Positions 1 to 46,377 of a stretch of DNA of 46,377 nucleotides are shown one piece after another. Each line of letters begins with the position of its first letter. The first letter of the stretch is position 1. This stretch comes from an uncultured Ilumatobacter sp. (lineage in GTDB: Bacteria > Actinomycetota > Acidimicrobiia > Acidimicrobiales > Ilumatobacteraceae): NCBI GenBank assembly GCA_937919625.1, contig CALFRK010000039.1, positions 1 to 46,377 on the forward strand. The letters are read 5' to 3'. Made by a program: the position numbers and the translations under genes. Under the pieces are notes generated by a model. It ran no database searches. It was given only the letters and a program-made list of their open reading frames with translations, and had not been told where the DNA came from.

Positions 1-1
1 G

Positions 2-31
2 TTGCTAACTAGCTAGCGCCGCGGATATGAT
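2..31 (+). promoter_or_regulatory. Probable promoter of the Fur-family gene (leaderless)
   Basis: TTGCTA (2-7) and TATGAT (26-31) are separated by 18 bases, a good -35/-10 pair. The -10 ends 6 bases before the ATG at 38, so the transcript would start at or next to the start codon with no Shine-Dalgarno sequence. The window edge cuts off anything further upstream, so a Fur/PerR operator cannot be judged. Confidence 0.6.
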
Positions 32-37
32 CGGGCC

Positions 38-454
38 ATGAAGTCGCCTCCCGAACTCGTGGATTCGTTCCGGGCTCGGGGTCTCAAGGTCACACCACAG
101 CGACAACTGCTGTTCCGCCTGTTGCACGACAACAAGCAGCATCCCACCGCCGACACGCTGTACGCCCAGGCGACCAACGAGATGCCAGGCATCTCACTGC
201 GCACCGTGTACCAAACGCTCACAGACCTCACCGCCATGGGCGAACTCGACCAGGTCTGCTTTGACTCGGGCCCTACTCATTTCGATCCCAACGTCACCGA
301 CCATCATCATGCGGTCTGTGATCTGTGTGGCGCCATCACCGACGTATACGTTGACGGCGCCGATCAGCTCGCGATCGATGGTCTCGCCGGGTTCCGACCC
401 GACTCGGCCTCGATCGTGTTCCACGGCTCGTGCGCCTCGTGCCCACGAACGTGA
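38..454 (+). CDS. Fur-family metalloregulator, probably PerR-type
   Basis: A 138-residue protein of normal Fur length. The N-terminal winged helix carries the recognition stretch around residues 50-60 (ISLRTVYQTL). A His-rich cluster at 89-91 is followed by Cys94-x2-Cys97, and Cys132-x2-Cys135 closes the protein, giving the four-Cys structural zinc site of the family. The regulatory metal site can be traced through His35, Asp83, His89/91 and Asp102. Asp rather than Glu at the last position resembles peroxide-sensing PerR more than iron-sensing Fur; that subtype call is inference. It lies 42 bases upstream of a rubrerythrin gene in the same direction, the classic target of PerR, so it probably represses that gene and perhaps the Fe-S/DUF3501 genes beyond until peroxide oxidises it. 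The ATG at 38 is supported by a -10 box 6 bases upstream. Confidence 0.88.
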   Translation: MKSPPELVDSFRARGLKVTPQRQLLFRLLHDNKQHPTADTLYAQATNEMPGISLRTVYQTLTDLTAMGELDQVCFDSGPTHFDPNVTDHHHAVCDLCGAITDVYVDGADQLAIDGLAGFRPDSASIVFHGSCASCPRT

Positions 455-496
455 TCAACTGTCCCAATCAGCAACACTCCAATGGAGGATCCACCA

Positions 497-922
497 ATGC
501 CCGATCTCAACGGCACGAAAACCCATGAGAACCTGAAGGAGGCGTTTGCCGGCGAGAGCCAGGCAAACCGCCGCTATCTGTGGTTCGCACAGAAGGCAGA
601 CATCGAGGGCTACCCCGATGCAGCCGCCCTGTTTCGCTCGGTCGCCGAAGGTGAAACCGGTCACGCTCACGGTCACCTCGACTACCTCGCCGAAGTTGGC
701 GACCCAGCCAGCGGCGAGCCGATCGGCGACACCGAGAACAACTTCAAGGCGTCGATCGCCGGCGAGACCTATGAGTACACCCAGATGTACCCAGGCTTCT
801 CGAAATCTGCCCGCGAAGAGGGGTTCGACGAGGTCGCCGAGTGGTTCGAGACCCTCGCCCGCGCCGAGAAGAGCCATGCCGGCCGGTTCCAGCAAGGCCT
901 CGACAGCCTCGACTCCATGTAA
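497..922 (+). CDS. Rubrerythrin (diiron domain only)
   Basis: A 141-residue ferritin-like diiron protein that reduces hydrogen peroxide in the cytoplasm. The two half-sites are visible: Glu20, then Glu53-x2-His56, then Glu90 and Glu93, then Glu124-x2-His127. The protein ends 14 residues later, so the C-terminal rubredoxin FeCys4 domain of classical rubrerythrin is missing, as in sulerythrin-type proteins. It would need an external electron donor, and the Fe-S protein downstream is a candidate. An in-frame ATG at 482 exists, but GGAGG at 484-488 sits 8 bases before the ATG at 497, so 497 is chosen. It probably shares a transcript with the Fur-family gene. Confidence 0.88.
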
Positions 923-1193
923 CAACCGATCGGGCCGTCATGAGTCGACCTGGCCCCCGGCAACGTCGGTGGATTGGTCAGATCGGCTCGGCCCGATCAC
1001 CAGGCTTGCCCGCCGGCGTTCCACACGCCGGCGTTCGAGCAAGTTGTTCTGCGGGTTTGGCCGTGGTCACTTGTCCCTTCGGGGCGGGTGGCCCGGCCCA
1101 TCCAAACCAACCGCGTCACGTTCTGGTGAGAGTGCAGGTCGGACGACCTGCAACGCCGACCCGACGTGCCAACACTTGACTGGTCCCGAGGCG
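923..1193 (+). other. Intergenic region with three hairpins before the Fe-S gene
   Basis: This 271-base gap lies inside an otherwise tight cluster and no convincing gene is seen in it. Three inverted repeats are visible: TGGT-CA-GATCGG at 975-986 pairing with 993-1002; CGCCGGCG at 1011-1018 pairing with the same sequence at 1026-1033; and TGCAGGTCG at 1133-1141 pairing perfectly with 1144-1152. None has a T-tract, so they are not classical terminators. The last one lies 41 bases before the Fe-S gene start and could be an operator or an mRNA structure. Confidence 0.4.
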
Positions 1194-2495
1194 ATGACAA
1201 CAACGTACGACCCCAAGCATCCTAAGTACCTCGACGAGGCTGACGTCCGAGACGAACTGACTCGCGTGTACGACCTGTGTCACGGCTGTCGATTGTGCTT
1301 CAAGTTCTGCACCTCGTTTCCGTCGTTGTTCGAGATGGTCGACGCCCACGACGATCAGGACGCAGGTCGGCTCACACCCGCCCAACAAGACCGCGTCATC
1401 GACGAGTGTTTCCAGTGCAAGTTGTGCTACGTCAACTGCCCCTACATCCCGGCGCTACACGAATGGCAACTCGACTTTCCGCGTCTGATGCTGCGAGCGG
1501 AGGCGATGCGCTACAGCACCGGCCAGAAGCCGATCCGGCAGCGGATCACCACCCAAATGCTCAGCCGCACCGATCTGCTCGGAAAATCCGCCACGGTCGC
1601 CGCTCCAATCGCCAACAAGATGATCGGCGCACCGCAGGGCTCGATCGTGCGCAAGGCGATGGCAACGGTCACGGGCGTCTCGTCGGTGCGACTGCTTCCG
1701 CCTTACGCCAAGCAGCGTTTCTCGACCTGGTTCAAGAAGCGCACCAGTGCCGTGGCGGCCAAGCGGCAAGGCAAGGTCACCGTGTTTCCGACCTGCCTGG
1801 TCGAATACCAGGAGGTTCAGATCGGCAAAGACCTCGTTCAGGTCTATGAGCGCAACGGCATCGAGTGCTCCAACACCGAAGCCGGCTGCTGCGGAGCCCC
1901 CTGGCTGCACTCGGGCGACGTTGAGCAGTTCACCAAGGTCGCCGAGAAGAATGTCAAGATTCTCGCTGACGAGGTTCGCAAAGGCGGCGACATCGTCGTG
2001 CCTCAGCCGACGTGCGGCTATGTGCTCAAGAAGGACTACGTCGACTATGTCGGTGGCTCCGACGCCGATCTGGTCGCCGAGCACACATTCGACGCCGCCG
2101 AATACCTGATGAAGGTGCACAAGGCCGCCGACACCGAACTCGATACCAACTTCACCGGCACGGTGCCCGCGAAGATCACCTATCACACGGCCTGTCACCT
2201 GCGGGCCCAGAACATCGGGTTCAAGAGTCGTGACCTGATGAAGTTGACCGGCGCAAAAGTCACCCTCGTGCAGCAGTGCTCGGGCATCGACGGTATGTGG
2301 GGGTTGCGGGCCGAAAACGAAGACATCTCGATCCCGATCGCCAAAAAGCTGGCAGGCATGATCGAAAAGGCCGCCGGCGATGTAGTCACCGGCGACTGCA
2401 ATCTCGCCAACACGGCGATCGCCGAACAGACGGGCGCCACCCCCACCCATCCGATCCAGCTGATCGCCCGCGCCTACGGCATCCCCGAAACCTGA
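1194..2495 (+). CDS. (Fe-S)-binding oxidoreductase with CCG domains (GlpC/HdrD-like)
   Basis: A 433-residue protein. The N-terminus has two complete 4Fe-4S ferredoxin motifs, Cys29-x2-32-x2-35-x3-39 and Cys72-x2-75-x2-78-x3-Cys82-Pro. The C-terminal two thirds has CCG-type cysteine-rich segments, seen as EAGCCGAPW and later CSGIDGMWG. This is the layout of GlpC and of heterodisulfide-reductase-D-like electron-transfer proteins. The specific partner is not known from sequence. Its position between a rubrerythrin and a DUF3501 gene suggests it feeds electrons to the rubrerythrin; that is inference from synteny. The ATG at 1194 is chosen because the reading frame upstream overlaps rubrerythrin and is not protein-like. 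The stop codon falls in the left end of a 128-bp palindromic repeat. Confidence 0.85.
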   Translation: MTTTYDPKHPKYLDEADVRDELTRVYDLCHGCRLCFKFCTSFPSLFEMVDAHDDQDAGRLTPAQQDRVIDECFQCKLCYVNCPYIPALHEWQLDFPRLMLRAEAMRYSTGQKPIRQRITTQMLSRTDLLGKSATVAAPIANKMIGAPQGSIVRKAMATVTGVSSVRLLPPYAKQRFSTWFKKRTSAVAAKRQGKVTVFPTCLVEYQEVQIGKDLVQVYERNGIECSNTEAGCCGAPWLHSGDVEQFTKVAEKNVKILADEVRKGGDIVVPQPTCGYVLKKDYVDYVGGSDADLVAEHTFDAAEYLMKVHKAADTELDTNFTGTVPAKITYHTACHLRAQNIGFKSRDLMKLTGAKVTLVQQCSGIDGMWGLRAENEDISIPIAKKLAGMIEKAAGDVVTGDCNLANTAIAEQTGATPTHPIQLIARAYGIPET

Positions 2496-2621
2496 GTTGG
2501 CAGTTGTGCCAGGGGATTCAGCGGATAGGTCGCTTCGCTCCTTTTCATTCCGCACGAATCCCCCGTCACGATTGGTCGCAGTTCGCCTATCGGCTCACGC
2601 TCCAGGCACAACTTCCAACTC
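2494..2621 (+). repeat. 128-bp palindromic dispersed repeat, copy 1
   Basis: The sequence is near-identical (4 differences by eye, about 97%) to 38296-38423, with the same length and orientation. The ends are inverted repeats: GAGTTGGCAGTTGTGCC at 2494-2510 against GGCACAACTTCCAACTC at 2605-2621, one mismatch in 17. Pairing continues inward (AGCGGATAGG with CCTATCGGCT), so the unit can fold into a long hairpin. No transposase or conserved ORF is present. It lies between the Fe-S gene and the DUF3501 gene and contains the last two bases of the Fe-S stop codon. Confidence 0.9.
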
Positions 2622-2648
2622 TCATTGACCAAGGAAGAGATGAGTTCC

Positions 2649-3245
2649 ATGACGTCCTCTCGCAAGCTGACCCTCGACGACATCACCGACGTGCGCGCCT
2701 ACGAGCGCGAACGTGAAGGGTTCCGCACCAGCGTGATGGAGCTCAAACGCCGCCGCCGTGTGCACGTCGGCACCGTGATCACGTTCCTGTTCGAAACCCG
2801 CGACACGATCCGGTTTCAGGTTCAGGAGATGGCGCGCGTCGAAAAGCTGGTCACCGATGATCAGATCCAGATCGAACTCGACATCTACAACCCGATGATT
2901 CCCGAACCGGGCCAGGTAACGGCCACGATGTTCATCGAACTCACCTCGGAGGCGCAGATGCTGGAATGGCTTCCCAAGCTGGTCAACGTCGAACGGTCGG
3001 TGCTGCTTGTGCTGTCGAACGGAGACCAGGTACGAGCCGTGCTTGACCAGCAGCACGAGCAAGGCCTCACACGCGAGCAGGTCACAGCCGCTGTGCACTA
3101 CCTGCGTTGGAGCTTCACGCCCGAGCAGGTTGACGCCTTCCAGGCGGGATCTGTGCAGCTCCGAATCGATCATCCCGCCTATTCCGAGACGATCGAGCTG
3201 ACCGATCTGGCGAAGGCCGAGTTGGCGAGCGATCTGATCGGTTGA
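2649..3245 (+). CDS. DUF3501 family protein
   Basis: A 198-residue soluble protein that I recognise as DUF3501 by its opening (KLTLDDITDVRAYERER), the basic KRRRRVHVG segment and the FLFETRDTIRFQVQEM motif. No enzymatic function is established for the family to my knowledge. Members recur beside rubrerythrin and CCG-type Fe-S proteins, so a role in the same peroxide-defence electron chain is reasonable inference. In-frame starts exist at 2625 (TTG), 2640 and 2649. AGGAAGAG at 2632-2639 is best spaced (9 bases) for the ATG at 2649. The 128-bp repeat separates it from the preceding gene, and its right end lies just upstream of the ribosome binding site. Confidence 0.82.
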   Translation: MTSSRKLTLDDITDVRAYEREREGFRTSVMELKRRRRVHVGTVITFLFETRDTIRFQVQEMARVEKLVTDDQIQIELDIYNPMIPEPGQVTATMFIELTSEAQMLEWLPKLVNVERSVLLVLSNGDQVRAVLDQQHEQGLTREQVTAAVHYLRWSFTPEQVDAFQAGSVQLRIDHPAYSETIELTDLAKAELASDLIG

Positions 3246-3291
3246 GCGGCGGGCCTCGCGCCCTCGACATCAACTCGTTTTCAAGAACCGC

Positions 3292-3320
3292 TGGCATTTC
3301 TGCCGAAGGCGTTCTAGTCT
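3292..3320 (+). promoter_or_regulatory. Possible whiB promoter
   Basis: TGGCAT (3292-3297) and TAGTCT (3315-3320) have 17-base spacing. Unlike many genes here, the -10 lies 36 bases before the ATG and a GGGGGGA ribosome binding site precedes the start, so this message would have a short leader. The -35 is weak. Confidence 0.4.
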
Positions 3321-3356
3321 CCCAAATCGTAGGACAATACGCCCTGGGGGGACGAA

Positions 3357-3596
3357 ATGTCAGCACACGAACTGGAATGGAGAATGCTCGGGGCCTGCCA
3401 TGGCCTCAATGCTGGGCTGTTCTATCCGGACAACGATGAAGAGGCCGAGCTTGCCAAATCGGTTTGCGAAGGGTGTGTGGTCCAGCCGGTCTGCCTCGAT
3501 TTTGCGCTGACAAAACGCGAGAAAGTCGGTGTGTGGGGCGGTGCGACCGAGCGTGAGCGGCGCCGCATGTTGCGCCAACGCCGGCTCACGGCGTAA
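3357..3596 (+). CDS. WhiB-like Fe-S transcription factor
   Basis: A 79-residue protein with the four cluster-binding cysteines Cys14, Cys37-x2-Cys40 and Cys46, and the family turn motif Gly58-Val-Trp-Gly-Gly62, followed by an Arg-rich C-terminus typical of Wbl DNA contact. WhiB proteins hold an O2/NO-sensitive 4Fe-4S cluster and act with the primary sigma factor. The family is essentially confined to Actinomycetota and their phages and is the strongest taxonomic marker in the window. A G-rich ribosome binding site lies just upstream of the ATG. Which Wbl subclass it belongs to cannot be told by eye. Confidence 0.93.
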   Translation: MSAHELEWRMLGACHGLNAGLFYPDNDEEAELAKSVCEGCVVQPVCLDFALTKREKVGVWGGATERERRRMLRQRRLTA

Positions 3597-3619
3597 TCGT
3601 CGCTGTCTAGCCTGCCCGT

Positions 3620-3625
3620 TAGCCT
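3620..3625 (+). promoter_or_regulatory. -10 box for trpD (leaderless)
   Basis: TAGCCT ends 6 bases before the ATG at 3632. There is no Shine-Dalgarno sequence. This fits the recurrent TAGNNT pattern of the window. Confidence 0.5.
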
Positions 3626-3631
3626 CGCCGC

Positions 3632-4681
3632 ATGGACTCGATCGATGATCATGGTGGCTGGGCGGCGCTGCTGACGTTGCTGCTCGACCGCAACCATCTC
3701 ACCGCAGCCCAAGCGCGGGCCGCGATGACCACGATCCTGGCCGGCGACGCCACCCCGGCCCAGCTGATCGGTTTTGTCGTAGCGTTGCGCGCCAAGGGCG
3801 AGAGCGTAGAGGAATTGGCCGGCCTGCTCGACGCGGTGCTCGCCCATGCAGCGCTCGTGCCGCTCAGCGATGAACAGCGCGCGACTGCCGTCGACATCGT
3901 CGGCACCGGAGGTGATCACTCGCATTCGATCAATGTCTCGACGATGGCGGCCATCGTTACCGCCGCCGCCGGTGTACCGGTTTGCAAGCACGGTTCCAGG
4001 GGTGCTTCGTCAAAATGTGGCACGGCCGATGTGCTAGAGGAACTCGGGGTGGCGATCGAGCTCACGCCGGAAGGCGTCAAGCACTGCATCGACACGGCCG
4101 GCATGGGCTTTTGTTTCGCCCCAGCATTTCACCCGGCGTTCCGGTTCGCCGCCCCGTCACGACGCGAGATCGGCATCCCGACCGTATTCAACCTGCTCGG
4201 TCCGATGGCCAACCCTGGCCGCGTTCGCCGACAGGTGATCGGCGTTGCCAACGCGGCGTTTGCCGAGCGGATGGTCGAGACTCTGCGCACACACGGCTCC
4301 GTTCACGCATGGGTGGTACACGGGGGTGGCCTCGACGAACTGACCACCACCGGCGTCAGCCAGGTGATCGAGCTACGCGATGGCGAAATCGATCACTTCA
4401 CGGTCGACCCGGCCGAGCTCGGGCTGCCAGCCGCCCGCAACGCCGATCTGTCCGGGGGAGACCCGGCCGAGAACGCCGAAGTTGTTCGGCGGGTGTTCGG
4501 CGGCGAGTTCGGCCCACACCGCGACATCGTCGTGCTCAACGCCGGTGCCGGCCTGGTAGTCGGTGGCAAAGCAGTTTCATTGGCAGCCGGAGTCGCCCTG
4601 GCCTCCGATGCGATCGATCGTGGTGCCGCTGCGGAGACGCTACGCAAGCTCGTCGCGGCCTCGCAGGAAGCGGCGGCCTGA
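3632..4681 (+). CDS. trpD: Anthranilate phosphoribosyltransferase
   Basis: A 349-residue protein, standard for the family. It joins anthranilate and PRPP in the second step of tryptophan synthesis. The glycine-rich GTGGD at 91-95 (PRPP diphosphate binding), NVSTM at 101-105, KHG at 119-121 and GTADVLEELG at 130-139 are all present, as is the RREIG(I/V)RT-type loop, here as RREIGIPT. No other trp gene is adjacent; the next gene is thrB. The ATG at 3632 is supported by the -10 box 6 bases upstream. Confidence 0.95.
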   Translation: MDSIDDHGGWAALLTLLLDRNHLTAAQARAAMTTILAGDATPAQLIGFVVALRAKGESVEELAGLLDAVLAHAALVPLSDEQRATAVDIVGTGGDHSHSINVSTMAAIVTAAAGVPVCKHGSRGASSKCGTADVLEELGVAIELTPEGVKHCIDTAGMGFCFAPAFHPAFRFAAPSRREIGIPTVFNLLGPMANPGRVRRQVIGVANAAFAERMVETLRTHGSVHAWVVHGGGLDELTTTGVSQVIELRDGEIDHFTVDPAELGLPAARNADLSGGDPAENAEVVRRVFGGEFGPHRDIVVLNAGAGLVVGGKAVSLAAGVALASDAIDRGAAAETLRKLVAASQEAAA

Positions 4682-4688
4682 GCAAGAA

Positions 4689-5576
4689 ATGTCTGACACT
4701 ATGACAGATTGGGCGATTCGGGTACCGGCGTCGTCCGCCAATCTGGGTGCCGGCTTCGACGTGCTCGGAATGGCTCTTGCGCTGCACGCCGAGGTCGGGT
4801 GCGGTGAGCCGCCTGGCGGCGCCCAAATCGCCGACCAGCACCATCCCGCTCGGATTTCTTTCGAGCGACTTGGCGGCCACGGGCCGTTGTGGATTCGGTC
4901 AACGATCCCAATCGGTCGCGGTCTCGGCTTCAGTGGAGCAGTGCGGGTCGGAGGTGCAGCCGCCGCCATTGTGCAACGCAACGGGCCCAACGCGATCGAG
5001 CACGACGAGGGTCTGAGCGAGGTGTTGGCGATCGCCACCGAACTCGAACGACATGCCGACAACGCGGCGGCCTCGTTGTACGGCGGACTCGTGGTCGCCG
5101 CCGCCGACACTGTGACCAGAGTGCCGATGGCGTTCGATCCAGCCGTGGTGGTGTGGGTGCCAAGCGCCAGCACCTCGACCGACCACTCTCGATCTACCCT
5201 GGCCGATCAGGTCAGCCTGTCGGACGCAGTGTTCAATCTTGGTCGTGTTGCAATGTTCGTGGCGGCTTGTGCCAACGGTGATGCCTCGGCGCTGCGGGAA
5301 GCGACGCGGGACCGACTGCACCAGAACGTGCGTCTCGAACAGGTTCCCCAATCGGCGTCAGCCATGGAGCTCGGGCTCGAGGCGGGAGCGTGGGCGAGCT
5401 GGCTTTCAGGCAGCGGACCGACCGTTGCCATGTTTTGCGAGTCCAACCGCGCCGCCGAGATCGCTGCACGTTTGCCGTCGACGGGCCACACCAAGCTTCT
5501 ACGAATCGACCATCAAGGCGCCACCGTGACGGGCATCGCCGACCAGACCGAACCGGTGGAACCAGCGAGCCTCTGA
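4689..5576 (+). CDS. thrB: Homoserine kinase (GHMP family)
   Basis: A 295-residue GHMP kinase. The N-terminal substrate motif PASSANLGAGFDVLGMAL (from Pro14) is the ThrB form, and the ATP-binding glycine loop PIGRGLGFSGA lies at 74-84. A C-terminal GSGPTV motif completes the fold. It phosphorylates L-homoserine for threonine synthesis. It starts 7 bases after the trpD stop; a second ATG four codons later (4701) is possible. Its 3' end overlaps the convergent exonuclease-UvrC gene by 64 bases, which is unusually long. Other GHMP kinases are possible but the first motif favours ThrB. Confidence 0.85.
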   Translation: MSDTMTDWAIRVPASSANLGAGFDVLGMALALHAEVGCGEPPGGAQIADQHHPARISFERLGGHGPLWIRSTIPIGRGLGFSGAVRVGGAAAAIVQRNGPNAIEHDEGLSEVLAIATELERHADNAAASLYGGLVVAAADTVTRVPMAFDPAVVVWVPSASTSTDHSRSTLADQVSLSDAVFNLGRVAMFVAACANGDASALREATRDRLHQNVRLEQVPQSASAMELGLEAGAWASWLSGSGPTVAMFCESNRAAEIAARLPSTGHTKLLRIDHQGATVTGIADQTEPVEPASL

Positions 5577-7240
5577 GCCCAGTGATTAGCGAGCTGTGGC
5601 AGATCGTCACTGGCGGCAATCGGAAAGTTCCACTGGCCCGAGCACTCGACCACCTCGATCCGGAGGGCGTGCTTGTCGAAGTACTTCGCCAGACACAGTG
5701 CCTCGTCGATCTGCCGGCGACCAACCGGCTGCCCATCGCAGGGAGCATCGGGCGGCTCGACCGGAAGCGCACGCCCGAGCTCGCCCGATGTCGAGGTGTC
5801 GATCAATCGACCGCTTTCGATCACCCAGGTTGTGTCGCCACGTCGCACAACACAGCATTCGGCGGCGCGCAGCGCGGCGACGAGTTGGTGGCGACGAATC
5901 GCGGTGAGCAGCGCCGACAACCGGTCGCGAACCATCGCCGCTTGCTCGAATCGTTGAACGGCCGCGAGCTGGCTCATGCGGCTGGTCAACTGCTCGGTGA
6001 TCAGCGCTGGATCGCCGGCGAAGGCCCGCACCGCAGCATTGACGGCAGCGTCGTAGCGGCCTCGATCGGCATCGCCGGCGCACGGGCATTCGCTGACCCC
6101 GAGTTGGGCGGCACTACACGGCGCAGCGGCTGCTGGCGGCTGATAGTTGGCGCCGAGACGCGTCGAGCAGCGGCGGAGTGGCAACACTGACTGCAGCGCC
6201 TCGACGACGAGATTGGCCATCGTGCGAGACGGCAGCGGCCCCAGGTGGATCCCCTTGGCCGACGGTTCTTTCACGACGGCGAGTCGTGGCCATGCCGACT
6301 CGACGTCGAGCCGGACGAAGCAGTACTTGTCGGCCCGGGTGCCCGCCCGGTTGTAGCGCGGCAGCAGGCGTGCGATCAGGCGTGTCTCGATGATCTCGGC
6401 AGACAACGGGTCGGGCAGCTCGAGGTGGCGGACGTGCTGCATCTCGCGCAGCATCGGCCCGATCCGACGCCGGTCTTCGCGGCCGAAGTAGCTACGCACG
6501 CGTTGGCGCAGGTTGGTTGCCTTTCCGACATACAGCACCTCATCACGGTTGCCGCAGAACATGTAGACGCCGGGCGAGCGAGGGAGTGAAGTAGTCATCG
6601 TGAGCTTTCGGGCTTGCGGGTGGCCGGCCAGCTTGGCGAGCGTGCTCAGGTCGTCGAGGCCGAGCACCCCCATGCCCGAGGCGCGCTCGATCAAGAGATG
6701 CAGAAGGTCGGTGGTGGCGAGTGCGTCGTCGAGTGCGCGGTGGTTTGGGGCGTGGTCAAGCCGCAGCCGCGACGCCAACGTAGACAGCTTGCAGTTGGGC
6801 ACCTCGTCGCGGAGCAACCGGCGGGCGAGTGCCACCGTGTCGACGACGGCCGGGCGGTACTCATTGCGGTTGTCACGAGCGAGGGCGGCGCGCACGAAGC
6901 CAAGATCGAATGCCGCGTTGTGGGCGACGAACACAGCATCGCCGAGGAAGTCCATCAGCGAGCCGAGCACGGTTTCAATTCGTGGAGCATTGCGCACGAC
7001 GGCGTCGGTGAGCCCGGTCAAAACCGTGATTTGGGGTGGTATCGCACGCCCCGGATTGACCAGCGTGTGGAAAGTGCCGAGGCACTCGCCGCGGCGCACC
7101 TTGACGACGCCGATCTCTGTGATCATGTCGTCGTTACGACTACTCCCGGTGGTTTCGAGATCGAGTACGCAGAAGGTGACCTCCCGTAGTGGCGTACCAA
7201 GATCGTCGAAGCTTCGCTGTCCCAACATCAGTGCTGACAT
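5513..7240 (-). CDS. DEDD 3'-5' exonuclease fused to UvrC-like GIY-YIG nuclease
   Basis: A 575-residue protein. Residues 20-180 form a DnaQ-type proofreading exonuclease with Asp27-x-Glu29 (DLETTG), Asp112 (HNAAFD) and His167-x4-Asp172. A GIY-YIG nuclease follows from about 220 (GVY 224-226, YVG 237-239, Arg247), then a UvrC-like central region and a UVR-type helix (QRFEQAAMVRDRL). The UvrC C-terminal endonuclease and HhH domains are missing, so it resembles the Cho-like half of UvrC joined to an exonuclease, an architecture known in actinobacteria. It probably trims or incises damaged DNA. I chose the ATG at 7240 rather than 7318 because two LexA boxes and a promoter lie between them. Confidence 0.85.
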   Translation of the reverse strand: MSALMLGQRSFDDLGTPLREVTFCVLDLETTGSSRNDDMITEIGVVKVRRGECLGTFHTLVNPGRAIPPQITVLTGLTDAVVRNAPRIETVLGSLMDFLGDAVFVAHNAAFDLGFVRAALARDNRNEYRPAVVDTVALARRLLRDEVPNCKLSTLASRLRLDHAPNHRALDDALATTDLLHLLIERASGMGVLGLDDLSTLAKLAGHPQARKLTMTTSLPRSPGVYMFCGNRDEVLYVGKATNLRQRVRSYFGREDRRRIGPMLREMQHVRHLELPDPLSAEIIETRLIARLLPRYNRAGTRADKYCFVRLDVESAWPRLAVVKEPSAKGIHLGPLPSRTMANLVVEALQSVLPLRRCSTRLGANYQPPAAAAPCSAAQLGVSECPCAGDADRGRYDAAVNAAVRAFAGDPALITEQLTSRMSQLAAVQRFEQAAMVRDRLSALLTAIRRHQLVAALRAAECCVVRRGDTTWVIESGRLIDTSTSGELGRALPVEPPDAPCDGQPVGRRQIDEALCLAKYFDKHALRIEVVECSGQWNFPIAASDDLPQLANHWAQRLAGSTGSVWSAMPVTVAP

Positions 7241-7247
7241 GTTGACG

Positions 7248-7276
7248 ATGCAAGCACGAACATGTGTTCGCGTCAA
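7248..7276 (-). promoter_or_regulatory. Promoter of the exonuclease-UvrC gene, overlapped by LexA box
   Basis: On the minus strand TTGACG (7276-7271) and TTGCAT (7253-7248) are 17 bases apart, and the -10 ends 7 bases before the ATG at 7240. The spacer contains the whole of LexA box 1, so repressor binding would block RNA polymerase directly. Confidence 0.6.
7257..7270. promoter_or_regulatory. LexA (SOS) box 1
   Basis: CGAACATGTGTTCG matches the Gram-positive/actinobacterial SOS consensus GAAC-N4-GTTC with both flanking bases. It sits in the promoter spacer of the exonuclease-UvrC gene. Confidence 0.8.
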
Positions 7277-7289
7277 GAACATGTGTTCG
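7276..7289. promoter_or_regulatory. LexA (SOS) box 2
   Basis: AGAACATGTGTTCG is a second match to GAAC-N4-GTTC, sharing the same central ATGT as box 1. Box centres are 19 bases apart, close to two helical turns. It lies between the two divergent genes and may affect both. Confidence 0.78.
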
Positions 7290-7312
7290 AATCGCACAGT
7301 TTGGCGACCGGA

Positions 7313-7318
7313 TACCAT
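7313..7318 (+). promoter_or_regulatory. -10 box for the NYN-domain gene (leaderless)
   Basis: TACCAT ends 6 bases before the ATG at 7325. LexA box 2 lies about 24 bases further upstream, at the edge of the expected -35 region. Confidence 0.4.
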
Positions 7319-7324
7319 GAATAG

Positions 7325-8563
7325 ATGTCCCCTGCTGAGACATCTGCCTTACCGAGTGATCACCGCCATTTGCGGTCGGCGCTCGAGTTCTCGGTGCTGA
7401 TGGCCAAGGAGGGTCGCAAGTTCAAGCCCCCGATGAAGTACCCAAAGGGGCTCGACAAGTATCTAAAGGTGGCGAGGATCCCCAGCACCTCGCTGTCGTC
7501 GATCAGGCGTATCGTCGAAGCCGACGACGGGTTCCGCGCCCGAATCGCGGCCGGGGCGCTGCCTGAGTTGGTAGATCCGATCGGCAAGCTGTGGCTCGAA
7601 CGGCCGACCGGATGGGCCGACGAGGTGCGCCGATTGGTCACCGAGGACGATGCCGCCGCCGAGTCCGCCGACGTCGCCAAGCAATTGAAGAAGGCCGAAA
7701 GGCGTCGCGACGCGGCCGAGTCCGCCGCCGCCCGGGCGCGCCTCGAGGTCGTGGTGCTGCACGAACTGGTCGCCCAGCGAGACGTTGTGATCGACGACCT
7801 GCGCACCGATGTGGCCAAGCTCACCGAGTCGCTTGACGATGTGCAGGCCGAACTGGTCGACGCTCGTAACGAGGCTCGACATAGCCGCGATCGGGCGTCG
7901 GCGGCGCTCGGCAAGTTGCAGGCCGCGGAGTCCGCCCGTGCCAACGCCTTCGCCGCCCAGGGACAGGCCGAAACCGTACGAGACGACGTGCTTGCCGATC
8001 GCGCCACGCTGGCTGCCGAACGATCCGAACTCGAGCGCCTGGCCACCAGCGCCGAGGCGCTCGCCCAGCAGCTAGCGACGCTTGTTGCGCCGAGGGTGAT
8101 CGGTGCCCCAAAGACCATCAGACGCAAGCCGCTCGCCCTGCCAGGCGGTGTGCTTGGCGATTCGCTGGCGGCGGGCGAGTATCTGCTTCGCTCGGGCGCA
8201 TCGATCGTGGTCGACGGCTACAACATCGCCAAACTGGCATGGCCCAACCTCGACCTGGAAGGTCAGCGCGTCGTGCTGCTCGACGCGATCGAGAACCTCA
8301 CGCGGCGGTTCGGGAGTGACATCACGGTGGTCTTCGATGGTGCCGATGTAGTCGGTGCCTCCGCCGACGGCCGAAGGATCGTGAGGGTGGTGTACTCACC
8401 GGCCGGCGTGGTCGCCGACGACGTCATCCGCGACGAGGTTCGGCGACTCCCAGCAACGCGGGCGGTTGTGGTTGGTACCAACGATCAGCAGATCGTGCGC
8501 GACGTCAGGGCGATGGGCGCCAACACGATGACCAGCGACCAGCTGGTCGCCATGATGCACTAG
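7325..8563 (+). CDS. NYN/PIN-like ribonuclease-domain protein with long coiled coil
   Basis: A 412-residue protein in three parts. The N-terminus (about 1-105) is conserved-looking and basic. Residues 110-260 are Ala/Glu/Arg-rich heptad sequence, almost certainly a coiled coil. The C-terminal 150 residues are a NYN (YacP-like) domain with VVDGYNIAK, VVFDGAD, the acidic VVADDVIRDEV segment and VVGTNDQQI, the order of acidic residues expected of PIN-like nucleases. Such proteins are predicted RNases; the substrate is unknown. It is divergent from the exonuclease-UvrC gene with two LexA boxes between, so SOS control is possible. Confidence 0.8.
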   Translation: MSPAETSALPSDHRHLRSALEFSVLMAKEGRKFKPPMKYPKGLDKYLKVARIPSTSLSSIRRIVEADDGFRARIAAGALPELVDPIGKLWLERPTGWADEVRRLVTEDDAAAESADVAKQLKKAERRRDAAESAAARARLEVVVLHELVAQRDVVIDDLRTDVAKLTESLDDVQAELVDARNEARHSRDRASAALGKLQAAESARANAFAAQGQAETVRDDVLADRATLAAERSELERLATSAEALAQQLATLVAPRVIGAPKTIRRKPLALPGGVLGDSLAAGEYLLRSGASIVVDGYNIAKLAWPNLDLEGQRVVLLDAIENLTRRFGSDITVVFDGADVVGASADGRRIVRVVYSPAGVVADDVIRDEVRRLPATRAVVVGTNDQQIVRDVRAMGANTMTSDQLVAMMH

Positions 8564-8564
8564 G

Positions 8565-8879
8565 TCAGCCGTGGCGTTCGGCGATCTTGGCTTGTTTGGC
8601 AATCCGCTTGGCGGTTCGGCCGATCGGTTCGAGGTTGCGATGGTCGAGATCACCGAGCTCGCCCCCGTTGTCGAACAGCACGCGATAACGCTGCCAGTTG
8701 AAGCCGTTGGCGAGGATGACCTTGCCCTCGGTGCCGGTAGGGACCCCCAACAGATCGTCGGTGGCGCGAACCTTGTCGCCGATCTTGAGGTCGAGCTGGC
8801 CCTCGTGGGGCGCGGCGAGCGCGTGTGGTTTCCAGAACTGCACGGCATCATTCTGCCGGATCACAGGGGGTTGACGCAC
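8565..8879 (-). CDS. Small KOW/SH3-like hypothetical protein
   Basis: A 104-residue product if the ATG at 8879 is used. A GTG at 8843 (92 residues) is an alternative. The middle reads as a small beta-barrel: GDKVRATDDLLG, PTGTEGKVI, RYRVLFDNGGE, resembling KOW or SH3-type nucleic-acid-binding folds. The C-terminus is Lys/Arg-rich. It is convergent with the NYN gene, with one base between the stop codons. No specific function can be assigned. Base composition and codon use match its neighbours, so I think it is real. Confidence 0.6.
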   Translation of the reverse strand: MRQPPVIRQNDAVQFWKPHALAAPHEGQLDLKIGDKVRATDDLLGVPTGTEGKVILANGFNWQRYRVLFDNGGELGDLDHRNLEPIGRTAKRIAKQAKIAERHG

Positions 8880-8951
8880 GTCAAAGCGTTACTCCGGGTG
8901 CCAGCACGGTTGTTCGAGGGCGGCGGGGAGGTCAGCTCGACCAGTCGCCGG

Positions 8952-8957
8952 TAGAGT
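8952..8957 (+). promoter_or_regulatory. -10 box for tig (leaderless)
   Basis: TAGAGT ends 9 bases before the GTG start at 8967. No Shine-Dalgarno sequence is present. Confidence 0.45.
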
Positions 8958-8966
8958 TCTCGACCT

Positions 8967-10421
8967 GTGAAATCTTCGGTCGAACCCCTCGAGGGGAACA
9001 AAGTCAAGTTGTACATCGAGGTCGATGAGGCCGAGTTCGATAAGGACATCGAACAAGCCTTCCGTGTGATTGCCCGTGAAGTGAAGCTTCCCGGGTTTCG
9101 CAACGGCAAGGCGCCGCGCCGCGTACTCGAGGCGCGGATCGGCATCGGTCCGGCACGCGAGCAGGCGTTGCGGGACGCGATTCCGCAGTACCTCGGTAAG
9201 GCCGTCCGCGAGCACGACGTCGACCTCGTTGCAACCCCCGCGATCGATATCACCGGAGGCCAAGACGATGGGCTGGTCGAGTTCGAGGCCGAGTGCGAGG
9301 TGCGGCCCGAGATAACGGTGCCCGGTTACGCCGGCCTGCGGATCGAGCTCGATTCGCCGATCCCGACCGACGAGGAGATGCGAGAGGCCCAAGAATCCGA
9401 GCTGCGTTCGAGCGGCTCGCTGGCCGACGTCGACCGAGCCGCCGAGTCCGGGGATTATCTGACACTCGATATCGCCGCCGCCCGTGATGGCGAAGAGCTG
9501 ATGGGTCTCAACACGGAGGATTGGTCGTACGAGCTAGGGCAGGGCTGGGTCGCCGAAGACTTCGACGAGCAGATCATCGGCGCCTCGGCTGGCGACGTAT
9601 TGAACTTCACCACCACCCCGAAGGGCACCCAAGAGAAAGCCGACTTCACCGTCACCGTCAAGGCGGTGCAGGCGTTGGAGATGCCAGAGCTCACCGACGA
9701 GTGGGTCGCCGACAACACCGGCGAGTTCGAAAATGTCGAAGAATGGACCGCTTCGATCACGGAACGTCTGACCGAGCGCAAGCTCTCGTCGACGCGTTCT
9801 GCCGTGATGGCCAAGCTCACCGAGGCGCTCACAGAACTGGTCGAGATCGACGCCCCCGAGTCGATGGTGAAGTCAGAGATGCAGAGCCAGGCCGAGAACA
9901 TGGCCCGCCAGTTGCAGATGCAGGGCATCGACTTTCAGGCATGGATGTCGGCGACCGGTCAAACCGCCGAGCAGTTTATCGAGGCGACCCGTCCGCAAGC
10001 CGAGCAGTCGGTAAAGGCCGATTTGGCGCTGCGTGCGGTCGCCGCCGCCGAGGCGATCGAGGTCGGCGACGACGAGATCGAGATGGAATACGCCCGGATG
10101 GCGATGCAGTACGGCCAGAAAGCCAAGGAAGTTCGCAAAATGTACGAGCGCAACGACGCCGTGCCCGAACTGATGGCGCAGATCCGCAAGTCCAAGGCGA
10201 TGGACTGGCTGTTGCACCATGTTGAAATGGTCGACCACACGGGTCAGGTCATCGACGCCGAACTCGTCATCGGTCATACTCACGACGACGACGACGACCA
10301 CGATCACGATCACGATCACGACGACGATCACGATCACGATCACGATCACGATCACGATCACGATCACGATCACGACGACGACGATCACGATCACGACGAA
10401 GCGGGGGAGGACTCCAAATGA
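8967..10421 (+). CDS. tig: Trigger factor with His/Asp-rich C-terminal tail
   Basis: A 484-residue ribosome-associated chaperone and prolyl isomerase. The ribosome-docking signature is at residues 39-53 ([15 protein letters not shown]), followed by a PPIase-like domain (about 140-240) and the helical C-terminal domain. The last 49 residues are extraordinary: from Gly436 there are 16 His and 24 Asp in 42 positions, mostly alternating, encoded by GATCAC hexamer repeats. Histidine-rich tails occur in some trigger factors and in metallochaperones such as SlyD, so binding of Ni, Zn or another metal is plausible; that is inference. The start is GTG. The stop overlaps the clpP start (ATGA). Confidence 0.95.
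10272..10397 (+). repeat. Coding GATCAC/GAC microsatellite in tig
   Basis: Tandem GATCAC hexamers interspersed with GAC triplets encode the (HD)n/D tail of trigger factor. The tract is length-unstable in principle, and changes in multiples of 3 would leave the clpP overlap in frame. Confidence 0.9.
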
Positions 10422-11050
10422 ACCTCGATGCCACCAACTACCTGGTTCCCAGCGTTGTCGAGACGACCAGCCGCGGCGAGCGTTCGTACGACCTGTACAG
10501 CCGCCTGCTGAAAGACAACATCATCTTTCTGCAAACGCCGATCGACGACCAGATCGCCTCGTTGTTGTGCGCCCAGTTGATCCACTTGGAGTCCGAGAAC
10601 CCCGAGAAGGACATCAACATCTATATCAACAGCCCAGGTGGCGACATCACGGCGCTGTTCGCGATCTACGACACGATGCAGTTCGTCCGCAACGACATCG
10701 CCACGATCTGCCTCGGTCAGGCTGCGTCGGCGGCCGCAGTGTTGCTGGCGGCCGGCACCAAGGGCAAGCGGCTCGCCCTGCCGCACAGCCGGGTGCTGCT
10801 GCACCAGCCCTACGGTCAGGTCGGTTACGGCCAGGTGACCGATCTCGAGCTGGCCGCCAAGGAGATACTCCGGATGCGCGAGCTGCTCGAGCAGATTCTC
10901 GCCCAGCACACTGGCCAGACACTCGAGCGAATCCACGCTGACACCGACCGTGATTTTGTGCTCGAAGTGACCGAAGCGCTCGAATATGGCATCATCGATA
11001 CGGTGCTCTCATCTCGTGACGCGGTCGACCAGTCGTCGGCAATCCGCTGA
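10418..11050 (+). CDS. clpP: ATP-dependent Clp protease proteolytic subunit
   Basis: A 210-residue serine peptidase that forms the double-heptamer chamber fed by ClpX. The catalytic triad is traceable: Ser104 in GQAASAA, His129 in LLHQP and Asp179 in DTDRD. NSPGG at 71-75 is the oxyanion-hole region. The canonical Met after the nucleophile (SMGA) is Ala here (SAAA). The start overlaps the tig stop by 4 bases, so the two are translationally coupled, and clpX follows after 89 bases. Actinobacteria such as Streptomyces and Mycobacterium have two adjacent clpP genes here; this locus has one. Confidence 0.96.
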
Positions 11051-11139
11051 CAGAGCGGTCAGGGTCACTAACCTCGGGCGCCGACAGTGTCGGTCAAGAT
11101 TGAGGCGACGCTCAGGCACTCGGAAAGGGGGCGGCACAG

Positions 11140-12420
11140 ATGGCGAAGTTCGGAGACACCGGCGAACTGCTGAAGTGTTCGTTCTGCGGCAAGTCCCAGA
11201 AGCAGGTCAAGAAGTTGATTGCCGGTCCGGGTGTTTACATCTGCGACGAGTGCATCGATCTGTGCAACGAGATCATCGAGGAGGAACTCACCGAAACTGG
11301 TGAGTTGACATTCGACCAGGTTCCCAATCCACGTGAGATTCGCGAGTTTCTCGACGACTACGTGGTCGGCCAAGACGACGCCAAGAAAATACTCTCTGTG
11401 TCGGTATACAACCACTACAAGCGAATCCAATATCAGCAGCAGTCCGGCATCGGTCGACGTGACGACGTCGAGTTGCAGAAGTCGAACATCTTGATGCTCG
11501 GCCCGACAGGGTGCGGCAAGACCCACCTGGCGCAAACCTTGGCGCGGATGCTGAATGTGCCGTTCGCTGTTGCAGATGCAACCGCGCTGACCGAGGCGGG
11601 GTATGTCGGCGAAGACGTCGAGAACATCTTGCTGAAGCTGATCCAGGCTGCCGACTTTGATACCAAGCGGGCAGAGACCGGCATCATCTACATCGACGAG
11701 ATCGACAAGATCGCCCGCAAGAGCGAAAACCCGTCGATCACCCGCGACGTCTCCGGTGAAGGCGTCCAGCAGGCGCTCTTGAAGATTCTCGAGGGCACCC
11801 AGGCCTCGGTGCCACCGCAAGGCGGCCGCAAACACCCGCATCAAGAGTTCATCGCGATCGACACGACCAACGTGTTGTTCATTCTGGGTGGCGCATTCGC
11901 AGGACTTGACACGATCATCGAAAGACGGGTTGGTCAGCAGGGTGTCGGGTTTCACGGCACCGTCAAGTCAAAGGCCAACCGCGATACGAGCGAGTTGTTT
12001 TCCCAGGTGCTGCCCGAGGACCTCATCAAGTTTGGCATGATCCCCGAGTTCATCGGCCGCCTACCGATGGTAGGAGTTGTCCGCTCGCTCGATCAGAAAG
12101 CGCTCGTGCAGATCCTCACCGAGCCGAAGAACTCGTTCGTCAAGCAGTACCAGAAGGTATTCGACTTCGAAGACGTCGAGCTCGAGTTCACCGAGGATGG
12201 TCTCGTAGCGATCGCCGACCTGGCGATCCTGCGCGGCACAGGCGCCCGCGGATTGAGGGCGATCCTCGAAGAGGTTCTGCTCGACACGATGTATGAACTG
12301 CCTGGACGCACCGATGTCAGCAGGGTCGTGATCGACGGGGCGACGGTGCATCAGAAGACCGTCCCGACACTCGTCCCACGCAAGGCCTCGCCTGCTCGTC
12401 CGCGTCGAGCCGCAAGCTGA
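11140..12420 (+). CDS. clpX: ClpX AAA+ unfoldase
   Basis: A 426-residue protein. The N-terminal zinc-binding domain has Cys13-x2-Cys16 and Cys35-x2-Cys38. The AAA+ core shows Walker A (GPTGCGKT), the pore loop [14 protein letters not shown], Walker B ([11 protein letters not shown]) and sensor 2 ([11 protein letters not shown]). It unfolds tagged substrates and passes them to ClpP. AAAGGGGG lies upstream of the ATG. The C-terminus ends in a short basic Ala/Pro/Arg tail. Confidence 0.97.
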
Positions 12421-12450
12421 CAAACGCGGCCTCGACAGAAGCCGATTGAA

Positions 12451-13740
12451 ATGGATTTCGCAGCCGCTCTGGCCTACCTCGACGAGCACGCCTCGTACGA
12501 CAAGACTGGTCGGATCGACGACCCGTCGACCGATTCGATCGCAACCCTGTGCTCGGCGATGGGCGACCCGCAACACGCCCAGCCCGTCATCCACGTCACC
12601 GGCACGAACGGCAAGGGTTCAACGGTGCAGATGATCAGCCGCTTGCTGATGGCACAGGGTTTGACGGTCGGCACCTACACCAGCCCACACCTCGAACGCA
12701 TCAACGAGCGCCTCAAGCGCAACGGCGATCCGATCAGTGACGAAGAATTCGCCGAACAGATCGCGGCGATCGCCGCCGTCGAGATCCTTACCGGGGTGCG
12801 TCCGACCTACTTCGAGGCGGTTACGGCCGCCGCCTTTCGGTGGTTTGCCGATGTGGCTGTCGACATCACCGTGGTCGAGGTCGGGATGCTCGGGCGTTGG
12901 GATGCCACCAACATCGTCGATGCCCAGGTGGCAGTCGTCACCAATATCGCCCTCGATCACACAGAGTTCGCCGGCCCGGAGCTGACCGATATCGCCCGCG
13001 AGAAGGCGGGCATCATCAAACCGGACAGCGCCGTCATAGTGGGGCAAATCGATCCCGATCTCGTACAGATCTTCCGTGAAGAGGGCGGAGCGGCCACGCT
13101 GGTGAGCGGCGACGACTTCGAGACCCTCGACAACTCATTGGCGATCGGTGGCAGGTCGCTTGACCTGCGCACGCCCACAACGATCTACTCCGACATCTTT
13201 CTGCCTTTGCACGGGGCCCACCAGGGCGAGAATGCCTCGGTTGCACTCGCCGCCGTCGAGACGTTCTTCGCCGCACCGCTGGCAGAAGACGTCGTGCGCG
13301 AGGGCTTTGCCAATGTCACGATGCCAGGCCGATTCGAGGTTCTCGGAGTGCAACCGCTCACGATCATCGACGGTGCCCATAATCCGCCTGGCGCCGACGT
13401 ATGTGCTTCGGTGTTCTTCGGCGACTTCGATCCGGATGGTCGACGAATTTTGATCGTAGGCACATTGCGCGACCCCGACGAGATGGTAGCCGCCCTACGG
13501 GCAGACGAGTTCGACGTGGTGCACGCATGCACCGCCCCATCGCCGCGAGGTGTACCCGGCACCGACGTAGCGGGCGCCGCTCGCCGTTTGGGCTGCGACG
13601 AGGTCTATGTTCACGATTCTGTCGATGCAGCATGTCGGGCTGCGCTCCGGTCGGCCGATGCCGAAGATGCGATCCTCGCCGCCGGCAGTATCTATGTCGC
13701 CGGCGCCGCCCGCTCGGCCCTGCGCAGATACGCCCCTTAA
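12451..13740 (+). CDS. folC: Folylpolyglutamate synthase / dihydrofolate synthase
   Basis: A 429-residue Mur-ligase-family enzyme that adds glutamate to folates. Motifs in order: P-loop HVTGTNGKGST (about 50-60), the TSPHLERINER segment (about 76-86), VVEVGMLGRWDATN, TNIALDHTEFAG with the metal-binding His, EKAGIIK, and IIDGAHNP in the C-terminal domain. The family is bifunctional in many bacteria. It lies 30 bases after clpX and may be read from the same transcript. Upstream sequence shows no obvious Shine-Dalgarno sequence. Confidence 0.92.
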   Translation: MDFAAALAYLDEHASYDKTGRIDDPSTDSIATLCSAMGDPQHAQPVIHVTGTNGKGSTVQMISRLLMAQGLTVGTYTSPHLERINERLKRNGDPISDEEFAEQIAAIAAVEILTGVRPTYFEAVTAAAFRWFADVAVDITVVEVGMLGRWDATNIVDAQVAVVTNIALDHTEFAGPELTDIAREKAGIIKPDSAVIVGQIDPDLVQIFREEGGAATLVSGDDFETLDNSLAIGGRSLDLRTPTTIYSDIFLPLHGAHQGENASVALAAVETFFAAPLAEDVVREGFANVTMPGRFEVLGVQPLTIIDGAHNPPGADVCASVFFGDFDPDGRRILIVGTLRDPDEMVAALRADEFDVVHACTAPSPRGVPGTDVAGAARRLGCDEVYVHDSVDAACRAALRSADAEDAILAAGSIYVAGAARSALRRYAP

Positions 13741-13790
13741 CGTTCACCCGCGGCTCTACGACAACTCGCGGCGGCGCCCGCAATCGCCGA

Positions 13791-13796
13791 TAGCGT
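13791..13796 (+). promoter_or_regulatory. Possible -10 box for ndk
   Basis: TAGCGT ends 8 bases before the ATG at 13805. Here GGAG also lies in the gap, so the gene could be translated either as a leaderless message or by Shine-Dalgarno from a longer transcript. Confidence 0.35.
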
Positions 13797-13804
13797 CGGA
13801 GGCC

Positions 13805-14215
13805 ATGTCTGATCGCACACTTGTCCTTCTCAAGCCTGACACCGTCGAGCGCAAGCTCGTCGGTGAGGTCATCTCGCGTTTCGAGGCGAAGAACCTCGAG
13901 ATCGTGGCGATCGAGCTTCGCCAACTCGACGGCGACACACTGGCTCGTCACTACGAAGAGCACGTCGGTAAGGGCTTCTACGCCGGTCTCGTCGAGTTTA
14001 TGGGCCGCGGGCCCGTCGTAGCGATGGTCATCGAGGGGCCAGAGGACACCTGGGAAGTTGTTCGGGCGATGATGGGTGCCACCAACCCGCGCTCGGCTGC
14101 GCCGGGAACGATCCGTGGCGACCTCGGCATCTTGTTTACCGAGAACCTTGTTCACGGCAGCGATTCACTGGCCAGTGCCCAGCGCGAGATCGGCATTTTC
14201 TTCCCGAATCTGTAA
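13805..14215 (+). CDS. ndk: Nucleoside diphosphate kinase
   Basis: A 136-residue enzyme of canonical length that equalises NTP and dNTP pools. It opens with RTLVLLKPD, has RFEAKNLEIVAI, the TNPRSAAPGTIRGDLG nucleotide loop, and the catalytic His in NLVHGSDS. The ATG at 13805 follows GGAGG with close spacing. An upstream extension of the frame (from 13607) lies inside folC and is not used. Confidence 0.96.
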   Translation: MSDRTLVLLKPDTVERKLVGEVISRFEAKNLEIVAIELRQLDGDTLARHYEEHVGKGFYAGLVEFMGRGPVVAMVIEGPEDTWEVVRAMMGATNPRSAAPGTIRGDLGILFTENLVHGSDSLASAQREIGIFFPNL

Positions 14216-14230
14216 CATCGTCCAAGTGTG

Positions 14231-14263
14231 CGATCCTGGGTAGACACAAGGTCGCCAGGATCG
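14231..14263 (+). promoter_or_regulatory. Inverted repeat in the mreB leader
   Basis: CGATCCTGG at 14231-14239 pairs perfectly with CCAGGATCG at 14255-14263 around a 15-base loop. It lies between ndk and mreB, 16 bases before the AGGAGG. There is no T-tract, so it is either an operator or a leader hairpin. Confidence 0.4.
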
Positions 14264-14291
14264 TCCGAACGATTGTTGAAAGGAGGTCGAG

Positions 14292-15326
14292 ATGGCACGT
14301 AGCAATCCTTTGAGTTTGGGCCGTGACCTCGCGATCGACCTCGGAACTGCAAACACACTCATCTACGCCCGCGGTCTCGGCATCGTGCTCGATGAGCCGT
14401 CGGTCGTCGCGATCAATATCAATGATGGGCGGCCGGTCGCTGTCGGCGTCGAGGCCAAGCGGATGATGGGGCGTACCCCCAACCACATCAAGGCGATCCG
14501 CCCCTTGAAAGACGGCGTGATCGCCGACTTCGAGGTGTGCGAAAAGATGCTTCGATACTTCATCCAGAAGGTTCACGCCAGCAAGTGGTCCAAGCCGCGC
14601 ATGATCATCTGCGTTCCATCAGGCATCACTGGGGTCGAGCAGCGCGCCGTGCAAGACGCCGCCGAGTATGCGGGCGCCCGCAAACCGGTGCACATCATCG
14701 AAGAGCCGATGGCTGCCGCGATCGGCGCCAACCTTCCGGTCCACGAGCCGAGCGGCAACATGATCGTCGACATCGGCGGTGGCACCACAGAGGTGGCCGT
14801 CATTTCCTTGGGCGGCATCGTGACGGCGCAGTCGGTTCGTGTCGCCGGAGACGAACTCGACGATGCCGTTCTTCAGTACATCAAAAAGGAGTACTCGTTG
14901 GCGATCGGCGATCGCACCGCCGAGGAGATCAAGATCCAGATGGGTTCGGCCTGGCCGCTGCTCGACGAACTCACTGCAGACATCCGGGGTCGCGACCTCG
15001 TTTCGGGTTTGCCGCGAACGATTCAGCTCACGACCGAGCATGTGCGCGAAGCGCTCGCCGAACCAGTCAGTTCGATCATCGATGCCGTCAAGACCACGCT
15101 CGACAAGACTCCACCGGAACTCGCAGCCGACATCATGGAAGATGGCATCACGCTGACCGGCGGCGGCGCACTGTTGGGTGGGCTCGCCCAGCGCCTCTCG
15201 CACGAGACCGGCATGCCGGTATGGGTTGCCGACGAGCCGTTGTACAGCGTAGTGATCGGGTCCGGGCGGGCCCTCGAGAACATCGACGCCATGCGGGGCC
15301 TGATGTCGCTCGGCGGCGACGACTAA
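14292..15326 (+). CDS. mreB: Rod-shape actin MreB
   Basis: A 344-residue bacterial actin that positions the cell-wall elongation machinery. Phosphate loop 1 ([12 protein letters not shown], about 14-25), the [24 protein letters not shown] stretch and the second phosphate motif ([14 protein letters not shown]) are intact, as is the adenosine motif [11 protein letters not shown] consensus AGGAGG sits 6 bases before the ATG, one of the best ribosome binding sites in the window. It heads the mreBCD-mrdA-rodA series, suggesting a rod-shaped or elongating cell. Confidence 0.97.
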
Positions 15327-15339
15327 CCCGCCCGGCTGT

Positions 15340-16434
15340 ATGGCGATCTATTCCGCCGGCCGGCGCCGCACGATGATCATCTTGCTGTTGTCGTCCGTGC
15401 TGCTCATCACGCTCGACCTACGAGGCAACGCCGTCTTCAACGCGGCCCGATCGGGTTTCGAGTATGCCCTTCGACCTTTCGAAGTCGCCGGAGACGTGAT
15501 CACGCGCCCGGTTGCTCGGGTATGGAGCGGCATGACGGAGGTCGACGATCTCGAAGCCGCGAACCGGTTGTTGCAAGAGCAACTCGACGCCCAACGCAGC
15601 GATCAGATCGCGGCCCAGAACGCCTTGATCGAGAACCGAGACCTTCGGGCGCTCGTCGGTCTCGAGTCGCTGGCGGCGTTCGATCGAGTGACCGCCAGCA
15701 TTATCGGGTCATCCCCGAGCAACTTCGACCAGCGAGTCGAGATCGACCGCGGCTTGGTCGACGGGATCCGGGTCGGGATGCCAGTGATCAACAGCGCCGG
15801 ACTGGTTGGCAAGATCACGAACGTGTTCCCCGAGACAGCGATCGTGATGCTCGTCACCGATCCGCAGTACCACGTGCCGGTCAAGGTGGTCGCCGAGGTA
15901 TTGTCGACGCCGCCGACCAGCGTGCCCGACACAGTGCCCAGTGGACTCGCCGTCGACGATGTCGTCACCACGACATCGACCTCAACGACTTCGACTTCCA
16001 CGACGTCGGTTCCGCAGCCGATCTTCGATGCTGCCGGTAACCCCCTCGATCCGTCGCTGTTGGCGCCGGCCGGCGGCACCACTACCACTTCATCGACTTC
16101 TACCACCACGACCACGGTGGTCGAGATGGTCGAGGTCACCCGAGAGACGGGTGAGCTGGACGGCTTCGGTGCCGACCAATACCCTCGAGTGCGATTCATT
16201 GCCGACTCGCCTCAGTTCGGCCTTGCCGCAGTTGGTGACGCTGTGCTGACGGCCGGTGGCAGCCTCAGCCTGGCGCCGCCGGATATACCGGTCGGGAGGG
16301 TCGCCAACGTGATCCAGCGCGCAGGTGCGGGCGGTCTCGAACTCGAGGTCGAGCTGAATGCAGACCTAGATCGCCTGATCTTCCTGTCGGTGATCTTGTA
16401 CGTTCCGCCGATCCAAGCGGCGGCGGTCAGGTAG
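15340..16434 (+). CDS. mreC: Rod-shape protein MreC with Thr/Ser-rich insertion
   Basis: A 364-residue bitopic membrane protein: a basic start (GRRRTM), one N-terminal membrane helix (about 11-27), a coiled coil (about 66-100) and periplasmic beta domains. The order and spacing after mreB identify it. It links MreB to the penicillin-binding protein. Two low-complexity Thr/Ser tracts (about residues 209-228 and 247-262) flank a short segment and insert between the first and second beta domains, lengthening the protein beyond the usual 280-300 residues. Confidence 0.9.
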   Translation: MAIYSAGRRRTMIILLLSSVLLITLDLRGNAVFNAARSGFEYALRPFEVAGDVITRPVARVWSGMTEVDDLEAANRLLQEQLDAQRSDQIAAQNALIENRDLRALVGLESLAAFDRVTASIIGSSPSNFDQRVEIDRGLVDGIRVGMPVINSAGLVGKITNVFPETAIVMLVTDPQYHVPVKVVAEVLSTPPTSVPDTVPSGLAVDDVVTTTSTSTTSTSTTSVPQPIFDAAGNPLDPSLLAPAGGTTTTSSTSTTTTTVVEMVEVTRETGELDGFGADQYPRVRFIADSPQFGLAAVGDAVLTAGGSLSLAPPDIPVGRVANVIQRAGAGGLELEVELNADLDRLIFLSVILYVPPIQAAAVR

Positions 16435-16440
16435 ATCACG

Positions 16441-16974
16441 ATGTTTGGTGCGCTGCTGACTAGTTCGCTAACACGCATCATCCCGATCGGGATGATGTTG
16501 TTGGCGCTTCAGAAAACTCTGTTCGTCGAGCTGCAACCGTTCGGCGTCATCATCCAGATCGTGTTGGCGTTCGCTGCCTCCGCCGGAGCGGCGGGTGGTC
16601 CGGAACGTGGAGCTATCACCGGATTCTCGCTTGGTATCATGTTTGACCTGGCAGTCGGGTCACCGTTGGGGTCGGCGTCGATCACAATGGGGCTCGCCGG
16701 CTATGTCGCCGGGTGGGTCGACCTGATCCGAATCGAGACCACGTGGTGGCTGGCGGCGATTTTTGTGGGGGTCGGGGCGGCGGTCGGGGAAGGCGGGGTG
16801 CCCGTGGTTCGCCGCTTCATCGGCGAGCAAGATGCATTTGTGCCGGAGCTGGCGAAAATTGTTCCCGTTGTCGCCGTGACTGCCGCTGCGGCGAGTCTGC
16901 TGCTCGTGCCGATCAGCCGATGGTCGCTGAAGATCGAACGACCCGAGTGGAAGATGCCGGCAGATGGCCGGTAG
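16441..16974 (+). CDS. mreD: Rod-shape protein MreD
   Basis: A 177-residue integral membrane protein with about five hydrophobic helices, no recognisable catalytic motif, and the typical FDLAVGSPLGSAS segment. Identification rests mainly on its position six bases after mreC and before mrdA. It works in the elongasome with MreC and RodA. Confidence 0.82.
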   Translation: MFGALLTSSLTRIIPIGMMLLALQKTLFVELQPFGVIIQIVLAFAASAGAAGGPERGAITGFSLGIMFDLAVGSPLGSASITMGLAGYVAGWVDLIRIETTWWLAAIFVGVGAAVGEGGVPVVRRFIGEQDAFVPELAKIVPVVAVTAAAASLLLVPISRWSLKIERPEWKMPADGR

Positions 16975-17024
16975 CCGCCGTTTACTGAAGCACCTTCTTC
17001 GGTTAGACACGCGAGAATCGTGTC

Positions 17025-19244
17025 ATGGCTGTTGACCGACGCGCTTCCCGCCTTGGTGTACTCGCCATCCTCGGGGTGGTCCTGTTCTCACTGCTCGGAG
17101 CGCGACTGTGGTTTCTCCAGACCGTCAAGGCAGACGAACTGCAACAGAGTGTCACGATCTCCAGAACGCGATCGGTCCGACTGGCCCCCGAAAGGGGGCG
17201 AATCTTCGACGTCAAAGGTCGCATCTTGGCCGACAACGAGCGAATCCTGACGGTCGCCGTCGACTGGCAAATGCTGCGTCGTAAGTCGCAGCGCGACGAG
17301 ATCTTCACCCGCTTGTCGGGCTGGGTGCAGGTGCCTGTCGAGGCAATGCACGAGCGCTTCGACCGTCAGATCGATAGTCCATTCCTGCCGTTCCCGATCA
17401 AACAGGACATCGACGAACCGACGGCGATCGCAATTCTGGAGCGTGTAGAGGATTTCCCAGGCGTCGAGATCGTCGTTGAGTGGAGACGAATCTATCCCTA
17501 CGCGCCGCATGCCTCCCACGTGATCGGCTACATGGGAGCAATCACCGCCGAGCAACTCGACACCAGGCTGGAAGCCGGCTATCTCCGCAACGAGAGGGTC
17601 GGCCAGTTCGGTGTCGAGCGCAGCATGGAAGCCGAGCTGCACGGCGTTTGGGGCGAAAAGGTGATCGAGGTCGACGCCGCTAACCGGCCCGTGCGCGTCA
17701 TCAGCGAAGTGCTTCCGATCAACGGCCGGGACGTGCAGTTGACGATTGATCTCGAAGTGCAGCAGTACACCGAGCAGGCTGTTGAGACCACGCTCGAACT
17801 TCGTCGCACGCAGACCGGACCAAATCCGATCGTCAAGAAACCCGATGGCACGCGTGAGCGGATGGACCTCACAAAGGGCGAGTCGGTATTTTTCAAGGCG
17901 CCGGCCGGTTCGACCGTCGTGCTCAACTACCTCACCGGTGAAGTGATCGCGATGGCGAGCTATCCCACCTTTGACAACCGTTGGTTCGAGGCCGGTCTGT
18001 CGAGCAACAAGTTCAAACAGATCTTCCCGGTCACCGAAGACCCGGATAAGTCGATCCTGGTCAATCGCGCGATCCAGGGGCGCTACAACATGGGATCGAC
18101 GTTCAAACCGTTCACGGCGTTCGCTGCTCTCAACACCGGCTTGATCACCTCGAGCGAGATCTTCACCGACGTCGGCTCGTACCAGCTGTACTCCGTCGAC
18201 CAGACAAAATGCCGATCGGGCCTCGTGCGCTGCGTCTACAAGAACGCCACCTGTGGTGGCACCGGTCTCCCGTGTGTATACGGCGACGTCATCCTCGAGG
18301 AAGCACTGGCTGTATCGTCGGACGCCTTCTTCTACCGAATCGGCGAAGACATCCTCGAACGCAACGGTGGCCTTCCCATACTGCAGGAGCAGGTAAAACT
18401 GTTCGGATTTGGTGCCGACTCTGGCATCGAATTGCCGTTCGAGTTTGACGGCACGGTGCCCGACCGCGAGCTCAAACGGATCTACGCCGAACGTGGAGTG
18501 ATCAGCGCCGACGAGGGCAAGGGCTATTTCGTTGGTGACAATGTGCAGCTGGCGATTGGGCAAGGGCTGCTGTCGGCGACGCCGCTTCATCTCGCCAACG
18601 GGTATGCAACAATCGCCAATCGTGGCTTCTTGCTGCAGCCCACGATCGTGCGGGCGATCTGGAATCCGGGGGTGCCCGATGGCAAGCCCGGTTTTGCCGA
18701 CCTCGAGCAGGGCACCATCTACGAGGATCTCAGCGAGCCGACGTTGATACACCAGATCTCGATGCCTGACGACATCCGCGACCCAATCCTGCACGGTCTG
18801 CAACGCGTGATCTACGGACCAGGTGTGGTGTCCGACTATCCCCACAAGACAACCGGTGAGCACCTGTTTCTAAACTATCCGCGCGGCGAGGAGGCGATCC
18901 CGCTCGCCGGCAAGACCGGCACGGCTCAGGGGGCCTACAACTATCCCTGGAACGACTCGTCGGTGTTCACGGGGTTCAGCACCGATGACACGCGGCCATA
19001 CGTCGTCACGGCCTATCTCGAGAAGGCCGGCTACGGGTCGCAGGCGGCAGCGCCCGTCGTGAAGTGCACGTTCCTGGCGTTGTCTGGCATAGCCCCCATG
19101 GACCCGGTCGAGCTGTCCGAGCCGCTGGACCTAGCGGCAACGGTGTCGGCGCCATCGCTCGAACTCGATCTCGCCACCCGGCAGTACTGTTACCAGTCGA
19201 AGTTCGGCGACGGGGTGCAGACCCAGGTACGAGAGGTCGAGTGA
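17025..19244 (+). CDS. mrdA: Penicillin-binding protein 2 (class B transpeptidase)
   Basis: A 739-residue elongasome transpeptidase. One N-terminal membrane helix (about 10-30) is followed by the pedestal domain with RG(R)IFDVKGRILADN and the transpeptidase domain. Catalytic motifs: Ser358-x-x-Lys361 (GSTFKPF), Ser431-Ser-Asp433 and Lys630-Thr-Gly. Asp in the second motif is normal for PBP2. A Cys-containing insertion after the SxxK motif (residues about 395-420, CRSGLVRCVYKNATCGGTG) has several cysteines that could form disulfides outside the cell. The start is ATG at 17025 with no clear Shine-Dalgarno sequence. Confidence 0.93.
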   Translation: MAVDRRASRLGVLAILGVVLFSLLGARLWFLQTVKADELQQSVTISRTRSVRLAPERGRIFDVKGRILADNERILTVAVDWQMLRRKSQRDEIFTRLSGWVQVPVEAMHERFDRQIDSPFLPFPIKQDIDEPTAIAILERVEDFPGVEIVVEWRRIYPYAPHASHVIGYMGAITAEQLDTRLEAGYLRNERVGQFGVERSMEAELHGVWGEKVIEVDAANRPVRVISEVLPINGRDVQLTIDLEVQQYTEQAVETTLELRRTQTGPNPIVKKPDGTRERMDLTKGESVFFKAPAGSTVVLNYLTGEVIAMASYPTFDNRWFEAGLSSNKFKQIFPVTEDPDKSILVNRAIQGRYNMGSTFKPFTAFAALNTGLITSSEIFTDVGSYQLYSVDQTKCRSGLVRCVYKNATCGGTGLPCVYGDVILEEALAVSSDAFFYRIGEDILERNGGLPILQEQVKLFGFGADSGIELPFEFDGTVPDRELKRIYAERGVISADEGKGYFVGDNVQLAIGQGLLSATPLHLANGYATIANRGFLLQPTIVRAIWNPGVPDGKPGFADLEQGTIYEDLSEPTLIHQISMPDDIRDPILHGLQRVIYGPGVVSDYPHKTTGEHLFLNYPRGEEAIPLAGKTGTAQGAYNYPWNDSSVFTGFSTDDTRPYVVTAYLEKAGYGSQAAAPVVKCTFLALSGIAPMDPVELSEPLDLAATVSAPSLELDLATRQYCYQSKFGDGVQTQVREVE

Positions 19245-19253
19245 GCCGCTGAA

Positions 19254-20405
19254 ATGGCGATGACATTTCTCAGCCGCCGCCCCGACAGCGGGCTCGGCAA
19301 CATCGGATCAAGCCCGGGAGATCCCAGCCGCAACGTCGACTGGGTGTTGCTGGTGACACAAGGTCTGCTGACGGTCATCGGATGTTTCGTCGTGTACTCC
19401 GCCTCGTGGACCACGATCCCTGGCGACCCGTACTCATTCGTTACCCGCCAGGTCGTGTTTGCGATCGCCGGCGGTGTCGTCATGGTGACCATCATGTCGA
19501 TCGATTACGAGTGGTTCAAGGAACGGGCAGCATTCTTGTACGGCACGACGATCATGTTGCTCGTGTTGTTGTTGCTGATGGGTGTCGCCCAGAACCTCGA
19601 CCGGATCACCTTCGACCTCGGGCCGATCAACTTTCAACCCGCTGAGATGGCGAAGTTCACGACCTTGATCGCACTCTCCGTGTTCCTCGCCGAAGGGCGC
19701 AGCGACGAGGTCAGCTACCCACGCTTCCTGGTCGGCCTGATTCTGGTCGGCGCGCCGGCGGCGCTGATCATCGCTCAGCCCGACCTGGGATCGGCCTCGG
19801 TGATCGTCACGATTGCGATGGGTGTACTGCTTGTGGCCGGAGCCAAACCGAGGTACATCGGCGCTATCACGATGCTGGCGGTCAGCACGGTCGCCGCCAC
19901 CTTCGTCAGTGGCTTCGTCAATAATTACCAGAAGGAACGGCTGCGTGTGTTCGTTGGCCAAGAGGCCAACGAGGACTCGGTCTACCAGGTCCGCAACGCA
20001 ATTCGTGCGGTTGGCACCGGTGGCGTTTGGGGTGTTGGTTGGCTCGACGGACCTCTGACCAACGGCCGTTATGTTCCGGTGATGTGGGCCGACTTTCCGT
20101 TTGCTGCGGTCGGCGAGCAGTTCGGCCTGGTCGGATGTTCGCTGCTGCTCGGCCTGTTCGTCGTGGCCCTGATGCGAATCTGGCGGATCGCCACGCTGTC
20201 GCGCGACCTGCTGGGCACGTATTTGTGCGCCGGCGTGTTCACGATGCTGCTGTGGCAGGTGTTTCAGAACGTCGGCATGACGCTTGGGATCATGCCGGTG
20301 ACCGGACTGCCGCTGCCGTTCATCTCGTACGGTGGTTCCAGCCTGCTGACCTACTTCGCCATGTTCGGCCTCGTGCAGTCCGTCCACATGCGACGCATGC
20401 GCTGA
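19254..20405 (+). CDS. rodA: SEDS peptidoglycan polymerase RodA
   Basis: A 383-residue polytopic protein of the FtsW/RodA/SpoVE family, about 10 membrane helices. FQPAEMAKF, the catalytic-loop region around IAQPDLGSA and the C-terminal GLPLPFISYGGSS signature are all present. It polymerises glycan strands with PBP2. It starts 9 bases after mrdA. FtsW is the alternative, but the mreBCD-mrdA context decides for RodA. Confidence 0.93.
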   Translation: MAMTFLSRRPDSGLGNIGSSPGDPSRNVDWVLLVTQGLLTVIGCFVVYSASWTTIPGDPYSFVTRQVVFAIAGGVVMVTIMSIDYEWFKERAAFLYGTTIMLLVLLLLMGVAQNLDRITFDLGPINFQPAEMAKFTTLIALSVFLAEGRSDEVSYPRFLVGLILVGAPAALIIAQPDLGSASVIVTIAMGVLLVAGAKPRYIGAITMLAVSTVAATFVSGFVNNYQKERLRVFVGQEANEDSVYQVRNAIRAVGTGGVWGVGWLDGPLTNGRYVPVMWADFPFAAVGEQFGLVGCSLLLGLFVVALMRIWRIATLSRDLLGTYLCAGVFTMLLWQVFQNVGMTLGIMPVTGLPLPFISYGGSSLLTYFAMFGLVQSVHMRRMR

Positions 20406-20467
20406 GCGGGGCCGGTTTGCCCGATCGCTGCGTTGCGTCTCGCCGCTCGTTGCCGGAAGGCAACTCG

Positions 20468-20625
20468 GGCTCACCGCGGCTTGCGCTCGGACAAACCGAT
20501 CCCCGCTCAGAAACCAAATCGGTGGCTCACCGCGGCTTGCGCTCGGACAAACCGATCCCCGCTCAGAAACCAAATCGGTGGCTCACCGCGGCTTGCGCTC
20601 GGACAAACCGATCCCCGCTCGGAAA
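20468..20625 (+). repeat. 56-bp tandem repeat, two complete and one partial unit
   Basis: Units at 20468-20523 and 20524-20579 are identical by eye; a third at 20580-20625 follows the pattern for about 46 bases, with changes at its end. Each unit contains ACCGAT and ATCGGT as an inverted repeat and CCGCGG. The array fills most of the 295-base gap between rodA and the radical SAM gene. There are no spacers, so it is not a CRISPR. Confidence 0.93.
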
Positions 20626-20685
20626 CGAAGCGTTCGATTCGTCTGACACATCGCTGCCATCGTCCGTGACACGGGTCACTCCAGG

Positions 20686-20691
20686 TAGACT
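20686..20691 (+). promoter_or_regulatory. -10 box for the radical SAM gene (leaderless)
   Basis: TAGACT ends 9 bases before the ATG at 20701. An imperfect palindrome GTGAC-ACG-GGTCAC lies just upstream at 20666-20679. Confidence 0.45.
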
Positions 20692-20700
20692 GCTTCGAAC

Positions 20701-22683
20701 ATGTCAACACTCTGGGCGCGGATCGAACCGCTCCTGGCCCGGGTGCAGAAACCAGCTCGTTATATCGGCTGTGAGGACGGTGCCATCACCCCCCGGCACG
20801 ACAAGATCGACGGCGGGGACGCGGTGGCGTGGCTGCTCGCATATCCCGATACCTACGAGGTCGGCCTGCCCAACCAGGGGCTCCAGATCCTCTACGAAAT
20901 TCTGAACGAAAGGGACGATGCGCTCGCCGAGCGCACGTATGCCCCGTGGTCCGACCTCGATCGCGAGATGCGGGCCGCCAAGGTGCCACTCTTCAGTGTC
21001 GATACGCACCGGGCCGCCGCCGAGTTCGACCTCCTTGCGTTCAACCTGTCGAGTGAGCTCGTTTTCACGAATGTTCTCAACATGATCGATCTGGCCGGCG
21101 CCCCTGTGCGTGCTGCCGATCGCGCCGCCGACGACCTGTTCGTGCTGGTTGGCGGACACGCCGCCTTCAATCCCGAGCCGCTCGCCGATTTCATCGATGC
21201 CGCCGTGCTCGGAGAGGGCGAAGAGGTCGTTTCCGAGATCACAAAGCTTTTCTGGGACTGGAAGGTGGCCGGTCGCACTGATCGTCAGTCGTTCCTCAGG
21301 CAACTGTCCAAGGTGCCCGGCGTCTATGTGCCTGCGATGTATGAGGTCACATACGATGGCGATCGCATCGCGGCGGTCGAGCCCCGCTACCCCGACGTTC
21401 CGGCAACGGTCGACAAGCGAACGATTGTCGACCTCGCAGAGTGGCCATATCCAAAGAGCCCGCTGGTCCCTCTGACCGAAGTTGTGCATGATCGACTCAG
21501 CGTCGAGGTATTCAGGGGTTGCACCCGCGGTTGTCGCTTCTGCCAGGCCGGCATGATCACCAGACCGGTGCGCGAACGCCCTGCCGAGCAGGTGCGCACC
21601 ATGATTCGAGAGGGTCTGCGCTCTACCGGCTACGACGAGGTCAGTCTCACCTCGCTGTCGACCGCCGACTTCTCTGACATCGAGCCGGTCGTACGCGGCA
21701 TTCTCGAAGACGCCAAAGAGATCCCTGGTTCTTGCAACACGATGACGATCAACCTGCCCTCGTTGCGGGTCGATGCATTCACCGTCGGCCTGGCCGGCGA
21801 GGTCAACAATGGCCGTCGCAGCGGGCTCACGTTCGCTCCCGAGGGTGGCTCGTGGCGTCTGCGCAAGGTGATCAACAAGCTGATCACCGAAGAGGACCTG
21901 TATGGGGCGGTCGAATCGGCGTTCAGCCAGGGCTGGACCCGGATGAAGCTGTACTTTCTCACTGGTCTGCCAACCGAAACCGACGAGGACACGCTCGGGA
22001 TTGCCGAGCTGGCGAAGAATTGTGTGGCGATTGGCAAGCGGCACACCAATCGCGCTTCCGTCACGGTCAGTCTGGGCGGGTTCGTGCCCAAGCCGCATAC
22101 CCCGTTCCAATGGTTCGGCCAGAACACCGACGAAGAGCTGCAACGCAAGATCAATCTGGTGCGCCAGGCAACCCGGCGAATGGGCGGGGTCAACGTCAAA
22201 TGGCACGATCCGGCGGCAACCACCGCCGAGGGCATCACCAGCCGCGGCGACCGCCGGATCGGCCGAGTAATCGAACGTGTTTGGCGCGAAGGTGGTCTGT
22301 TTCAGGAGTGGGGCGAGCATTTCAACCTCGATCTATGGGCTTCGGCAATGGAGACCGAAGGTCTGTCGATGGACTGGTACGTGTTTCGCCATCGCGAAGA
22401 GAATGAGATCTTGCCGTGGTCACACCTCACAGCGGGACTGCACAAAGACTTCCTGTGGGGCGATTGGCTTGATGCGCTCGCCGAATCGGGTGTCGAAGAC
22501 TGCAGATGGACCCCGTGTTACGACTGCGGAGTGTGCACCGGTTACGGCATCGAGCATGTTGTGGCTTCTCCGATCGCCCCGGCAGGCGGCAGCCAGGGCA
22601 CCGGCCAAGACTTGTCGCGTGGCGGAGAGGTTCCCGTCACGCTGATGCCCACCCGACGCCAACCTGCCGAAGTCGCATCATGA
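20701..22683 (+). CDS. B12-binding-type radical SAM protein (TIGR03960-like)
   Basis: A 660-residue protein. The N-terminal half has a cobalamin-binding-like Rossmann region (YPDTYEVGLPNQGLQILY, VGGHAAFNPEPLADF). The radical SAM motif is CTRGCRFC (Cys-x3-Cys-x2-Cys, around residue 278-285). A C-terminal Cys-rich segment (CYDCGVCTGYG) is typical. I recognise the pair with the next gene as TIGR03960/TIGR03936; the reaction is not established. It overlaps the next gene by four bases (ATGA), so the two are coupled. They sit upstream of RNase E/G, an arrangement common in many phyla. Confidence 0.87.
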   Translation: MSTLWARIEPLLARVQKPARYIGCEDGAITPRHDKIDGGDAVAWLLAYPDTYEVGLPNQGLQILYEILNERDDALAERTYAPWSDLDREMRAAKVPLFSVDTHRAAAEFDLLAFNLSSELVFTNVLNMIDLAGAPVRAADRAADDLFVLVGGHAAFNPEPLADFIDAAVLGEGEEVVSEITKLFWDWKVAGRTDRQSFLRQLSKVPGVYVPAMYEVTYDGDRIAAVEPRYPDVPATVDKRTIVDLAEWPYPKSPLVPLTEVVHDRLSVEVFRGCTRGCRFCQAGMITRPVRERPAEQVRTMIREGLRSTGYDEVSLTSLSTADFSDIEPVVRGILEDAKEIPGSCNTMTINLPSLRVDAFTVGLAGEVNNGRRSGLTFAPEGGSWRLRKVINKLITEEDLYGAVESAFSQGWTRMKLYFLTGLPTETDEDTLGIAELAKNCVAIGKRHTNRASVTVSLGGFVPKPHTPFQWFGQNTDEELQRKINLVRQATRRMGGVNVKWHDPAATTAEGITSRGDRRIGRVIERVWREGGLFQEWGEHFNLDLWASAMETEGLSMDWYVFRHREENEILPWSHLTAGLHKDFLWGDWLDALAESGVEDCRWTPCYDCGVCTGYGIEHVVASPIAPAGGSQGTGQDLSRGGEVPVTLMPTRRQPAEVAS

Positions 22684-23393
22684 AGCTCCGCGTTCGGGCA
22701 ACCAAGATCGGCAAGGTGCGTTTTACGAGCCACCGCGATGCCGCCCGCATGTGGGAACGTGCGCTTCGACGTGCCGGCCTGCCGGTGGCGTTCACCGAGG
22801 GGTTCACGCCGCGACCCAAGATCAGCTTCGGCCTGGCACTCCCGACGGGGGCCGAGTCGATTGCCGAATACGTCGATATCGAGCTGCAACATGATGTTGC
22901 TGCCGCCGATGTCGATCTCGAAACCCTCCCGGCGCGTCTCAGCGACGCGCTCCCGACCGGGTTCGACGTGCTCGTCGCCGGTGAGCGGGAACCGGGAATC
23001 GATTCCCTCCAGCAGGCGGTCACGTCGTGTACGTGGCAGCTCTGGAGCCCTCTGCTGTCCGCAGAGGACCACTTCGACGCCTGTCGACTCGTAGAGTCGG
23101 CCGAACTCGTTCTAGAACGGGAACGCAAGGGGAAACGAAGCGCCGACGACGTGCGCCCGATGATCCTCGACCTGCGGCCCGACCCCACCGGCGATCGACT
23201 GATCGCCAACCTGGTCACGATCGGTCGTGCGCTCCGCCCCGGAGAGCTCGCCGAGCTGGCCTACCCGAACATTGATGCACGCGATGTTCGGGCGCTACGT
23301 ACTCACCAATGGCTTGACCACGACGGCATGAGGCGTGAGGTACTTCCCCTGCCCGCCGACGTGGACGCGCGCACCCTGGCGGTGCTCGCATGA
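22680..23393 (+). CDS. Radical SAM-associated DUF2344 protein (TIGR03936-like)
   Basis: A 237-residue protein opening with KLRVRATKIGKVRFTSHRD, the family signature, followed by LPVAFTEGFTPRPKISFGLALP. It is usually either fused to or directly after the TIGR03960 radical SAM protein and presumably assists it. The start overlaps the preceding stop. Function is unknown; a link to tRNA or rRNA modification has been suggested by context only. Confidence 0.85.
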   Translation: MKLRVRATKIGKVRFTSHRDAARMWERALRRAGLPVAFTEGFTPRPKISFGLALPTGAESIAEYVDIELQHDVAAADVDLETLPARLSDALPTGFDVLVAGEREPGIDSLQQAVTSCTWQLWSPLLSAEDHFDACRLVESAELVLERERKGKRSADDVRPMILDLRPDPTGDRLIANLVTIGRALRPGELAELAYPNIDARDVRALRTHQWLDHDGMRREVLPLPADVDARTLAVLA

Positions 23394-23408
23394 GAAGGGA
23401 CTCCCACG

Positions 23409-25502
23409 ATGGACGAAATGACCACCCAAACCGACGACGATTTCAACGCCGCGTCGGGCACTGACAACTTAGCGAGCGATGAAACGCCGATGCAGGCCTC
23501 AGCAGCTCGACCGGCATCGAACAGCACCGAAACCGGGGTAGCTGAATCCGACGGTGACGACGGTGACGATGGCGACGATGGCGACGACGGCGACGACGGC
23601 GATTCAGACCGTGTGGGCAACGCCCAGCGCAAGCGGCGGCGCGGCTCACGCGGGGGGCAGGGGCGCAAGAAGTCCAGCGACGAGCCGGGCTCAGACACTG
23701 AAGGTGGTGGCGACGCTGACGACACTGATGAAGTTGATGATGCGGACGACGCTGACGACTACCTCGGTGGCACACAGCCCGACGAGTTGCCCGAGCCGAT
23801 GCGTGAGGGCCGCGTGCAAGATGTCGATGCTGCCGAGAAAGCGTTGGTTCGTAAACCCCAGATCGGCGATACCAGGGCACCCCTCGTTCCGATGGTGCCC
23901 CCGCCAGGGCGGGCGCGAACCGGGGGCGACGAGTCGTCCGACGGTTCGGACCAAGCTGGGTCGCGATCGGGAAACCGGCGTCGTAAGCGTGGTGGTGGCG
24001 GTGGCGCCAAACCTCCCGGCAACACCGGCGGACAGGCAAAGGCGAAGGCGAAGGGCGACCGGACCGCTCGGGATGGACAGTCGAAACGCGATGGGGCCGC
24101 CGACGGTGATGGTCGCGGCGACGGCGAGGACCAACGCAAGAAGCGTCGGGGGGGCCGAGGCAAGTCCAAGCCGACCGCAGCCGAGCTGGACCTGATCGAG
24201 CAGCGCAAGGGTCGCGAACGTAATGGCAAACCGATCGGCCGCTACTTCATGTGTGTCCAGGTCCGTGCAGGGATGGCACAGGTGGGTGTGCTCGAAGGAC
24301 GCAATCTGATCGAACACTACGTGTCGCGGCCGGCCGATGACGTGAGTCAAATCCACGGCAACATCTATCTAGGTCGGGTTCAGAATGTGCTGCCTGGCAT
24401 GGAGGCGGCGTTCGTCGATATCGCCACGCCAAAAAACGCCGTGCTGTACCGCGGCGACGTGCAATACGACGCCGAGGACATCGAGCAAAAGGGCAAGAAC
24501 GCCCGTATCGAAGACATTCTCAAGGCACGCCAGATGATCATGTGCCAGGTCACGAAAAACCCGATCGGGGCCAAGGGCGCCCGCCTGACCCAGGAAGTTT
24601 CGCTGCCTGGCAGATTCGTGGTGCTGATTCCGAACTCCAAGACGTACGGCATTTCCAAGCGGCTTCCCGACGACACGCGCAAGCGGCTACGCAACATCCT
24701 CGACCGGGTCAAGCCCGATCAGCACGGCCTGATCGTGCGCACCGCCGCCGAACACGCCACCGAGGCTGACCTCGAGGCCGACATGAACATCCTGCTCAGG
24801 CAGTGGGACGAAATCGAACGCAATGCAGCCAAGGCCAACAGGCCTGCTCTGTTGTATCGCGAGCCCGAACTGGCGGTACGGGTGATCCGTGAGGAGTTCA
24901 ACTCTGACTATCGCGGCGTTGTCATCGACGACCAGCGCCTCTACGAAGAGGTGCGCGACTATGTGCAGGCGTTCAATCCCGAACTGGTCGATCGCATCGA
25001 GCACTACGACGCGGTGGCCGAGGGCCTAACGGTGTTCGAGCGGTTCCATGTGCACGAGCAGGTTCACAAGGCGCTCGATCGCAAGGTGTGGCTGCCGTCG
25101 GGCGGCTCGCTGATCATCGAGCACACCGAGGCGCTGACCGTGATCGACGTCAACACTGGCAAGAACGTCGGCAAGTCGAACCTCGAATCAACCGTGTTCC
25201 ACAACAACATGGAAGCGGCTGAGGAGGTTGCCAAGCAGCTGCGCCTGCGTGACATCGGCGGCATCATCGTGATCGACTTCATCGACATGGAGATCAAGGA
25301 CAATCGTGCCAAGGTCGTGGCCGCCTTCCGTGACGCGCTGGCCCGTGACAAGACCCGTACCCAGGTGTTCGACATCACCGAACTCGGTCTGGTCGAGATG
25401 ACCCGCAAGCGAATCGGGGAGGGATTGTTGACCGAGTTCTCGGAGATCTGCCCCGATTGCGAAGGCCGCGGTGTACTTGTCGACCACACGCTGCTCGATT
25501 GA
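23409..25502 (+). CDS. Ribonuclease E/G with acidic-basic N-terminal extension
   Basis: A 697-residue endoribonuclease. The first 260 residues are low complexity: an Asp/Gly tract of GDD repeats (from about residue 48), Asp/Glu-rich stretches, then Lys/Arg/Gly-rich sequence. The catalytic region follows: an S1-type domain (GNIYLGRVQNVLPGMEAAF), the 5'-sensor/DNase I-like part with the catalytic Asp in LTVIDVNTGKNVGK, the second acidic site IVIDFIDME, and the zinc-link CPDCEGRG close to the end. There is no long C-terminal scaffold; the disordered region is N-terminal, as in actinobacterial RNase E. It acts in rRNA/tRNA processing and mRNA decay. Confidence 0.93.
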   Translation: MDEMTTQTDDDFNAASGTDNLASDETPMQASAARPASNSTETGVAESDGDDGDDGDDGDDGDDGDSDRVGNAQRKRRRGSRGGQGRKKSSDEPGSDTEGGGDADDTDEVDDADDADDYLGGTQPDELPEPMREGRVQDVDAAEKALVRKPQIGDTRAPLVPMVPPPGRARTGGDESSDGSDQAGSRSGNRRRKRGGGGGAKPPGNTGGQAKAKAKGDRTARDGQSKRDGAADGDGRGDGEDQRKKRRGGRGKSKPTAAELDLIEQRKGRERNGKPIGRYFMCVQVRAGMAQVGVLEGRNLIEHYVSRPADDVSQIHGNIYLGRVQNVLPGMEAAFVDIATPKNAVLYRGDVQYDAEDIEQKGKNARIEDILKARQMIMCQVTKNPIGAKGARLTQEVSLPGRFVVLIPNSKTYGISKRLPDDTRKRLRNILDRVKPDQHGLIVRTAAEHATEADLEADMNILLRQWDEIERNAAKANRPALLYREPELAVRVIREEFNSDYRGVVIDDQRLYEEVRDYVQAFNPELVDRIEHYDAVAEGLTVFERFHVHEQVHKALDRKVWLPSGGSLIIEHTEALTVIDVNTGKNVGKSNLESTVFHNNMEAAEEVAKQLRLRDIGGIIVIDFIDMEIKDNRAKVVAAFRDALARDKTRTQVFDITELGLVEMTRKRIGEGLLTEFSEICPDCEGRGVLVDHTLLD

Positions 25503-25579
25503 TCGGGCTGGATTTTTGATGGCGCCGACAGGGCGCTCACCGAAGGTCGGCACAAAAACCAAAACGGAAGGACTGGCCG

Positions 25580-25891
25580 GTGAAGATCGAGATCACTGAC
25601 GAAGCAAGAGAGTTGCTCGCCAAACGGGGCGGCACGATGACGATCGACTTCATCAAGCCCACCGGTTGAGGCAAGGTCGCCGAGGTGTCGGTCGACACCA
25701 ATACGACCAACAAGAACCTCGCTCCGTACAGCCGGATTCGGCACCCTGACTACCGAATCCTCGTGACTCCCGTGTTGTCGGGAATGGCGTCGCGCATGCG
25801 GATCACCACGCGCGGCCGGTTCGTCAAAAATCTCGTCGTCGAGCTTGCTGATGATCGGCAGCGCTCGGTCGACTTCGGGACCGACTGCTAG
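25580..25891 (+). CDS. Candidate HesB/IscA-like selenoprotein with in-frame UGA (Sec30)
   Basis: Reading from GTG at 25580 gives 103 residues ending at TAG 25889-25891, with one in-frame TGA at 25667-25669 (codon 30). GGAAGGA at 25566-25572 is 7 bases before the start. The opening KIEITDEARELLAKRGG is that of HesB/IscA A-type proteins, and the TGA falls in FIKPTG-(U)-GKVAEV, where A-type proteins have their first conserved Cys. Codon use stays GC3-rich and protein-like on both sides of the TGA. A perfect hairpin with a GGTC loop begins 14 bases after the TGA. The usual C-terminal Cys-Gly-Cys is absent; the only other cysteine is the last residue. Alternatives are a pseudogene from TGC-to-TGA mutation or a shorter gene starting at 25685. 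Confidence 0.65.
25684..25699 (+). promoter_or_regulatory. Putative bacterial SECIS hairpin
   Basis: GGTGTC (25684-25689), loop GGTC (25690-25693), GACACC (25694-25699). The apical loop starts 20 bases after the UGA. E. coli fdhF, from memory, has a GGUC loop about 18 bases after its UGA, so both loop sequence and distance fit SelB recognition. Confidence 0.6.
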
Positions 25892-25963
25892 GTGTTTCGA
25901 CTCGACCGCAAAGCGGCGATGATCACCGGCAGCACACCTGGGGCGGTCGTAGACAATGCGTGA
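25892..25963 (+). pseudogene. Possible remnant of a short-chain dehydrogenase N-terminus
   Basis: Immediately after the TAG of the selenoprotein candidate a GTG opens 23 codons: FRLDRKAAMITGSTPG and seven more residues, then TGA. The pattern resembles the first strand and glycine loop of SDR proteins (x-L-x-x-K-x-A-x-x-T-G-x-x-x-G). Only this fragment is present. It may be chance. Confidence 0.25.
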
Positions 25964-25990
25964 ATCAGTTCGGATCATCCGCGCATTCGG

Positions 25991-26019
25991 TTGGGAGCGT
26001 TGTTCCGGCTCGCTAGTAT
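25991..26019 (+). promoter_or_regulatory. rplU promoter
   Basis: TTGGGA (25991-25996) and TAGTAT (26014-26019) have a 17-base spacer. The -10 ends 10 bases before the ATG at 26030, leaving at most a few bases of leader. Confidence 0.65.
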
Positions 26020-26029
26020 CCCATGAGCT

Positions 26030-26341
26030 ATGTACGCAGTAATCGCCTCTGGTGGCAAGCAGGAAAAGGTATCCGAAGGTCAGCGGGTCGCGCTCGAGCT
26101 GCTCGACGGTGACGAGGGCAGCGAGGTTTCGCTGATCCCCGTGCTACTCGTCGACGGCGACAACGTGATCGCAGGCACCGACGCCCTCTCGGGCGTATCG
26201 GTGACCGGCAAGATCATCGGAATTACCAAGGGCCCTAAGATCAACGGGTTCACCTACAAAAAGCGCACCAACAACCGCCGCCGATACGGCCATCGTCAGA
26301 GCTATACGATGGTCGAGATCACCTCGATCAAGAAAAGTTGA
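26030..26341 (+). CDS. rplU: 50S ribosomal protein L21
   Basis: A 103-residue protein of standard length. It opens MYAVIASGGKQEKVSEGQ and ends with the basic RRRYGHRQSYT motif that binds 23S rRNA. It is followed 12 bases later by rpmA, the conserved order. The GTPase gene obg, normally third in this operon, is about 3.4 kb away, beyond two opposite-strand genes. Confidence 0.97.
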   Translation: MYAVIASGGKQEKVSEGQRVALELLDGDEGSEVSLIPVLLVDGDNVIAGTDALSGVSVTGKIIGITKGPKINGFTYKKRTNNRRRYGHRQSYTMVEITSIKKS

Positions 26342-26353
26342 GAGGGAGCTGAC

Positions 26354-26608
26354 ATGTCGAAGACCAAAGGTGGCGGTTCAACCCGCAACGGTCGCGATTC
26401 CAATGCGCAGCGGCTCGGCGTCAAGTCGTTTGGCGGCACCGAGATCACGGCTGGCACGATCCTGATCCGCCAGCGTGGTACCAAGTTTCATCCTGGCAAG
26501 AACGTCGGCAGGGGCGGCGACGACACGCTGTTCGCACTCGTTGACGGTTCGGTCCAGTTCGGCACCCGCAAGGGTCGCAAGGTGATCGACGTCAATCCGC
26601 TGGACTGA
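26354..26608 (+). CDS. rpmA: 50S ribosomal protein L27
   Basis: An 84-residue protein. [15 protein letters not shown] at the N-terminus reaches the peptidyl transferase centre, and the core [16 protein letters not shown]-like [13 protein letters not shown] and [11 protein letters not shown] are canonical. No N-terminal cleavable extension of the Firmicutes type is present. A strong terminator follows. Confidence 0.97.
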
Positions 26609-26628
26609 CACTCATCACAACAGATTCG

Positions 26629-26671
26629 ACGTAAACGGCAGGGTGCTTCGGCTCCCCGCCGTTTACGTTTT
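26629..26671. terminator. Bidirectional intrinsic terminator
   Basis: ACGTAAACGGC (26629-26639) pairs with GCCGTTTACGT (26658-26668), with inner GGG/CCC pairs and a TTCG tetraloop. A TTTT run follows on the + strand and the complementary A-rich side serves the minus strand. It lies between the convergent ends of rpmA and the surface-protein gene. Confidence 0.88.
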
Positions 26672-26683
26672 CGGTTCGCATGA

Positions 26684-28786
26684 TTACGTCGTCGCTGCTG
26701 TCGGTCGGCGCTTGCGGTGGCGAGGGAGCAGTCCTGTGATGGCGATCAGGGCGACGCCGGCGATGAACCCGATGTCGCCGATTTGGAGCAGCCGGGTGGC
26801 TGCGCCGTTGCCGGTGCGGGGCAGTGTGACGACCGGCGACGGGATGGTGGGGAGCGGCGGTGGGGTGGTACCCGTTGCCAGCGTCGTGGGAACCACTTCT
26901 ACCCGTGCGGGCAGTGTCGTCGGTGTGCTTGTTGTCGTTGAGCTGTCAGCTTTCGGCACCGCGATCGTGAGCGTCTGATCGGGGTCGGCGAGGTCGTCGT
27001 GGAGCGCGACCACCTTGTCGCCCAACAAGAGCTGTTCAACGATGACCAGCGTGGTCGGTTCGAGCGGTGGCACCTCGAACAGAATCGGGACGACTGCCAA
27101 ATCGAACTCGGCGGTGAACGAGGCAACCACTCGTTCGACCACTGTCGTGATGCCGTTCGGCATGATGCTCAACAGTTCACCGATCAGCGTGTACGTCGAT
27201 CCCGGGGTCAAGCCAGTCAGCCACACGTCGTCGATCGCGTCTCCACCATCGGCGCTCATGATCTGATCGCCGTCGCTCGAGTCTCGGGCCGTGGTGTCGA
27301 TATCTGGCCTTGGCACGATATTCAGATACGGGATCAGAATCACAACGCCAGCCAACAGATCGTCGAGGTCGATACTGATCGCCTGGCACCCGCCGTCGAC
27401 AAGATCGTCAGCCCATGAGGGCTTTTCGAGTTCACAGATCTCGTATGTGCCCAGCGCCAACTCGATCGATTCGGTGGTTCCGTCCGGCCCGGTGATCAAC
27501 CAATCGGTCCAGCCATCCTGCTGCCGGATGATCTCGAATACAAATTCGCTTCGATCGGCCGGGCCCGCGGCTGGTACAGAGAGCTGCTTGCGCACGGCGA
27601 CCGGAACTGTCATCGGATCGTTGGTGAACTCGACCGTGGTGGGATGCAGTGGGTCGGTGCTGGCCTGCCCGATGCTGACGTCGTGAACCGAGCGGACGAG
27701 TGCCGGCGGGGCTTCGACCTCGCTGATCGTGTACGGCGCCGGATGAGAAACCGGGTCGATCGCATCGAACGTGGCATGGCCCTCGTCGTCCGACTCGGAG
27801 CGCTCGATCTCGATCCCGGCGGCATCGAGCACTGCGAACGTTCCGTCGGCGACACCGATCGTCGGGTCAGAGGAATGTTTGAGAACCAGCACATGACGGG
27901 GGAGAGGCGGAACAACGAACTCCGCTTCCAACTCGATCGACGTCGCCGTGATCATGCGCTGCACGGCACTGGTGCCGTCCCACTCGCGATGCGGACCAGG
28001 CGCTGAGACGGTGGCACGCACCGTCGCTCCGTCGGCATAGTCGGCGAGGGCGACATCGGTGCTGCCCTGATCGCCAGTCACCGTCTCGAACGTTTCCGGC
28101 GCTGCGCCTGGCGCCGTGACCGTGATCGAGACTGGTCGCCCGACAATCGGGCCGGCACCACCTAGCAGAACGAATTGGTGCGACTCGCTATCAACTGAGA
28201 GCTGCCACGGGCCGCTGGCCGCCACGACCTGGCGATGCAGTTCGGCGACCCGGCGTTCGGCGAGATCAAGTTCGCTGCCGCCGGCGCGCAGCCCGATCGG
28301 ATGGGCAAGGCTGAACATGGTGAGCGCCTCCCACGATTCGGGCGCCAGGGGGCCGATCGGCGCGAAGCCGTTTGTGCCATCGGCCCAGACCGGCAGCCCT
28401 GGGGCTCGCAGCGCTTCGGCGTAGTACCAGGCCAGCGCCGCCGCGGCGATAGCCGTGTCGTCGTCGATCGGCGAACGTTCGATCAACCAGATCAGAGCGT
28501 CGAGATGGTTCGATGACACCGACGACGGCACCCGAGCGTAGGCGTTCAGGGTGGTCGAATGAGGCTGGTCGGCCTCGATGCACAGCGCCAGTGTCGAGAC
28601 TTCACCGTCCGTCAGCCGAAAGGTGCCCAAACCTTGGCTGCCAAAACCGTTGATCAGCACGTCGAGGTATCCAGAATCGTACGACGCCGTGATGGTGGCG
28701 GCCTGAGCCTGATTCGGTTTAGCCGAGGCGATTGCTACTGATGTGGCGGCGACGATGGCGAGTGTGGTCAGAATTCTCGTGTTCAC
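26684..28786 (-). CDS. Sortase-anchored surface protein (VaFE-type, LPRTG)
   Basis: A 700-residue exported protein. A signal peptide ends near AQA-A (about residue 29). The next 150 residues resemble a thioester domain, with Cys69 in LALCIEAD, but the expected Gln partner is not seen: the matching helix reads AAAALAWYYAE. Several beta-sandwich modules follow, including prealbumin-like/collagen-binding-B-type repeats and a VaFE-like unit (DTTARDSSDGD, then LTGLTPGSTYTLIGELL). A Thr/Pro-rich stalk precedes LPRTG at 655-659, a membrane helix and a basic tail. The start is GTG. It is presumably an adhesin or stalk protein linked to the wall by a sortase outside the window. Confidence 0.82.
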   Translation of the reverse strand: MNTRILTTLAIVAATSVAIASAKPNQAQAATITASYDSGYLDVLINGFGSQGLGTFRLTDGEVSTLALCIEADQPHSTTLNAYARVPSSVSSNHLDALIWLIERSPIDDDTAIAAAALAWYYAEALRAPGLPVWADGTNGFAPIGPLAPESWEALTMFSLAHPIGLRAGGSELDLAERRVAELHRQVVAASGPWQLSVDSESHQFVLLGGAGPIVGRPVSITVTAPGAAPETFETVTGDQGSTDVALADYADGATVRATVSAPGPHREWDGTSAVQRMITATSIELEAEFVVPPLPRHVLVLKHSSDPTIGVADGTFAVLDAAGIEIERSESDDEGHATFDAIDPVSHPAPYTISEVEAPPALVRSVHDVSIGQASTDPLHPTTVEFTNDPMTVPVAVRKQLSVPAAGPADRSEFVFEIIRQQDGWTDWLITGPDGTTESIELALGTYEICELEKPSWADDLVDGGCQAISIDLDDLLAGVVILIPYLNIVPRPDIDTTARDSSDGDQIMSADGGDAIDDVWLTGLTPGSTYTLIGELLSIMPNGITTVVERVVASFTAEFDLAVVPILFEVPPLEPTTLVIVEQLLLGDKVVALHDDLADPDQTLTIAVPKADSSTTTSTPTTLPARVEVVPTTLATGTTPPPLPTIPSPVVTLPRTGNGAATRLLQIGDIGFIAGVALIAITGLLPRHRKRRPTAATT

Positions 28787-28852
28787 GGCCCAGTGTTGGC
28801 GGCGATTGGCAGCGAAGGGAACACCCGGGGGAGTTGTGCCCCGAGCCAGACG

Positions 28853-29980
28853 TTAGATGTCGATACCGATCGGCAGGCGTTCGCGGTCCCATCCCAGCAG
28901 GGACAGGGCTTGGCGGCAGGCGAAGCGATCGGTCATTCCACCGACATAGGTGACAGCGGCGCGCAGAGCGTCGGCCGAACCGGAGTCGAGCCCGTGAGCG
29001 TCTGGCAACAGGTTCGGTCGGTCGCCATAGTGCTCGACGAGCGCTTGCAGGAGGGAGATCACCGCGTCGGCTTGGGCGTTGCTGGCCGGGCGCAGGTATA
29101 CGTGGTCGTAGTTGAAGCGCCGAAACTCGGCCAGCGCTTCGGCAACGGGTGTCACCATTCCGATCCGTCCGGTTTCGGCCGTGGCCTGGATCATCGCCCG
29201 CACGAGCGTGCCGAGTTGGGTTGAACGATCGATGCCGATTCGGCTCTGCACGATCGGCGGCAACATGTCGGGCGACACGACGCCCGTCGCGACGGCATCC
29301 TCGTAGTCGTGACAGACATAGGCGATCCGGTCGGCCCACGAAACAACCTCGCCCTCCGGGGTGGCCGGTGCCGGCCGGCTCCACGAGTGATTGCGCACCC
29401 CATCTAACGTTTCGATACAGAGATTGAGCGGCGTCAGCGTGACGTCGGCGCCCCAGACGGCATGGTCAAAGCCCTCTTCGATATATGGGGTGAGGGCATC
29501 TTCGCTGGCGTGTCCGCCCGGACCGTGGCCACAATCGTGCCCAATCGCGATCGCCTCGGTGAGAGCAACGTTGAGTCCGATCGCCTGGGAGACAGAGCGC
29601 GCAACCTGGGCAACCTCGAGGGCGTGCGTCAGCCGCGTACGTTGGTGGTCGTCGGGAAACACGAAGACTTGGGTCTTGCCGGCGAGGCGTCGAAAGGCGG
29701 TCGCATGCAGGATTCGATCGCGATCGCGCTCGAAGCAGGTGCGAAACAGGTCGGGTTGTTCGTCGGCGACCCGGTTGCCGGCGCCGGACGCCTTGGTCGC
29801 CAGTGGTGCGAGCTGTTCGTGTTCGTCGTATTCGCGGGCCTGACGCCCGAGTGTGCCGATGCTGCCCGGCCCAGCCCATGAGTTTTCATGGGCCAGGGCG
29901 ATGCCGTCGGCGCTGTGGCCGTGCATCGTCGACGCCCAACGTTGTGCTCTCTCCTGCATCGCCTGATCGGCCTTGGCCAT
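28853..29980 (-). CDS. Deoxyguanosinetriphosphate triphosphohydrolase-like protein
   Basis: A 375-residue HD-domain phosphohydrolase of the dGTPase family. The order R-DR-ILHATAFRRLAGKTQVF, RTRLTHALEVAQ (first metal His), IAIGHDCGHGPGGHASE (HD motif) and SWADRIAYVCHDYEDA (distal Asp) is diagnostic. These enzymes cleave dNTPs to deoxynucleosides and triphosphate, tuning dNTP pools. The ATG at 29980 has a TAGTGT box 6 bases upstream. It is divergent from obg and is followed by the surface-protein gene on the same strand. Confidence 0.88.
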   Translation of the reverse strand: MAKADQAMQERAQRWASTMHGHSADGIALAHENSWAGPGSIGTLGRQAREYDEHEQLAPLATKASGAGNRVADEQPDLFRTCFERDRDRILHATAFRRLAGKTQVFVFPDDHQRTRLTHALEVAQVARSVSQAIGLNVALTEAIAIGHDCGHGPGGHASEDALTPYIEEGFDHAVWGADVTLTPLNLCIETLDGVRNHSWSRPAPATPEGEVVSWADRIAYVCHDYEDAVATGVVSPDMLPPIVQSRIGIDRSTQLGTLVRAMIQATAETGRIGMVTPVAEALAEFRRFNYDHVYLRPASNAQADAVISLLQALVEHYGDRPNLLPDAHGLDSGSADALRAAVTYVGGMTDRFACRQALSLLGWDRERLPIGIDI

Positions 29981-29986
29981 CTCGCC

Positions 29987-29992
29987 ACACTA
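29987..29992 (-). promoter_or_regulatory. -10 box for the dGTPase gene (leaderless)
   Basis: Reading the minus strand, TAGTGT ends 6 bases before the ATG at 29980. No Shine-Dalgarno sequence is present. Confidence 0.5.
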
Positions 29993-30043
29993 CGGCGATC
30001 GCTGTCGGCTGCAACACCCCTCATGGCCTCGACATGGCGTCGG

Positions 30044-30049
30044 TAGGCT
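30044..30049 (+). promoter_or_regulatory. -10 box for obg (leaderless)
   Basis: TAGGCT ends 7 bases before the ATG at 30057. obg thus appears to have its own promoter, consistent with its separation from rplU-rpmA. Confidence 0.5.
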
Positions 30050-30056
30050 TGTCCCA

Positions 30057-31313
30057 ATGTCTCAGTTCGTCGACGAATGCCAACTGAATGTACGCGGTGG
30101 TGATGGCGGCGCTGGCTGCGTGTCTTTCCGTCGCGAGGGTCCTGTCGTGATGGGCGGACCGAACGGTGGCGACGGTGGCAAGGGAGGCGATGTGTGGATG
30201 GTCGCCGACCACAATGTGTCGTCGCTGCTGGCTTTTCGTGACCATCCGCACCGTCGCGCCGATGACGGTGTGCACGGTAAGGGCAAGGATATGCACGGGC
30301 GCCGCGGTGAGTCGTTGGAAATCAAGGTTCCCGAGGGCACCGTCGTGACCGACCTGTACAGCGGTGAGGTGCTCGCCGAGCTGTACCGCCACGGTGACAG
30401 GTTCCTCGCTGCGGCCGCTGGGCGAGGTGGCCGCGGCAACGCCAAGTTTCTCTCTAACAAACGACGCGAGCCCACGTTTGCCGAGCAGGGAGAGCACGGC
30501 GAAGAGCGTTGGCTAAAACTTGAGATTCAACTGATGGCCGATGTTGCTCTGGTCGGATTTCCAAATGCGGGTAAGAGCACGCTGATCAGTGTGATCTCCG
30601 CTGCCAAGCCCAAGATCGCCAACTATCCCTTCACCACGCTCGAGCCGAATCTCGGCGTTGTCAGTCTTGACGACGACTCGAACTTCGTCGTCGCCGACAT
30701 CCCAGGTCTGATCGAGGGTGCCAGCGAGGGCCGCGGGTTGGGGCACCAGTTTCTGCGACACGTCGAACGTGCGCGTGTGTTGTGTCTGATGGTCGATCTG
30801 ATGCCGATGGATGGCACGCCCCCTGCCGAGCAGGAACGGGTTCTCTTGCACGAATTGGGTGAGTACCAGCCCGACCTGCTCGAGCGGCCGCGCCTGATCG
30901 TCGGCACCAAGGCTGATGCTGTGCAGCACTCCGAACTCGTGGCACTCGGTTGGGTGCATCCTGTGATCTCCGCCGTCACCGGTGAGAATGTTCGCGAGTT
31001 GGTCGGCCAAATGGCCGCCCTCGTTCACGAGGCCCGTCAAAACGCCCCCGAACCAGAGGGGCTGGTCGTCATCCGGCCAGAGGTTGAGGGTGCCGTCGTT
31101 GAACGCCTCGAGGATGGCGGGTTTCGCCTCGTCGGCCGCGACGTCGAACGCGTGGTTGCTCTCAACGATGTCACCACCGATACAGCACTCAACTACATCG
31201 ACTACCAACTGACTCGCATGGGTGTTCACAGGATGCTTGCTCGCGCCGGTGCCGTCGACGGTGACGTGGTGTGGATCCGCGACTTCAGTTTCGAGTACCA
31301 ACCCGATCTGTGA
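30057..31313 (+). CDS. obg: GTPase Obg (CgtA)
   Basis: A 418-residue ribosome-assembly GTPase. The N-terminal Obg fold is glycine-rich (RGGDGGAGCVSFRRE, GGPNGGDGGKGGDV). The G domain has G1 GFPNAGKST, G2 with TT in YPFTTLEPN, G3 DIPGLIEGA and G4 as GTKAD. A C-terminal OCT domain is present (about 340-418). The ATG at 30057 is chosen over the upstream frame extension because the family begins FVDE and a -10 box lies directly before it. proB follows after 28 bases. Confidence 0.96.
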   Translation: MSQFVDECQLNVRGGDGGAGCVSFRREGPVVMGGPNGGDGGKGGDVWMVADHNVSSLLAFRDHPHRRADDGVHGKGKDMHGRRGESLEIKVPEGTVVTDLYSGEVLAELYRHGDRFLAAAAGRGGRGNAKFLSNKRREPTFAEQGEHGEERWLKLEIQLMADVALVGFPNAGKSTLISVISAAKPKIANYPFTTLEPNLGVVSLDDDSNFVVADIPGLIEGASEGRGLGHQFLRHVERARVLCLMVDLMPMDGTPPAEQERVLLHELGEYQPDLLERPRLIVGTKADAVQHSELVALGWVHPVISAVTGENVRELVGQMAALVHEARQNAPEPEGLVVIRPEVEGAVVERLEDGGFRLVGRDVERVVALNDVTTDTALNYIDYQLTRMGVHRMLARAGAVDGDVVWIRDFSFEYQPDL

Positions 31314-31341
31314 TGAGGGCGGCACTGACAAGGGGGCGATC

Positions 31342-32430
31342 ATGAGGGTGGTCGCGAAAATTGGCACCTCATCGATCACCGACCGCTCCGGCGCGATCGA
31401 CCACGCTGCGATCGGCAAGCTGACCGGCGAGATCGCAGCCCTTCGGTCTGTCGGGCACGAGGTTCTGGTGGTGTCGTCAGGGGCGGTTGCTGCCGGTGTG
31501 GCGGCGTTGGGTTTCGAGTCCCGACCATCCGACATCCTGACGCTGCAAGCCGTGTCAGCTGTCGGGCAGAGCCGAATCATGCGTGTGTACAACGACGATC
31601 TGGCGTCGTTCGGCCTGGTCGGGGCCCAGGTGCTGCTCGATCCCCACGACTTCGTCGATCGCACCCAATACCTGCACGCCCGCGACACGCTCGGTCGCCT
31701 ATTGGAACTGGGCTGCGTGCCGATTATCAACGAGAACGACGCGATCGCCAGTGAAGAGCTGCGTTACGGTGACAACGATCGGATCGCTGCTCTCGTTGCG
31801 CACTCGATCAATGCCGACGTGCTGGTGCTGTTGACCGATCTCGACGGGCTATATACGACCGACCCTCGCTCGGACCCCTCCGCCTCATTGATCGAACTCG
31901 TCGACGCTCTCGATCCGCTGCTCTCGATTCGCACCAACGCCAACGGCAGCGGGCGAGGCAGCGGAGGAATGGCCAGCAAGCTCGCCGCCGCACGGATCGC
32001 GTCATGGTCTGGTGTTCGCACCGTGATCGCCAACGCGGCGCGGCCGAACGTCTTGCCCGACGCAGTTGGTGATGTACAGGTCGGCACCACGTTTTCCGCT
32101 CACGATCGGCGACTGCCGGCACGCAAGTTGTGGATTGCCTTCGCGGCAGAGGTCGCCGGTTCGATCGCCGTCGACGAGGGCGCCCGCGATGCCCTGACGG
32201 TGCGCTCGACCAGCCTGCTGCCGGCGGGTGTGTTGTCTGTGACTGGCCAGTTCGGCGAGGGTGACACGGTCGACGTATGTGGCCCCGACGGTGTTGCGTT
32301 TGCGCGCGGCATGGTGTTTGTGTCGGCGGCCGACCTACGCGAGTTCGCCGGCCGTCAAACCAAAGACTTGCCGCAGGGCATGGTCCACGAAGTCATCCAC
32401 CGCGACGACCTAGTACTTCTGCCCGGCTAA
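31342..32430 (+). CDS. proB: Glutamate 5-kinase
   Basis: A 362-residue enzyme for the first step of proline synthesis. The amino-acid-kinase domain shows VAKIGTSSIT, VVSSGAVAAG, INENDAI, YGDNDRIAALVA and the GSGGMASKLAAARIA loop. A C-terminal PUA domain (about 275-355) is present. AGGGGG lies upstream of the ATG. The obg-proB order is common in bacteria. The gene is convergent with pspA, seven bases apart. Confidence 0.95.
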   Translation: MRVVAKIGTSSITDRSGAIDHAAIGKLTGEIAALRSVGHEVLVVSSGAVAAGVAALGFESRPSDILTLQAVSAVGQSRIMRVYNDDLASFGLVGAQVLLDPHDFVDRTQYLHARDTLGRLLELGCVPIINENDAIASEELRYGDNDRIAALVAHSINADVLVLLTDLDGLYTTDPRSDPSASLIELVDALDPLLSIRTNANGSGRGSGGMASKLAAARIASWSGVRTVIANAARPNVLPDAVGDVQVGTTFSAHDRRLPARKLWIAFAAEVAGSIAVDEGARDALTVRSTSLLPAGVLSVTGQFGEGDTVDVCGPDGVAFARGMVFVSAADLREFAGRQTKDLPQGMVHEVIHRDDLVLLPG

Positions 32431-32437
32431 GCCACGG

Positions 32438-33199
32438 TCAGGCGGTGCCGCCTTCGATTTGCGGGGTTACTGGGCTGCTGTCAAGGCCGAGTTCGGTGCG
32501 CAGCTCGCTGAGGCGACTCTGAGCTTCGACATTGGCAGTTGCCTGTTCGACCTCGAGCACACGTGACTCGACCGACGTCTCGGTCAGCTCGGTTGCAGCC
32601 TTGGCCTTGGTGTAGCGAGCCTGGATCTTCTCCTCGACCTCTTTCAACGTGGGTACGTCGTCGCCGACGGTTTCGTTGAGCTGGGTCATGGCGACATTCA
32701 TCTCTTCTTGCATTTTCGCCTGCTCGAGCTGGCTCAGTAGCTTAGATTTTTCGGCGATCTTTTCTTGCAAGAGACGGCTGTTCTGGGCGACGGCGGCCTT
32801 GGCCTGGTCGGCCGCTTCGGTGCTGCCGAGCACCATTGCCTTCAGACTGTCGACGTCTTTTTCGACCTGGATCAGCTGACCCGCGATCGTTTCTGCAGCC
32901 GACGTGTATTGGGTGGCCTTGTCGGCGTCGCCGGCCTTTTGTGCGTCGGCGGCCATGATCAGCGCCTGGCGAGCGTTGCCATTGAGCTTTTCGAGCTCAG
33001 CCATCTTGCTGTTGAGACGGATCTCCGATTGTTTTTGGCCGGCGATCACATTGATGGCCTGCTCTCTGAGGCGCTTGTGCTGGCTTTGGGCCTCGCTGAT
33101 CGCCTGTTCGAGTTGGACCTTCGGGTCAGCGTTGTCGTTGAACTTGCCTGTGAGCTTGGCGGTCGCGTACTTCCACCACTTCTTTGCGAGCTTGAACAT
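32438..33199 (-). CDS. pspA: PspA/IM30 family protein
   Basis: A 253-residue, almost wholly helical protein. It begins with a short amphipathic helix (FKLAKKWWKYATAKL) and continues with long Ala/Glu/Gln/Lys coiled-coil helices (25-235), the PspA/Vipp1 plan. Members polymerise on the inner membrane face to limit damage and proton leak. The start is supported by a TAGGCT box 7 bases upstream. It lies next to murJ on the same strand, so a cell-envelope role fits the location. Confidence 0.88.
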   Translation of the reverse strand: MFKLAKKWWKYATAKLTGKFNDNADPKVQLEQAISEAQSQHKRLREQAINVIAGQKQSEIRLNSKMAELEKLNGNARQALIMAADAQKAGDADKATQYTSAAETIAGQLIQVEKDVDSLKAMVLGSTEAADQAKAAVAQNSRLLQEKIAEKSKLLSQLEQAKMQEEMNVAMTQLNETVGDDVPTLKEVEEKIQARYTKAKAATELTETSVESRVLEVEQATANVEAQSRLSELRTELGLDSSPVTPQIEGGTA

Positions 33200-33206
33200 G
33201 GAAGCG

Positions 33207-33212
33207 AGCCTA
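33207..33212 (-). promoter_or_regulatory. -10 box for pspA (leaderless)
   Basis: On the minus strand TAGGCT ends 7 bases before the ATG at 33199, within the 51-base gap after murJ. Confidence 0.5.
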
Positions 33213-33250
33213 ACCCTTGGGTGCGTTGGAGCGTCAAGAGGGCCCGCCGG

Positions 33251-34831
33251 CTATCGGCCGCCGAGGGCAGCAGGAAGGCGGCGCCGGATCGACTCGATCT
33301 CAGGCGCTCGCACGGCCACCAGCACACACCCGTAGACCACGATACCGACCACGCCGCCAACGACCAGTTGAGCGGCGGCACGCCAGCCCGAATCTGGGGT
33401 GACATCGTGGGTGATCAGCCACACCGAAGCTGCCATCAGCACGGCGGCGAAGAGCATCTTCACGAAGCTGGCGGCGATCGGGCGGATCGAGAAGCCGCGC
33501 ACCTTGTACGACAGGACGTTCAGCGCCCACACGGCCGACACGAGGTAGGCGATCGCGAATGACAGACCGAGACCCAACACGCCGTAGCGGCTGACCAGTA
33601 TGAAAGCCAGCAGGATGTTGAGGGCGTTCTCACCGACGTTGACGATGAACGGCGTGCGCGTGTCGTGATGGGCGTAAAAGCCGCGCAACACGAACATGTA
33701 CACCGAGAAGCCGACCAGGCCCAGCGAGAAGCCAGCCAGTGCATCGGCGGTGTTGGCCGCTGCCTCCGCCCCGAAGTTGCGGTACTCGAGCAGGGCCCCC
33801 ACGATCGGGCGACGTAATACGAACATGCCGAACCCAGCAGGCAACGTCAGCAGGCTGATCAACCGGATGCCGAGCGAGGTTTGCTCGATGAAGGCAGCCT
33901 TGTCTTTGCGGGCGACGGCCCGTGACATCTCGGGCTGGAATGTCGTCGAGATTGACACCGCCAACAGGCCGTGCGGCAATACGAAGAACGTGAACGCAGT
34001 GACATACGCGGCAACCTCGCTCGAGCCCGGCTCGGCCAGGTTGCGGATCACGATCAGCGCTACCTGATTGGCGACGACGAACCCCAGCGTCCAGGCCGAC
34101 AACGCCAGCAGCTTGCGGACGACGGGGTGTTTCCAGTTCCACGACGGTCGAAACCCGAAGCCGGTGCGGCCGGCGGCGACCACCATGATGATCGCCATCG
34201 CGGCGATGCCCCCGGTGGCTCCCAGACCAAGTGTCCAGCGCAGACGACCATTGGTTACGACATCGCCCAGTTCCCATGCCTGGTCGCGCAGGGTGACCAT
34301 CGTGGCGATGATCACGAGGTTCGAGGCGACCGGGCTCCAGGCCGCGGCAAAGAACCTTCGCCGGCTGTTCAAGAAGGCGTTGGCCAACCCCGTCAGCCCA
34401 TAGAACAAGATCTGGATCAGAAAGATCCGGGCCAGCATCGTGGCGACACGTCGCAACAGTTCGGGATCGACGTCATCTGATGGGTTGAGCGTGTAGATCC
34501 GGATGATCAGAGGGGCGGCGAACACCGCCACGGCCGTTAGCGCCACCATCAGCGTCGCGGAAATGGTGATGACCACATTGGTCGCCTCGTCGTCGTCGGT
34601 CTCGATGAACGACGAGAACAGCGGCACCAGCGTGGCCGACAGCACGCCACCCAACAGCAGGTCGTAGACGATGTTGGGCGTCTCGTTGGCGATCAGATAG
34701 GCATCGCTGAGTGCGATCTGTCCGATGATCCACCCGAACACCATGATTCGCAGCAGGCCGGTGATCCGCGACAGGGCCGTGCCCGTGGCCACGGTGAGAT
34801 TCGATCGGAGCAGACTGCTCGCGTCGCTCAC
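33251..34831 (-). CDS. murJ: Lipid II flippase MurJ (MviN)
   Basis: A 526-residue polytopic protein of the MOP superfamily with about 14 membrane helices. It opens SLLRSNLTVATGTALSRITGLLR, and further in come the family segments ANETPNIVYDLLLGGVLSATLVPLF and FYAHHDTRTPFIVN. It flips lipid-linked peptidoglycan precursor to the outer face. There is no C-terminal pseudokinase domain of the mycobacterial kind. The start is GTG at 34831, overlapping the stop of the preceding gene by four bases (GTGA), so the two are coupled. Confidence 0.9.
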   Translation of the reverse strand: MSDASSLLRSNLTVATGTALSRITGLLRIMVFGWIIGQIALSDAYLIANETPNIVYDLLLGGVLSATLVPLFSSFIETDDDEATNVVITISATLMVALTAVAVFAAPLIIRIYTLNPSDDVDPELLRRVATMLARIFLIQILFYGLTGLANAFLNSRRRFFAAAWSPVASNLVIIATMVTLRDQAWELGDVVTNGRLRWTLGLGATGGIAAMAIIMVVAAGRTGFGFRPSWNWKHPVVRKLLALSAWTLGFVVANQVALIVIRNLAEPGSSEVAAYVTAFTFFVLPHGLLAVSISTTFQPEMSRAVARKDKAAFIEQTSLGIRLISLLTLPAGFGMFVLRRPIVGALLEYRNFGAEAAANTADALAGFSLGLVGFSVYMFVLRGFYAHHDTRTPFIVNVGENALNILLAFILVSRYGVLGLGLSFAIAYLVSAVWALNVLSYKVRGFSIRPIAASFVKMLFAAVLMAASVWLITHDVTPDSGWRAAAQLVVGGVVGIVVYGCVLVAVRAPEIESIRRRLPAALGGR

Positions 34832-35547
34832 GCTGTGTGGGCTTCCTGCACCGCCTGGTGCAGTGCCTCCAGCTTGATCACGAGCTCGTCGACATCCTTG
34901 GCGTAGGTATCGGTGTCGAACGTGCCGACCCGCACCTCGCTGGCGCGAGCAACCAGCTCGTCGAGCTGTGTTTGGGTCAACCGAAGTGATGCCGCTGTGT
35001 GTTTGGACTGTTGCTTCAGACGGTCGGCCGAGGCGAGCTGGCGCTCGACCGATTGTACGGCCGAGTCTGCTTCGGGGGAGGGACCGCCGCTGGCTCGCTG
35101 CTGCAGTGTTGCCAGCTTCGAACGAAGTGCGGTGGGATCGAGTCTGCGCACGGCGTCGTCGATCTCGTCGCCACGCTTGGCGACCTCCCACGCCTCCCCG
35201 AGTCCGCGTTCGAGTTGATCGGCGATGCCTTGCAGTGTGTCTTTGAGGGGCCCGGCCGGTGTGCCACCGACGGTTTCACGGAGCTTGCGCCCCGAGCCCT
35301 GCGCGCCCTGTATCAGCTGACGCCAAGGTTCGCTGAGCACGAACGGATCGATCGCGGGACGACTGGCGCCCTGCGGCATCGCGACCGCGACCGAACCGGC
35401 ATAAAGCACGAGGCCGATTCCGATCGCTGCAGAGATCGCCAGCCCGGCGGCCCCGAGCGCCACCCCGACTCCGGCACCCAACAGGATCCGCCACGACAGA
35501 ATCGCCTTGGCGGTCTTCGTCGTGTAGAAGCGGTCGCGCAGTCCCAT
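34828..35547 (-). CDS. Hypothetical membrane protein with coiled-coil C-terminus
   Basis: A 239-residue protein of no family I recognise. A basic N-terminus (1-17) leads to a long Gly/Ala hydrophobic stretch (about 18-57), enough for one long or two short membrane helices. Residues 80-235 are helical and polar with heptad-like Leu spacing. It is translationally coupled to murJ, so a role near lipid II flipping or wall synthesis is possible but unproven. The ATG at 35547 is the first sensible start; the frame upstream overlaps the acyl-CoA dehydrogenase gene. Confidence 0.65.
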   Translation of the reverse strand: MGLRDRFYTTKTAKAILSWRILLGAGVGVALGAAGLAISAAIGIGLVLYAGSVAVAMPQGASRPAIDPFVLSEPWRQLIQGAQGSGRKLRETVGGTPAGPLKDTLQGIADQLERGLGEAWEVAKRGDEIDDAVRRLDPTALRSKLATLQQRASGGPSPEADSAVQSVERQLASADRLKQQSKHTAASLRLTQTQLDELVARASEVRVGTFDTDTYAKDVDELVIKLEALHQAVQEAHTA

Positions 35548-35608
35548 CTCGTCGAGAACGCTAACCGCGCCGTACTGGTCGCGTACGGAGCCGGCGTTCG
35601 GTCGGTCC

Positions 35609-36820
<1,212 letters not shown>

Positions 36821-36914
36821 TATTGCCTCCGTTCTCCGCAAGGCTAGGAATTTGGCGTGAGCGCTAACCAGGGTCGATGGACCCTGATCGGGACGATTAT
36901 CACAATGGCCGACT

Positions 36915-38270
36915 TCAGACCGGGGCGATGTCTTCGGCTTCGAGCGACGTCAATTGGTCCCTGGTTGGAACCTCAAAATCGGTCAGACGCATTGCCTGCA
37001 TCGACACACCCTGTTCGAACACGTTGCGGGTGAAGCGGGCGTTTCCGAATCCTCGCCCACGTGGCTCGGCCGCGATCACCTCGGCGAGGTGGACCTTGGC
37101 AGCTTCGGTCAGGTGGTACTGCTGCTTGTCCGAGATCAGCTCGAAGATCGCGACCAACTCGTCTGTGGTGTAGTCCGGAAACTCGAGCGTTCGGGCGAAC
37201 CGGCTTTCCAAACCGGGGTTGCTGGCGATCAGTTCACCCATTTCGGTCGGATAGCCGGCCACGACAACGGCGAGGTCACTGCGGTGGTCCTCCATGAACT
37301 TGACCAGCGTGTCGATCGCCTCGCGACCAAAATCGTTCTCGCCGCCGCGCGCCAGGGCGTAAGCCTCGTCGATCAGTAGCGTGCCGCCGAGTGATGAGAC
37401 CAGAACCGCTTGAGTCTTGATTGCGGTTTGCCCAACGAACCCGGCTACCAGATCGGCCCGGTCGGTCTCGACCAAGTGACCTTTGGTGACAACATCGAGG
37501 CTGCGGTACAGCTGGCTCAGTAGGCGCGCCACGGTGGTTTTGCCTGTGCCTGGGTTGCCGACGAACACCAGGTGGCGGCTGGTCTCGATCACCGGTAGGT
37601 CGTGTTCGGCGCGCAGCCTTTGTACCCGTAAAAGGCTGGTGAGGCGACGGACTTCGGTCTTAACGTGGTCGAGGCCGATCAGGGCGTCGAGTTCGGCCAG
37701 GATCTCCTCGACCGGGCGCTCGGGCGGCAGCTCGAGTTCGGGAGCGGCGGCGGCCGCTGGGCCACCGGTCGCCGTTGCTGCCGGCTGGCCGGGCCGTGGC
37801 ACACCGGCGGCGTCCATCGTGTGCAGCAGCGTCGTGCGGAATCTGTCGATCGCGGCGATCTCGTCGGGCGAGGGCACCAGGTCGAGCGCCGCCGCGGCGT
37901 GGGCGAGCTTGAGCGCCAGGTCGTAGTAGGTATTCGCCCTGCGGGCACCGTCACGGGCATCGGCCTTGGCCAACAGATCGAACATCGTGCTCGGGGTGTC
38001 GACCCAGACCGACTTGCCGGTGATCAGGTCGCTCTGGCGAAGCTGCTGCGGGCTGATCAGCACCGGGGGAGTGAGGTGTGGGCCGATGTCGTCGAGCCAG
38101 GCCTCCAACTCGCTGGTGGTGAGGCGTTTGTCGCCGGCCAGGATCGCCGAGACGAGATCTCCCGCCTCGACAGTGCATTCGTGGCGGTGTTGTTTGCCCG
38201 ACAGCCCCGCCAACTCGCGGTCGACGGCGTCGACGAACGCGGTGACGTACTTGCCCAGTGCCCCAGTCAT
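36915..38270 (-). CDS. CbbX/SpoVK-like AAA+ ATPase
   Basis: A 451-residue protein. Residues 1-160 are helical with no recognised catalytic motif, joined by an Ala/Pro/Gly linker (about 160-190) to a single AAA+ module: IGLDHVKTEVRRL, Walker A GNPGTGKT at 238-245, a pore-loop region, Walker B LLIDEAYAL (from 298), and the second conserved RFARTLEFPDYTTDEL. This is the CbbX/CfxQ/EccA class, remodellers of protein complexes. No Rubisco or type VII genes are visible, so the client is unknown. The ATG at 38270 has a TACGCT box 8 bases upstream. The 128-bp repeat lies just beyond. Confidence 0.82.
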   Translation of the reverse strand: MTGALGKYVTAFVDAVDRELAGLSGKQHRHECTVEAGDLVSAILAGDKRLTTSELEAWLDDIGPHLTPPVLISPQQLRQSDLITGKSVWVDTPSTMFDLLAKADARDGARRANTYYDLALKLAHAAAALDLVPSPDEIAAIDRFRTTLLHTMDAAGVPRPGQPAATATGGPAAAAAPELELPPERPVEEILAELDALIGLDHVKTEVRRLTSLLRVQRLRAEHDLPVIETSRHLVFVGNPGTGKTTVARLLSQLYRSLDVVTKGHLVETDRADLVAGFVGQTAIKTQAVLVSSLGGTLLIDEAYALARGGENDFGREAIDTLVKFMEDHRSDLAVVVAGYPTEMGELIASNPGLESRFARTLEFPDYTTDELVAIFELISDKQQYHLTEAAKVHLAEVIAAEPRGRGFGNARFTRNVFEQGVSMQAMRLTDFEVPTRDQLTSLEAEDIAPV

Positions 38271-38278
38271 CGTCGGCC

Positions 38279-38284
38279 AGCGTA
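38279..38284 (-). promoter_or_regulatory. -10 box for the CbbX-like gene
   Basis: On the minus strand TACGCT ends 8 bases before the ATG at 38270. It lies 11 bases outside repeat copy 2, so the repeat would occupy the region upstream of position -10, including any -35. Confidence 0.35.
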
Positions 38285-38295
38285 GGCCCTCAATC

Positions 38296-38423
38296 GAGTT
38301 GGGAGTTGTGCCAGGGGATTCAGCGGATAGGTCGCTTCGCTCCTTTTCATTCCGCACGCATCCCCCGTCACGATTGGTCGCAGTTCGCCTATCGGCTCAC
38401 GCTCCAGGCACATCTCCCAACTC
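38296..38423 (+). repeat. 128-bp palindromic dispersed repeat, copy 2
   Basis: This is a near-identical copy of 2494-2621. Terminal inverted repeats are GAGTTGGGAGTTGTGCC (38296-38312) and GGCACATCTCCCAACTC (38407-38423). Here the pairing extends outward to 22 bases with two mismatches (38291-38312 with 38407-38428). It sits between the divergent CbbX-like and moxR genes, close to both promoters. Confidence 0.9.
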
Positions 38424-38460
38424 GATCGACTCCGATTGACCGTCGGGTCAAGACGCGTTG

Positions 38461-38466
38461 TAGCGT
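38461..38466 (+). promoter_or_regulatory. -10 box for moxR (leaderless)
   Basis: TAGCGT ends 8 bases before the ATG at 38475. No Shine-Dalgarno sequence is present. Confidence 0.45.
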
Positions 38467-38474
38467 TGTCCCCT

Positions 38475-39350
38475 ATGGCAGCAGAGGTTGCGAACCGCTT
38501 CGAAAGTGTCCAGCAGGTGCGAGACGGGCTGAAATCCGTCAATTATCTGGCCGACGACGGCATCTCCGGGGTGGCATTTCTTGCCGATCGGCTCGGCAAG
38601 CCGGTCTTGGTGGAGGGCCCAGCCGGCGTCGGCAAAACCCAGCTCGCCAAGTCAATCGCCGAAATGACAGGTTCCCGACTGATCCGGTTGCAGTGCTACG
38701 AGGGCCTCGACGAGAGCCGTGCGCTTTACGAGTGGAACTACAAGAAGCAACTGCTGCGCATCCAGGCTGACAAAAACAGCGACTCGTGGAGCGAGGTCCA
38801 CGACGACATCTTCTCCGAGGAGTTCCTGCTCACGCGGCCCCTGCTCGAGGCGATCAGAGCCTCCGATCCAGTGGTGTTGCTGATTGACGAGGTCGATCGC
38901 GTCGAGGTCGAGACAGAGGCACTGCTGCTCGAGATTCTTTCCGACTACCAGGTTTCGATCCCCGAGCTCGGCACGATCGAAGCAACCCAGATTCCGCTCG
39001 TGTTCCTCACCTCGAATAACACTCGCGAGCTGTCCGAGGCGCTAAAGCGGCGCTGCCTGTATTTGCACGTCGACTATCCCACGATGGAACGTGAGAAGGA
39101 GATCGTGCTCACCAAGGTGCCAGAGATCACCGAGCACCTGGCCGATCAGATCGCCCGCATCGTGCGCTCGATTCGGATGCTCGATCTCAAGAAGTCGCCA
39201 AGCGTGTCGGAGACCCTCGACTGGGCCCGCACGCTGCTACTGCTCAATATCGAGACGATCGACGAGGCGACGGCCAAAGAGACGCTGCACATCCTGCTCA
39301 AGTATCAGACCGACATCCTCAAGGCCACCAAGGAACTGTCGGTTGAATGA
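38475..39350 (+). CDS. MoxR-family AAA+ ATPase
   Basis: A 291-residue AAA+ protein. Walker A GPAGVGKT is at 48-55, Walker B LLIDEVDR from 135, sensor-1 LTSNNTRELSEALKRRC with the Arg finger follows. MoxR ATPases act as chaperones with VWA-domain partners to insert metals or mature enzymes. The next gene encodes such a partner. This MoxR/CoxE form is often seen near carbon monoxide dehydrogenase genes, but none is in the window. Confidence 0.9.
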   Translation: MAAEVANRFESVQQVRDGLKSVNYLADDGISGVAFLADRLGKPVLVEGPAGVGKTQLAKSIAEMTGSRLIRLQCYEGLDESRALYEWNYKKQLLRIQADKNSDSWSEVHDDIFSEEFLLTRPLLEAIRASDPVVLLIDEVDRVEVETEALLLEILSDYQVSIPELGTIEATQIPLVFLTSNNTRELSEALKRRCLYLHVDYPTMEREKEIVLTKVPEITEHLADQIARIVRSIRMLDLKKSPSVSETLDWARTLLLLNIETIDEATAKETLHILLKYQTDILKATKELSVE

Positions 39351-39363
39351 CACCAAACGTTCG

Positions 39364-40803
39364 ATGCTGGATCTCCTCAACGGGTTTGTGCAGGAGCTTC
39401 GCAACGCTGGGCTGCCCGTCAGCCTGACCGAAAACCTCGACGCGATGGAGGCGATCCAGCACATCCCGATCGAGGATCGCGACGCTTTCAAGTACGCGCT
39501 GGGCGCGACGTTGATCAAGAACAACTCGCACTGGCGTGCGTTCGAGACGGTGTTCGAGGTGTACTTCTCGCTGCGTGGCCCCGAGTACAAGCTGGCTGAG
39601 GGCGACGAGAGTGATCTCGACGAACTGTGGCGCGAAATGCAAGAGCAGCAGCAGCAGGGCGAAGGTCAGGGCGGCGGTGGGGCGATGGACGCGCTGACGC
39701 CCGAAGAGATTGCTCAGATGTTGATGCAGGCGCTGCTCAACGGTGACCAGGCGATGATGCGAGCGCTCGCCAAGCAGTCGGTCCAGCGGTTCGCCGGCAT
39801 GGAGCCGGGTCGCCCTGTGGGTGGTACCTATTACCTGTATCGCACTCTGCGCAACCTCGATCTCGACGGCATGCTCGACAAGCTGATGGAACAAACCGCC
39901 CAACAGGCCCAGGGGGGCGAGCTGACCCACCTCGAACAGCGTCTCGAGCACGACGAGTTCGAGCACCGGATCGAGCAGTTCAAGCAAGAGATCGAGGCAG
40001 AGATTCGGCGGCGGCTGGTGGCTGATCGTGGTGTCGAGGCGATGGCCAAGACACTCCGCAAGCCCTTACCCGAAGACGTTGAGTTCATGCACGCCTCGCG
40101 CGACGAGATGCAGAGCCTCAAGAAGGCGCTCCAACCGCTCACCCGCAAACTCGCTGCCCGGCTGGCCCGCAAGCGTCGCCACGGTCGTAAAGGCCCGCTC
40201 GACTTTCGCAACACCGTCCGCCACTCGCTCAGCTACGGCGGTGTGCCGGCCGAGCCGAAGTTCAAGTATCCGCGTCCCGCCAAGCCCGAGCTGATGGTGG
40301 TCGCTGATATCTCTGGTTCGGTAGCCGCGTTTGCGCGCTTCACGTTGATGCTCGTGTACGCGATCTCCGGCCAGTTCTCCAAGGTCCGGTCGTTCGTGTT
40401 CATCGACGGCATCGACGAGGTCACCGAGTACTTCCGAGCCACCGAAGACATCCAGGAAGCGATCCACCGTGTCAACACCGAGGCCGACGTCGTTTGGGTC
40501 GACGGTCACAGCGACTACGGTCACGCCTTCGAGGTGTTCTGGGAGCGCTACGGCAAAGATATCGGCCCCAAGACCACTGTTTTGCTGCTCGGTGACGCGC
40601 GCAACAATTACCACGCCAGTCAGGCATGGGTGGTGAAGGAGATCCGCCAGAGGGCGCGTCACGTGTATTGGCTCAACCCCGAACCCAAGTCGTACTGGAA
40701 CACTGGCGACTCGATCGTCAGCGACTACGGAGTTCACACTGACGGTGTGTACGAGTGCCGCAACCTGCGCCAACTCGAAGGCTTCGTCGAGAAGCTCACC
40801 TGA
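39364..40803 (+). CDS. CoxE-like VWA-domain protein
   Basis: A 479-residue partner of the MoxR ATPase. A helical N-terminal region includes a Gln/Gly-rich stretch (about 95-110). The basic LARKRRHGRKGPLDFRNTVRHSL segment precedes a VWA domain whose MIDAS motif is Asp315-Ile-Ser-Gly-Ser. It is recognisable as the CoxE-like family. A TTG at 39343 inside the moxR stop region would add seven residues; I use the ATG at 39364. The last 25 or so codons are duplicated in decayed form just downstream. Confidence 0.87.
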   Translation: MLDLLNGFVQELRNAGLPVSLTENLDAMEAIQHIPIEDRDAFKYALGATLIKNNSHWRAFETVFEVYFSLRGPEYKLAEGDESDLDELWREMQEQQQQGEGQGGGGAMDALTPEEIAQMLMQALLNGDQAMMRALAKQSVQRFAGMEPGRPVGGTYYLYRTLRNLDLDGMLDKLMEQTAQQAQGGELTHLEQRLEHDEFEHRIEQFKQEIEAEIRRRLVADRGVEAMAKTLRKPLPEDVEFMHASRDEMQSLKKALQPLTRKLAARLARKRRHGRKGPLDFRNTVRHSLSYGGVPAEPKFKYPRPAKPELMVVADISGSVAAFARFTLMLVYAISGQFSKVRSFVFIDGIDEVTEYFRATEDIQEAIHRVNTEADVVWVDGHSDYGHAFEVFWERYGKDIGPKTTVLLLGDARNNYHASQAWVVKEIRQRARHVYWLNPEPKSYWNTGDSIVSDYGVHTDGVYECRNLRQLEGFVEKLT

Positions 40804-40842
40804 TGTAACGGAAGCCTGCCAAGCGCGATTGCTGGTTGTGTT

Positions 40843-40945
40843 GGGCACGGGGGACGTGAGTCTCGGCAACTTAGGAGTTCAACCCGACGGCGTGCACGAG
40901 TGCCGCAACCTGCAACGAGTGGAAGCACTCGTCGAGTCGCTCGCC
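40843..40945 (+). pseudogene. Decayed tandem duplicate of the VWA gene 3' end
   Basis: Bases 40874-40945 align without gaps to 40729-40800, the last 72 sense bases of the VWA gene, with about 56 of 72 matches. Translated, the fragment reads GVQPDGVHECRNLQ against GVHTDGVYECRNLR. Similarity fades upstream, with TGD still aligned near 40846. There is no start codon or full domain, and the frame runs on into the next gene start. Confidence 0.7.
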
Positions 40946-40986
40946 CGGTGCTGGCGGAGTCCGGGGGGTGGTATCCGTCATCGCTC

Positions 40987-40992
40987 TGGTAT
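40987..40992 (+). promoter_or_regulatory. -10-like box for the response regulator
   Basis: TGGTAT ends 6 bases before the ATG at 40999, a looser match to the leaderless pattern. It favours 40999 over the later GTG (41008) and ATG (41017). Confidence 0.35.
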
Positions 40993-40998
40993 GCGAGA

Positions 40999-41688
40999 AT
41001 GAGCTCTGTGGAGCTGATGAACGTCCTGGTGGTGGAGGACTCGGTGGCGGCAATGCAGGTCGTGACCAAGGTGCTCAAGCAGTCGGGACACCGGGTCGTG
41101 GGGGTCGCCACGATCGCCGACGCGGTTGAGTCGATGCTATTGACTCAACCTGACCTGGTGATCCTCGACCTCGGCCTGCCCGACGGTGACGGGCTCGATC
41201 TTTGCCGTGCTATTCGCGAACGATCCAACGCCTACATCTTGATCCTGACAGGTCGCGCCGACGAGGCCGACAAGGTGGCCGGGTTTCAGGTCGGCGCCGA
41301 CGACTACGTGACCAAACCATTTTCGCCGAGCGAGCTGATTGCCCGAGTCGATGCACTTGCGCGCCGGCCGCGCGCCAGGCTGGACGAGACGCCCGAGCGT
41401 GTGTTTGGGGATCTGGTCGTGCGTCCATCGTTGCGACAAGTCGAGCTTGGTGGCGTACCGATCGAGCTGACCCGCCTCGAGTTCGATCTGATCGATCAGT
41501 TCACAGCCGACCCTCAGCAGGTATTGACGCGGGAGCAGCTGATGGAGCGCGTTTGGGGGCACAATTGGTTTGGTGGTGATCACCTGGTCGATGTGCACAT
41601 CGGGAACTTGCGCAAGAAGTTCGCGGTAGTCAGCGACCGCGAGATCGTGCGGACGGTCCGCGGCATAGGTTTCTGCCTGGCGACCTGA
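40999..41688 (+). CDS. OmpR/PhoB-family response regulator (orphan)
   Basis: A 229-residue two-domain regulator. The receiver has acidic Glu13-Asp14, phosphoacceptor Asp57, Thr84 and Lys106 (TKPF). The DNA-binding winged helix (about 135-229) shows LTRLEFDLI, LTREQLMERVWG and VDVHIGNLRKKF with a C-terminal VRGIGF hairpin. No histidine kinase is adjacent on either side, so its sensor and targets are unknown. Starts at 41008 (GTG) and 41017 (ATG) are also possible. Confidence 0.9.
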   Translation: MSSVELMNVLVVEDSVAAMQVVTKVLKQSGHRVVGVATIADAVESMLLTQPDLVILDLGLPDGDGLDLCRAIRERSNAYILILTGRADEADKVAGFQVGADDYVTKPFSPSELIARVDALARRPRARLDETPERVFGDLVVRPSLRQVELGGVPIELTRLEFDLIDQFTADPQQVLTREQLMERVWGHNWFGGDHLVDVHIGNLRKKFAVVSDREIVRTVRGIGFCLAT

Positions 41689-41722
41689 CTTGAGCCACGT
41701 TGTGTAAGACGCAACGTGACTG

Positions 41723-42433
41723 TTACTCGACGACGGTCATCACCTCGGCGAGGGGTTTGCGCCGGAGGTCGGGCACAAGGCACCCTTCGACGGGGTATCC
41801 GACCGGGAAGAGCACGAACGGGCGCTCGTTTGTAGGACGACCCAGCACGTTGGACAGGAATGCCATTGGGCTGGGGGTGTGTGTCAGCGTGGCGAGGCCC
41901 ATGTGGTGCAGCGCCGCAATGAACATGCCAGCCGCGATTCCGCATGACTCCTTCACGTAGTAATGGTGCTTGCGCTCGCCGGCATCGGTCACGCCGTAGC
42001 GCTCTTCGAACAGCACCACGATCCATGGGGCGATCTCGAGAAACTCCTTGTGCCAGTCGGTGCCGATCGGCTCGAGCTCACGACGCCACTCGGGATTGAT
42101 CCGGCCCTGCTCGTAGTTGGTGCGCTCTTCCGCCTCGGCAGCCTCGCGAATCTGGCGCTTGACGTAGGGGTCACCGGTGACTACGAACCGCCACGGTTGA
42201 TGATGGGCACCGGACGGTGCGGTGCTGGCGGTTTCGATCGCCCGCTCGACCAGATCGAACGGAACGGACTCGTCGGACAGCATCCGTACCGAACGTCGGC
42301 GGCCCATCTCTGCATGGAAGTCGTCGGCCCGCAGGCGCATCTGGTCGACAGAAAAGTGGTGGAAATCGAGCGGGACGAAAGGATGCCGTTCTGCCAGTTC
42401 GGGGGCCGGGTACGGGTGCTCGTAGGGGGTCAT
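41723..42433 (-). CDS. Nitroreductase-fold flavoprotein, iodotyrosine deiodinase-like
   Basis: A 236-residue FMN protein. RRRSVRMLS (45-53) binds the FMN phosphate and TAPSGAHHQPW (71-81) is the flavin loop. The lid that clamps iodotyrosine in vertebrate IYD uses Glu-x3-Tyr and a later Lys; here Glu103-x3-Tyr107 and Lys129 sit at the same spacing, and the end (VPDLRRKPL) also matches. I therefore predict reductive dehalogenation of halotyrosines or a related phenol; the comparison is from memory of human IYD. BluB and general nitroreductases are the alternatives. The start overlaps the stop of the thioesterase gene (ATGA), so both belong to one operon. Confidence 0.75.
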   Translation of the reverse strand: MTPYEHPYPAPELAERHPFVPLDFHHFSVDQMRLRADDFHAEMGRRRSVRMLSDESVPFDLVERAIETASTAPSGAHHQPWRFVVTGDPYVKRQIREAAEAEERTNYEQGRINPEWRRELEPIGTDWHKEFLEIAPWIVVLFEERYGVTDAGERKHHYYVKESCGIAAGMFIAALHHMGLATLTHTPSPMAFLSNVLGRPTNERPFVLFPVGYPVEGCLVPDLRRKPLAEVMTVVE

Positions 42434-43260
42434 GCCGGTTTGTCCTGTTTGTGCGAGTTGCTGGCCTGAGTATTCGACGCCGTGATCGGCCGGATGATCA
42501 ATGTCTGGAGTGCGCGGCCGACTGGTCCGATGTCGTCGAATAGCAAAGAGTCGGACATGCCGATGCCGTTCGGCTCCCATCGAGACACCGAGTCCATGCC
42601 CAACCATTCCCCGACCGGTGAACGATGGAGCAGGAGCGTGAGATCAGTGTTGATGAAGGCCATCTCGGTCGGGTTGGCATTGCGTGAGAAGGCGTTGCCG
42701 CAATCGGCGAGAGGACTGATCCGCTGAAATGGCGACGGTTCCTCATCCGGTAGCAATGACAGGGCACGCATCCAGAGTCGGGTCGGGCCGGGGTCCGGCC
42801 CTTCGTTGTGCGGGTACCGCACCTCGACACCCGTCGAGAACGCGGGCGGCCCATGGGCGATCATCCCAAATGGAAAGCGGCCTGGCTGGGAGTCGGCGAG
42901 GCGTGGGGTGTCATGCGTAGTCGTAGGTATCTCCGACGGGGACTCGACGGCGATGTGCATGCCCCGGGCGGTAACGACGACTTTGCCCGAGCTGTCGATC
43001 ACGGTCATCGCCGTGGTGCTGACCGTTCGGCCGGCGCGGAGTACCTCAGCCTCGATGCGGAATCCGGCGTGCGGTATCGGTCGAGTGAGATCGGCCGTGA
43101 GCCGAACCAGTTGCTGATCGGGGATCAAGAGTTCGGAGGCTCGGGCCAGCAGTCCAACCGGTGGCCCAGCGTGGCAGGCGTTCGGATCCCAAGGCCCGCG
43201 ACACGGATCGGTCGGCTGGAACCAATTGCCGTCGGGTGTGGTGAAGAAGCTGTCGGCCAT
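42430..43260 (-). CDS. Acyl-CoA thioesterase-like double-hotdog protein
   Basis: A 276-residue protein resembling the TesB/4HBT_3 thioesterase-like family. The N-terminal hotdog has DPNACHAGPPVGLLAR with the central-helix pattern and LTRPIPHAGFRIEAEVLRAGRT; the C-terminal hotdog has FINTDLTLLLHRSPVGEWLGMDS. Such proteins hydrolyse acyl-CoA thioesters; the substrate is unknown. A TAGTCT box lies 9 bases before the ATG. It is the first gene of a two-gene operon with the deiodinase-like flavoprotein. Confidence 0.8.
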   Translation of the reverse strand: MADSFFTTPDGNWFQPTDPCRGPWDPNACHAGPPVGLLARASELLIPDQQLVRLTADLTRPIPHAGFRIEAEVLRAGRTVSTTAMTVIDSSGKVVVTARGMHIAVESPSEIPTTTHDTPRLADSQPGRFPFGMIAHGPPAFSTGVEVRYPHNEGPDPGPTRLWMRALSLLPDEEPSPFQRISPLADCGNAFSRNANPTEMAFINTDLTLLLHRSPVGEWLGMDSVSRWEPNGIGMSDSLLFDDIGPVGRALQTLIIRPITASNTQASNSHKQDKPA

Positions 43261-43269
43261 CGTGTCGCG

Positions 43270-43275
43270 AGACTA
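43270..43275 (-). promoter_or_regulatory. -10 box for the thioesterase gene (leaderless)
   Basis: On the minus strand TAGTCT ends 9 bases before the ATG at 43260. Confidence 0.45.
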
Positions 43276-43299
43276 GACAGCAGGGCTGATTGTGGCCGT

Positions 43300-43305
43300 T
43301 ACCGT
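43300..43305 (+). promoter_or_regulatory. -10-like box for the 43313 gene
   Basis: TACCGT ends 7 bases before the ATG at 43313 and is a TANNNT variant of the recurrent pattern. Confidence 0.3.
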
Positions 43306-43312
43306 GGTTGCA

Positions 43313-43675
43313 ATGAACGACATCCGTCTCGACTTTCGATACAGCAGGTGGAATGCCCGCCTGCTCGGCCTTTTCGGAATCGGCCGCCGGTTCAGTTCGA
43401 TCATGATCCACGCCGACTCGATCAGTGTGAAGATGGGCTGGGCGTTTCGGGCCAACATCCCGCGCTCGAGCATCGTCTCTGCCAAGCCGCGCCACCGCCG
43501 TGTGCTCGGGTGGGGCGTGCACGGTTGGCGTGGGCGATGGCTCGTGAATGGCTCATCGACCGGGCTCGTGACGCTCGAGATAGATCCGGTGACGCGTGCA
43601 AGGGTGTGTGGTGTGCCGGTGCGGCTTCGTGAACTCACGGTCAGCTTGGTCGACCCCGAGGCGATGCTCGGATAG
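43313..43675 (+). CDS. Hypothetical protein, small beta-rich
   Basis: A 120-residue protein without a family I can name. It alternates short hydrophobic and basic segments with several Trp/Gly (GWGVHGWRGRW) and ends in a helix-like stretch (LRELTVSLVDPEAML). The pattern is compatible with a PH-like or other small beta-barrel fold. It is divergent from the thioesterase gene. The frame can be extended to 43292, but the ATG at 43313 has a -10-like box 7 bases before it. Confidence 0.6.
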   Translation: MNDIRLDFRYSRWNARLLGLFGIGRRFSSIMIHADSISVKMGWAFRANIPRSSIVSAKPRHRRVLGWGVHGWRGRWLVNGSSTGLVTLEIDPVTRARVCGVPVRLRELTVSLVDPEAMLG

Positions 43676-43728
43676 TTGTGGGCTGAGCAACCGGGAATGG
43701 TGCCCACCCGGGCGCGGGTTTCGGTCGC

Positions 43729-44001
43729 ATGGCTTACACCAAGATTGAACGGTCCGTATCGAGCACGCCGCCCAAGGGCCGTCCGACGCCACCCCGAACC
43801 GACACACGGCCGATCAAGGCCGACACGGTGACGCTGCAATGGACAGCGCTCGGCCTTGCGGTCGCCGGAATCATCGGAGGTCTGATCTATTTCGGAGGCG
43901 ACTGGGGCGGTGGCTCGGTCACCCACGGAGTGGATGGCCACGGTGCTCAGGTTGTCGTTGTGGATGCCCAGCTAGTCGGTCGGCCCGGACAGGTGGGCTG
44001 A
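43729..44001 (+). CDS. Hypothetical single-pass membrane protein
   Basis: A 90-residue product. Residues 1-35 are polar, Pro/Thr/Arg-rich; 37-56 form one membrane helix (LGLAVAGIIGGLIYFGG); the remainder is short and Gly-rich. No domain is recognised. It is convergent with guaB, 16 bases apart. Codon composition fits the region but there is no strong ribosome binding site, so it is moderately supported. Confidence 0.5.
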   Translation: MAYTKIERSVSSTPPKGRPTPPRTDTRPIKADTVTLQWTALGLAVAGIIGGLIYFGGDWGGGSVTHGVDGHGAQVVVVDAQLVGRPGQVG

Positions 44002-44017
44002 TCAGCGACGTTTTTGG

Positions 44018-45523
44018 CTACGAGCGCTGGTAGTTCGGAGCTTCTTTGGTGATCGTGACGTCGTGTGGATGGCTCTCGGCGCGACCTGCGGTGGTGACCC
44101 GCATGAAACGGGCACCTGTGCGTAACGCCGAGAGATCGGCGGCGCCGGCGTAGCCCATGCCCGACCGCAGTCCACCGACAAGCTGGTAAAGCGTGTCGCC
44201 GAGCGGGCCGGCATATGGCACCCGGCCCTCGATGCCTTCTGGCACCAACTTGCGACTGCTGGCGGCCATATCTGACTGATCTGATTGGGCTGTGGCGTAG
44301 CGATCGGCACCGAGGCCCTGCATCGCGCCCAACGAACCCATGCCGCGGTAACTCTTGAAACGGCGACCCTCGAACAGCTCGGTTTCGCCGGGGCTTTCCT
44401 CGCTGCCAGCCAACAGCGAACCCAGCATCACGGTGCTGGCGCCGGCTGCGATCGCCTTGACGATGTCACCCGAATAGGTAATGCCCCCATCACCAATGAT
44501 CGGCACACCGAGCTGATGCGCCTTTTTGGCTGTGAAGTAGATCGCCGAAAGCTGTGGCATGCCGGCGCCCGAGATGATCCGGGTCGTGCAGATCGAACCG
44601 GCCCCGACGCCGACCTTGACTGCATCGGCGCCGGCATTGACGAGCGCCTCGACACCATCTTCGGTGACCACGTTGCCGGCGGTCACGGCCAGCTCGGGCC
44701 ACGAACCCTTGATCCGTTCGATGGTCTTGATCACACCGGCCGAGTGTCCGTGGGCGGTGTCGATCGCGATGGCGTCAACCCCCATGCTGACCAGTAGCTC
44801 GACCCGGCTTTCGACATCGTCGCCAACGCCGCAAGCGGCGGCGCATCGCAGGCGGCCGCGGCTGTCACGCGAAGCGTTCGGGTAGTCGAGCCGCTTCTGG
44901 ATGTCTTTGACCGTGATCAGCCCTGCCAGCTTGCCGTGATCGTCGACCAAAGGAAGCTTCTCGATGCGGTGCTTCTGCAGCAGTACCTTGGCCTCGTCGA
45001 GCGATGTGCCGACCTTGCCGACGACCAGGTTGTCACTGGTCATGAACTCGCTGATTGGGCGCTCGTAGTCGCTGCCTTCGCAGAACCGGATGTCGCGGTT
45101 GGTCAAGATGCCGACCAGCTCGCCGGCCGCATTGGTGATCGGCACGCCTGAGAACTTGAAGCGGTTCATCAGCTCTTCCGCCTCGTGGAGCCGGGCTTCC
45201 TTGGTGAGAGTAACCGGATCCGAGATCATGCCGCTTTGGCTGCGCTTGACCTTTTGTACTTCGGCTGCTTGCTGATCGATCGACATGTTGCGATGGATCA
45301 CGCCGATTCCGCCGTGGCGGGCCATTGCGATTGCCATCCGGCCTTCGGTCACCTTGTCCATCGCGGCCGAGATCAACGGCACGCTGAGCTCGATCTCGCG
45401 GGCAAACACGGCACTGGTGTCGACAGCGTCTGGCAGGGTTTCCGAATAGCCGGGGACGATCACCACGTCGTCGAAGGTAAGGGCGTCGTAGCGATCGAAC
45501 AGTTGATCGTTGAGGTGGCTCAT
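44018..45523 (-). CDS. guaB: Inosine-5'-monophosphate dehydrogenase
   Basis: A 501-residue enzyme converting IMP to XMP, the committed step of GMP synthesis. The N-terminal barrel part ([14 protein letters not shown]) is interrupted by two CBS domains (about 98-215), then IDTAHGHS, the catalytic loop [10 protein letters not shown] with Cys312, [11 protein letters not shown] and the flap region [11 protein letters not shown] follow. The ATG overlaps the purN stop by four bases (ATGA), so purN and guaB are translationally coupled. Confidence 0.97.
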
Positions 45524-46170
45524 GCGGGGGTCTCCGTGTTCACTCGGGAGGTTTGATCGGGCTGACTGGGATGTTCGCACAGCGTTCGAATCGTGTCGAC
45601 CAGCAGGCGATGCTCGACGGCATACACGCGGGCTTCGAGGGTGTCGAGCGTGTCGTCGGGGAGGATTGGCACGTCTTGGGTGGCGAGTACAGGGCCGTTG
45701 TCGACGCCTTCGTCGGGGACGAGGTGCACCATCACGCCGGTGCTCGTGCGTTCGCCGGCGAGTGCTTCTTGCCAGGCCCGCTCGATGGCGTGTGTGCCCG
45801 GCAACTCGCCGGGGCGGGCCGGGTGCAAGTTGACGACCCTGCCGGGGAACCAGCCGAGGAAGTCTTTGGTGAGAATCCGCATCCACCCGGCGAGAACGAC
45901 GAGGTCGGGAGCGAACCCCGCCACGATGTCGGTCAGGCGGGCGTCGTAGTCGGCGCGTTGTTCGTGTTCGAGGCGCCCGACGTGCACTGATGGGACGCCT
46001 GCATTCGCGGCACGCTGCAGAGCGTAGGCATTCGACTTGTTGGACACGACGGCGACCACCTTGGCCGGCAGCTCGCCGGTGGCACAGGCATCGAGAATCG
46101 CCTGGGTGTTGCTGCCATTTCCCGAAACGAGCACGACCAGCCGGGTAAGTTTCGGGATTCGCGCCTCCAT
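45520..46170 (-). CDS. purN: Phosphoribosylglycinamide formyltransferase
   Basis: A 216-residue enzyme that formylates GAR with 10-formyl-THF in purine synthesis. VLVSGNGSN near the N-terminus is the phosphate loop. Catalytic residues are Asn114 and His116 (NLHPARPGELPG) and Asp157 (DEGVDNGP). The second proline loop reads ARPGELPGTHA rather than the common SLLPAFPG. It is the first gene of a purN-guaB pair. The ATG at 46170 matches the family start. Confidence 0.92.
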   Translation of the reverse strand: MEARIPKLTRLVVLVSGNGSNTQAILDACATGELPAKVVAVVSNKSNAYALQRAANAGVPSVHVGRLEHEQRADYDARLTDIVAGFAPDLVVLAGWMRILTKDFLGWFPGRVVNLHPARPGELPGTHAIERAWQEALAGERTSTGVMVHLVPDEGVDNGPVLATQDVPILPDDTLDTLEARVYAVEHRLLVDTIRTLCEHPSQPDQTSRVNTETPA

Positions 46171-46377
46171 GGGATGACGGTAGGCGCGCGATTCGGCCGA
46201 CCCGTGTCGGATGAACGAAAAGTCAGTGGCGCGACCAAATCGCGACCTCGCGACGGACTGGATTCCGGCCGCGTACCTGTCGGATCGACTCGACGGCGTT
46301 GCCGCCGGGCCAACAACGCCGGCCGAGAGCATGCACTTGGACCGACAGCCGATTTGGACCAACAGCCGATTTGGACC
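46171..46377. other. Region upstream of purN
   Basis: In 207 bases no convincing gene or clear promoter is seen. Short palindromic elements occur (for example around 46238-46255). A 17-bp direct repeat begins near 46343 and runs to the window edge. Confidence 0.4.
46343..46377 (+). repeat. 17-bp tandem repeat at the window edge
   Basis: ACAGCCGATTTGGACC occurs twice at 17-base spacing, ending at the last base of the window. The array may continue beyond. The core CCGATTTGG is the reverse complement of CCAAATCGG in the 56-bp repeats at 20468. Confidence 0.7.

Follow-up and report, generated by a model that had tools for sequence, protein, structure and literature searches.

In the HesB-like selenoproteins of the family TIGR01911, selenocysteine (Sec) takes the position of the first cluster Cys. 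The accessible part of a 2026 inventory of prokaryotic selenoproteins counts 119 families and subfamilies, including HesB-like TIGR01911 and NF041239, and its table gives the motifs of the two as UxGP and CxxU, respectively (PMC13188914). A HesB-like selenoprotein of Methanococcus maripaludis was found by mutagenesis and 75Se labelling, and its function is described as not clear in the available text of that report (PMC11097638). NF041239, the CC/Se motif family (seleno)protein, has its founding member in Moorella thermoacetica. Sec in a HesB-type protein is therefore already known, and the group of genes described here is a separate variant that was not found catalogued: the accessible part of the inventory contains no entry identifiable with this Acidimicrobiia UGA family (PMC13188914), and the family is absent from the portions available of five further sources (PMC1794560, PMC12013277, PMC9312934, PMC11097638, PMC5579227). 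Likewise, literature pairing selenoprotein or selenocysteine with Acidimicrobiia or Ilumatobacter yielded, in its accessible part, no paper on this family.

The gene lies on the forward strand of a stretch of 46,377 nucleotides from an uncultured Ilumatobacter sp. (the whole stretch analysed, hereafter the window), the draft genome of which comprises 4.10 Mb in 185 contigs (98.73% complete, 3.05% contamination). Direct reading confirmed the features listed in a preliminary description of this DNA—that is, a frame of 103 codons running from a GTG to a TAG at 25580-25891, with a single internal TGA at codon 30 (25667-25669); the motif GGAAGGA at 25566-25572, seven bases before the GTG; and, within the coding sequence and starting 14 bases after the UGA, a perfect 6-bp stem (25684-25689 pairing with 25694-25699) closing a GGUC loop (25690-25693). 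GGAAGGA is a likely ribosome binding site, but the evidence is modest, since among the loci from the class search described below most relatives show no comparable motif ahead of the gene. A gene finder treating UGA as a stop would end the gene at codon 30. In the reading proposed here, SelB and tRNA-Sec would decode the UGA at 25667 as selenocysteine, directed by the GGUC-loop hairpin, and the product would adopt an A-type fold and bind a metal or an Fe-S unit through its selenolate, acting as a carrier or scaffold beside the ordinary ErpA of the same cell. Taken as a whole, this explanation is given a probability of roughly 0.5. Its first part, the insertion of Sec at codon 30 under the direction of the downstream hairpin, is judged almost certain from comparison of sequences.

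By profile, the gene family is a below-cutoff relative of NF041239 and a member of neither TIGR01911 nor PF01521. NF041239 was the nearest profile to the window protein (23.6 bits, cutoff 40), four other Sec members scored 18.8-28.8 bits against it, and all 30 members scanned matched it at E<=1 (best 6.9e-8). The alignment runs nearly end to end, from window residues 1-88 to positions 1-89 of the 91 in the profile, and in an alignment with four CC members the window Sec shares a column with the second residue of their Cys pair; the motif here, however, is UG(K/G), unlike the CCGG of that family. One genome (G667) holds both a UGA copy (L132) and a CC-type member of NF041239 (L147). TIGR01911 and NF038090 (IscA_HesB_Se) resemble the present family in being Sec proteins of the HesB/IscA kind, and the preliminary description had named TIGR01911 as the family for comparison. 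The window protein gave no match to TIGR01911 (cutoff 66.35 bits) or NF038090 at E<=10, in a library in which the source genome's own ErpA matches both, and TIGR01911 was absent from the families matched by the 30 members at E<=1. UG(K/G) also differs from the UxGP motif of TIGR01911 given in the available part of the inventory (PMC13188914). There was no sequence match to PF01521 in Pfam (none to the Pfam Fe-S_biosyn family at E<=10), nor any match at E<=10 in a sequence-profile search of solved structures, and PHROGs returned one match, at E 0.17. Thus, of the earlier label HesB/IscA-like, family membership fell away; what stood was the likeness of the predicted fold to IscA and SufA.

That likeness comes from two AlphaFold2 models with mean pLDDT of 82.5 and 84.6. 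In Foldseek searches with these models, rows 1-10 and 1-11, respectively, were SufA, IscA and their kin (best E 3.3e-4 and 1.3e-3), one of the latter eleven being a chain of YneR, which we take to be related to the A-type carriers. VIA aligned 93 residues with IscA (1x0g_C; Z 8.5, rmsd 3.3, next unrelated row 2.7) and 84 residues with SufA (2d2a_B; Z 9.2, rmsd 2.6, next unrelated row 2.4), although the aligner cautions that Z values around 8 may reflect nothing more specific than a widespread arrangement. Among the leading fold-match rows, TM-scores of the predicted models were 0.37-0.62 and identities 4-16%. The protein is thus predicted to have the fold of the A-type Fe-S carriers (IscA/SufA/HesB; PF01521, TIGR00049). 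In the models, Sec lies in a loop that joins the strands of residues 19-25 and 35-39, tentatively where A-type carriers have the first cluster Cys. The UGA had earlier been placed at that Cys; in a profile comparison, Sec aligned with the first Cys of the source genome's ErpA, which scores above the cutoff of its own model, but the alignment was weak (E 0.0046, probability 7.6%).

Unlike the A-type carriers, the family lacks the C-terminal Cys-Gly-Cys and carries instead tail Cys and His residues of varied pattern. In the window gene, the tail (25859-25888, forward strand) ends in Cys103, a putative further metal or redox ligand, and it has low confidence in both models. Among the 86 gene copies counted (two truncated ones set aside), 84 have a Cys or His within the last 16 residues, 62 contain Cys (one or two residues, confined to the tail), 48 have His-x-His, and 24 are free of Cys. 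Two related copies (L030, L115) have a long acidic C-terminal extension with neither Cys nor His in the last 16 residues. The flexible tail, through Cys and/or His, would probably supply the other ligand or ligands in place of the missing Cys-Gly-Cys pair. We infer Sec to be a ligand of a metal or cluster because of the predicted fold, the invariant site, the 24 Cys-free copies and the tail Cys or His of 84 of the 86; a Sec-ligated metal or Fe-S carrier is accordingly regarded as an evenly balanced proposition, with the missing Cys-Gly-Cys and the lack of any pointer to Fe-S assembly among the identified neighbours speaking against it. The fuller picture of a selenolate-ligated Fe-S or iron carrier without Cys-Gly-Cys, combining one Sec and a Cys/His tail with a SECIS frozen nearly letter for letter and spread over at least two actinobacterial classes, is tentative and, taken together, rather unlikely.

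The serious rival is a true selenoprotein of the same fold that acts as a redox enzyme on a peroxide, a thiol or an organic substrate, with the selenol as nucleophile. Most uncharacterised selenoproteins are probably redox proteins according to the accessible part of the review (PMC13188914), and the tail Cys present in 62 of the 86 copies could resolve a selenenic acid. However, the sequences read contain no CxxU or UxxC motif, a Se-S bond within the chain is impossible in the 24 copies because they hold no Cys, and the predicted fold is that of the Fe-S carriers. A redox role has a substantial chance of being correct, somewhat short of that of the Sec-ligated carrier.

In a sample of 395 genomes of the class, a protein search found homologues in 31; selA was matched in all 31 (30 at E<=1e-100, and G333 weakly at 1.3e-8), and since each of the positives stands on the selA list, the gene is absent from the class genomes without selA (0 of 119). 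Co-occurrence of this degree would arise by chance with a probability of ~9e-6 if kinship is ignored. Named carriers include Ilumatobacter nonamiensis YM16-303, Acidimicrobiia bins and Nitriliruptoraceae bins. Further copies (L062, L068, L082, L091, L099, L101, L108, L116, L117, L118) lie in bins titled Pseudonocardiaceae, Acidobacteria or Chloroflexi, which may reflect misnamed bins or gene transfer.

In the window, the gene sits between an RNase E/G gene on one side and the L21 and L27 ribosomal protein genes on the other. Of the 87 other loci, at least 8 had a relative of RNase E/G and at least 11 a relative of L21; a likely lnt gene, so labelled by us from its sequence, was present at no fewer than 12 of the 88 loci, many flanks being short. 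No neighbour common to all loci and no functional link was seen, and the identified neighbours, of which seven in the window were scanned against the library, gave no pointer to Fe-S assembly. The gene neighbourhood was rejected as a guide to function. Two other features of the window were recorded: a run of Asp/Gly codons (DGDDGDDGDD, 23550-23606) lies towards the N-terminus of RNase E/G, and the minus strand at 26684-28786 encodes a surface-type protein of 700 residues with a T-Q ester bond domain, a SpaA-like domain and, near its end, LPRTG with a hydrophobic stretch.

These data have been considered with respect to a second rival, in which the protein is a buffer or delivery agent for a soft metal, or for selenium itself, bound through the selenolate. 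The combination of Sec with a His-x-His (48 of 86) or Cys tail would suit such a role, as would the restriction of the gene, within the class, to genomes with selA. Nevertheless, the scan of seven neighbours in the window turned up no gene for metal resistance or selenium metabolism, none was recognised by eye in eight neighbouring ORFs, and two of the genomes with Cys forms gave no selA match. This rival is considered improbable.

Conservation of the UGA was followed in two sets of loci. All 31 homologues from the class protein search have exactly one in-frame TGA, and loci were read for 30 of the 31 positive genomes (G090 being without a locus), and the TGA position is shared by all 30. Public genome contigs were also scanned with a peptide pattern; 78 of its 82 matches were confirmed, and TGA stands at the Sec site in all 78. 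This pattern, EVSVDT with flanking residues, dictates which amino acids overlie the hairpin but leaves their codons free, so that residue conservation in these 78 loci is biased, but codon conservation is not. Pooling of the resulting 108 loci left 88 distinct gene copies, 20 being in both sets, and 86 were counted after L064 and L066, which are ended by contig ends, had been set aside. In the alignment of these 86, TGA occupies the same column in every copy, never TAA or TAG, and the frame is intact on both sides. Close relatives, which would have carried further disabling mutations had the gene decayed, were intact apart from the TGA in those read (e.g., L010 and L011).

Across 396 genomes of the phylum, a profile search recovered the gene from 12, 8 with one TGA and 4 without. 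These four homologues (L135, L136, L137 and L139, from genomes G513, G533, G707 and G552) have a Cys codon, TGT or TGC, precisely where the others have the UGA; the preliminary description had asked for homologues with either UGA or Cys at this codon. The hairpin is broken in these Cys forms: 3, 3, 4 and 3 of the 6 positions are paired, respectively, and the loop is not GGTC. Two of the four genomes lack a selA match and two have selA. In a tree of 95 rows and 100 columns, from which three truncated Sec rows were left out, the four Cys forms make up two pairs among the Sec forms, without resolved order.

The hairpin, read as the SECIS (GGTGTC-GGTC-GACACC; 25684-25699, forward strand), was kept in the homologues that have TGA. 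The 16-mer alone folds at -8.1 kcal/mol, with 6 of 200 shuffles as good, and the 45 bases from the UGA fold at -17.6 kcal/mol (z -3.2; 1 of 200 shuffles as good). The 4.1 Mb genome has a single instance of TGA followed by N10-22 and the 16-mer, and none of the reversed control pattern. Across the 86 distinct copies, all 516 of 516 stem cells are paired, and the spacing between UGA and hairpin is 14 in 77 rows and 17 in 9. Two stem pairs show double compensatory changes, both in copies from the class protein search rather than the peptide-pattern scan: in L015 a U-A pair became G-C, which entailed the substitutions Ser37Ala and Asp39Ala, and in L020 a G-C pair became C-G. None of 500 shuffles reached the observed value of any of five measures, and controls with the structure slid along the alignment pair at 27.5-66.9%. 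In covariation score, the structures slid by +1 and +3 (0.044 and 0.082) exceed the true one (0.034), because the true stem scarcely varies. At each of positions 35-38 the majority residue is always encoded by one and the same codon (84, 86, 85 and 86 copies); position 39 departs from its usual codon in 1 copy and position 40 in 5, whereas two to six codons are in use for the other conserved residues counted. Three more UGA copies (L153, L154 and L159) have an identical 16-mer. The window has no Rfam match at the gathering score. The argument that the hairpin is under selection as RNA rests on pairing, double changes and frozen codons.

A pseudogene, or two short frames in which the UGA is a normal stop after a 29-residue peptide and a 68-residue ORF begins at GTG 25685, would accord with the mechanical listing of 25685-25891 as an ORF. 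It was rejected, as far as comparison can do so, by the TGA, which all 86 copies keep within an otherwise open frame, by the Cys homologues that read straight through and by the frozen hairpin, and its chance is considered negligible. Thus, the earlier proposal of a hidden selenoprotein read through a UGA has been borne out by the conserved UGA, the Cys forms, the frozen hairpin and the Sec machinery.

The last of these was sought in the source genome as selA, selB, selD and tRNA-Sec, the genes named for such a check, and all four were found. A tRNA-Sec scored 63.9 bits against a cutoff of 47 and was also called as tRNA-SeC by ARAGORN; selB (262 bits) and selA (406.9 bits) are adjacent on contig C1; and selD scored 322.7 bits. 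In this draft of 185 contigs, the machinery lies on contigs other than that of the selenoprotein gene. Readthrough of the UGA by another route (a near-cognate tRNA, or UGA read as Trp), with another role for the hairpin, is equally negligible, UGA = Trp being rejected since many of the homologous genes themselves end in UGA, the genome has the full Sec machinery and, in the four homologues where the UGA is missing, Cys rather than Trp stands at the site.

The same genome contains an FdhA-like gene (L161; contig C37 of G000, 12332-12784, minus strand) with an in-frame TGA at a UHAP site; its match to TIGR01553 (84 bits) falls short of that model's cutoff. Its UGA is followed by a hairpin whose loop is GGUCU, and this gene is likely a second selenoprotein. 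As a control for the present hairpin it offers a resemblance only, because its 45-base stretch as a whole folds no better than shuffles (z 0.64).

Overall, the near-invariant hairpin, together with a copy (L015) in which two residues changed and yet the pair was kept, provides a clean case of RNA constraint prevailing over protein sequence. The family would be a well-supported addition, in Acidimicrobiia and relatives, to the 2026 inventory, the accessible part of which counts 119 families and subfamilies of prokaryotic selenoproteins (PMC13188914). It also raises the question of whether selenocysteine can act as a metal ligand on the fold of an Fe-S carrier.
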